A stretch of DNA of 38,555 nt from Candidatus Saccharimonadota bacterium (GTDB lineage: Bacteria; Patescibacteriota; Saccharimonadia; Saccharimonadales; Saccharimonadaceae), in assembly GCA_009781895.1 (NCBI GenBank), contig WQUV01000004.1, positions 1 to 38,555 on the forward strand, in the 5' to 3' direction. Shown here piece after piece: positions 1-38,555 of this stretch (positions are counted from its first letter, which is position 1; every line of letters begins with the position of its first letter). Made by a program: the position numbers and the translations under genes. A model generated the notes under the pieces. That model made no database searches. It was not told the DNA's origin and worked only from the letters and a program-made list of their open reading frames with translations.

Positions 1-1
1 C

Positions 2-1510
2 ATCACCCAGCTTAACTGCCCCACAGACCGAACTATGGTCACAGACGCTAGAGACAATCGCTCATATTGGGTACAAAGACTCCCGGACGGGAACTGTTGG
101 ATGCTTACCAATCTAGCTTATGCTGGTGGTGGAAATAATACGTTTGGGGACGTGGTAGATATTATCAGTAATTTAAACACTAGCTTCACCCAGCCACACT
201 TTATGGTCACACCTAATGGCGCTAACCCAACAGACTTCCCGCAGACCCCAAGCACAGCTACAGACGGTGGTGCAGCTCTGGAAGGTAGACAATTCGGCTA
301 CCTATACAACTGGTGTGCTGCTATGGGGAATCAGCAAGGTACGGCTGCTTGTATGCAGACAGAAGCTCCGTTACCAAACCCTAGTATTTCTATCTGCCCC
401 GCAGGGTGGAGGCTGCCAACGGGGGGAGTTGGCGGTGAGTTTATGCTGCTTAATAATGCTGTTAATAATGGGCAGACTGCTACAGACTTAGGGTTGCGCG
501 CTAGCTGGTTTGGGATGTATGGTGGCAACGGGTTGAATGGTTCTGGAGGGCAGGGATGGAATGGCTCATACTGGTCTTCTACGATTGCGGATGCTAGTAA
601 TTCTCTGGCTATGTTTTTCTCTGCAACCAATGTTGATTCTGTGAATAGCAGGAATGCAAGCTTCGGTCATGCTGTAAGGTGCGTAGCTGATACTCCACTT
701 ATCCAAGATGTTACATTGGAAAACTGCCCACTAGAACGCACTATGGTACGAGATGCTAGAGACGACAGAACCTACTGGATACGAAGAATTCCTAACACTA
801 GACAGGGTGGAGGAGATCTGTGTTGGATGGAGACTAATCTAGCCTATGCAGGTGGAGGAGACAATAGGTTTGGTGATGTGATGAATATAGGTACAACACC
901 TGGTACACTTACTGCTGGTACGTCTAGTATGGGCTCACCTATACCAAGCGCTACTGCGTCAGGTGCGGTGTGCAGAGGAGACAACGCCTCCCTAAATACC
1001 CACGGACGAGGTTGCTTCTGGGAGCCAGGAGGGTCTAATCCAACCACCTACCCAGCTACACCATCAACGGCAGCAAATGGCACAGGTCAATTCGGCTTCC
1101 TATACAACTGGTGTGCTGCTATGGGAGGACAGCCTGCTGCTTGCCAAACTACTGCCGCTACACCTGCAGACCCAACTATCAATATCTGTCCTGCTGGGTG
1201 GCGGTTGCCTGCTGTAGGTAGTGCGACCAACAGTAACACTAATGAATTTTGGAATATAAATCAAGCAATAAATGGTGGTGCAACTGGCTTTCCAATAGGT
1301 CTCCGGAGCAACGGGCTACTCCAGCAGAGCGGCATCTTCGCTAACGGCAACTTCGTCAGTCAGGGTATTAATGGTGCTGGTGGCTACTGGTCTTCCACGG
1401 TCTTCGCTGCTACCAACGCCCGTCACTTCTGGTTTGCTGACGGAGGGGTCAGCCCAGCGGTTAGTGGTGGTAAAGGTGTCGGTTTCGCTATTAGGTGCGT
1501 CGCAGATTAA
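2..1510 (+). CDS. FISUMP-domain surface protein, 5' truncated by window edge
   Basis: The frame is open to the left edge, so the first ATG (35) is internal and the gene is partial. Two tandem modules are visible, about 2-692 and 707-1507. Each starts with a CP-x-(D/E)RTMV-(T/R)DARD block, then (C)WM-TNLAYAGGG, FG(Y/F)LYNWCAAMG, ICPAGWRLP, YWSST and ends in (H/F)A(V/I)RCVAD. This order matches the Fibrobacter succinogenes major paralogous (FISUMP) domain, found in surface-exposed proteins of unknown ligand. Conserved cysteines recur at equal places in each module and may form disulfides. The residues before the first ATG already match the start of module 2, so further modules probably lie upstream. 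Its stop shares a TTAA with the stop of the convergent tsaE. Codon use is more A/T-ended than in the housekeeping genes. Function beyond a likely surface or adhesive role is unknown. Confidence 0.85.
   Translation: MTQLNCPTDRTMVTDARDNRSYWVQRLPDGNCWMLTNLAYAGGGNNTFGDVVDIISNLNTSFTQPHFMVTPNGANPTDFPQTPSTATDGGAALEGRQFGYLYNWCAAMGNQQGTAACMQTEAPLPNPSISICPAGWRLPTGGVGGEFMLLNNAVNNGQTATDLGLRASWFGMYGGNGLNGSGGQGWNGSYWSSTIADASNSLAMFFSATNVDSVNSRNASFGHAVRCVADTPLIQDVTLENCPLERTMVRDARDDRTYWIRRIPNTRQGGGDLCWMETNLAYAGGGDNRFGDVMNIGTTPGTLTAGTSSMGSPIPSATASGAVCRGDNASLNTHGRGCFWEPGGSNPTTYPATPSTAANGTGQFGFLYNWCAAMGGQPAACQTTAATPADPTINICPAGWRLPAVGSATNSNTNEFWNINQAINGGATGFPIGLRSNGLLQQSGIFANGNFVSQGINGAGGYWSSTVFAATNARHFWFADGGVSPAVSGGKGVGFAIRCVAD
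290..327 (+). repeat. direct repeat inside FISUMP gene, copy 1
   Basis: Bases 290-327 match 1088-1125 at 37 of 38 positions (the difference is at 300/1098). They encode the FG(Y/F)LYNWCAAMG core. Near-identity at DNA level here, with much weaker similarity elsewhere in the modules, suggests recent duplication or gene conversion of this core. Confidence 0.85.
1088..1125 (+). repeat. direct repeat inside FISUMP gene, copy 2
   Basis: Second copy of the 38-base core repeat, pairing with 290-327 (37/38 identical). It encodes the NWCAAMG core of the second FISUMP module. Confidence 0.85.
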
Positions 1511-1941
1511 GCTAGCACCACTCGGCGCTCATCATCTAGCCTCTCGATCTTTATCACCTTCGCGTCTCTAGCCAGGTCGCCGAGTATTCCTCCCCACTCA
1601 ACCACTATTATATTGCTCGGATCTTGTACTAGCTCTTTTAGCTCGCCTTCCATGATCCCGAGGTCTGGTAAGCGATAAAAGTCAAAGTGGTGCAACTCCA
1701 ACTTGCTATCTTTACTTGTATATTCTTTATGTACCGTAAATGTCGGACTAGTTATATGTGCATCAATCCCAAGACTTCGCGCCATACCGCGCACAAACGT
1801 CGTCTTGCCGGCCCCTAGGTCACCAATCAACTGTATGATAAGCGCGCTATCTCGTTCCTCGCTCAGTAGTTCGCGGAGTTTTTGCTCGCCTAGTCTCTCC
1901 ATTTCCTCTGCGCTGGCAACTTCGATATTATTTTCGCTCAT
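1507..1941 (-). CDS. tsaE: tRNA threonylcarbamoyladenosine biosynthesis ATPase TsaE
   Basis: 144 aa, normal for the family. TsaE is the ATPase that drives turnover of the TsaB-TsaD complex making t6A37 in ANN-decoding tRNAs in the cytoplasm. The P-loop GDLGAGKTT lies at about residues 40-48, followed by SPTFTVHKEY, HHFDFYRL and the VVEWGG segment typical of the family. The start overlaps the last 14 bases of comEC, so it is the last gene of an rny-comEC-tsaE unit and probably translationally coupled. Its stop overlaps the stop of the convergent FISUMP gene. Confidence 0.93.
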   Translation of the reverse strand: MSENNIEVASAEEMERLGEQKLRELLSEERDSALIIQLIGDLGAGKTTFVRGMARSLGIDAHITSPTFTVHKEYTSKDSKLELHHFDFYRLPDLGIMEGELKELVQDPSNIIVVEWGGILGDLARDAKVIKIERLDDERRVVLA

Positions 1942-3304
1942 GTTCCCATTCTACAATATTCACTTCTAGAAGTCGAGTTTTTGACTTCGTCTTCATAGCT
2001 ACCCATATCACCAAGATCACTGCGTAAGCTACAGCTGCCTGCCATAGTGACCACTCTACTTCAAGTAGGGCAAACTCCATTTCGCCAAATATATTCATCA
2101 CACTTATATGGTAGCGCAATATCACAGTAGCCAGCCAACCCAGAAGCTCTGCTAGCGGCGCAAAGAAGATTGCTAAAACCCCTGTCGCGAACGCAAGCAG
2201 CATCGCTATTGGGATTGTCGGTAAAATTAGTAGATTTGGTATCAGTGAAAGCAGTGAAATATAGCCAAAGCTATATAGCAAGATCGGTAGCGTTGTGAGT
2301 GTCGCGGCTGTTGTCTCGATCATAATCTGCGATAACGTCTTCGGCTTTTTCTCGCCATAAAAGAATCTGGTTAATACTGGTGCCACCAAAAGCACTCCAA
2401 TAAATGCCGCGAACGATAACTGCCAGCCCATATCTAAGATAAAGGTCGGGCTCATCACCAGAGTTGTCGCGGCTGCTAGCAGAATCAATCGTACTGGGTG
2501 TACTGGACGCCCCATGTACCACGCAACCAATGCTAGGATCGATACTAAGCTCGCTCGTATTAAGCTTGGCGCCAGCCCTATCACACCCACCATGAAGCCA
2601 ACCGCAATTATCGACAAGATCAGCGCGCTAATTCTTGACCTGCTAAACAGGCGTCGGAGCATTCGTGTGATTATCGTCAAGTTAGCGCCGCTCGCCACCA
2701 CTATATGCGTCAGCCCTGTAATCGCGAGCACTTGCAGCAGTGCCGATGGCAAGGCGCGCTTTTGCCCCAGCATATAGCCAAGCGCAAGTGACGATTCTGG
2801 CGCTGCTATGTATTCTTCTACGCCTGCCGAGAACCAGTTACGTATTTGCAAGAATCTGTCTGGCGGGTCACTCTTCGTATGGCTAATCACGGTCGCCCGA
2901 TATATCGATCCAGCAAACGCACCGAAGCCAGATCGCATTTGTCCGCGTACTGCTATTGCATCTCCTCGTTCCAGCGTATCAGTAATTGCCGTCGCGCGAA
3001 ACATAACGAATACATTTGCCGCCACCTGCGAACAGTCATTCTCTCCTGTGCATAGCGTTAGGTCTCGTATCCGCACTCGGTATGAGTTGTCTTCTAGGTC
3101 GGGGTCCTCATATAGTCGTCCGCGCACCACCACCTCTTGGCTTTCCAGCTCGTGAATTATCTCTGCATCACGATCTGGCGTCGCCACTCGTATCATCGCC
3201 AGTATAACTAGCGCTATTATGAAAATATTTGCGGGCACTTTAAGCCATTGCCAAAGTCTCCCCCACCTCGTCTTGCGCTTTTGCGCCAGCGAGCGAGCTC
3301 TCAT
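1928..3304 (-). CDS. comEC: ComEC/Rec2-type DNA uptake channel, membrane core only
   Basis: 458 aa polytopic membrane protein. An N-terminal TM (about 26-43) is followed by an OB-like extracytoplasmic region (about 50-140; DUF4131-like) and then the Competence domain. Family signatures visible are GLTHIVVASGANLTII and GWQLSFAAFIGVLLVAP. ComEC forms the inner-membrane channel through which single-stranded DNA enters during transformation. The C-terminal metallo-beta-lactamase-like domain of full-length ComEC (about 750 aa) is absent; the protein ends after the last TM with a basic tail. It starts 9 nt after the rny stop and overlaps tsaE. With the type IV pilus operon at 23480-28533 it suggests DNA uptake ability (inference). 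Confidence 0.9.
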   Translation of the reverse strand: MRARSLAQKRKTRWGRLWQWLKVPANIFIIALVILAMIRVATPDRDAEIIHELESQEVVVRGRLYEDPDLEDNSYRVRIRDLTLCTGENDCSQVAANVFVMFRATAITDTLERGDAIAVRGQMRSGFGAFAGSIYRATVISHTKSDPPDRFLQIRNWFSAGVEEYIAAPESSLALGYMLGQKRALPSALLQVLAITGLTHIVVASGANLTIITRMLRRLFSRSRISALILSIIAVGFMVGVIGLAPSLIRASLVSILALVAWYMGRPVHPVRLILLAAATTLVMSPTFILDMGWQLSFAAFIGVLLVAPVLTRFFYGEKKPKTLSQIMIETTAATLTTLPILLYSFGYISLLSLIPNLLILPTIPIAMLLAFATGVLAIFFAPLAELLGWLATVILRYHISVMNIFGEMEFALLEVEWSLWQAAVAYAVILVIWVAMKTKSKTRLLEVNIVEWEHERK

Positions 3305-3313
3305 TTAGCTATT

Positions 3314-4822
3314 TTATTTTGCGTATTCTATAGCTCGTGTCTCGCGGACAACGTTCACCTTTATTACGCCCGGGTATGACATCGTACTTTCAATCTTGTC
3401 TGCAATGTCGCGCGCCAGCTTAAAGGCTGTCAGGTCATCAATCTGCTTCGGCTCAACAATTACGCGAATCTCGCGACCTGCCTGTAATGCGTAAGCTTTC
3501 TCGATGCCATCAAACGACAGCGCCACATTCTCTAGTTCTTTCATGCGCTCGGCAAAGTTCTCGGCACTGATATTACGTGCACCTGGTCGTGCCGCCGAAA
3601 TTGCGTCAACAATCTTCACGATTACCGCTTCAACCGTTGTCGGCTCGATATCCTCGTGGTGCGCTTCCATAGCGTGCACGATTCGATCTTTAATGCCGTA
3701 CTTACGCGCAATCTCTGCGCCGATCTCTGCGTGCTTGCCCTCGATCTTATGTGTCACTGCCTTGCCAATGTCATGTAGTAGTGTTGCGGTTTTAGTTATT
3801 CTTACGTCCGCGCCGACTTCTTCCGCAATCATTCCAGCGATATGCGCCATCTCGACTGAGTGTAGTAATACATTTTGCCCATATGAAGTTCGGAACTTTA
3901 GCTCACCTAGTAGCTTCAGGATGTCATGTGGTAGGCCAGTCACGCCTACTTCGCGTGCCGCATCCTCACCTGCTCGCATCGCTTCTTTATCAATTTGCTT
4001 GGTCGCTTTCTCAACCGCGTTCTCGATCGAGCTTGGATTTATCCGACCGTCTTTTAATAGTAGTTCTAACGCTACTCGCGCTACTTGTCTTCGTACTGGA
4101 TCGAACGAACTCAAGACCACCATGCCTGGGGTGTCATCAACTAAGAAGTCTACACCAGTTGCTGCCTGTAATGCGTGTACGTTACGCCCTTCTTTGCCAA
4201 TAATTCGGCCCTTCATTTCATCGTCAATCTTCACGGCTGTCACTGTACGATCTGCTGTCACTTCACTGCTCATGCGCTCCATAGCCGCCACCAAGATCGC
4301 TGCTGACGACTCCTCTGCTTCTCGACTAATCGCTTCTTGTTCTTTCTTGATTAAGCCTAGCAAATCAGCCTTGATATCGCGCTCAGTCATCTGGAATAGC
4401 TTAGTCTTTGCTTCTTCTTTCTTCAGCCCTGCGATCTTTTCTAGTTTGTCTTGTTGCTTAGTTCGGAGGTCTCGGATCTCGCCTTTTAGCGATTCAATCT
4501 CTTTGGTTTCTTTCTCTAGCTTGTCGCCCTTTTTGTCTAGCTGGTCAAGTTTCTTGTCTAGGTTACCTTCACGTTCGATTAGGCGTGCTTCCGCCTTTTT
4601 CATATCTTTGCGGATCTCGTCTTCTTCTCGCTTTGCCGCATTCTTGATGTCCATCGCGTTCTTTTGCGCTTCGAGCACCAGCTTGTCTGCCTCTTTTTTT
4701 GCCTTGGCGACTAGTGCGTCGGCTTTGCTGGCTGCGTTCTTTTCTTTGCTCTTAGAGTAGACTGTCACGCCACCTGCGCCCAGCGCTAAACCAGCGACTG
4801 CCGCTAATACCTCTATTACCAT
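3314..4822 (-). CDS. rny: Ribonuclease Y
   Basis: 502 aa, close to the usual ~520. RNase Y is a membrane-anchored endoribonuclease that starts mRNA decay. An N-terminal TM helix (about 3-21) is followed by a long charged coiled coil (about 25-185), a KH RNA-binding domain (about 192-255, GRIIGKEGRN at 205-214) and an HD phosphodiesterase domain with H321 and the HD pair at 350-351 (LLHDIGKA). The start is supported by GGAG at 4827-4830, 4 nt upstream of ATG. It is the first gene of the rny-comEC-tsaE unit. Confidence 0.96.
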   Translation of the reverse strand: MVIEVLAAVAGLALGAGGVTVYSKSKEKNAASKADALVAKAKKEADKLVLEAQKNAMDIKNAAKREEDEIRKDMKKAEARLIEREGNLDKKLDQLDKKGDKLEKETKEIESLKGEIRDLRTKQQDKLEKIAGLKKEEAKTKLFQMTERDIKADLLGLIKKEQEAISREAEESSAAILVAAMERMSSEVTADRTVTAVKIDDEMKGRIIGKEGRNVHALQAATGVDFLVDDTPGMVVLSSFDPVRRQVARVALELLLKDGRINPSSIENAVEKATKQIDKEAMRAGEDAAREVGVTGLPHDILKLLGELKFRTSYGQNVLLHSVEMAHIAGMIAEEVGADVRITKTATLLHDIGKAVTHKIEGKHAEIGAEIARKYGIKDRIVHAMEAHHEDIEPTTVEAVIVKIVDAISAARPGARNISAENFAERMKELENVALSFDGIEKAYALQAGREIRVIVEPKQIDDLTAFKLARDIADKIESTMSYPGVIKVNVVRETRAIEYAK

Positions 4823-4872
4823 TTTTCTCCAATCTTTATGTAGTTATTTTCTAATCAGTTAATTGTTTTTGA

Positions 4873-4891
4873 TACCAGATTCACTCTGGTA
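4873..4891. other. Small inverted repeat upstream of rny
   Basis: A 7-bp stem (4873-4879 with 4885-4891; ACCAGA/TCTGGT plus a T-A pair) with a 5-base loop. It lies between the tRNA-Gly hairpin and rny. No U-tract follows on either strand, so a role as terminator is doubtful; it could be part of the rny leader. Confidence 0.35.
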
Positions 4892-4917
4892 GCTAAAACA
4901 CAACTATTTTCTTTAGG

Positions 4918-4946
4918 CGGTTTTTCTTTTCTAAAAAGAAAAACCG
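4918..4946 (-). terminator. Perfect 13-bp inverted repeat after tRNA-Gly(UCC)
   Basis: 13-bp perfect stem (4918-4930 with 4934-4946) and a 3-base loop. It lies 7 bases beyond the encoded CCA of the minus-strand tRNA, in the place of a terminator. The stem is rich in T/A runs, so the T-tract is within the hairpin rather than after it. A processing or termination role is inferred from position. Confidence 0.5.
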
Positions 4947-4953
4947 AAGTACT

Positions 4954-5028
4954 TGGTGCGGGCGGAGAGAATCGAACTCTCATCTCGAGTTTGGAAAACT
5001 CATATAATAACCATTATACTACACCCGC
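4954..5028 (-). tRNA. tRNA-Gly (anticodon UCC)
   Basis: 75 nt including an encoded CCA. The acceptor stem is 7 bp (GCGGGTG/CGCCCGC). The anticodon stem TGAGT/ACTCG closes the loop TTTCCAA, anticodon at 4993-4995. The T-arm GAGAG-TTCGATT-CTCTC is canonical. The D stem is A/T-rich and weak. The discriminator base is A73, whereas bacterial tRNA-Gly served by the alpha2beta2 GlyRS usually has U73. It reads GGA and, by wobble, GGG. Confidence 0.95.
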
Positions 5029-5039
5029 TACCCTTATAA

Positions 5040-5048
5040 TATATACCA
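5040..5048 (-). promoter_or_regulatory. Extended -10 promoter of tRNA-Gly(UCC)
   Basis: On the minus strand TGG is followed directly by TATATA (5045 down to 5040), 11 nt before the first tRNA base. This is the TGn-(-10) form seen across the window. Confidence 0.5.
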
Positions 5049-5095
5049 TTTCTGCCTATTTTACAAGGCTTGCCGCTCTTTTGTGTTGGTGCCTA

Positions 5096-5932
5096 TTAAG
5101 CCTCTAGGTCTCTCTTCATCACTTCTTTACGCAAAAATAATTTCTGTCCATTCATTAGCTCATCAATCAGTTTTTTGGTCGCCGCGCTTCTCGTAATTAT
5201 TTGACTCTCGCTTTTGCTAATAGATATCAGGTTCAGCAGTCCGTCTCCGATAATCTCTAAGACTAGGTCTTCCTGCTCTAGTACTCTATTAGCGTCCCAT
5301 ACGGCTAATTGGTAGAGGTCTACTTCACGTCCTAGGGTCTTAAAATGGGCCTGCTTCATGTCATCTCTTAGCGCACCAGCCAAATCACGCAAGATATTCT
5401 CCTCTACAGCAGCAAAATATTCTTCTCGCATGTCGCCAAAACGCTCTGTTAAATCATCGTAGGCGGTCTTGTCTCGCTCGTTTGCAACATTTGCCATAAA
5501 GTCTAGGGTGTTATCTAGTATAGCCTGCATTAACAGTCTGCCACTCGCCTCGCTCATTTCATTAAGCTTCTCTGCATCACGCCAACGCTCCCATATGATT
5601 GTTGCGGCCGCACCAATCTTCTCAATCTGCTCGGCAACACCTCGCTCCTTCCAGTAGCCCTCAAAGCCGAAGTGGTGGTCAATAACCTCTATAATCTGTT
5701 CTTCGTGCACGATTGAGTTAAACTTACTCGGGTCGCTAATGTCCACGATAATATACTTATCATCAACATTCGGCTGGTAATTACGCACAACTCGCTCTTC
5801 GCTGTCAACGATACTCAGGTTCATTGGCGCGTCACTAACCGCCAGACCTCCGAGTAGCTCAGCATAAGCAACCATGCAGGCATACGAGTCTATGTCCATG
5901 AACTTATACCCAGTCGTAACAATAGTATTCAT
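5096..5932 (-). CDS. DHH/DHHA2-family phosphoesterase, probable Mn-dependent inorganic pyrophosphatase
   Basis: 278 aa. N-terminal DHH domain with D13 and D15 (MDIDSYAC), VDISD (D64, D67) and DHH at 85-87 (EVIDHH), followed by IGAAATIIWER and ILDNTLDF, which resemble the GSTATII and ILSDT blocks of family II pyrophosphatases. The C-terminal part fits DHHA2, including a late LRK that may stand for the SRKKQ substrate loop. The GGGH motif of DHHA1 nanoRNases is missing, so RecJ/NrnA-like function is less likely. It would hydrolyse pyrophosphate in the cytoplasm. It lies 22 nt downstream of rmuC but has its own -10 box at 5939-5944. A different phosphate-ester substrate cannot be excluded. Confidence 0.75.
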   Translation of the reverse strand: MNTIVTTGYKFMDIDSYACMVAYAELLGGLAVSDAPMNLSIVDSEERVVRNYQPNVDDKYIIVDISDPSKFNSIVHEEQIIEVIDHHFGFEGYWKERGVAEQIEKIGAAATIIWERWRDAEKLNEMSEASGRLLMQAILDNTLDFMANVANERDKTAYDDLTERFGDMREEYFAAVEENILRDLAGALRDDMKQAHFKTLGREVDLYQLAVWDANRVLEQEDLVLEIIGDGLLNLISISKSESQIITRSAATKKLIDELMNGQKLFLRKEVMKRDLEA

Positions 5933-5938
5933 ATCTAC

Positions 5939-5947
5939 ATTGTATCA
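5939..5947 (-). promoter_or_regulatory. Extended -10 box, near-leaderless start of DHH gene
   Basis: TGA-TACAAT on the minus strand, the hexamer ending 6 nt before ATG. No Shine-Dalgarno is present. Transcription would begin at or next to the start codon. It sits in the short gap after the rmuC stop. Confidence 0.6.
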
Positions 5948-5954
5948 GAATAGT

Positions 5955-7046
5955 CTAATCTTCTATCTCGCCGATCAAATTCTGCGACTTCTTTACTGGC
6001 AGCGTCTCTACATCACGTAAGCGTCGCTCAATTGTTCGCGAGGTCGTCTCAGCTGCGCCGATTTTATTTGCTGTTTCTTCTAGCTTCTTCTTGGTTGCTG
6101 CTAGTAAATCACCGAACTTACCAAACTGTGTCTTTACCGCTCCGAGCAGCTCCCAAACCTCGCTACTTCTTTGCTCAATCGCAAGCGTACGGAATCCTAG
6201 CAATAAGCTATTCAAGAACGCGGTCAGGGTCGATGGACTAACAATCGTCACTCGATGTTTTTGCCGCACTTCATCGAACAGCCCAGGTATCCTTAAGATC
6301 TCCGCATACAATGATTCGGTTGGCACAAACATAATCCCGAAATCCGTGGTGTGCGGTGGCTGGACATATTTCTCCGAAATCTTTTTCGCCTGCGCCTTGA
6401 CGTCTGCCCCCAGAGCTTTTTGCGCAACTTCGATCGCTGTTTTATTACCGTTCTCGTATGCCTCAATCAACCGCGAATAGTTCTCAATCGGGAACTTCGA
6501 GTCAATCGGCAGCCAGACATTCGCATCATCCTCGCGCCCTGGCATCCGCACCGCAAATTCCACTGAATCTCGTGTGCCCGGTATGGTCGTGACGTTTTCT
6601 TCGTATTGTTCTTTCGTCAGGATGTCTTTCAGGATTGCGTCCAGCTGCACCTCGCCATAGACGCCACGTGTCTTTACGCCCTCCATTACTTTCTTCAAGT
6701 TGCCGACACCCACCGCCAATGTCTGCATTTCACCCAGTCCCTTATGGACTTGCTCCAGCTGCCCCGCAATTGATTTGAAGCTCTCGTTGAATCGCTTCTC
6801 GACCGACGCCTGCAATTTCTCGTCCACGGTTTCGCGCATCTTCTCCAGGGAGTCACGGTTGTTTTCGCGCAGAGTGTCCAGCTGGCGCTGGTTGCCGTCG
6901 CGCAAATCGTCTAGTTGCTTTTGGGTATTCTCACGTAACTTCTCTAAGTGTTCCGAAGTCTCTTTCCGCACTTGGTCTTGCCGTGTGAAGACTACAAACA
7001 GCAACGCTAAGTTCGCTACCACCAAAGCAACTAGAGCGATTTCCAT
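5955..7046 (-). CDS. rmuC: RmuC-family DNA recombination protein
   Basis: 363 aa. The N-terminal TM helix (about 2-20) is followed by a coiled coil with near-repeating LREN/LRDGNQRQLD units (about 35-75). The RmuC nuclease-like domain follows, with LGEMQTLAVGVGNLKKV, KTRGVYGEVQL and the LPIDSKFP block. RmuC limits DNA inversions at short inverted repeats; the fold is PD-(D/E)XK-like. It starts 3 nt after the glyA stop, so it is probably cotranscribed with glyA. Confidence 0.93.
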   Translation of the reverse strand: MEIALVALVVANLALLFVVFTRQDQVRKETSEHLEKLRENTQKQLDDLRDGNQRQLDTLRENNRDSLEKMRETVDEKLQASVEKRFNESFKSIAGQLEQVHKGLGEMQTLAVGVGNLKKVMEGVKTRGVYGEVQLDAILKDILTKEQYEENVTTIPGTRDSVEFAVRMPGREDDANVWLPIDSKFPIENYSRLIEAYENGNKTAIEVAQKALGADVKAQAKKISEKYVQPPHTTDFGIMFVPTESLYAEILRIPGLFDEVRQKHRVTIVSPSTLTAFLNSLLLGFRTLAIEQRSSEVWELLGAVKTQFGKFGDLLAATKKKLEETANKIGAAETTSRTIERRLRDVETLPVKKSQNLIGEIED

Positions 7047-7049
7047 ATA

Positions 7050-8402
7050 CTACTTTTTCGCCTTCTTCTTTGGGTCTGACGGCAAGGGGAACCGAATCGC
7101 CATCTCCGCCACTTCCTGTTTAAGTTCAGCGAGCTTCACTTCATCATCTCGTGCGTCAATCGCCGCCTTCAACCACTTCGCAATCTGCGGCATTTCTTTT
7201 TCCGTTAACCCTCGTGTCGTAATCGCTGGCGTACCTAGTCGGATGCCAGACGGCTTAAACATAGTTAGCGGATCATCCGGGATGGAGTTCTTGTTGAGGG
7301 ATAATCCGATTTCATCGATTACTCGCTCTGCCTCTGCGCCGTCAATACCGAAGCTCTTATGGACGTCAGCAAGAATTAGGTGATTATCTGTGCCACCAGT
7401 CAACAGTATGAAGCCCAGTTTTTGCATTTCTTCCGCTAAGATTCTCGCGTTCTTTACTACTTGTGTCGCGTAGACTTTAAACTCTGGTTGTAGTGCCTCA
7501 CCAAAAGCCACGGCTTTCGCGGCAATTGTGTGCATTAGCGGCCCGCCCTGCGTGCCAGGAAATACCGATTTATCGATAAGAGTCGGAATATTCTCTAGAG
7601 TCTTCGGCGGCGCTTTCTTAATTGGATCACCAACCTTACCCTTCGTCAGAATCAATCCGCCGCGCGGTCCACGTAAAGTTTTATGTGTCGTGGTTGTAAT
7701 TACATGAAACCCATAATCAAACGGATTTGGGTGCTCTCCGCCCACGATTAGCCCAGCCACATGCGCCATGTCAGCCATCAATAGCGCGCCGATCTTATTG
7801 CCGATTTCCGCCATGCGCTTGAAGTCAGGGATTCTCGGATACGCCGAGTAGCCGACCAGTAGGATCTTCGGCTTTTCTTTTAGTGCGATTTCTTCTAGCT
7901 CGTCGTAGTCAATCTCACCTGTTGTTGTGTCTTTTTGTTTGTATCGGATAAAGTTATATATCTGTGCCGACTGTGTTACTGGTGCGCCGTGTGTCAGGTG
8001 TCCACCATGCGATAGATCCATGCCAAGAATCTTGTCACCTGGCTCCATCCAAGCATTATAGACTGCCATATTCGCTTGCGCTCCTGAATGTGGCTGAACA
8101 TTCGCATGATCTGCGCCAAACATTCGGCAAGCTCGCGCGATTGCCACTCGCTCCATTCGGTCTGTGTTCTCCTGTCCACCATAGTAGCGACGATTTGGCA
8201 AGATTTCCTCTGCGATTCTTTCGTCCATCCATTCGGTCAGACCTTCAAAAGATGGGTAGCCTTCAGAATACTTGTTCGTAAAAACACTACCATTTGCCTC
8301 AAGCACTCCGCGTGAAACATAGTTCTCACTCGGGATCAGCTCGAAGCCATGTCGCTGTCGCTCTTGTTCCTCGTGAATCAAATTTGCAATTTCCTTATCC
8401 AT
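7050..8402 (-). CDS. glyA: Serine hydroxymethyltransferase
   Basis: 450 aa. It interconverts serine and glycine with tetrahydrofolate in the cytoplasm. Visible family blocks are NVQPHSGAQANMAVY, SHGGHLTHG, MADMAHVAGL (D211) and the PLP lysine K241 in TTTTHKTLRGPRGG. GTPAITTRG is near the C-terminus. Compared with E. coli GlyA there is an insertion of about 18 residues (about 51-70) between EGYP and RRYYGG, beside the active site, and a smaller one after GGLILTKGK. The start is supported by AGGAGG 4-5 nt upstream of ATG. It heads glyA-rmuC. Confidence 0.97.
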   Translation of the reverse strand: MDKEIANLIHEEQERQRHGFELIPSENYVSRGVLEANGSVFTNKYSEGYPSFEGLTEWMDERIAEEILPNRRYYGGQENTDRMERVAIARACRMFGADHANVQPHSGAQANMAVYNAWMEPGDKILGMDLSHGGHLTHGAPVTQSAQIYNFIRYKQKDTTTGEIDYDELEEIALKEKPKILLVGYSAYPRIPDFKRMAEIGNKIGALLMADMAHVAGLIVGGEHPNPFDYGFHVITTTTHKTLRGPRGGLILTKGKVGDPIKKAPPKTLENIPTLIDKSVFPGTQGGPLMHTIAAKAVAFGEALQPEFKVYATQVVKNARILAEEMQKLGFILLTGGTDNHLILADVHKSFGIDGAEAERVIDEIGLSLNKNSIPDDPLTMFKPSGIRLGTPAITTRGLTEKEMPQIAKWLKAAIDARDDEVKLAELKQEVAEMAIRFPLPSDPKKKAKK

Positions 8403-8467
8403 ACAACCTCCTATTAGTCAATATCAATCACCCTGCTCCGTGTGTATGCGATAATTAACTACAACAT

Positions 8468-8473
8468 ATTATA
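8468..8473 (-). promoter_or_regulatory. Candidate -10 box of glyA
   Basis: TATAAT on the minus strand, about 65 nt before the glyA ATG. glyA would then have a real 5' leader of about 55-60 nt plus a strong Shine-Dalgarno, unlike the near-leaderless genes nearby. No riboswitch fold was recognised in the leader. Confidence 0.45.
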
Positions 8474-8549
8474 TAAACCTACCTCTTCCTGCCTTTATTC
8501 TACTCTATTTTACTCTATGGTTCAAGCCTAGCCCACCCCGCACCCAAGC

Positions 8550-11120
8550 TTAGTCCATCGCCTCGCTCTCATCATCTTCTTTCTTCCGACGTTTCGCAAA
8601 GAATAGAAATATTAACCCCACTAGCATCAGCGAAAGTATTGCTGCTAACCAGCGCCAAGTGCTATGGAAGAGAGATCCTCTAGACCGACTTGTATCTGGC
8701 ACTTCAATCGATCCTCCCCCTGCGCCTTGCTGGCTCTGATTGTTAATCGTAGGTGTATTTGGTGAGCCAGGTAGTGTACCTGAGCTAGTAGGAGTCTCTG
8801 GAGGACCAGGCGTTGAGTCTGGGCCTTCAATGTCTGGAGCGTCAGGCGCCTCAGGGTCGTCGGGGATAGTTGGCTTCGACTCTTCCGTCTCGGGCTCTTC
8901 GGGGTTTGTGATTTGTCCAGAGTTATCCCGATCGCTCCCGATAGCGTCCAGTGCATCTGACCAGTCGAAATCATCTCTCTCGCTTGGCGTCGCGCCATCA
9001 TCGGCAGGCACTATTATCGGTTGGGTGTCCCATAGGAGGTCCCATATATCTACTACTCTCACCTGGACCTTGTTCTCGCGACTAAAGTCTAAGTCATAGA
9101 TTGCCGCGCTCGTCATTGCACTATCGAGTCGCCCTAGAGGTACGCCGTTTACATAGAGTTGGTAGTGGCTGAACGGATAGAAAACTGCTAGCTGTGGGCG
9201 TGTCCAGCGAATTGCTAAGTAGCGCTCGCCATCCCCGTCTATTTCCTTGCTCGCTTCTAGATTGATGTCTACAAAGTTCATTCGTCCGTAGATTCCTGAA
9301 GTATCCTCTGGGTGGCGCATTATCACTATTGCTGATGCAGTATTCGATAAGCCATTCTCATCTACTATCCTTACTTGAGCATGGCGGAAGTTGGTCATGT
9401 CACCCATTTCGTACACGTGGTCAATCTTCAGGCTAGCTAGCCCCATATCTTTGCCAGAGATCTCAAATACTCCATCACCATCCAGGTCCCAGTCCGCATA
9501 TGCGATTGGTGCCGAGACTCCTCGCGAGTTAGTTGCATCGAAGGTGATCGATTCCCCGTCAGTCACATAATAGTGTCTGGTGGCTAGGCGCGCTAATGGT
9601 CGTTTTGCCAAGCCTTCTAGCATTTGCCCAAAAGTTGGCCGCCCGTCACGCTCCCAGTTTGTCGCCGCTTCACCTGTTGTTATCTCGGCTAGTTTTGTGA
9701 GTTGTCTTAGTTGCGCTGGGTGAAGTGCTGAGGCGCTATCGTTTACAGCTTCGATCTTCGCCACGTATATATTTACTGGGTTCAGTTGAATTGACATTCT
9801 CTGCACTGTCTCCAGCGTCCACCCGTTGGTAGGATCTGGATCGTGGTAGCCAGCATCCGTGAACACCACGAGCGCCTTTGATGCGCTAGGACGCCAGTTG
9901 AGCTGCGTGAAGGCAACGCTGATACCGTGTAGCAATGACTCGTCATAATCATCACCATCTCTAGCCGTAAGGGCGCCTAGTCGCGCATTAATCTCGTCCA
10001 TATTAGTGCAGACATCGAAGCCACAAAGTATTTGTGACGGCGTACCATTACTAAATTTCGAGTCTATGTCACGATATTCGACCATCGCTATTCGCCCGCC
10101 TCCTGCTAGCACTCGACCCGCTAGTCTCCTGGTTTCTTCTTTCATTAACGAGAACTCATTGAGCTGGGCATCCATTGACGCTGTCGTGTCAATCAAAATC
10201 GCTACATCCTGTCCAGGTGTTACGGTATGCGACGAGTGAAGCATGAACTCCGGGATAAACAGTGCAGGTAGCTCCATGCTCACTTCGTACACAATTCTCT
10301 GCCCGCCATCCCAGAAGTGTCCGTCCTCCACGTATGTCGTATGCCCACTCCACTCCAGGAGGTAGCCCGTACTGCCACAGATCATATCGCTTTCATTACA
10401 GTACGTCGCTACCTTATGTTGCTGGAACGGCTGCACGTATGGTTTACGTCCACCCAGCACTCCTTCCTGTGTGTAGCAAATGGGCGCCCACGCACGGTAT
10501 AGGGAGAGATTCTTCCCCCGGCAAGCATCTGGGTATAGCCCTCCTCCTTCTGGTAGGTGTAGCTTCGGATCACCGTATAAAGTTGACAAGATCACTCGTT
10601 CATCAATCCCGCGCGGCAGAGTCACTAGCGTATCGCCTATCACTTGGGCGCCCTGTGAATACCCGCCTAGCGCAAAAAGTGTGCTCGGACAGGAGATCAA
10701 TCTCGTGCTGATATAGTTTTGCAATTCTCTCACGCCCATTCGCACACTCTCACCATATGAGAACATCGCCCCAGCCCCAACTTTCGCCCCTATCATCGTG
10801 CGGAATCCGTGTGGCGTCATAGGGTCAATTGTCCGCGCTGGGTAGCCATTCTCAGCCACGCCTAACTCGTGGAAGTTCGCCACGCCACCGAACCCTGCAG
10901 CCGCCAAATGCAACTCGATATTCTGTCGAAACGCTCGGTATTCTGGTGCTCCTAGCCGCGACCCTGATCCACGCGCCCAAATAAACTCCACATCATAGCA
11001 GCCACTTGTACTGACCGCATTTATGTCTTTTGGATTGCTGATTGTGATCGCGATTCCAGCTAGCATGGCGGCAATCAAAAGCACCGCACTAACCCGCAAT
11101 CTCTCTTTAAGATTTTTCAT
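8550..11120 (-). CDS. Secreted, C-terminally anchored cutinase-vWA-PKD-FN3 surface protein
   Basis: 856 aa multidomain surface protein. In order: signal peptide or N-anchor (1-36); cutinase-like serine esterase (about 40-290) with nucleophile S155 in GGYSQGAQ, likely D245 and H260, and six cysteines; a von Willebrand A domain (about 302-505) with a MIDAS-like DTTAS (311-315); a PKD-like beta domain (about 515-600, DWDLDGDGVFE); an FN3-like domain (about 632-692); a Pro/Glu-rich spacer (about 735-795); a TM helix (about 823-841) and the basic tail KRRKK. The esterase would sit outside the cell on a stalk. Cutinases are common in actinobacteria (cell-envelope lipid esterases), which are known hosts of some Saccharibacteria, so a role in host envelope contact or lipid hydrolysis is plausible but inferred. 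Substrate unknown. Confidence 0.85.
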   Translation of the reverse strand: MKNLKERLRVSAVLLIAAMLAGIAITISNPKDINAVSTSGCYDVEFIWARGSGSRLGAPEYRAFRQNIELHLAAAGFGGVANFHELGVAENGYPARTIDPMTPHGFRTMIGAKVGAGAMFSYGESVRMGVRELQNYISTRLISCPSTLFALGGYSQGAQVIGDTLVTLPRGIDERVILSTLYGDPKLHLPEGGGLYPDACRGKNLSLYRAWAPICYTQEGVLGGRKPYVQPFQQHKVATYCNESDMICGSTGYLLEWSGHTTYVEDGHFWDGGQRIVYEVSMELPALFIPEFMLHSSHTVTPGQDVAILIDTTASMDAQLNEFSLMKEETRRLAGRVLAGGGRIAMVEYRDIDSKFSNGTPSQILCGFDVCTNMDEINARLGALTARDGDDYDESLLHGISVAFTQLNWRPSASKALVVFTDAGYHDPDPTNGWTLETVQRMSIQLNPVNIYVAKIEAVNDSASALHPAQLRQLTKLAEITTGEAATNWERDGRPTFGQMLEGLAKRPLARLATRHYYVTDGESITFDATNSRGVSAPIAYADWDLDGDGVFEISGKDMGLASLKIDHVYEMGDMTNFRHAQVRIVDENGLSNTASAIVIMRHPEDTSGIYGRMNFVDINLEASKEIDGDGERYLAIRWTRPQLAVFYPFSHYQLYVNGVPLGRLDSAMTSAAIYDLDFSRENKVQVRVVDIWDLLWDTQPIIVPADDGATPSERDDFDWSDALDAIGSDRDNSGQITNPEEPETEESKPTIPDDPEAPDAPDIEGPDSTPGPPETPTSSGTLPGSPNTPTINNQSQQGAGGGSIEVPDTSRSRGSLFHSTWRWLAAILSLMLVGLIFLFFAKRRKKEDDESEAMD

Positions 11121-11126
11121 GTTCCG

Positions 11127-11135
11127 AGTGTAGCA
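11127..11135 (-). promoter_or_regulatory. Extended -10 box, near-leaderless start of cutinase-vWA gene
   Basis: TGC-TACACT on the minus strand, the hexamer ending 6 nt before ATG. No Shine-Dalgarno is visible. This is the same layout as other first genes here. Confidence 0.55.
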
Positions 11136-11282
11136 TTATTTTCCCTGAATCTAACCATAAGGACGAACGCTTATGTTTAGTTCTGACCTCTGTCATTCCT
11201 GAAGTCATATAATTTGTATAAAAAATACCACTTTATCTATTGACAAGACTTTTGCGAACACTCGTTTTAGCCCCGCATAGAA

Positions 11283-11819
11283 CTATATGGTAAACTCAAA
11301 CATTGCGGCGTTCGGCATAGGCATGCCTACAGCAGCCTCAGCTGGCAAGTCTTCGATAATTGTGCGTATCTGTTTGAGGTTATGCTTGCTGGTCACTATC
11401 AATATAGTCGCTTCGGGGCGTGCACTGAGTTTTGCCAGAAAGTCTCGTGTGCGGAAATTAACGTCACTTATCGACTCACCGTCATTGAAGCGGGTATTAA
11501 GCTTATCGCTAGCATTATCACGTGCCTCGTGATACTCCGCCACGGGTCTGCCCTCAAAGCCATTACGAATATCGTTGAGTAGTGGCTCTACCAAAATCTC
11601 GGCATCATGGTGGCTATTTATAATATCCGCGGTTTGGCGTGTGCGCTTGAACTCTGATACGATTATCAGATCTATAGAGCGGCCCTTTAGTTTTTCTGCT
11701 AGCTCCCGAGCTTGCTTCTCGCCTTGCTCGGTCAAATGCACGTCAACACTCGGGTCGTAGTTGACTAGTCCCAGCACATTGTAATTTGTTTCGGCATGAC
11801 GTATGGCGATGATCTTCAT
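11283..11819 (-). CDS. Histidine phosphatase family protein (phosphoglycerate mutase-like)
   Basis: 178 aa. The catalytic RHAET block is at 7-11 (H8), followed by SEFKRTRQTA and a FEGR block, all typical of the branch 1 histidine phosphatase superfamily. The second catalytic histidine is probably in VTSKHN, which replaces the usual SHGG. Substrate cannot be read from sequence; it could be a phosphatase for small phosphoesters rather than a glycolytic mutase. It is divergent from the SufS-like gene, sharing a 65-bp intergenic promoter region. Confidence 0.85.
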   Translation of the reverse strand: MKIIAIRHAETNYNVLGLVNYDPSVDVHLTEQGEKQARELAEKLKGRSIDLIIVSEFKRTRQTADIINSHHDAEILVEPLLNDIRNGFEGRPVAEYHEARDNASDKLNTRFNDGESISDVNFRTRDFLAKLSARPEATILIVTSKHNLKQIRTIIEDLPAEAAVGMPMPNAAMFEFTI

Positions 11820-11826
11820 GCCTATA

Positions 11827-11832
11827 ATTATA
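11827..11832 (-). promoter_or_regulatory. -10 box of histidine phosphatase gene
   Basis: TATAAT on the minus strand, 7 nt before ATG, no Shine-Dalgarno. It is back to back with the promoter at 11846-11874. Confidence 0.55.
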
Positions 11833-11845
11833 CACCAATTCCCCT

Positions 11846-11874
11846 TTTACAACCCAAGCCTAGAGTGGTATAAT
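11846..11874 (+). promoter_or_regulatory. Promoter of SufS-like gene
   Basis: TTTACA (11846-11851), 17-bp spacer, TATAAT (11869-11874), with TGG just before the -10 hexamer. The ATG at 11873 lies inside the -10 box, so it cannot be the main start; ATG 11885 lies 10 nt downstream of the hexamer. Confidence 0.7.
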
Positions 11875-11884
11875 GGTGATACAT

Positions 11885-13039
11885 ATGGACGACTTTGGTT
11901 ACCTAGGTGAGGATGATGCGTATTTCGACGCGGCTTGTCAAAGCCTGCGGCCCCAGCCAGTTATCGATGCGCTTAATAATTATTATCAAAACTTCAACTC
12001 TTGCGGCGAACGCGTCAAATACTCTTGGGGCAAACAGACCGACGACCACATCATCTCTACTCGCGCCCGCGTCCTAAAGTATCTGAAGTTAAGCTCCCGT
12101 CATTATTTCACCTCTTTCACCCTCAATACCACCTATGGCCTCAACATTATTCTCTCACAGATCAAACCCGGTATTTTTAGCAAAGTCATCACTAGCGACA
12201 TCGAACACAACTCACCCTTCCTCGCCTCCATTGCTTGCGCCGAGCGTCTCGGTATCCCGCGCGAGATCATCCAACGTGAGTCCGATGGCAGTATCGACGT
12301 CAAAGCTCAAGATTTCACCAGGGCCATCGTCGTCCTTGGCGTCGTCTCTAATATCGACGGTCGTAAACTCGAGAACGTCAAAGAAGTCATCAAAGCTGTA
12401 CGCAGGGCTGGCGGTATCATTATTCTCGACGCCGCGCAAGCTCTCGCCCACAATGCTGAGCTCCTCCACAAGACCGAGGCCGATGCCCTTTGCTCTAGCG
12501 CTCACAAAATGTATGCACCTAGCCTCGGCATTATTGTAGCTCGTAAAGATTTACTCAAAAAACTCGACACCACTTTCATTGGCGGCGGCATGGTTGACGA
12601 TGTCGAGGCCGATACCTATAAATTGTCCTATGAGAACGACTATCATATTCACACTCGTTTCGAGTCTGGTCTGCAGGCGTTTGGCGAGATTGTCGCCCTT
12701 GGCGCTGCCATCGACTGGCTCGGCAAGCAAAAGACCAAGACCTTGCAGCAATATTCCGAACGTATTTTCAACTACCTCAAAGACCACCCTAAGGCCAAAC
12801 TCGTAAACGACAAAGCCACCCCGACCATTAGCTTCTATGTCGAGGGTCTCGACTCTCATCTTCTTGGGAAAGCCCTTAGCTACGAAGGCATTATGGCGCG
12901 CACTGGTTATTTCTGCGCTCATTATTATCTTGATCATCAGCAAGGACTCCCGCCGCTCGTTCGCCTTTCGCTCGGTCTCCATAATCGCGACCAGGACATC
13001 GACAAACTTGAGGCAGCACTCGGAAAGGTTCTTAACTAA
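11885..13039 (+). CDS. SufS/CsdA-like class V aminotransferase (probable cysteine desulfurase)
   Basis: 384 aa from the chosen start (MDDFGYLGED). An in-frame ATG at 11873 is rejected because it forms part of the TATAAT box. PLP-enzyme features are LDAAQALAHN (D182, Q185) and SSAHKMYAP with the PLP lysine K208. ARTGYFCAHY near the end holds C344 at the place of the SufS catalytic cysteine (RTGxxC). Cysteine desulfurases supply persulfide sulfur for Fe-S clusters or tRNA thiolation. IEHNS replaces the usual EHHSN. No sufU, sufB or iscU is next to it; instead the gene is coupled by a TAATG overlap to a CPAC membrane protein. A selenocysteine lyase or other class V lyase remains possible. Confidence 0.8.
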   Translation: MDDFGYLGEDDAYFDAACQSLRPQPVIDALNNYYQNFNSCGERVKYSWGKQTDDHIISTRARVLKYLKLSSRHYFTSFTLNTTYGLNIILSQIKPGIFSKVITSDIEHNSPFLASIACAERLGIPREIIQRESDGSIDVKAQDFTRAIVVLGVVSNIDGRKLENVKEVIKAVRRAGGIIILDAAQALAHNAELLHKTEADALCSSAHKMYAPSLGIIVARKDLLKKLDTTFIGGGMVDDVEADTYKLSYENDYHIHTRFESGLQAFGEIVALGAAIDWLGKQKTKTLQQYSERIFNYLKDHPKAKLVNDKATPTISFYVEGLDSHLLGKALSYEGIMARTGYFCAHYYLDHQQGLPPLVRLSLGLHNRDQDIDKLEAALGKVLN

Positions 13040-14112
13040 TGGTCTGTATAGCAGCGTTTATCGTCCTTTGTGTCATGTCAGTTTTTGTTGGTTTACTTGC
13101 TCTTATTCGTCCCGACATTGGCGCTAAATACTGGGTTACATTCAAGAAGTCTTGGGGTTGTATCGCCAAGCGAGTTCGTCTCCAGAAATGCGAGACCAAC
13201 TTCAAAGAAGACATCAAGAATACCCTCCTAGCCCGCTTTATCATTCGCCGCCCGAAACTCGTCAAGCCACTAACTGTCCTGATCGAAGTCATGGCTATCC
13301 TCATTGTCGCTGTCACTATTTGGAGTATCGCCGAGGTCGCCAAAGGCGGCTTAAGCCTCTGGATCTTCGGTACCTGTAATGTCTCCCGTCCATCTGCTTG
13401 CGTGATTGGGCAAAGTGAGGTCTGTGGCATCGACCAGGAAGCACCATCTGGAGCTGTTGGTCATGTTAGTCGCTGGTTCTCAGACTGGGGCGCGGTCATC
13501 ACTGGCATACCCGACCGTATCCGCCGCTGGGATGCACGTCATTATTTCCCTCAGAACGCTACTTTCTGGAGCTATGAAGAGGGTCGTCCATACGCTCTCG
13601 ATATCTTTGATTCTGGGTGTCCAGCTTGCCTAGCTTCTTTCCGCAACAAGCAGCGCTCTGGTTTCTTTGATCGTCATAATGCTACTCATATCCCATACGT
13701 GATCGTTAATCCCGTTACTGGCGAGGACACCTTCCCGAACTCTCGTCTCGTGTCCAGCTACATTACAGCTCTCCGCCTTCAACACGGCGCTATTGCCGCG
13801 GACGATAATCCTGTACCACTTGACTGGCGCATCATCGAGCGCATGTTCACCGAGCACAACGAAGCAGGCGTGAATTACCAGGCGTTCATCAAGAGCATCG
13901 AAGCTGATGAGGCTAAGACCCTTCTGGAATCCTGGCTGTTTGACTTTGGCGTTCACCCAGATGATATTCAGCATATCCGCACTCTTGCCATGAGCGACAC
14001 TGTTGCTGATCGACTCTTAACCTATCGTCATATCGTCGAAGATCGCATTAACGCTAACGTAATCCCAACCACAATCTTCGGTGGGCGAAGACATGCGGGT
14101 ATCTATGAGTAA
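13039..14112 (+). CDS. Membrane-anchored thioredoxin-fold protein with CPAC motif
   Basis: 357 aa. Two N-terminal hydrophobic segments (about 3-23 and 76-98) are followed by an extracytoplasmic region. That region has FDSGCPACLASF (C194-P-A-C197), and a late NVIPTTIFGG that could supply the cis-proline loop of a thioredoxin fold. Extra cysteines are at 113, 121 and 129. It could be a thiol-disulfide oxidoreductase of the envelope, relevant to the Cys-rich secreted proteins in this window; redox direction is not readable. The start overlaps the previous stop as TAATG. Confidence 0.6.
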   Translation: MVCIAAFIVLCVMSVFVGLLALIRPDIGAKYWVTFKKSWGCIAKRVRLQKCETNFKEDIKNTLLARFIIRRPKLVKPLTVLIEVMAILIVAVTIWSIAEVAKGGLSLWIFGTCNVSRPSACVIGQSEVCGIDQEAPSGAVGHVSRWFSDWGAVITGIPDRIRRWDARHYFPQNATFWSYEEGRPYALDIFDSGCPACLASFRNKQRSGFFDRHNATHIPYVIVNPVTGEDTFPNSRLVSSYITALRLQHGAIAADDNPVPLDWRIIERMFTEHNEAGVNYQAFIKSIEADEAKTLLESWLFDFGVHPDDIQHIRTLAMSDTVADRLLTYRHIVEDRINANVIPTTIFGGRRHAGIYE

Positions 14113-14992
14113 CAAAAAGCACGACCAGATTATCTCTAAGCGTCACTCGCAGGGCTTCGCCACTGGAATCTTCGGGCTCATCATGAATCTTGTCCTCGCT
14201 ACCATGAAGGTAGTCGCTGGAGTTTTCAGCGGCAGTATAGCAGTTCTTTCTGACGGCATCAATAATCTCATCGATGCTTCTAGTTCTGTTGTTGTTATCA
14301 TTGGCTTTCGCGCTCCTACTCAGGGTAGCAGCGACAAGCCTCGCCCTCACGGCCGAGGCCGCACCAGCTACATCATAAGTATGATTGTTTCTTTCTTCAT
14401 CTTTATCGGCGTCCTTTATCTTGCGCGCACCTCCATTGCTCGTATTATTCAGCCCGAGCCAGTCAACTTCAACAATATCGTCCTAGCGATCATGGCGATA
14501 TCAGTTTTCGTCAAGCTCTTTATGGCTGGATTCTATACTTGGCGTAACCGCACTCTTAAGTCCAGTCTCATCTCTGCTGCTATCCGCGATTCTATGAGCG
14601 ACGCCTTACTTTCCGCTCTTGTCTTCTTCGCTGCTAATATCGCTCGCTCAACCAACTTCGCTGTTGACGGCGCCGTCGGCTTGGTCGTTGTGGCATTCAT
14701 CGCTTATCAGTCTATCCGTGCTTTTCTCGACAGTCTAGACCTCCTACTTGGTCGGTCTGCTCACCCTGATAAGCTAGAGGGTATCGAAAAGATCGTCCTC
14801 AAATACCCCGCCTTTACAGAAGTCGTCGGTATCGATTATCACGACTATGGCGATAGCTATCAGCGCGCCTACATCAAGGTTAAAGTCAAGCCCAGATTAC
14901 CGTCCGCCGAAGTCCGCCGCGCCATCGACGACGTTCGCCTTGACCTACTCAATCTCCAGAATGTCAAAGCCACTATCGTCTACTGGCATTAG
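14081..14992 (+). CDS. Cation diffusion facilitator (CDF) metal exporter, possibly Mn-type
   Basis: 303 aa at longest. In-frame starts at 14093 and 14105 (MSNKKHDQ, overlapping the previous stop by 8 nt) are equally possible. Several TM helices are followed by a cytoplasmic C-terminal domain. The TM2 site reads SDGINNLID (N-x-x-x-D) and the TM5 site reads RDSMSD (D-x-x-x-D), where zinc CDFs have HxxxD. The N-D/D-D combination is that reported for the manganese exporter MntE, so Mn2+ efflux is a reasonable guess. Third gene of the SufS-like unit; it converges on the ZIP gene with a 1-nt gap. Confidence 0.88.
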   Translation: MGEDMRVSMSNKKHDQIISKRHSQGFATGIFGLIMNLVLATMKVVAGVFSGSIAVLSDGINNLIDASSSVVVIIGFRAPTQGSSDKPRPHGRGRTSYIISMIVSFFIFIGVLYLARTSIARIIQPEPVNFNNIVLAIMAISVFVKLFMAGFYTWRNRTLKSSLISAAIRDSMSDALLSALVFFAANIARSTNFAVDGAVGLVVVAFIAYQSIRAFLDSLDLLLGRSAHPDKLEGIEKIVLKYPAFTEVVGIDYHDYGDSYQRAYIKVKVKPRLPSAEVRRAIDDVRLDLLNLQNVKATIVYWH

Positions 14993-14993
14993 T

Positions 14994-15707
14994 CTAGTGG
15001 CCATATTTCAGGAGCTCTATCGCTAACCCAACCATTACTAGGCCCAGTAACAGAAACCCAGCTTTGATCCATATCGTCTTTTTGTTGCCACTATGATATA
15101 TCTCTTGCATCGCATGTAGCGCGAGATACAAGAAGAAGCCGCTCGCCAGACCCATCATATACGTTGTTTCTAGCTCACCTTGACTACCAATAGCAAAGAA
15201 AACTATTGCTGCCATGATGGTCGCTAGTGCGCTCGCGATATTTATTATAATTGTTCGCTTCCTGCTCATTCCGTGGTGCATCATTAGCCCGAAGTCACCA
15301 ATCTCTTGGGGTATCTCGTGCGCCATCACTGCCAGTGTCACTGCTATACCGCTCGGCACAGACACTAAGAACCCTGCCGCAATCACGATACCATCAACAA
15401 CATTATGTACAGTATCGCTAATCACTACTAGTGCCGCTACATGCTTCTTTTTGCCTGCATGATTCAGTATTAACTCCAGGAAAAAGAATATCAAAACCCC
15501 GCCCACCATTAGGAAGTACGGTAGGTGACCGTTATCGTGGCCAATATGGGGTAGCAGATCTAGCCCGACTGCCGCCAGTAGCGCTCCAGCCGCAAAAGCC
15601 GCAGCGTACTTTGCGATCTTCTTGTAGTTTTTCGGTAGAGTCAAGATCACTCCTCCTACCAACGAGGTCAGTGCCGCGAGCGACGAGAATACAACTACAT
15701 ACCACAT
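14994..15707 (-). CDS. ZIP-family divalent metal transporter
   Basis: 237 aa with about seven to eight TM helices. ZIP metal-binding signatures are SDTVHNVVDGIVIAAGF (TM4) and AHEIPQEIGDF (TM5). The HDNGH between early helices and a short HAGKKKH loop may be metal-binding. ZIP proteins bring Zn2+, Fe2+ or Mn2+ into the cytoplasm. It faces the CDF exporter, an arrangement that would balance one metal if both share a substrate (inference). Confidence 0.92.
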   Translation of the reverse strand: MWYVVVFSSLAALTSLVGGVILTLPKNYKKIAKYAAAFAAGALLAAVGLDLLPHIGHDNGHLPYFLMVGGVLIFFFLELILNHAGKKKHVAALVVISDTVHNVVDGIVIAAGFLVSVPSGIAVTLAVMAHEIPQEIGDFGLMMHHGMSRKRTIIINIASALATIMAAIVFFAIGSQGELETTYMMGLASGFFLYLALHAMQEIYHSGNKKTIWIKAGFLLLGLVMVGLAIELLKYGH

Positions 15708-15713
15708 ATGCTT

Positions 15714-15722
15714 ATATTACCA
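15714..15722 (-). promoter_or_regulatory. -10 box of ZIP gene
   Basis: TGG-TAATAT on the minus strand, hexamer ending 6 nt before ATG and no Shine-Dalgarno. A weaker hexamer but the same extended layout as its neighbours. Confidence 0.4.
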
Positions 15723-15757
15723 CATCCTACTCCCCAGCACGCATAGATATAGTAGTG

Positions 15758-15763
15758 TATAAT
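15758..15763 (+). promoter_or_regulatory. -10 box of dnaE
   Basis: TATAAT preceded by TG, 9 nt before the dnaE ATG at 15773. No Shine-Dalgarno and no clear -35. It sets the start of dnaE and shows that the longer upstream reading frame is not used. Confidence 0.6.
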
Positions 15764-15772
15764 ATATCTATT

Positions 15773-18700
15773 ATGGGGAAGGAACTGAAATCAAGCGACT
15801 TTGTGCATTTGCACAATCATACGCATTATTCCGTACTCGACGGTCTGACTAAAATCCCCGATCTCATCCAGCAAGTCAAAAAGCTCGGCATGGAGGCTGT
15901 CGCTGTTACTGACCACGGCACCATGAGCGGTGTGCTTGACCTATATAAGTGCGCCAGGGCCGAGGGGATTAAGCCTATCATTGGCTGTGAGTTCTACGTT
16001 GCTGCCCGCGGCATGGAAGACCGTGACCCTCAGAAGGACAAGCAGCGCTTCCACCTCACCCTCCTCGCCTCCTCGCTCGAAGGCTACCAGAATCTCTGCC
16101 GCCTCATCACTGAGGCTAATCTCCGCGGCATCTACTATCGTCCTCGCGTCGACTACGAAACTCTCGAGAAATACAACGCCGGCATTATCTGCTTGTCTGG
16201 TTGTGCAAGCTCCGATATCTCCGAAGCTCTCATCGCTGACGACTATGCCAAAGCCAAGAAGCTCACCGAGTGGCACAAGAGAGTCTTTGGTGATCGTTTT
16301 TATCTCGAGATGCAAGACCACGGCCATGTGGACGCGCCTTCCTACTGGCCTATGCAGACTAAAGTGAACGAAGGGCTACAAAAACTTGCCAAAGAGCTCG
16401 ATATTCCTCTCACCGTTACTTGCGATGGTCATTACCTCACACCTGAAGACAAAGATGCCCACGAGATCCTTCTTGCTGTTGGTACCGCGGATATCCTATC
16501 CAATCCAAACCGCATGAGTTTCGCCGAGTTTCAGCTCCACCTCATCGATCCACAGGATATCATCAAGCGTTGGGGTAAAGACTTCCCCGAAGCCATCACC
16601 AATACTCGCCAAATTGCCGATCGTTGTGATTTTGAGATCGAACTCGGTCGCATCCTCATTCCACACTTCCCTTGCCCTGACGGCAAAAGCGAAGAAGAAC
16701 ACCTGCGCGAACTCGTCCTCGCGGGCGCCGAGCGCCGCTATGGCAAAGATTACGCCAAGAACGAAGAAATCATGGAGCGCCTCAATTACGAACTCGACTC
16801 TGTTGTCAAAATGGGCTACTCTGGCTACTTCCTCATCGTCCAGGACTTCATTAACTGGGGTAAAGACCAAGGCATTATTTTCGGCCCTGGTCGTGGTTCT
16901 GCCGCTGGCGCCATTATCGCTTACTGTCTCAACATTACTGATCTCGATCCACTTAAGTATGGCCTGCTTTTTGAGCGCTTCTTAAACCCCGATCGTATCT
17001 CTATGCCTGATATCGACATCGACATTCAAGATACTCGCCGCGACGAAGTTATTAATTATTGCACCGAAAAGTACGGTAGCGATCGCGTCGCCAGTATCTG
17101 TACCTTCGGCAAGATGATGGCAAAAAACGCCGTCCGTGATGTCGCTCGTGTCCTTGATATACCTTATCAAGACGCCGACCGTATCGCCAAGCTAGTTCCT
17201 GATCCGATCCAGGGTCGTCATATTCCACTCAAGACTTCCCTAGAAGAAAACCAAGAACTCAAAGCCGAATACAACTCCAACCCACAAGCCAAGACTGTCT
17301 TTGACTTCGCCGCCCATCTTGAGGGTACCATCCGTAGTCACGGTGTCCATGCTTGCGGTGTCGTGATTGCACCCGACGAGCTCACTAAGTTTATGCCGCT
17401 CGAGATGACCCAGAAAGGCGTCGTTGCGACTCAGCTCCCGATGGGTCACGTCGAGGATCTTGGTCTACTAAAAATGGACTTTCTCGGGCTTAAAAACCTC
17501 TCTATTCTAAACTCCGCGCTCCGTATTATTGATAAAGTCTATAGCAACAAAATCACCCTTTCTGAAATCCCTCTTGACGACGAGAAGACATTCAAGCTCT
17601 TCCAGGCCGCCGACACCACAGGTGTATTCCAGCTAGAGTCCGCAGGCATGAAGCGCTACTTGAAGGGCCTTCAGGCTTCCCATTTTGAAGACATCGTTGC
17701 GATGGTTGCCCTATATCGCCCCGGCCCAATGCAGTTCATCGATAGCTTCATCGCTCGTAAGCACGGCATGGAGCCAATCTCTTATCTTCATCCTGGACTC
17801 GAAAACTCGCTCAAAAACACCTACGGTATTCTGGTCTACCAAGAGCAATTCATGCAGATTTCCAAAGAGTGGTGCGGCTTCACTGGTGGCGAGGCGGATA
17901 CCTTACGTAAGGCCGTTGGTAAGAAGAATATGGAGCTAATGCGCGAAATGAGACCGCGCTTTGTTGAGGGTGCAGTCAAGGTTGGTGGCGCCAAGGCCGA
18001 GCTAGCCGAGAAATTCTGGGACGACCTCGAAGAATTCGCCAACTACTGCTTCAATAAATCCCATGCTGCCTGCTATGCCCTTATCGCCTATTGGACCGCC
18101 TATGTCAAAGCTCACTACCCTGATGCTTTTATGGCTGCCCTCATGACCGCCGATGCCGACGATACGGATCGTCTCTCCGTTGAAATTGCCGAATGCAAAA
18201 AAATGGGGATCAAGGTTCTTAGCCCAAATATCAACCAAAGCTTTAATGAGTTCGCTGTCGTACCAGGCGAGAACACCGTTCGCTTCGCTCTCTCTGCCGT
18301 CAAAGGTGTCGGCCACGGCCTGGTCGAAGAAGTCTGTGAAAACCGTAAGGCTAGAGGTAAGTTCAAGAGTTTAGCGGACTTTGCTGAGCGCGCCCCCGCT
18401 AAATTCAACAAAAAAGCTTGGGAAGCCCTGATTAAGACGGGCGCCTTTGATGAATTCGGCACCCGTTCCGACCTACTCTTTAATCTAGAGAAGATCGCCG
18501 ACTTCGCGAGTAGCGCCCGGAAAGCTGCTTCCAGCAATCAAGCTAGCCTATTTTCCGACATGGCCGATATGGCACCCGAACTTGAAATCATCCCGGCACC
18601 CGTCCCAGCCAGCGAGCGCGAGCAGCTCCAGTGGGAGCGTGATCTCATTGGTCTGTACATTTCTGCCCACCCACTCGACAATGCCGCGACCTACCTCTCC

Positions 18701-19318
18701 GAGCAGACCCTCCCACTTGGCGAGCTTAACGAGCGCTCACATAAATCATCTGGTCAGTTCGGCGGCACTATCACCAGCTTCAAGACTATTCTTACTAAAA
18801 AGGGCGACAAGATGGCATTCCTCGAGATGGAGGACCAAACTGGCAGCATCGAAGTCGTTGTCTTCCCGAAAACCTTCGCGATATACGGCCACATGCTACA
18901 CCCCGACGCTATCATCCAAGTCACGGGTACTATCGAATCACGCGACCAGAACAACCGTCCTGCTGACCCGAAGCTCATTGCTGACGAGATCCTCCCTATC
19001 ACCGACCAAATCATCGCCAACTATAAATCCAAAGGCAAGCGCGAGGTAGTTGCCACTGGCGGCCATGCACCCGCTCCCACCCAGACCAAAAAAGACCCAG
19101 CCAAGACTATATATATTAAAATCGACGATTGCGAAGGTGAGATCGTCGCCCAAGTCAAAGCCATCACCGAAGCCTACAAAGGTCGCGACACCGTCACTTT
19201 CGTTTGTGTCCAGAATGGTGTGAAGCGTGGTATAGCTCTACCTAAAACTACTTCATACGACGACTGCGCTATTGAACTTGCCGCCCTCGTGCCTCAGTCG
19301 AATCTTGTCATCAAGTAG
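15773..19318 (+). CDS. dnaE: DNA polymerase III alpha subunit
   Basis: 1181 aa, normal DnaE length. The start is chosen at 15773 (MGKELKSSDFVHLHNHTHYS) because a TATAAT lies 9 nt upstream and the PHP domain begins at once; the open frame runs back to 15431 without homology. The PHP domain (about 8-275) keeps HLHNHTHYS, TDHGTMSG, GCEFYV and CDGHYL, so its metal site looks intact and may still proofread. The polymerase palm is marked by GPGRGSAAGA and PDIDIDIQDTRRDE, then finger and HhH regions. The OB domain is near GQFGGTITSF. It is the catalytic subunit of the replicase. The 3' end overlaps convergent ruvC by 25 nt. Confidence 0.97.
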   Translation: MGKELKSSDFVHLHNHTHYSVLDGLTKIPDLIQQVKKLGMEAVAVTDHGTMSGVLDLYKCARAEGIKPIIGCEFYVAARGMEDRDPQKDKQRFHLTLLASSLEGYQNLCRLITEANLRGIYYRPRVDYETLEKYNAGIICLSGCASSDISEALIADDYAKAKKLTEWHKRVFGDRFYLEMQDHGHVDAPSYWPMQTKVNEGLQKLAKELDIPLTVTCDGHYLTPEDKDAHEILLAVGTADILSNPNRMSFAEFQLHLIDPQDIIKRWGKDFPEAITNTRQIADRCDFEIELGRILIPHFPCPDGKSEEEHLRELVLAGAERRYGKDYAKNEEIMERLNYELDSVVKMGYSGYFLIVQDFINWGKDQGIIFGPGRGSAAGAIIAYCLNITDLDPLKYGLLFERFLNPDRISMPDIDIDIQDTRRDEVINYCTEKYGSDRVASICTFGKMMAKNAVRDVARVLDIPYQDADRIAKLVPDPIQGRHIPLKTSLEENQELKAEYNSNPQAKTVFDFAAHLEGTIRSHGVHACGVVIAPDELTKFMPLEMTQKGVVATQLPMGHVEDLGLLKMDFLGLKNLSILNSALRIIDKVYSNKITLSEIPLDDEKTFKLFQAADTTGVFQLESAGMKRYLKGLQASHFEDIVAMVALYRPGPMQFIDSFIARKHGMEPISYLHPGLENSLKNTYGILVYQEQFMQISKEWCGFTGGEADTLRKAVGKKNMELMREMRPRFVEGAVKVGGAKAELAEKFWDDLEEFANYCFNKSHAACYALIAYWTAYVKAHYPDAFMAALMTADADDTDRLSVEIAECKKMGIKVLSPNINQSFNEFAVVPGENTVRFALSAVKGVGHGLVEEVCENRKARGKFKSLADFAERAPAKFNKKAWEALIKTGAFDEFGTRSDLLFNLEKIADFASSARKAASSNQASLFSDMADMAPELEIIPAPVPASEREQLQWERDLIGLYISAHPLDNAATYLSEQTLPLGELNERSHKSSGQFGGTITSFKTILTKKGDKMAFLEMEDQTGSIEVVVFPKTFAIYGHMLHPDAIIQVTGTIESRDQNNRPADPKLIADEILPITDQIIANYKSKGKREVVATGGHAPAPTQTKKDPAKTIYIKIDDCEGEIVAQVKAITEAYKGRDTVTFVCVQNGVKRGIALPKTTSYDDCAIELAALVPQSNLVIK

Positions 19319-19788
19319 TGCGTTATCGCCGCAGCTAGCGCATCAGCCGCATCATCGGGTTTTGGGATTTCTTTGAGCCCCAAAGCTTCCTTGACCATCT
19401 CTTGCACCTGAAACTTCTTCGCCTGCCCATAGCCTGTCAGTGACTGCTTGATTTGATTCGAGTTATATTCATGGATAGGCAATCTCGCTTGATGCGCTGC
19501 TAACATCGCCACACCTCGCGCCTCTGCTACTGAAATACCTGTCGTAATATTCCGCGTGAAGAATAATTTCTCTATCACCACTTCGTCTGGTTGAAGCTCT
19601 TCGATCAAATCCCTGATCGTCGTATAAATCTCTTCCAGTCGTTCTGGTAGTGGCGTGTGCGCGGGTGTCGTGATTACTCCACCATCTATCATCTTAGGTT
19701 GACCACTTCGTATTTCGACCACCCCAAAACCAAATATCCCCGTACCCGGATCCAACCCCAGTATCCGCCTGTATTTACCCCTAGTCAT
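19294..19788 (-). CDS. ruvC: Crossover junction endodeoxyribonuclease RuvC
   Basis: 164 aa, normal length. It resolves Holliday junctions as a dimer. Catalytic acids are visible as D13 (LGLDPGTG), E73 (VVIEKLFF) and D145/D146 plus D149 in KPDDAADALA. NSNQIKQSLTGYGQAKK is the usual DNA-contact block. The promoter lies 6 nt upstream. No ruvA or ruvB is nearby. The last 25 bases are antisense to dnaE. Confidence 0.97.
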   Translation of the reverse strand: MTRGKYRRILGLDPGTGIFGFGVVEIRSGQPKMIDGGVITTPAHTPLPERLEEIYTTIRDLIEELQPDEVVIEKLFFTRNITTGISVAEARGVAMLAAHQARLPIHEYNSNQIKQSLTGYGQAKKFQVQEMVKEALGLKEIPKPDDAADALAAAITHYLMTRFD

Positions 19789-19794
19789 ATATTG

Positions 19795-19800
19795 ATTATA
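19795..19800 (-). promoter_or_regulatory. -10 box of ruvC
   Basis: TATAAT on the minus strand, 6 nt before ATG; no Shine-Dalgarno. Confidence 0.55.
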
Positions 19801-19881
19801 CCTATAATAACGCCAGAATGATAGTTTTTAAGACAGCAAAGACTACCTCTGTCTCGAGGGCTATTATCCCGAGCGTCGTCC

Positions 19882-19909
19882 TTGATTTTTCATAAAAAAT
19901 CTGTATAAT
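19882..19909 (+). promoter_or_regulatory. Promoter of tRNA-Gly(GCC)
   Basis: TTGATT (19882-19887), 16-bp spacer, TATAAT (19904-19909), 8 nt before the first tRNA base. Confidence 0.75.
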
Positions 19910-19917
19910 CAGAGTAT

Positions 19918-19994
19918 GCGGGTTTAGCTCAGTTGTTTAGAGCGCATCCTTGCCAAGGATGAGGTCGAGAGTTAGAGTCTCTTAACCCGCACCA
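19918..19994 (+). tRNA. tRNA-Gly (anticodon GCC) with altered elbow pair
   Basis: 77 nt with encoded CCA. The acceptor GCGGGTT/AACCCGC, D stem GCTC/GAGC, anticodon stem CATCC/GGATG and T stem all pair. The loop TTGCCAA holds anticodon GCC at 19952-19954. The T loop reads TTAGAGT (19972-19978), so position 56 is A instead of the near-universal C. The D loop reads AGTTGTTTA (19931-19939), so position 19 is T instead of G. The two changes would restore a U19-A56 pair. The discriminator is A73, as in the other tRNA-Gly here. It decodes GGC and GGU. Confidence 0.95.
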
Positions 19995-20011
19995 CACCAT
20001 GATTAATCAAA

Positions 20012-20038
20012 TAGGTCAAGTCACCTTGGCTTATTTTT
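20012..20038 (+). terminator. Rho-independent terminator after tRNA-Gly(GCC)
   Basis: Stem 20012-20020 with 20025-20033 (core TCAAG/CTTGG with G·T pairs), 4-base loop TCAC, followed by a T-rich run. Confidence 0.6.
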
Positions 20039-20071
20039 ACCCCCTGCCGCCAGTGAGGTCAAAGACGCTTA

Positions 20072-20080
20072 TGATATAAT
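20072..20080 (+). promoter_or_regulatory. Extended -10 box of the 20087 gene
   Basis: TGA-TATAAT with the hexamer 6 nt before ATG and no Shine-Dalgarno. Upstream, 20049-20065 shares a 17-base block with the region before the ABC gene at 31935. Confidence 0.65.
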
Positions 20081-20086
20081 AAGCAC

Positions 20087-21277
20087 ATGAAGGTTAAGCA
20101 AGTTTATGTCGGTGGGTGGCTCAATAAGACCTCCCTCCACTTATCAGAGATTTATGATTTCTTTCTCGATCGTTATGACAATCCAGGGCTCAAAGACTCC
20201 AAGATGGATAAGCTCCGCGCCAATCTCGATCTTAACGAAGTCAAATTCTGCTTTGACGGTCTCGAATGCCTCGAGGTCACCACTAAAGGTGGCGTCGACT
20301 TCGAAGTTTTTGAGGACGGCTTGGTCGTCCTCGGTCGTAAGCGCAAAGATGGCTCCGAAAAAACCCTCAAAGCCGACATCGATTCTCTCACTAATTATTA
20401 CGAGAACCACCTCTCACCTGCTCTTTCTGAGCTTTTCTCACTCGGCGCTCCGAATCCGCGCGAGCTCACCGACATCAAGACTTCATACCCGTTCTTCGTG
20501 GTATTAGATGATGCCAAAATGACCGACATGAAAAAGCTCCTTACCGCCTTTCATCAAACCGAATATTTCGAGGTCAACACCAAGACTTTCGACATCCTCC
20601 GTGGTGACAAGCTTTACATCATCAACAGTAAGGGCGAAAGCATGAAGCATATCCAGCGCTTCGTTGAGGAGCAAATCTTTCTTCGCGAGTTCAAATCTCG
20701 TCTCCATCACTACCTCAATGTCCACCGTTCACTCTGGGGTAAAATCGACCGCGCTCGTAGTAGAGGCGAGCTCACTGGCGATGAAGTCGAAAAGTTCCAC
20801 TCAGAGATCGAAGCTGACGACCACACTATCACCTTAGTCGATGCTCGCATCAAACAGATGGGTACCTACCTCCGTACTCGCGAGATGCGCGCCAAGAATG
20901 ACGCCACCCTCAAAGACTTTGAAGAAATCCTTCTCTATCGCTATGAAAGCATGGAGGATACACTTGAGTACATGCAGGGCATCTGGACCATGACTCGTCA
21001 GCACCTCGCGCAAGCCAAGGAGCGCTTCGGCAGCATTCAGAACGAAATGACCAATCGTTCGATCGAGGGACTCTCTGTCATCATGGCAATCGGCGTTATT
21101 GCTACAACTGTCCAGCTCGTCAATGAGATCCCAGACCTCGAGGGTATCACTCCGCGTACAGTTATCATATTCGCTATCCTCGCTTCTCTCGTGATAGGAA
21201 TCATCAAACTTATGAGCATTGCCTCTCGCCGTCGCAAATACACTGTCGCCGCCGAACGCTCCAAAAAGCTCGGCTAA
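20087..21277 (+). CDS. Hypothetical protein with two C-terminal TM helices
   Basis: 396 aa, not recognised. The first two thirds are soluble and mixed alpha/beta (about 1-200), followed by helical, charged segments (about 200-325). Two TM helices (about 332-352 and 362-380) and a short basic tail (SRRRKYTVAAERSKK) end the protein. The layout, a large cytoplasmic domain, long helices and a final TM pair, recalls the CorA superfamily, but the GMN motif between the helices is absent, so Mg2+ transport cannot be claimed. It is a single-gene unit with its own promoter, between a tRNA and alaS. Codon use is that of the housekeeping genes. Confidence 0.8.
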   Translation: MKVKQVYVGGWLNKTSLHLSEIYDFFLDRYDNPGLKDSKMDKLRANLDLNEVKFCFDGLECLEVTTKGGVDFEVFEDGLVVLGRKRKDGSEKTLKADIDSLTNYYENHLSPALSELFSLGAPNPRELTDIKTSYPFFVVLDDAKMTDMKKLLTAFHQTEYFEVNTKTFDILRGDKLYIINSKGESMKHIQRFVEEQIFLREFKSRLHHYLNVHRSLWGKIDRARSRGELTGDEVEKFHSEIEADDHTITLVDARIKQMGTYLRTREMRAKNDATLKDFEEILLYRYESMEDTLEYMQGIWTMTRQHLAQAKERFGSIQNEMTNRSIEGLSVIMAIGVIATTVQLVNEIPDLEGITPRTVIIFAILASLVIGIIKLMSIASRRRKYTVAAERSKKLG

Positions 21278-21284
21278 TCTCTTC

Positions 21285-21314
21285 TTTACCCATCTGTGTC
21301 CCATCTGATATAAT
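21285..21314 (+). promoter_or_regulatory. Promoter of alaS
   Basis: TTTACC (21285-21290), 18-bp spacer, TATAAT (21309-21314) preceded by TGA. The -10 hexamer ends 6 nt before ATG; no Shine-Dalgarno. Confidence 0.65.
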
Positions 21315-21320
21315 ACTCCC

Positions 21321-23204
21321 ATGAATGCAAATGATGTAAGAGACAAGTTTTTGGCGCGGATGAAAAACAGCGGACACGAAGTCGTCGCTCCCGCCTCTCT
21401 TAAGCTCGAAAACGACCCGACCACACTCTTTACTGGTTCTGGCATGCAACCGCTTATGCCATACCTTCTTGGCGAGCAACACCCTGACGGCCAGCGCCTC
21501 GCTAACTCTCAGCCTTGTTTCCGCTCGCAGGACATCATGGATATTGGCGACAATCGCCACACGACCTTCTTCGAGATGCTTGGCAATTGGTCACTCGGCG
21601 ACTACTTCAAGGAGTTTCAAATTCGCCAGTTCTTTGACTTTTTAACCAAAGATCTAGGACTAGATCCTAGCAAGATTTACGCCACCTGTTTTATTGGTGA
21701 CGAAAAATTAGGCATTCCACGCGATAGCGAAGCTGCAGAGATTTGGCAAAAGATCTTTGAAGAGGCTGGCGTCAGTAATGGCATCGCCGATATCGACACT
21801 GCCGAAGCCGGCGACAAGCGTGGTATTAAAGACGGCGAACGCATTTTCTTCTATAACGACAAAGAAAACTGGTGGTCTCGCGCTGGTGGGATCAAAGACA
21901 CGCCGATTGGCGATCCTTGCGGTCCTGACAGTGAGGTTTTCTATGACTTCGGCCCCGAGGCTCACGACCCTAGTTTCGGCAAAGCTCACCCAGCTAGTGA
22001 CTCTGGTCGCTTCATGGAGATCGGCAATCAGGTATTCATGCAGTATTGTCGCCTACCAAATGGCTCATTCGAAGAGCTGAAGCAAAAGAATGTTGACTTC
22101 GGTGGCGGGCTCGAGCGTATCACCGCAGCCACTATTGATTCAGCTGACGTCTTTAAAACTTCCCTTTTCACACCAATTATCAAAGAGCTCGAAAAACTCT
22201 CGGGCAAAAAATACCTCGAAACCACAGAAGAAATGCGCGTCATCGCCGACCATCTCCGTGCCAGCGTCTTCCTCGTAACGCAAGGTCTAGTGCCCAGTAA
22301 TAAAGAGCACGGCTACGTTCTCCGTCGCCTCTGTCGTCGTGCTATTCTCAAGGCTCAAAAGCTCGACATCAAAGATAACTTCTTCGCCCAAATCGTTCCG
22401 ATCGTCACAGAGGTCTACAAAGACGCTTATCCAGAGCTCGCTAAAAGCGAAAAACAAACTATCGAAGTGCTCGTCCGCGAAGAAACTCAGTTCAATCGCA
22501 CGCTTACTCGCGGCATGAAAGAACTCACCAAACTCAAAAGCGGTGGTCTCACTGGTAACGAACTCTTTAAGCTTCAGGATACTTACGGTTTCCCACTCGA
22601 GCTCTCTCTCGAGGTTGCCGAGGAGCAAAAAATCAAACTCACGAGCAAATGGCGCGCTGAGTTTGACGCCGCGCTAGAAAAACAACGCGAAGCTTCGCGT
22701 ACCGCGACCAAGGGCATGTTCAAGGGTGGCCTCGCTGACGATTCCGATCTCACTGTCAAATATCACACTGCCGCCCATCTCCTTGGTGCTGCATTAAACC
22801 AAGTCCTCGGTCACGACGCCGAACAAAAAGGCGCCAACATCAACGCTGAGCGTATCCGCTTTGACTTCAAAGCTGACGCCAAGCTCACCCCAGAGCAGAT
22901 CAAGGCAGTCGAAGATTTGGTCAACGAGTGGATAGCGGCCGACTTACCTGTCACACACGAAGAAGTCGACACTGACTACGCCTTTGAGGCCCTTCACGCC
23001 CACGGCGTTTTCCGAGACAAATACGGCGACAAAGTTATCGTCTACACTATCGGTGAGGGCGACTCTGCTATCTCTCGTGAGATCTGCGGCGGCCCACACG
23101 TTGCCAAAACTAGCGAGATTCTAAAATCTGGCCGCTTCAAGGTTAAGAAAGAAGAAGCCTCATCCGCAGGCGTCCGCCGCATCAAAGCCATCTTGGTCAA
23201 ATAA
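21321..23204 (+). CDS. alaS: Alanyl-tRNA synthetase without C-Ala domain
   Basis: 627 aa, against about 875 in E. coli. The class II catalytic core begins at once (NANDVRDKFL, FTGSGMQPLMPY, NRHTTFFEMLGNWS), then the tRNA-recognition helices. The editing domain has both halves of its zinc site: H482-x-x-x-H486 (YHTAAHLL) and C589-x-x-x-H593 (CGGPH). The frame stops just after GVRRIKAI, where the editing domain ends. The oligomerising C-Ala domain is missing, and the next 120 bases contain no remnant of it. The enzyme charges tRNA-Ala and should still deacylate Ser/Gly-tRNA-Ala. It seems a natural short form, not a frameshift. Confidence 0.96.
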   Translation: MNANDVRDKFLARMKNSGHEVVAPASLKLENDPTTLFTGSGMQPLMPYLLGEQHPDGQRLANSQPCFRSQDIMDIGDNRHTTFFEMLGNWSLGDYFKEFQIRQFFDFLTKDLGLDPSKIYATCFIGDEKLGIPRDSEAAEIWQKIFEEAGVSNGIADIDTAEAGDKRGIKDGERIFFYNDKENWWSRAGGIKDTPIGDPCGPDSEVFYDFGPEAHDPSFGKAHPASDSGRFMEIGNQVFMQYCRLPNGSFEELKQKNVDFGGGLERITAATIDSADVFKTSLFTPIIKELEKLSGKKYLETTEEMRVIADHLRASVFLVTQGLVPSNKEHGYVLRRLCRRAILKAQKLDIKDNFFAQIVPIVTEVYKDAYPELAKSEKQTIEVLVREETQFNRTLTRGMKELTKLKSGGLTGNELFKLQDTYGFPLELSLEVAEEQKIKLTSKWRAEFDAALEKQREASRTATKGMFKGGLADDSDLTVKYHTAAHLLGAALNQVLGHDAEQKGANINAERIRFDFKADAKLTPEQIKAVEDLVNEWIAADLPVTHEEVDTDYAFEALHAHGVFRDKYGDKVIVYTIGEGDSAISREICGGPHVAKTSEILKSGRFKVKKEEASSAGVRRIKAILVK

Positions 23205-23307
23205 TTCAGCTGCATAAAACGAAAAGCTCGAAAGGCATCAATATCTGGTCTTGGGCGGTCAGCCTTATCCTCACCGAGACCGACCTCTTTAAGTCGGAGC
23301 GCATTTG

Positions 23308-23316
23308 TGGTAGAAT
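23308..23316 (+). promoter_or_regulatory. Extended -10 box of tRNA(CAU)
   Basis: TGG-TAGAAT, 10 nt before the first tRNA base. Confidence 0.5.
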
Positions 23317-23326
23317 AGGACCATGT

Positions 23327-23402
23327 GGGGGTGTAGCTCAGGGGTTAGAGCAGCCGGCTCATAACCAGTTGGTCGTTGGTTCGATTCCAACCACCCCCAC
23401 CA
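23327..23402 (+). tRNA. tRNA with anticodon CAU (elongator Met or Ile2)
   Basis: 76 nt with encoded CCA. The acceptor GGGGGTG/CACCCCC, D stem GCTC/GAGC and T arm GTTGG-TTCGATT-CCAAC are canonical. The loop CTCATAA carries CAT at 23360-23362. The anticodon stem GCCGG/CCAGT holds a G·T pair (27-43) and a C29-A41 mismatch. The three G-C pairs of an initiator are missing, so it is not tRNA-fMet. Met and lysidine-modified Ile2 cannot be told apart here; the TTGGTCGTTGG segment resembles Ile2 genes. Confidence 0.92.
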
Positions 23403-23410
23403 CAATGATC

Positions 23411-23435
23411 TCCGCCGTTTAGGCGGATTTCCTTA
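23411..23435 (+). terminator. Rho-independent terminator after tRNA(CAU)
   Basis: Stem TCCGCC/GGCGGA (23411-23416 with 23422-23427), loop GTTTA, then TTTCCTT. Confidence 0.65.
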
Positions 23436-23442
23436 TTCACGC

Positions 23443-23471
23443 TTGTGTTTTGTTTTGTAACGATATATAAT
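23443..23471 (+). promoter_or_regulatory. Promoter of the type IV pilus operon
   Basis: TTGTGT (23443-23448), 17-bp spacer, TATAAT (23466-23471). The hexamer ends 8 nt before the pilM ATG, so the mRNA is nearly leaderless. Confidence 0.7.
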
Positions 23472-23479
23472 ATATACAT

Positions 23480-24664
23480 ATGAGTTTAATTAACGGGTTG
23501 GGCGAATTTTTCGCAATCGACATCGGGACCAACAGCTTGCGTGTTGCTCAGCTTACGGGCAGCAAGAACTCTGGTTGGACACTTAAGCATTTCGGCTACG
23601 TGCCGATTACCGAAGGTCTCGCTCAAGACGATTCGAATGCTGGTCGCCAAGCCTTCATGGCTACGGTAAAGATGCTGGTCGAGCAGTCTGGTATTAGCAC
23701 TAAGAACTGCGTCATTGGCCTCCCTAGCAATAAGGCGTTTACTAGTGTCATCAAAGTTCCAGCTCAGGACGATGCCGACCTCAAGAAAACCATGATGTAT
23801 CAGATGGATAGCCTTGTTCCGACCGCCCTCTCCGACGCGGAAGTCGACTGGCGTGATCTCGGTCCAATCCCGAGTGATCTCGAGAATACCAGTGTTCTCC
23901 TCTCTAGTACCACTAGTTCCTTTGCCGAAAGTCGACTCGACCTCTTCGAGGATGCTGGCTTTAATGTTTATGCGGCTGAGCCTGAGGTTATCGCCATGAC
24001 TCGCGCCCTCTACCCCTACGACGCCCACGATGCCCGCCTCATTGTCGACTACGGCGAAGCCTCTACTGATATTTCGATTTACTACCATGGCGCACCGCGT
24101 CTTCTCCGCTCTGTGCCACTTGGCCTTCGTGATCTAGTTAAAGTTGCGTCCACTTCTCTTTCAATCAAAGAAGATCAGGCCCGCCAATTCCTCTTGAAGT
24201 TCGGTCTCGCACAGGATAAGCTCGACGGTAAGATTTTCATCGCCATCAACGCTGCCCTCGATACTTTCGTCTACGAGCTCGCTAAAGTCATGCGAACCTT
24301 CAATACTAACTATCCAAACGTACCAGTCGGTGGTGCCATTGTCGCTAACTACGGTGAGTCCATTCCTCTCATGCTCGACTATATTTCTGCCAAGCTCAAG
24401 ATCCCAGTAGAAGCCGCCAATCCATGGCGCAAAGTTGCCGTCCCGCCAGAGTATCGCGACGCTCTTCGTACCGTTGCTACCGAGTTCGCCGTAGTCCTTG
24501 GGTTGGCTGAGCGCACCAATGACGTTGCTCCATACATTGAGCCAAAGAAGTGGCTCGCGGCAGTTGGCTTTGTCAGTCGTGTCGGCGATGCCGCAGCGGG
24601 CGCTGGCCAGAAGATTCTTGATGGCGCGAAAGATCCAACTCACACTAAAGGAGGACCAGCATAA
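23480..24664 (+). CDS. pilM: Type IV pilus assembly ATPase-like protein PilM
   Basis: 394 aa with an actin/FtsA-like fold. The nucleotide-binding phosphate loop FAIDIGTNSLRVAQL is at the N-terminus. GLPSNKAF and a VDYGEASTDISIYYHG second phosphate block follow. PilM is the cytoplasmic ring component that binds the N-terminus of PilN in the pilus alignment complex. The C-terminal tail (about 370-394) is Gly/Ala-rich. First gene of a pilM-pilN-pilO-(112 aa)-pilB operon. Stop and next start share TAATG. Confidence 0.92.
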   Translation: MSLINGLGEFFAIDIGTNSLRVAQLTGSKNSGWTLKHFGYVPITEGLAQDDSNAGRQAFMATVKMLVEQSGISTKNCVIGLPSNKAFTSVIKVPAQDDADLKKTMMYQMDSLVPTALSDAEVDWRDLGPIPSDLENTSVLLSSTTSSFAESRLDLFEDAGFNVYAAEPEVIAMTRALYPYDAHDARLIVDYGEASTDISIYYHGAPRLLRSVPLGLRDLVKVASTSLSIKEDQARQFLLKFGLAQDKLDGKIFIAINAALDTFVYELAKVMRTFNTNYPNVPVGGAIVANYGESIPLMLDYISAKLKIPVEAANPWRKVAVPPEYRDALRTVATEFAVVLGLAERTNDVAPYIEPKKWLAAVGFVSRVGDAAAGAGQKILDGAKDPTHTKGGPA

Positions 24665-25656
24665 TGGGCGGTGGTAGTTTTGAAATTAATCTTGTCCCGC
24701 AGATCAAGCGCGACGCTCTCCGTATCCAAAAGATCCGCAACATCGTTATCTTCTGTTGTATTATTTTAGGTACTGGTTGCGGTATTATCCTTGCCATCTT
24801 CGGCACGACTTTCGGCGTTCAGCGCGCCATCACTATCAGCCGCACCAATCAGATCAACGAGAATCACGAGCGCCTCATAGCCCGCGGCGACCTAGCTACT
24901 GGCGATCTCACCTTTACTGATGGCGCAGGTTTGCGCTACTTCCTCACCATCCAGCATCAGCTAGATGAGCTTCACGACATCTCGCAGCAAAAAACCGTCT
25001 TCTCGCGCGTCCTCAACATCGTCGCCGACGCCATGCCGCGTGATCCGCAGACTGGCTACCCAGTCATTCAGTTCTCCGAGCTCTCATTTAATATCAACAA
25101 TAATCGAGTCCTTATTGACGCACAGAGTGTCCATGGCTTCCCCGCTCTAAACGCTCTCGAGGCTCAGCTCGACCGTCTCTACTTTGACTTCGGTGTTTAC
25201 CGTGGACCTGACGGCCAAGAAGTCGAAATTATCCGCGAGGGTATCGTTAATGACCCAGAAAATCCACGTCACGGCGTCATCTACGGAGTTGTCCTTGGTC
25301 AGGACGGCAGTGAGCTTCGCATCTACCGCGACCGAACTACTAATGAAGCTGGTTTCCATTTCGACTCTGCCTGCCTCCAGGCTGACGGCGTAACCAGTAG
25401 CTGTAAGCTAATCATCCCAGGCCTCGAAGGTCGCGCTGGTACTCTCGATGAACCACCTAACTACGAGATCAACGTGGGCGGCCTGCCTACCCTCCGCTTC
25501 CGCATGTCTTTCATGATCGAGCCAGATGCGCTAAATATCCAGAGCCGCTTTGTCCGTGTTCTTGGTATCCCACGTCAAGATGTCACCGACTCATTCTTGC
25601 AGATTAATAATAACTGGTTCGCACCAGAACCAACCCGGCCGGAGGACCAACTATAA
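24664..25656 (+). CDS. pilN: PilN-like pilus alignment protein
   Basis: 330 aa, longer than the usual ~180-200. It begins with the PilN signature INLVP (8-12), the PilM-binding segment, followed by one TM helix (about 27-50), a coiled region and an extracytoplasmic domain. The extra length lies in an insertion of about 90 residues (about 185-275) with two cysteines (DSACL and SSCKL). Translation start: AAAGGAGG at 24647-24654, 9 nt before ATG, and a TAATG overlap with pilM. Confidence 0.85.
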   Translation: MGGGSFEINLVPQIKRDALRIQKIRNIVIFCCIILGTGCGIILAIFGTTFGVQRAITISRTNQINENHERLIARGDLATGDLTFTDGAGLRYFLTIQHQLDELHDISQQKTVFSRVLNIVADAMPRDPQTGYPVIQFSELSFNINNNRVLIDAQSVHGFPALNALEAQLDRLYFDFGVYRGPDGQEVEIIREGIVNDPENPRHGVIYGVVLGQDGSELRIYRDRTTNEAGFHFDSACLQADGVTSSCKLIIPGLEGRAGTLDEPPNYEINVGGLPTLRFRMSFMIEPDALNIQSRFVRVLGIPRQDVTDSFLQINNNWFAPEPTRPEDQL

Positions 25657-26450
25657 TGGCTGCAAAAAAAGGTATCCAATCAACCAAGCGCGCAAGTATC
25701 GACAAGGCTAACTACTTGATGTTCCTCTCGATCGCTGCTGTCTCTGCTCTCGTCGCCGTTACTGTTATCGCGGTCGACTATCTATCCAAGATGATTCGCT
25801 TCCAAAGCGCGGTTAATGATGAGAAGCTGGTAGCACTCAATATTACTGAGGCCAATCTAGCCAATTTCGAAATCGTCGTCACGGATATCTACGCCTTGCG
25901 CGAGAACGACAACCTTTTGGCTGTCGCTGAGACCGTCAACCAAGCTCATATTGATGAGCCTCTCCGTGTCGTCGCGAACGCCATGCCAGCTTTCCGTAAC
26001 CTCGCAGCCTTTGGTGCCAGCATCGCCGACCTCACGATCCATCGAGTTGGAGGCAATGAAGCAGTCGTCCAAAGTATCGCCGTTGGTCGCGACACGACCG
26101 TCACACCAGTACTAGAAACCACTGCCGAAAGAATGAACGTCACATTCCAGGTCGTCGGCGCTCTTGGCTGTGACGGTAACGCCACCGCATGTGATCAGCC
26201 TGTAGGCATTTCGCAGATTTTGAGCAATCTCGAACGCTCCATTCGCCCTGTCGAGATCAATTCCGCCACTTTCTTCTTCCGTTCTGAAGGCCTAGTCGAA
26301 CTCACCGTCCAAGCTAACGGCTTCTTTACCAGCGACCGTACTGTCAATAAGGACCTCCGTCAGCTTACTGGAGCTGCAGTCCTAAATCGTCCGCGTGGCG
26401 CTAGCGCCGCTGGTCCTGTTTCGCCGCCCTCACCAGCAGGGGGCAGTTAA
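25656..26450 (+). CDS. pilO: PilO-like pilus alignment protein
   Basis: 264 aa. Short cytoplasmic N-terminus, one TM helix (about 20-45), then a coiled segment and an extracytoplasmic ferredoxin-like region, as in PilO. It has a Cys pair (LGCDGNATACDQ) and a low-complexity Pro/Ala/Gly tail. Assignment rests on topology and on its place between pilN and pilB more than on motifs. GGAGG at 25641-25645, then TAATG coupling. Confidence 0.72.
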   Translation: MAAKKGIQSTKRASIDKANYLMFLSIAAVSALVAVTVIAVDYLSKMIRFQSAVNDEKLVALNITEANLANFEIVVTDIYALRENDNLLAVAETVNQAHIDEPLRVVANAMPAFRNLAAFGASIADLTIHRVGGNEAVVQSIAVGRDTTVTPVLETTAERMNVTFQVVGALGCDGNATACDQPVGISQILSNLERSIRPVEINSATFFFRSEGLVELTVQANGFFTSDRTVNKDLRQLTGAAVLNRPRGASAAGPVSPPSPAGGS

Positions 26451-26788
26451 TGAAAAAAGTTGACATCATCGTTTGCTTCGCTCTCGCTATTCTTTCTGCG
26501 ATTTTGGCTGTCGTGATTTCTCGTGCCGCTTTTGGTGATCCTGAAGACGCCGTCGCCTTCGTCGAGGTTATCGACGAAATCTCTGCCCAGGTCCACCCTC
26601 CTGACCCTCTCGTATTCAACCGTTTTGCTATTGACCCAACCATCGAGATCTGCATCGGTGACCTTAACGTTGGCTCTGACATCTCTGCAGACGAATGTTT
26701 CAGCTGGGGCGAGATCATCAACCCAGGCTGTAATCCAGACATCGACCCAGATTGCGTACCTGACTCGGATTACGACGAGGGGAACTAA
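26450..26788 (+). CDS. Small membrane-anchored protein of the pilus operon
   Basis: 112 aa, family not recognised. One N-terminal TM helix (about 5-25) is followed by an acidic extracytoplasmic region with four cysteines (EICIGD, DECFSW, PGCNPD, PDCVPD) and a strongly acidic tail. It sits where pilP would be in proteobacterial operons, but no PilP similarity is seen. It overlaps pilO and pilB by TAATG at both ends, so it is a genuine operon member, perhaps a lineage-specific pilus part. Confidence 0.75.
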   Translation: MKKVDIIVCFALAILSAILAVVISRAAFGDPEDAVAFVEVIDEISAQVHPPDPLVFNRFAIDPTIEICIGDLNVGSDISADECFSWGEIINPGCNPDIDPDCVPDSDYDEGN

Positions 26789-28533
26789 TGAATTTTGACG
26801 CCGATACTAGCGCCAAGATCGCCAAATTAATCATTGACAATGGTCTAGTCGACGCTCTCCGTGTCCGTATTCTTCCGCCCGAGAAGCAGACTCCACAAGC
26901 TTGGCTTGAGGACGGTCTCATCACAAAACAAATCCTATCTCACGCTATCGCTACTAACTTCAATATACCTTTTGCTTATATTGATGGCGCCCTCATTGGT
27001 AGCGAGATCCTCCATCTCGTGTCCGAAGATTCCGCTAACAAAATGCGCGCCGTACCACTCGCCGAGCGTGACGGCAAAGTCTTCATCGCTCTCGAAAACG
27101 CCACCGATACCCAGAAGATCGACTATCTTTCTAATATGCTCAATAAACCGATCGCCGCGTTCATGGCTAGCCCTGACGCCATCAATGACATTCTCGAGCA
27201 ATACAGGACCGATCTTTCTGCCGTCGACTCTGCTGTCGAAGCCAATCGTCAGATGGACGACGAGGTTGAAGCCGAGGTCAAGACCATCGTCCAGGACAGC
27301 CCGATCGCGAAAGCTTTAGTTTCTCTCCTCGAATACTCAGTCAAAGCCCGCGCCTCCGACATCCACGTCGAGCCCGAAGAGCATCGCCTGCTTGTCCGTT
27401 GTCGTATTGACGGCGTCCTCCGCGAAGTCATGAATCTACCCAAGACCATTGAGGGCCAGCTCGTTGCCCGTATCAAGATTCTCGCTGGACTCAAGATCGA
27501 CGAAAAGCGCGCACCGCAGGACGGTCAGTTTTCGGTAAAAATCGGCGAATCACCAGTCGACCTTCGTATCGCCACCTCGCCAGTTGTGTGGGGCGAGCAG
27601 GTTGTCATCCGTATCTTGAAGAAAGAAGGCGGACAAATCGGTATCGAGAAAATGGGCATTGTCGGCCGCGCCCTCCGCACCATTCGTAAGGGCATCGCCC
27701 AACCGAACGGCATGGTCCTGACTTCTGGTCCGACTGGCTCTGGTAAGTCGACCACCCTCTACTCTCTCGTCCAAGAGATCAAAACCTCCGAGATCAATAT
27801 CGTTACTCTAGAAGACCCAGTCGAGTACAAAATCCCTGGCGTCAATCAGATCCAAGTTAACGTCGCAGCTGGCCTTACTTTTTCATCTGGTCTCCGCTCC
27901 ATCCTCCGTCAGGACCCCGACGTCGTGATGGTTGGTGAGATTCGTGACACCGAAACAGCGCAACTTGCCGTCCAGGCCGCGCTCACAGGTCACTTAGTTT
28001 TTAGCACGCTTCACACCAACTCCGCATCTGGTATCTTGCCTCGTCTCATCGACATGGAGATCGAGCCATTCTTGATCGCATCCACACTTAATACTATTAT
28101 AGGTCAGCGACTTTGTCGTCGCATCGCGCCGAACGCCGAACCTGTCGCCTCCACTGAACTCGAAGCCGAAGAGATCAAAAAGAATATCGGCTGGCTCCTA
28201 CCAGATAAGCAAGCCGACGTTGGAAAAACCAGCGAAGACCTCGGCTACGGCGTTCTTCCGCTTGCCACCGCCAAGGAGTTCACCTTCATGCGTGCCGCCG
28301 ATTCCGAAGATACACCAGGCGGTTATCGCGGTCGAGTCGGTGTCTATGAGGCTCTCGAGATTGACGCAGATGTCCAGAAGCTTGTTGTCGCCCGCGCTAC
28401 TGCGAGTGACGTCCAGAAGATGGCCATCGCCAAAGGTATGGTCACTCTCCGCCAAGACGGCATGTTCAAGGCCTTAAGTGGACTGACTTCTATCAAAGAA
28501 GTCAACCGCGTCACGTCCGACCAAGCTATGTAA
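26788..28533 (+). CDS. pilB: Type IV pilus extension ATPase PilB/GspE
   Basis: 581 aa hexameric ATPase that powers pilin polymerisation in the cytoplasm. The N-terminal T2SSE-N domain (about 1-140) is followed by a linker, ASDIHVEP (N-terminal half of the ATPase), Walker A GPTGSGKST (314-322), Asp box LEDPVEY, Walker B DPDVVMVGEIRD (about 376-387) and the His box TGHLVFSTLHTN. The tetracysteine zinc motif of many PilB proteins is missing after LCRRIAPNAE. No pilC, pilT, pilD or pilin gene is in the window. Confidence 0.96.
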   Translation: MNFDADTSAKIAKLIIDNGLVDALRVRILPPEKQTPQAWLEDGLITKQILSHAIATNFNIPFAYIDGALIGSEILHLVSEDSANKMRAVPLAERDGKVFIALENATDTQKIDYLSNMLNKPIAAFMASPDAINDILEQYRTDLSAVDSAVEANRQMDDEVEAEVKTIVQDSPIAKALVSLLEYSVKARASDIHVEPEEHRLLVRCRIDGVLREVMNLPKTIEGQLVARIKILAGLKIDEKRAPQDGQFSVKIGESPVDLRIATSPVVWGEQVVIRILKKEGGQIGIEKMGIVGRALRTIRKGIAQPNGMVLTSGPTGSGKSTTLYSLVQEIKTSEINIVTLEDPVEYKIPGVNQIQVNVAAGLTFSSGLRSILRQDPDVVMVGEIRDTETAQLAVQAALTGHLVFSTLHTNSASGILPRLIDMEIEPFLIASTLNTIIGQRLCRRIAPNAEPVASTELEAEEIKKNIGWLLPDKQADVGKTSEDLGYGVLPLATAKEFTFMRAADSEDTPGGYRGRVGVYEALEIDADVQKLVVARATASDVQKMAIAKGMVTLRQDGMFKALSGLTSIKEVNRVTSDQAM

Positions 28534-28559
28534 ATAAAAATAAAAACAAAGGAGCAAAC

Positions 28560-28853
28560 ATGAACAACCCATCAACCTTTTCTTCTCGCCAGAAGTTAAG
28601 TCACATCCTCGCCTTCACCGGCTGGACCCAAGGCAAGTTCGCTAGCCTACTTCGCGTCAGCGGTTTCACCCTACGTCGTTGGCAGCGTGGCGGCACTATT
28701 CGTCAGCCACATCATGCTGCTGAAGTTGCGCAACTTCACGCCGAAATCGTCGAGCCCTTCCTCTGCGAAATCCAGCTCCGCGCCGACGCTGCCGAGAAAC
28801 GCCTCCTCAAAGCTAAACTCAAATCCATCCCTGATGGCGGTGTCTGCCGTTAG
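28560..28853 (+). CDS. Small helix-turn-helix protein downstream of pilB
   Basis: 97 aa. Residues about 12-46 (QKLSHILAFTGWTQGKFASL then LLRVSGFTLRRWQRGG) read as an XRE/MerR-like helix-turn-helix, with the rest a charged helix. AAAGGAG at 28550-28556 is a good Shine-Dalgarno. It lies 26 nt after pilB, so it is likely cotranscribed and may regulate pilus or nearby genes (inference). The coding region contains the perfect 16-bp palindrome GAAGTTGCGCAACTTC (28722-28737). Confidence 0.75.
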   Translation: MNNPSTFSSRQKLSHILAFTGWTQGKFASLLRVSGFTLRRWQRGGTIRQPHHAAEVAQLHAEIVEPFLCEIQLRADAAEKRLLKAKLKSIPDGGVCR

Positions 28854-28864
28854 TCTGTAAGGTC

Positions 28865-28882
28865 TAGGTTGTGGATAACCTA
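28865..28882. other. Hairpin containing a consensus DnaA-box sequence
   Basis: TAGGTT/AACCTA stem (28865-28870, 28877-28882) with a 6-base loop. The minus strand of 28870-28878 reads TTATCCACA, the DnaA-box consensus. There is one box only, in a 118-bp intergenic space, so it is not an origin. Role unknown. Confidence 0.4.
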
Positions 28883-28913
28883 CTCATAACCTAAAACCTG
28901 AAGAAAATCACCA

Positions 28914-28943
28914 TTGCGCCTACATGTAACCAGGCATTATAAT
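28914..28943 (+). promoter_or_regulatory. Promoter of the secreted Cys-rich protein gene
   Basis: TTGCGC (28914-28919), 18-bp spacer, TATAAT (28938-28943). The ATG is 28 nt downstream with GGAGG (28961-28965) in between, so this gene has an ordinary leader. Confidence 0.6.
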
Positions 28944-28971
28944 ATAGTTATTGAACAAAAGGAGGGCGTGG

Positions 28972-29370
28972 ATGAATAAACTAAAATTAGTATTAGCAGC
29001 AGGAATTGCGGCTCTTAGCTCGGCGGTTATAATGGCACCGACAGCGTCAGCAGTAACAGATATAATGCCACTAACTGAAGTCCCTGCTGGCTGGAGGCGT
29101 ATTGGCGGTATCGATCTTAATAGGGCCTGTGATATCCAATATGGTCTAGTAAACGGCGTAAGGCACCCGTCCGACGCAGTCTTGCAATCGCCTGGTAACG
29201 CGATGAGCTGGCGATGTCGGCGTATTGCAACTGGACAGATTGTAGGTGGGCTAGATCTTGACTTTCACTGTGGCGCCCAGCATACCCACATACCAGGCGG
29301 AAACACTTCTAGAGCTTTCTTCGTTGACTTCAACAATCCCTTCTCATGGGGTTGTTACGTTCGAAACTAA
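28972..29370 (+). CDS. Secreted mini-protein with duplicated Cys/Trp module
   Basis: 132 aa. The start is at ATG 28972, placed 6 nt after GGAGG; an upstream TTG (28951) is rejected because it precedes the Shine-Dalgarno. A signal peptide (about 1-27, cleavage after TASA) is clear. The mature part is two similar halves: GGIDLNRACDIQYG...NAMSWRC and GGLDLDFHCGAQHT...NPFSWGC. Each half has two cysteines, one just after SW(R/G). No family name is claimed. It precedes an ABC ATPase by 9 nt and looks like the first gene of that unit, so it may be a partner, substrate or sensor ligand of the transporter. Codon use is A/T-richer than neighbouring housekeeping genes. Confidence 0.8.
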   Translation: MNKLKLVLAAGIAALSSAVIMAPTASAVTDIMPLTEVPAGWRRIGGIDLNRACDIQYGLVNGVRHPSDAVLQSPGNAMSWRCRRIATGQIVGGLDLDFHCGAQHTHIPGGNTSRAFFVDFNNPFSWGCYVRN

Positions 29371-29379
29371 GGTTACACA

Positions 29380-30033
29380 ATGCAAATCTCCATCAAAAAT
29401 ATAAGTAAAGAATACAAAGGGAGATTTGTCCTGTCTGGAGCCAGCCTCAGCATAGAGGCTGGCGACTTTGTGGCTATTATGGGCAAGAGTGGTAGTGGTA
29501 AGTCTACTCTCCTTCAGCTAATCGGCGGGCTAGATAAGCCTACTGCTGGCGAGGTGCTAGTGGCTGGCAAAGACATATCAAAGCTTAGCGATGCTAAACT
29601 CTCCTTGTTACGTAATCGCTTCTTCGGCTTTGTCTTCCAGTCTTTCTACCTTCAACCCTATCTCACAGTTAGGCAGAATATATCAGCCGCCTGCTTCCCT
29701 CAGAAGCTTAGCGACGAAGAGATTAGTAAAAGAGTAGATGAAGTCGCTGAGATTGTCGGTCTCACCAACAGGCTGGACGCCCAGGCGAAGACCTTATCGG
29801 GTGGTGAGGCCCAGCGTGTCGCCATCGCTCGAACTGTCGCTACCAAGCCACAAGTCCTACTCGCTGATGAGCCGACTGGCAACCTCGACTCCAAGAACTC
29901 GGAGCGCATTGTACAATTATTAGAAAAGATTAATCAAGATGGCACGACGGTAATTATCGTCACTCACGACCAAGACATCGCCAAGCGTGCCAAACGAACA
30001 ATCAAGCTAGTCGACGGAGAAATCGATGCTTAG
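29380..30033 (+). CDS. MacB/LolD-type ABC transporter ATPase (system 1)
   Basis: 217 aa. Walker A GKSGSGKST (35-43), Q-loop FVFQSFYLQPYLT, signature LSGGEAQR, Walker B LLADEPTGNLD and the H-loop THD are all present. It is the typical ATPase of the MacB/LolCDE/FtsE group, which pairs with FtsX-fold permeases and works by transmembrane force transfer. The 3' end overlaps the permease start at 30026. Confidence 0.95.
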   Translation: MQISIKNISKEYKGRFVLSGASLSIEAGDFVAIMGKSGSGKSTLLQLIGGLDKPTAGEVLVAGKDISKLSDAKLSLLRNRFFGFVFQSFYLQPYLTVRQNISAACFPQKLSDEEISKRVDEVAEIVGLTNRLDAQAKTLSGGEAQRVAIARTVATKPQVLLADEPTGNLDSKNSERIVQLLEKINQDGTTVIIVTHDQDIAKRAKRTIKLVDGEIDA

Positions 30034-31879
30034 ACTCAAGGACGCAGTATTACTAGCTAGAGTCAAGCTCAAGCAGAAGCCCTTAAGGTTGGCCGTACCA
30101 GCTGTATTTATGACATTATTATTTGGTGCCGTTTTTCTAGGTCTATCCGCCATAGCTTTCTTTGATAAACAGGTTGATGATTTAGCGCGGTCCGGATTGA
30201 ATGGGAGACATATAGTATCTGCAACCGTATCTATGCGTACTGAGGGCTTAACAAATGACGCGGGCATTCAAGCGCGCGCTCAGGAATTATATGAAGAAGC
30301 AAAAGTCCGTAACGCCGCTCTAGCCCGTCAGTTCCGTGTTAATTATGACCCAGAGATGGAGGAGTCTCCATTTGTAATATCTTGGGGAGAGCGTTTATTC
30401 ATGCCATGGACTAGGTATGCTGAGATGGCATTAGCGGAATGGCACGAGCAGAATGGGGTGCGTGCTGGTTTGCAGGATTTGAAGCAATTAGCCGAAGGCT
30501 ACGGGGGGTTCAACTTTGCATCTAGTAGTTTTTTAAGTCCAGAACAAGGCTTTATCGCGTTCCATGATGGGATTGAGAACCTACGTCGCGTTACTCACCC
30601 CTGGACAGACTGGCAAGCTGAGCCAATCATGTCTTTAAGTGTCGTAAATTCAATGTTTACTCATGATTTCGAGTTGGAAGGCGCAGAAAATCTTGATTTT
30701 GTCGGCAGAATACCAGTCATTATGTCATATGACGTAATGGCAGATCGATTAGGTCTACCAAACCCAGAAGACGAATCTGATTTGGATGCAAGAAGCTCAC
30801 TTATGCAGCAGATTCGCGAGCAGTCATTGGGCTACGATATCCAGGTCTGCTACCGCAATTCAGTATCTAGGCAACGCATCATTAATACTACAAGCATGGA
30901 GTTATCCGAAGCCACTCCCCGCATAGAATGGGGCCTGCCGACTGAAGCTTGTAGCCCAAGTCCGCTTATAGTGGACAGGCGTACCGCATCGGAACGAGAT
31001 TACGACCGTCGCTTCCAAGAATTTCAGCTAGAAGCGGGCTTTATTACTGAAACTGAAGCAGTTGAAGGGACGTTCACTTTTACTGTTATTGGACTTACTC
31101 AAAACCCTATTTGGGACGACCCAACCACCGTGCCAGACATGATCCAGCGTATGGCGCGTCGTAGCATTTGGTCTCCTGTTGTATCGTTCGACTACTTCAA
31201 TCGTGTTGACAGCGAGACACGAGAGAGATTCGAGGAGATAACGTCTGCGCCTGCAGACTGGCTAGCTTACGACCCAAGGACTCATTTTATGGTGGAGTTC
31301 CCAGACCGCGAAAGCGCTGACCGCTTCATCGCTTCGCATAGCTGCGGACACGACAACCATGTTTGCTCGACTCATGAAAAGCCATTTTTATTGACGCACT
31401 TCAACAAAAATGCCGCATTGCTTGATAACGTTCTCAACCAAACCAGCAACGCCAGCAATCTCGTGATGTTAGTAGGCACAGGCGTAGTTGCTTTAGTATC
31501 ACTCATCATTGTCATGCTACTCCTCGCCCACGACCGCCGAGAAGTCGCCATCTTCCGCGCTATCGGCTACAAGCGTAGCGAAATTATGCAGGTTTACCTC
31601 ACCTTTACCTTCATCCTCGCAACCCTCATCGTTGTCGGTGCTATTGTTGTCGGTGTTGTTGCTGGCATCGTCATTAGCGCTGTCTATTACGACATCATCT
31701 CCGTCACTCTCCGCACTATTTTTGACGCGCCCGATGCCACCATTCTCCTCTCCGCCTGGGATTGGGCTGTTGTCGGTCGAGTCGTTGCCATCGGCTACGT
31801 GGCTGTCTTTGTCGGCTCTGTCCTGCCAATCCTCATCAACTCTCGCGCCAAGATCATCTCGTCCATCCGCGCAGAATAG
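30026..31879 (+). CDS. MacB/FtsX-type ABC permease with large ectodomain (system 1)
   Basis: 617 aa. One N-terminal TM helix (about 24-47), a large extracytoplasmic domain (about 50-470), then three TM helices (about 475-500, 525-550, 575-600) with the FtsX-domain block LAHDRREVAIFRAIGYKRSE. The ectodomain has two Cys pairs, one in SHSCGHDNHVCSTHEK close to the membrane. GGAG 6 nt upstream of ATG. Codon use changes inside the gene: A/T-ended codons in the ectodomain, C-ended codons (CTC, GTC, ATC) from about 31490 on. Homologous to the permease at 32603. Substrate unknown. Confidence 0.9.
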   Translation: MLRLKDAVLLARVKLKQKPLRLAVPAVFMTLLFGAVFLGLSAIAFFDKQVDDLARSGLNGRHIVSATVSMRTEGLTNDAGIQARAQELYEEAKVRNAALARQFRVNYDPEMEESPFVISWGERLFMPWTRYAEMALAEWHEQNGVRAGLQDLKQLAEGYGGFNFASSSFLSPEQGFIAFHDGIENLRRVTHPWTDWQAEPIMSLSVVNSMFTHDFELEGAENLDFVGRIPVIMSYDVMADRLGLPNPEDESDLDARSSLMQQIREQSLGYDIQVCYRNSVSRQRIINTTSMELSEATPRIEWGLPTEACSPSPLIVDRRTASERDYDRRFQEFQLEAGFITETEAVEGTFTFTVIGLTQNPIWDDPTTVPDMIQRMARRSIWSPVVSFDYFNRVDSETRERFEEITSAPADWLAYDPRTHFMVEFPDRESADRFIASHSCGHDNHVCSTHEKPFLLTHFNKNAALLDNVLNQTSNASNLVMLVGTGVVALVSLIIVMLLLAHDRREVAIFRAIGYKRSEIMQVYLTFTFILATLIVVGAIVVGVVAGIVISAVYYDIISVTLRTIFDAPDATILLSAWDWAVVGRVVAIGYVAVFVGSVLPILINSRAKIISSIRAE

Positions 31880-31916
31880 TCTCTCGCTCCACACCCCGCC
31901 AGCGAGGTCGAAGATA

Positions 31917-31925
31917 TGGTATAAT
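31917..31925 (+). promoter_or_regulatory. Extended -10 box of ABC system 2
   Basis: TGG-TATAAT with the hexamer 9 nt before ATG 31935; no Shine-Dalgarno. It gives the second transporter its own transcript. Confidence 0.65.
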
Positions 31926-31934
31926 ACAACCAGT

Positions 31935-32606
31935 ATGTCCAAAATAAACCTCACCAATATCTCCAAGCAATACAAGTTAAAACGCAAGGTCGTCGACGCC
32001 TTAAATGACATCAGCCTCGAGATCAATAGCGGCTCTTTCACCGTCCTTACTGGCCCTAGCGGCTCTGGCAAGTCTACTATCCTCCAGCTTGTCTCCGGCA
32101 TCGAGCAGCCCACCAGCGGCCAAGTCACAGTAGACGACCAAGACCTCACCAAGCTGAATGCTCAAAAGCTCGCCATCTTCCGTCGCAAGAATGTCGGTAT
32201 TGTCTTTCAGCAGTTCTATCTCGACTCCACTCTCACCCTCAGGCAGAACATGGAGCTACCAGCCATGTTTCTTGGGCTGTCAGTCGAAGAGCGAGAGCAA
32301 AGGACCAAAGAGCTCGCCACACTCATGGGTCTCGCCGACCATCTCGACCACCTCCCCTCTGAACTTTCTGGTGGACAGATTCAACGCGCGGCTGTAGCCA
32401 GAGCTATATACAACAAGCCTTCAATTCTTATCGCTGACGAACCCACCAGCAACCTTGACCAGGACAACTTTCTTGCGGTCGCCAAGCTCTTCCAGCAGGT
32501 ACATAAAACCTACGGCACTACTATTATCATTGCTACCCATGATCCGAGGATCCTAGAGTACGCCAGCCAGACTATTAAAATAAGAGATGGGAGGGTCGAA
32601 CTATGA
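31935..32606 (+). CDS. MacB/LolD-type ABC transporter ATPase (system 2)
   Basis: 223 aa. The start at MSKINLTNIS is fixed by the promoter at 31917-31925; the frame is open further upstream to 31509 but that part is antisense-like and overlaps the first permease. Walker A GPSGSGKST (40-48), VFQQFYL, LSGGQIQR and LIADEPTSNLD are visible. Paralogous to the ATPase at 29380. The stop overlaps the permease start as ATGA. Confidence 0.95.
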   Translation: MSKINLTNISKQYKLKRKVVDALNDISLEINSGSFTVLTGPSGSGKSTILQLVSGIEQPTSGQVTVDDQDLTKLNAQKLAIFRRKNVGIVFQQFYLDSTLTLRQNMELPAMFLGLSVEEREQRTKELATLMGLADHLDHLPSELSGGQIQRAAVARAIYNKPSILIADEPTSNLDQDNFLAVAKLFQQVHKTYGTTIIIATHDPRILEYASQTIKIRDGRVEL

Positions 32607-34177
32607 ACATCAAAGACATTATCGCTCTAGCCAGTGCCAGACTCCGTGTTCGCAAGCGTCGCACCGTCCTCACCCTTATCACTACTAGCATCCTATTTAG
32701 CCTAATCATCACAATGTTTATCACAGCTCAGGGCGCCTATCGCGCATACCTTCGCCACAGCCTAAACGTCTTTGATAGTGGGGTCGTAATGCAGATGAGA
32801 CACATGAATACTGATGGCTTCTCCTTCGGTTCTGATCCTCCAGAGGAAGTCCAGCGTATGGCTGTCGATCTCTATGAGGCTAGTACTGATCCAGATAAAG
32901 AGCACCCTCTCTCAACCATAGAGGTTTCGGATGATTTCAGCTTTATCCAGCTTGTCCAAGGAAATCCGTTTGCGGAGCAGGCTCTCTCCTATTTTGTAGC
33001 TAATCAGAGTCGCAACGCAAAAGATGCTGTGTCTGGCCAGGCTGCTCCGTATGGGGGTCACGTGCTGACCGAGCTGGAGACTTATTTTGTGAATGGTCGG
33101 CTAACGATCGGCGGCAGGCACCCTCATCACACTCCTCTTCAGTTCGTAGTCGCCCTATATGACGACAGTATCATCGATCAGTTCGTGCAGATATCAGAAC
33201 AACGAGATGACGTAATCCAGATTCTCGCGTCCCTGGACTTGGCAGCGGAGGTTATAGGCGTTAATTGGCCATCTTGGCGGGCACTTACCCCCGCTACACT
33301 ACGAGATAGTGTTCGCACTGTCAACGAACGCGCCTTGGGCTATCGCTTCACGGGTATTGTCATCGACGATGAGGGGGAGGCTGTTGCCGAAGTTACTTAT
33401 GAGATAGTCGGTCTTCTTCCCGCCAGCTCATCACCACCAGTAGTTTCTCTTTTCCGTAATAACCCCGTCCATGATATAATCGATAGCTTTACTACATTCG
33501 CTACCCCTCCGGCTATCGTTGTCAATCCTGACTCCACCGCTTTTCGATCGTCCTATAGTTCAGGCATGCATGTTCGTACTTCTAGTGTCATACTCGTCGC
33601 TTTTGATGACGTTTCGGCGGCTGACGACTTTGATCAAGAGCACAATTGCCACCATGTAGTTAATGGCTGCACTAGAATAGGCGACCTATCTATTTCTGGC
33701 TTCATTGGTGACCCTATAGGTATTAAAGGCGTACATCGTGACCTAAGTCGCCTCATCATGATGATCACTATAGCAATTTCTGTGGTCGCTATCATCATAA
33801 TGACTACAACCCTCATTCGCATTGTCGACGACGAACGTCAAACCATCGCCCTCTATCGCGCGGTTGGCGCTACAACTGGCAACGTCCTCCTTGTTTTTGT
33901 TGGATACATGTTCTTAATTAGCCTTCTCACTATAGCGACCGCTACTGCTATCGGACTTATTCTTTCTGGCATCATAGCTATTACTCATGCCTCTACTGCC
34001 GCCGCTCTACTTGCCGCTTCATACAATCTACCTGATGTCTCATCACCAATCCTCATCGGCTTCGCTCCGCAGATCCTCCTTACTTACCTCACCATTATCG
34101 CTGTCGGCCTCTTCTGTCTCATCTTCGTCTTCGATCGTCTGACTAATAAAGAAATCGTCAAAGACCTCCGTAAGTAA
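32603..34177 (+). CDS. MacB/FtsX-type ABC permease (system 2)
   Basis: 524 aa. N-terminal TM helix (about 22-44), ectodomain (about 45-385) and three C-terminal TM helices with the DDERQTIALYRAVGATTGNV block. A membrane-proximal EHNCHHVVNGCTR matches SHSCGHDNHVCST in the first permease, so the two ectodomains are related. GGGAGGG lies about 9 nt upstream of ATG. It ends 55 nt before convergent recJ. Confidence 0.9.
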   Translation: MNIKDIIALASARLRVRKRRTVLTLITTSILFSLIITMFITAQGAYRAYLRHSLNVFDSGVVMQMRHMNTDGFSFGSDPPEEVQRMAVDLYEASTDPDKEHPLSTIEVSDDFSFIQLVQGNPFAEQALSYFVANQSRNAKDAVSGQAAPYGGHVLTELETYFVNGRLTIGGRHPHHTPLQFVVALYDDSIIDQFVQISEQRDDVIQILASLDLAAEVIGVNWPSWRALTPATLRDSVRTVNERALGYRFTGIVIDDEGEAVAEVTYEIVGLLPASSSPPVVSLFRNNPVHDIIDSFTTFATPPAIVVNPDSTAFRSSYSSGMHVRTSSVILVAFDDVSAADDFDQEHNCHHVVNGCTRIGDLSISGFIGDPIGIKGVHRDLSRLIMMITIAISVVAIIIMTTTLIRIVDDERQTIALYRAVGATTGNVLLVFVGYMFLISLLTIATATAIGLILSGIIAITHASTAAALLAASYNLPDVSSPILIGFAPQILLTYLTIIAVGLFCLIFVFDRLTNKEIVKDLRK

Positions 34178-34232
34178 TACTGATTAGTACCCGACTTCGT
34201 CCATATCACAAGTTCGCTCGGAGATTGGAACA

Positions 34233-35960
34233 TTAGGTTTCGAGTGGCAAGTCTACTGGTGCCACATCTACCAACCGACCCTCAGTATGCGCACCACCAA
34301 AGTCCGATACTGTGAGCCGAAAGTCAAAGTTGTATTCTTGCAGGTCCCGCAAGTGAGATAGCTTCTCCGCCGCGCCCCACGCGCAAAGTCGGAAGTCGCG
34401 TCGCTCCTTGTCGCCGATTCGAAGTCCCACATGCTCTTTTTGCTTACCCATCAGTCGCTTCTCAAACAGCGTCCCTCGCACACGAAATAGCGGCTCCAAA
34501 TGCCCCTGCCCAAATGGCGCGAGGTCTTGCATCTCCTGCCAAAACTCCATCGATAACTCTGTCACATTCTCCACCGTCACGTCCGGCTGCGTCCGCAAAT
34601 ATTGCAGCTGATTAGTCAGCTTCAGTCCGCGATAATACTCTAGTATCGCCTTCTCGATCATCTCGAAGTTGATCAACTTCGCGCTCATACCGCCTGCCGC
34701 CGCATGCCCTCCGCCCTTCTCAATTAAGCCTAAATCTTGCAAGTGCCCAATCACGCCCGCGCACGAGAATTCACCGAAGCTTCTGGCGGAGCATTTTATC
34801 TTGACGTCAGCGGCTAGTTTCGCTTCCGTGGCAGTCAAGGCTGTTCCTGTCGCGGGGGCGGAACTAGCCGCTATCGTCCAGACAAACGCTGGCCGCTCAT
34901 AAGCCTCTACCAGCTTACTCGCCAGTAGCCCAATCAGTCCTTCATGCCACTCGCCCTTCACTACCACCACATCTTGCTTCACTTCTAGTCCTAGTATATC
35001 TTTCACGTCATCGACCGCTTTTTGCTGCTCTTGCCTTCGCTTCTGATTCAAGCTATCTAAGTCCATCGCTAGCCCCGATGTTTCCATCGAGTCGTCAGAC
35101 AGTAGTAAGTCCAGCGCTTTCCGCGGCGACTCCAGTCGTCCGCTCGCGTTAATCTTCGGACCCACCACGAACGCTAAAGTATATGTATCCAGTTGTTTCG
35201 CATCACGAATCAATTCCGCCAACCCTCGCCACTTCGTCTGCCTCATCACTTTCAGCCCGTACTTCACCAAGATGCGATTGTCACCTTTCAACGGCACCTG
35301 GTCGCACACCGTCCCGAGAGCGACCAGGTCCAGTAGCCACTTAGTCCATGCGCTTGCGGCGGATACTTCTGTGGCAGTCAGGGCTGTTCCTGTCGCAGAA
35401 GTATTTGGCGCGAGAGCTCGTACTAACTGGAACGCTACACCCACACCAGCCAAATCGCGGAACGGATACTTGCTATCCTCGCGCTTCGGATTTATCACCG
35501 CCACTGCCTTTGGCAGTTCGCCAATCTCGTGATGATCCGTGATAATCACGTCCACCCCACGCTTCTTTAGCTCCGCTACAATCTCCAGGTCTCGGCTACC
35601 GCAGTCCACCGTAATCAGTAATTTTGTCTCCAGGTCCATTGTTTCGGTAATCCGTTTCGGCAGGCCATAGCCGTCCACTAGTCGCTCTGGTAAATCATAG
35701 CTCACATTCGCGCCCAAATGTCGTAGTCCGCGTACTAGCACAGCGGTTGCCGTTACGCCATCCGCGTCATAGTCGCCAAAGACCAAAATCAACTCTTGGT
35801 TCTTTATCGCTTTCTGGATACGCTTCACCGCTTTCGCCATGTCGGGCAAGCTATCCGGCGCGTTCAAGCTCTCGTACTTTGGGCGCAGAAAACCTTCGGC
35901 CGTCTCCGGGCTAATTCCCCGCGCCTTTAGCAATTTCTGAAATAACGGGCTATAGCTCAC
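34233..35960 (-). CDS. recJ: Single-stranded-DNA exonuclease RecJ with two inserted hairpin elements
   Basis: 575 aa. 5'-3' ssDNA exonuclease of repair and recombination. DHH-domain motifs are GDYDADG (62-68), DCGS (119-122), TDHHE (141-145) and LVALGTVCDQVPL. The DHHA1 domain has GGGHAAAGG (about 416-424), followed by an OB-like C-terminal domain. Two segments that have no counterpart in typical RecJ, residues about 183-203 and 363-384, both carry ATGTALTATE. They are encoded by two related hairpin-forming DNA elements and fall in loops outside the motifs, so activity is probably kept. It starts 3 nt after the stop of the winged-helix gene. Confidence 0.95.
   Translation of the reverse strand: MSYSPLFQKLLKARGISPETAEGFLRPKYESLNAPDSLPDMAKAVKRIQKAIKNQELILVFGDYDADGVTATAVLVRGLRHLGANVSYDLPERLVDGYGLPKRITETMDLETKLLITVDCGSRDLEIVAELKKRGVDVIITDHHEIGELPKAVAVINPKREDSKYPFRDLAGVGVAFQLVRALAPNTSATGTALTATEVSAASAWTKWLLDLVALGTVCDQVPLKGDNRILVKYGLKVMRQTKWRGLAELIRDAKQLDTYTLAFVVGPKINASGRLESPRKALDLLLSDDSMETSGLAMDLDSLNQKRRQEQQKAVDDVKDILGLEVKQDVVVVKGEWHEGLIGLLASKLVEAYERPAFVWTIAASSAPATGTALTATEAKLAADVKIKCSARSFGEFSCAGVIGHLQDLGLIEKGGGHAAAGGMSAKLINFEMIEKAILEYYRGLKLTNQLQYLRTQPDVTVENVTELSMEFWQEMQDLAPFGQGHLEPLFRVRGTLFEKRLMGKQKEHVGLRIGDKERRDFRLCAWGAAEKLSHLRDLQEYNFDFRLTVSDFGGAHTEGRLVDVAPVDLPLET
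34809..34872. repeat. Hairpin element inside recJ, copy A
   Basis: 20-position stem (34809-34828 with 34853-34872; 17 Watson-Crick pairs and 3 G·T on the plus strand) enclosing a 24-base loop (34829-34852). The loop matches that of copy B at 23 of 24 positions. It is in frame with recJ and encodes about 21 residues. Confidence 0.85.
35353..35414. repeat. Hairpin element inside recJ, copy B
   Basis: 19-position stem (35353-35371 with 35396-35414; 15 Watson-Crick, 3 G·T on the plus strand, 1 mismatch; the 9 pairs next to the loop are perfect) around a 24-base loop (35372-35395). Stem sequence differs from copy A at most positions, yet pairing is kept. Confidence 0.85.
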
Positions 35961-35963
35961 AGT

Positions 35964-36206
35964 CTAAAATTCAACCTTCTTCGCCAGGTTGCGCAACTTC
36001 GCAGTACTCGAATAGGTCGATGTGACCTCTGTAGTTAACTCTAATAGTCCGAGGTTGCGCAACTTCGTGAGCTCTCTCTGCACATTCCCAGCGTTGATCT
36101 TTAGCGCCCGCGCTAATTCTCTCACGCCAATCTCCACCTCGCCATTCATCGCAAAAAACCGCATAATCCTCACCCTTGTCCGCGGCACACCTAATTCCTC
36201 CAACAT
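35964..36206 (-). CDS. Winged-helix transcriptional regulator, ArsR-like
   Basis: 80 aa, one wHTH domain. The pattern VRIMRFFAMNG, VRELARALKINAGNVQREL and KLRNLGLLEL fits a DNA-binding winged helix (ArsR/MarR type). No metal or ligand site is seen. It lies 3 nt before recJ in the same unit, with a near-leaderless promoter, so it may control recJ or act elsewhere. Two copies of GGTTGCGCAACTTCG (35987-36001, 36053-36067) lie in the coding region and encode the repeated KLRNL. Confidence 0.8.
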   Translation of the reverse strand: MLEELGVPRTRVRIMRFFAMNGEVEIGVRELARALKINAGNVQRELTKLRNLGLLELTTEVTSTYSSTAKLRNLAKKVEF

Positions 36207-36212
36207 ACCTAC

Positions 36213-36221
36213 ATTATACCA
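36213..36221 (-). promoter_or_regulatory. Extended -10 box of the wHTH-recJ unit
   Basis: TGG-TATAAT on the minus strand, hexamer ending 6 nt before ATG; no Shine-Dalgarno. Confidence 0.65.
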
Positions 36222-36245
36222 TGCCTACCCACCGCTACCTGTCTC

Positions 36246-36596
36246 CTAGGGCCCAAAGCTCTGTAGTACGAAGCTCTTCAAGTCAGCTTCTTCAAACTGC
36301 CCAGTTAGTACTAATTGCACTGCTCGCTTTTTGTCTAGTAGATTACTTTGCGATGCTGTCTCGTATTGCTCAATCATCTTTGCCGCAATTTCTGGTGGTA
36401 CCAAGAAATCAACCACTAAAGGATCCGACCCTTCATGAATCACGAGGAAAATCTTCCGTTCGCCCTCTTCGTTCTCGCGCTTAAACAGTCGCAAAGTCTT
36501 ATATTGATTCTTCGGATTCTGAATCTTTTCTTCTTCGCCACCTAGCTCTAATGCATACTCCGCTAATAGCGACTCCAGTTCCGCGCCGTTAAACAT
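36246..36596 (-). CDS. Hypothetical small acidic protein
   Basis: 116 aa, not recognised. Charged, soluble, no signal peptide or TM helix. A predicted alpha/beta core (about 30-70, with IFLVIHEGSDPLVVDFLVPP) is followed by a helical C-terminal part. It overlaps the end of orn by 8 nt, so it is probably cotranscribed and translationally coupled with the oligoribonuclease. No function can be given. Confidence 0.75.
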   Translation of the reverse strand: MFNGAELESLLAEYALELGGEEEKIQNPKNQYKTLRLFKRENEEGERKIFLVIHEGSDPLVVDFLVPPEIAAKMIEQYETASQSNLLDKKRAVQLVLTGQFEEADLKSFVLQSFGP

Positions 36597-37137
36597 TAAT
36601 CTTCTCCAGATATGACTTCAGCTCATCAATCGAGCCACGTATATCGTCTTCCGCGCGGTGCGCGTTTGGTTTTTTGATCTTCAGTTTATACATGTGACTA
36701 AAGACAATTTTTAGCGCTGAGACATCAAGCAGCCTATAGTGGAACAAGTCATCTATCTCTGGCATTGCTACTTCCAAGAATTTGCGATCCTGATGAACCG
36801 AATTACCAGCTAGGTAGATTGGTCGCGCCTTCGTTTTAGTTGGTTGTGCCATATGCTGGCTAATGAACTCCAAGAGTTCTTTTTCCACGTTCTTAATTAA
36901 TTGCCCCTCCGAGCTCGCCTTAATCAAGTCAGCTCGCGTCTCGGCGTTCTTGTCCCAGAACTCACCTATCATTTTCTTTTCGAGTAGCTTCTTGCTCCAC
37001 TTCACATTCGCGTGGAATGTCGCTAGTTCGCGTAGCTTCCAGTCGGTTGCCACACAAGCAACTTCTATAATCTTGTCACGTTTTGGGTCCAGCCCTGTCA
37101 TCTCTAGGTCGATCCAGAGCAGATTTGCTTTCTTCAT
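36589..37137 (-). CDS. orn: Oligoribonuclease
   Basis: 182 aa, normal length. DEDDh 3'-5' exonuclease that degrades 2-5 nt RNA fragments to mononucleotides. D10 and E12 in WIDLEMTGLDP, the middle acidic residue near the GNSVHQDRKF block, and the final HRAEDD block are all present. NSVHQDRKFL is characteristic of Orn. First gene of its unit, divergent from the ABC exporter. Confidence 0.95.
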   Translation of the reverse strand: MKKANLLWIDLEMTGLDPKRDKIIEVACVATDWKLRELATFHANVKWSKKLLEKKMIGEFWDKNAETRADLIKASSEGQLIKNVEKELLEFISQHMAQPTKTKARPIYLAGNSVHQDRKFLEVAMPEIDDLFHYRLLDVSALKIVFSHMYKLKIKKPNAHRAEDDIRGSIDELKSYLEKINV

Positions 37138-37145
37138 ATATTTAT

Positions 37146-37154
37146 ATTATACCA
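37146..37154 (-). promoter_or_regulatory. Extended -10 box of orn
   Basis: TGG-TATAAT on the minus strand, hexamer ending 8 nt before ATG; no Shine-Dalgarno. Confidence 0.65.
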
Positions 37155-37167
37155 TAGTTCGCCCAAG

Positions 37168-37196
37168 TTGAAAAACACTTGCTTTTTTGATACAAT
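37168..37196 (+). promoter_or_regulatory. Promoter of the ABC exporter
   Basis: TTGAAA (37168-37173), 17-bp spacer, TACAAT (37191-37196) preceded by TGA; 10 nt before ATG 37207. The orn -35 region falls on the same bases. Confidence 0.65.
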
Positions 37197-37206
37197 ATTA
37201 GTCAGT

Positions 37207-38555
37207 ATGGACAGGGAAAAACAGAGAGCGTTGCCAAGGCGCACACTTCACTACTTCTGGCATGAATTACGCCAGTATCGTGGGTCGTTCTTCGTGATGA
37301 TTATACTTGGTGTTATCGGCACCATTCTTCTTAGCACTCTCGTCCCGTGGATCTTCTCTCGTATTATTGATCGTCTCGATCCCAGCTACGAGTTCGAGGG
37401 CAGTATCCTCTCTTACTTTCTCCCCCTTATCGCCTCCGCAGTCGGCATCATGTTTGTCGGTGAGATGATTTTCCGCTTGCGTCTCTGGGTCTTATGGAAG
37501 AACCAGCTCAAAATGATGGCCGATCTCGACCTCCTCTGCTTCCAGGCTGTTGCCAACCAATCAATGTCCTTCCATAATAATCGTTTTTCAGGTTCGCTCG
37601 TCAATTACACTAACCGCTTCGTCCGCTCGTTCGAAAACCTACTCGACAACTTCGTCTTCCGCATCGTTCCGTTTTTTACTCTCGTCGTCGCCTCGTCTAT
37701 CGTCCTCTTCCGCTATGTTCCGCTTTACGCCGTTTCTCTACTCGCGATTATTATCATCTTCTTTATCTTCACATATTTCATTAGCAAACGCGGCTTCGAT
37801 ATCCGCGAAAAAAGCTCTCGCGCCAGTAGCGAGAAAACCGGCAAACTTGCCGACGCCATCGGCAATATTCTCACCGTCAAATCTTACGCCCGTGAGACCG
37901 ACGAAAAACGCCGCTATCACACCGCGGTCGACAAAGTCATTGGCCTCGAGCTCATACGTATGCGCTTCACTACTTCACGCCACATTTTCAACACCATCGT
38001 CCTTACCGTCCTCCTCGCTCTCGCTCTCGTCTTTATAGTTGGCGGTACTCAGTGGTTCGGTATTAGTATTGGTACAGCAGTTCTCATCTACACTTACACT
38101 CAAATTATCTTCGGTCAAATGTGGGACGTCAACAACATCATCAAAGACATCATCGAGGCCTTCAGTGATGCCGTCGAGATGACCGAAATCCTCGACGAAA
38201 ACCCAGCCATTTCTGACACTAGCCCAAATCGTCTTTCGGTCGCTAAGGGCGATATTATCTTTGACAACATCACCTTCAACTATACCGAGAGCAAACGGCC
38301 AGTCTTTCAGGATTTCACGCTCGAAGTCAAAGCTGGCGAGCGCGTCGGCTTAGTCGGTATTTCTGGCTCTGGCAAGACTACTCTCACCAAGCTTCTCCTA
38401 CGCTTCTCCGACGTCGATGAAGGAGCTGTCATGATCGATGGACAGAACATCAAGGACGTCTCGCAAAAATCATTGCGCGAAAACATCGCCTATGTCCCGC
38501 AGGAAAGCTTGCTCTTCCACCGTTCTATTGCCGAGAATATCTCCTATGGGCGTGA
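37207..38555 (+). CDS. ABC exporter (fused TM and ATPase domains), 3' truncated by window edge
   Basis: 449 complete codons are seen and the frame stays open at the right edge. An N-terminal exporter TM domain with six likely TM helices (about 27-300) is followed by an ABC ATPase that begins at about 340 (GDIIFDNITFNY). Walker A GISGSGKTT and the Q-loop YVPQESLLFHRS are visible; the signature and Walker B lie beyond the window. The layout is that of MsbA/MDR-type type IV exporters. It starts MDREKQRALPRRTLHYFWHE with the promoter 10 nt upstream. Substrate cannot be inferred. Confidence 0.92.
   Translation, partial: MDREKQRALPRRTLHYFWHELRQYRGSFFVMIILGVIGTILLSTLVPWIFSRIIDRLDPSYEFEGSILSYFLPLIASAVGIMFVGEMIFRLRLWVLWKNQLKMMADLDLLCFQAVANQSMSFHNNRFSGSLVNYTNRFVRSFENLLDNFVFRIVPFFTLVVASSIVLFRYVPLYAVSLLAIIIIFFIFTYFISKRGFDIREKSSRASSEKTGKLADAIGNILTVKSYARETDEKRRYHTAVDKVIGLELIRMRFTTSRHIFNTIVLTVLLALALVFIVGGTQWFGISIGTAVLIYTYTQIIFGQMWDVNNIIKDIIEAFSDAVEMTEILDENPAISDTSPNRLSVAKGDIIFDNITFNYTESKRPVFQDFTLEVKAGERVGLVGISGSGKTTLTKLLLRFSDVDEGAVMIDGQNIKDVSQKSLRENIAYVPQESLLFHRSIAENISYGR

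Follow-up and report, generated by a model that had tools for sequence, protein, structure and literature searches.

Dispersed in-frame palindromes with locus-specific paired arms and strict strand polarity in a small Saccharimonadaceae genome

Two hairpins within the recJ gene of a Candidatus Saccharimonadota bacterium belong to a dispersed group of palindromes, termed family A, which together with a second group, family B, are interpreted here as non-autonomous, REP/MITE-like mobile DNA palindromes, with movement coupled to replication and arms rewritten in bulk. The probability assigned to this reading is about 0.5. The window analysed is the whole 38,555-nt stretch of contig WQUV01000004.1 that carries recJ. 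An earlier note on this DNA had described the two recJ hairpins as having a common loop and variable paired arms; both are present with the same pattern and slightly different pair counts, and the observation is confirmed for a family much larger than first described. The recJ copies and related features of the window are as follows.

34233..35960, minus strand: recJ host gene, 575 aa, with DHH, DHHA1 and RecJ OB domains (Pfam)
34803..34874, plus strand: copy 1, in-frame insert in recJ (orthologue alignment; covariance-model match at 34806-34875, E 2.8e-16)
34795..34829, plus strand: copy 1 left arm, with pairing that extends into host codons (inverted repeat I1, 78% complementary)
34830..34851, plus strand: copy 1 core, loop and closing stem, GGCAGTCAAGGCTGTTCCTGTC (pattern search)
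34852..34886, plus strand: copy 1 right arm (inverted repeat I1)
35349..35408, plus strand: copy 2, in-frame insert in recJ (orthologue alignment; covariance-model match at 35349-35418, E 1.8e-14)
35337..35372, plus strand: copy 2 left arm (inverted repeat I2, 73% complementary)
35373..35394, plus strand: copy 2 core, GGCAGTCAGGGCTGTTCCTGTC (pattern search)
35395..35430, plus strand: copy 2 right arm (inverted repeat I2)
19808..19877, plus strand: third, weaker family A copy, between ruvC and a 396-aa ORF (covariance-model match, E 6e-5 genome-wide)

In copy 1, 72 nt separate the conserved residues FVWT and KIKC of RecJ, a net gain of 20 aa relative to G003 and G001, and in copy 2, 60 nt separate VRALA and WTKW, a net gain of about 17 aa relative to G003. 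The arms of the two copies (34795-34834/34847-34886, 78%, and 35337-35377/35390-35430, 73%) are the strongest short-range inverted repeats of the window, and both cores match TGGCAGTCARGGCTGTTCCTGTCG with 0 mismatches, compared with 0 matches in 100 window shuffles. The first 22 pairs comprise 17 Watson-Crick and 5 G.T pairs in copy 1, and 17 Watson-Crick pairs, 4 G.T pairs and 1 mismatch in copy 2. As both arms lie largely within the inserted segment, a simple inverted duplication of the host flank is not demonstrated. Site 2 of recJ in the sister species G001 holds another palindrome, a family B copy of 125 nt. The recJ gene of G009 (L058) contains a further in-frame palindrome, encoding NCHSELVSESKKILKQVQDD, which we take to be a repeat type widespread in other bacteria. 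Elsewhere in the window, a segment that encodes FGYLYNWCAAMG and YWSS motifs occurs at positions 14-1412 as a tandem pair of diverged copies, reminiscent of a repeated domain of surface proteins.

The loop GNCAGTCAAGGCTGTTCCTGNC tops about 29 hairpins in the 0.68-Mb genome (a 677,865-base assembly). A pattern search for this core with up to three mismatches returns 19 copies in the assembly and 0 for the reversed control pattern, and the covariance model R1, built from 20 family A copies and applied at a cut-off of E<1e-3, identifies 29 loci in this genome and about five in the sister species G003, where the core is the variant GRCANTAAGGGCGGTTCTGYC. Family A was thus detected in this species and one sister only, family B being the widespread one. 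In 100 relatives the core pattern search gives two genomes with one weak match each, model R1 finds no family A copy in 59 other genomes of the taxonomic family (60 searched, one positive), and the exact core has six scattered matches in 84,980 genomes, which is approximately the chance expectation for an 18-mer in 257 Gb, and a match on one viral contig.

The part common to family A copies is only about 36 nt long (CTTCTGAGGCAGTCAAGGCTGTTCCTGCCTCAGAAG), and outside this core the identity of the arms between copies is 29%, the value for random sequence. Each arm pairs better with its own partner than with the arms of other copies to a distance of about 37 nt from the loop, with 106 Watson-Crick pairs versus 54.6 after permutation at pairs 13-17 and 80 versus 42 at pairs 23-27. 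Over the 25-pair stem, 77.8% of cells are paired, compared with 59.7% when shuffled and 34-48% after sliding, and the covariation score of the stem is 0.553 versus 0.233 shuffled. Further copies in the genome, the clean lack of both inserts in RecJ orthologues and significant covariation all bear out the proposal, made in the earlier note from two copies, of a mobile palindromic element tolerated in frame.

Arms that are locus-specific and paired would also be produced if the core inserted into hairpins already present in the target, the arms then being the old hairpin, and the re-use of sites between species is compatible with such an origin. This route is nonetheless very improbable, as orthologous empty sites are not more hairpin-prone than the remainder of those genes (mean percentile 0.47, n=19) and both recJ arms lie inside the inserted segment. 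Furthermore, a scan of 366 kb of the genome for hairpins with a 12-nt loop and at least 16 of 22 Watson-Crick pairs yields 11, all 11 of which are family A, leaving no otherwise similar hairpins. The unenriched empty sites and the lack of left-over hairpins led to rejection of this candidate.

Most family A copies are in-frame inserts of 48-72 nt between conserved host residues, with a few copies intergenic, and the gains relative to orthologues are clean at about 15 genes. The host genes, named from their translations with a Pfam check for RecJ only, include RecJ, LeuRS, IleRS, LysRS, PheT, Obg, UvrC, TilS, ClpC and others, and orthologue alignments reveal clean gains also in Tgt, a FemX-like protein and a TrmA-like methylase. 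One codon phase is used by 25 of the about 26 in-gene copies, with approximately half in each gene orientation, where sense copies encode SETVKAVPVSE-like and antisense copies TGTALTATE-like peptides. The one clear exception in phase is found in a UvrD-like gene, where the TGA of the usual core would block the frame and the core has lost this TGA. Outside the insertions, a synonymous-codon shuffle of the host flanks gives a pairing of 104 versus 90.6 (P=0.0055); this small excess is driven by a few genes and is suggestive only.

The orientation of the elements follows the strand composition of the chromosome. On each contig all family A copies have one orientation, and the loop/core is on the C-rich strand in 29 of 29 copies, that is, on the plus strand of contigs with negative GC skew and on the minus strand of those with positive skew; the five G003 copies have the same polarity (5/5). 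Of 27 family B copies in G000, G001 and G003, 26 are on the G-rich strand, and the obg copy of G002 is an apparent further exception, judged from local skew. As the orientation of family A tracks the GC-skew strand and not the genes, it points to a process at the DNA level, and transcription is excluded as the organising principle. By the usual convention the G-rich strand is the leading strand, and the 16S rRNA, located in three genomes, lies in each of them on the C-rich strand, opposite to that convention. Third-position GC skew is very strong (0.6-0.7) in the stretches L243, L244 (G001:C2:80001-117713), L245, L247 and L248, which show one long stretch with most genes, as well as the 16S rRNA, on the C-rich strand.

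This polarity bears directly on a role as structured RNA, for example an mRNA element or the antisense RNA that had been considered for the recJ copies. Stable folds with covariation would suit such an RNA, as would the prevalence of G.T over A.C mismatches at mid-arm positions of the core strand (50 versus 18 at pairs 10-18, P about 1e-4). Against it, orientation is independent of transcription, sense and antisense copies are nearly equal in number (13 and 11, respectively, in phase 1), and family B stems contain very few G.U pairs relative to two-sided changes. A search of Rfam gave no plausible match, only weak long-hairpin microRNA models far below the gathering score. An RNA function is therefore highly improbable, and antisense or regulatory RNA was dismissed on the GC-skew orientation, the presence in both gene orientations and the Rfam result. 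The mismatches, previously described as exclusively G.T, include no A.C on the plus strand in either recJ copy, but the bias is weak family-wide (103 G.T versus 77 A.C overall). In family B the tally on the C-rich strand is 26 G.T versus 13 A.C (P about 0.05). The excess of G.T over A.C hints at folding on the C-rich strand, though not decisively.

Family B elements are about 120 nt long and form a three-way junction with an outer stem, two inner hairpins, one of them capped by CCYGTCGYCACRGG, and conserved joints. RNAalifold predicts 42 pairs, 29 of them with two-sided changes and very few G.U. Model R2 detects family B, which is spread over the taxonomic family, in 14 of 81 genomes, with 18 copies in G001, 15 in G002, 13 in G004, 11 in G027, 5 in G003 and 4 in this genome, and the same model finds none in about 32 genomes of other families. 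At L202 of G027, two adjoining copies in opposite orientation (G027:C24:3401-3522 and 3542-3661) constitute a natural REPIN-like dimer. At L071 and L072 (G001:C6:21652-22466), the same family B insert is present twice, 696 nt apart in one long ORF, apparently duplicated together with a protein repeat.

Comparison of the stems within family B reveals how the arms change. The outer stems are 18-25 bp long, nearly perfect and mostly locus-specific, and in pairs of copies with inner stems at least 95% identical the outer arms are 45% identical, against a baseline of 33-37%. The G027 copies L208 and L209 have an identical 48-nt core and different arms, each self-paired, and in some G001 copies (L066, L067 and L074) the inner arms are common and unique paired outer segments are added. 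Identical inner stems with almost unrelated outer arms indicate that the arms are renewed in bulk. The inner stem faces a like structural constraint, and slow compensation is therefore a poor explanation for the turnover of the outer arms; simple decay or compensatory drift is disfavoured by the faster turnover of the outer arms than of the inner stem.

Family B often occupies the same gene loops as family A. Each of the four species of the genus has inserts in the obg and trxB loops, three species have them in the LeuRS loop and three in the TilS loop, and two have them at recJ site 2; most of these inserts belong to different families. The protein loops that tolerate inserts may be few. Family B has opposite gene orientations in obg of G001 and G002, and its frame in LeuRS differs between G001 and G003, so that at least these family B inserts are independent insertions. 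A third structured insert type is seen in G002 tilS (L137) and G003 obg (L142), and its joints GGGTGAATTG and CAAGAGGGGC, common around different stems, may represent a family C in the same sites.

The filling of the same gene loops in several species is at the same time an argument for the strongest non-selfish rival, a host function, in which the hairpins would be polar DNA sites kept for replication, segregation or looping, undergoing compensatory evolution in place and lying in genes by chance. Indeed, re-use of gene loops by sister species is unexpected of a strictly random inserter unless few loops tolerate insertion, and strict polarity and strong covariation are as expected of such sites. 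A conserved function in place is, however, difficult to reconcile with one site holding different element families in different species, with the flipped obg and frame-shifted LeuRS copies of family B, with the absence of family A from 59 of the 60 other genomes of the taxonomic family, and with an outer-arm turnover exceeding that of the inner stem. Host-maintained sites are on balance unlikely.

Under the preferred reading, mobile elements coupled to replication, the unit would consist of the conserved core (about 36 nt in family A and about 60 nt in family B) and the flanking paired arms, and would move in the form of, or by way of, a folded single strand arising in replication, thereby fixing its orientation relative to the replication strand. 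In genes, copies would be retained only if inserted in frame, with a bland flexible peptide (TGTALTATE or SETVKAVPVSE) and in a tolerant loop, and the elements would be selfish. Bulk rewriting of the outer arms would accompany or follow insertion, and its simplest source would be template switching by fold-back at the fork, in which one arm becomes the reverse complement of the other and pairing is kept while the arm sequence turns over. Template switching creates or repairs stems in single events, and multi-base compensations are documented (PMC8794818); the favoured account of arm renewal, already raised in the earlier note, is that the arms are probably copied in this way. Dispersal, in-frame gain, polarity, pairing and rapid arm turnover are thus shown by the data, whereas the single-stranded step, template switching and selfish status are inferred.

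What moves the elements is a separate question. Classical REP or IS200-type elements would depend on a Y1 (HUH) transposase, so far unseen, that acts on the folded strand, with arms varying only by slow compensatory drift. Y1 elements, which recognise hairpins, work on the lagging-strand template (PMC6006769); this would give the polarity, and REPs are species-specific and can occupy genes without a frame break. However, there is no PF01797 match at E<=10 in G000-G003, a set that includes genomes 98.8% and 97% complete (the control was positive in 10 of 14 genomes), the consensus is without an evident GTAG or CGTC foot, and REP stems are common within a family, whereas arm identity here is random at 29%. 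A hidden Y1 system is accordingly quite unlikely. Reverse transcriptase was not found in G000 or G027, and those in G001 (two), G002 and G003 show no correlation with the elements. One G001 reverse transcriptase is located at L236:1324-2259 (G001:C2) and that of G003 at L235 (G003:C5); one of the G001 enzymes looks like the DGR type from its GIPIGNLTSQ motif. Neither a Y1 transposase (G000-G003) nor a reverse transcriptase (G000) is thus available as a mover, and no target-site duplication was recognised. Tentatively, the palindromes could be entirely free of transposase, with the core copied at forks by fold-back template switching, new locus-specific arms acquired at each insertion and orientation thereby fixed, although this version is somewhat doubtful.

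Several known systems have individual features in common with these elements. Integron attC sites are folded single strands with structure conserved more than sequence, in which the outer stem carries the conserved R boxes and the terminal part varies; the present elements are likewise conserved more in folding than in sequence, but here the outer stem is the variable part. Rickettsia palindromic elements are palindromes of about 150 bp found in frame in many unrelated genes, with a constant peptide and several families per genome (PMC10969869). Compared by description, they are alike in being in-frame palindromes in unrelated genes, with a constant peptide at tolerated positions, and unlike in that the present copies have only about 36 nt (A) or 60 nt (B) in common, their outer arms vary from copy to copy (29% identity in family A) and their orientation tracks the GC-skew strand. 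REPs and REPINs associated with RAYT (TnpA_REP, a Y1 HUH protein) are species-specific hairpins thought to move as single strands, and the polarity observed here (A, 29/29 C-rich; B, 26/27 G-rich) is that expected of single-strand transposition. Lagging-strand bias is documented for IS200/IS605 relatives, and frame-preserving insertions are known (PMC6006769, PMC3733652). Unlike the RAYT-associated elements, these have no Y1 gene in four genomes, stems that are not common between copies and no constant GTAG or GTGG foot visible in the alignment. CGTC-tagged REPs have no dedicated transposase and many intragenic copies in replication and repair genes (PMC3733652), but their stems are constant, their loops span 4-5 nt and they end in CGTC with a CCA tail, in contrast to the 12-nt loop and variable ends of family A. 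Quasipalindromes and template-switch mutations can make or repair a perfect stem in a single step by turning one arm into the reverse complement of the other (PMC8794818), but they represent a mutation process rather than an element and leave the dispersed conserved core unexplained. In the part of the literature covered by our search, no report of such elements in this group was found.

Taken together, families A and B are best described as RPE/REP-like protein-coding palindromic mobile elements, set apart by locus-specific arms, strict polarity, no recognisable transposase and recurrent loops. In-frame palindromes have so far been a curiosity of Rickettsia and REPs, and here they reside in essential enzymes of a 0.7-Mb genome, with the same protein loops re-used by unrelated families in sister species and the stems renewed while pairing is kept. 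The system allows tests of how REP-like elements move when they have no transposase, and of whether template switching, instead of stepwise compensation, gives rise to perfect stems. More generally, a DNA-level process can produce two-sided covariation, which need not imply a functional RNA.
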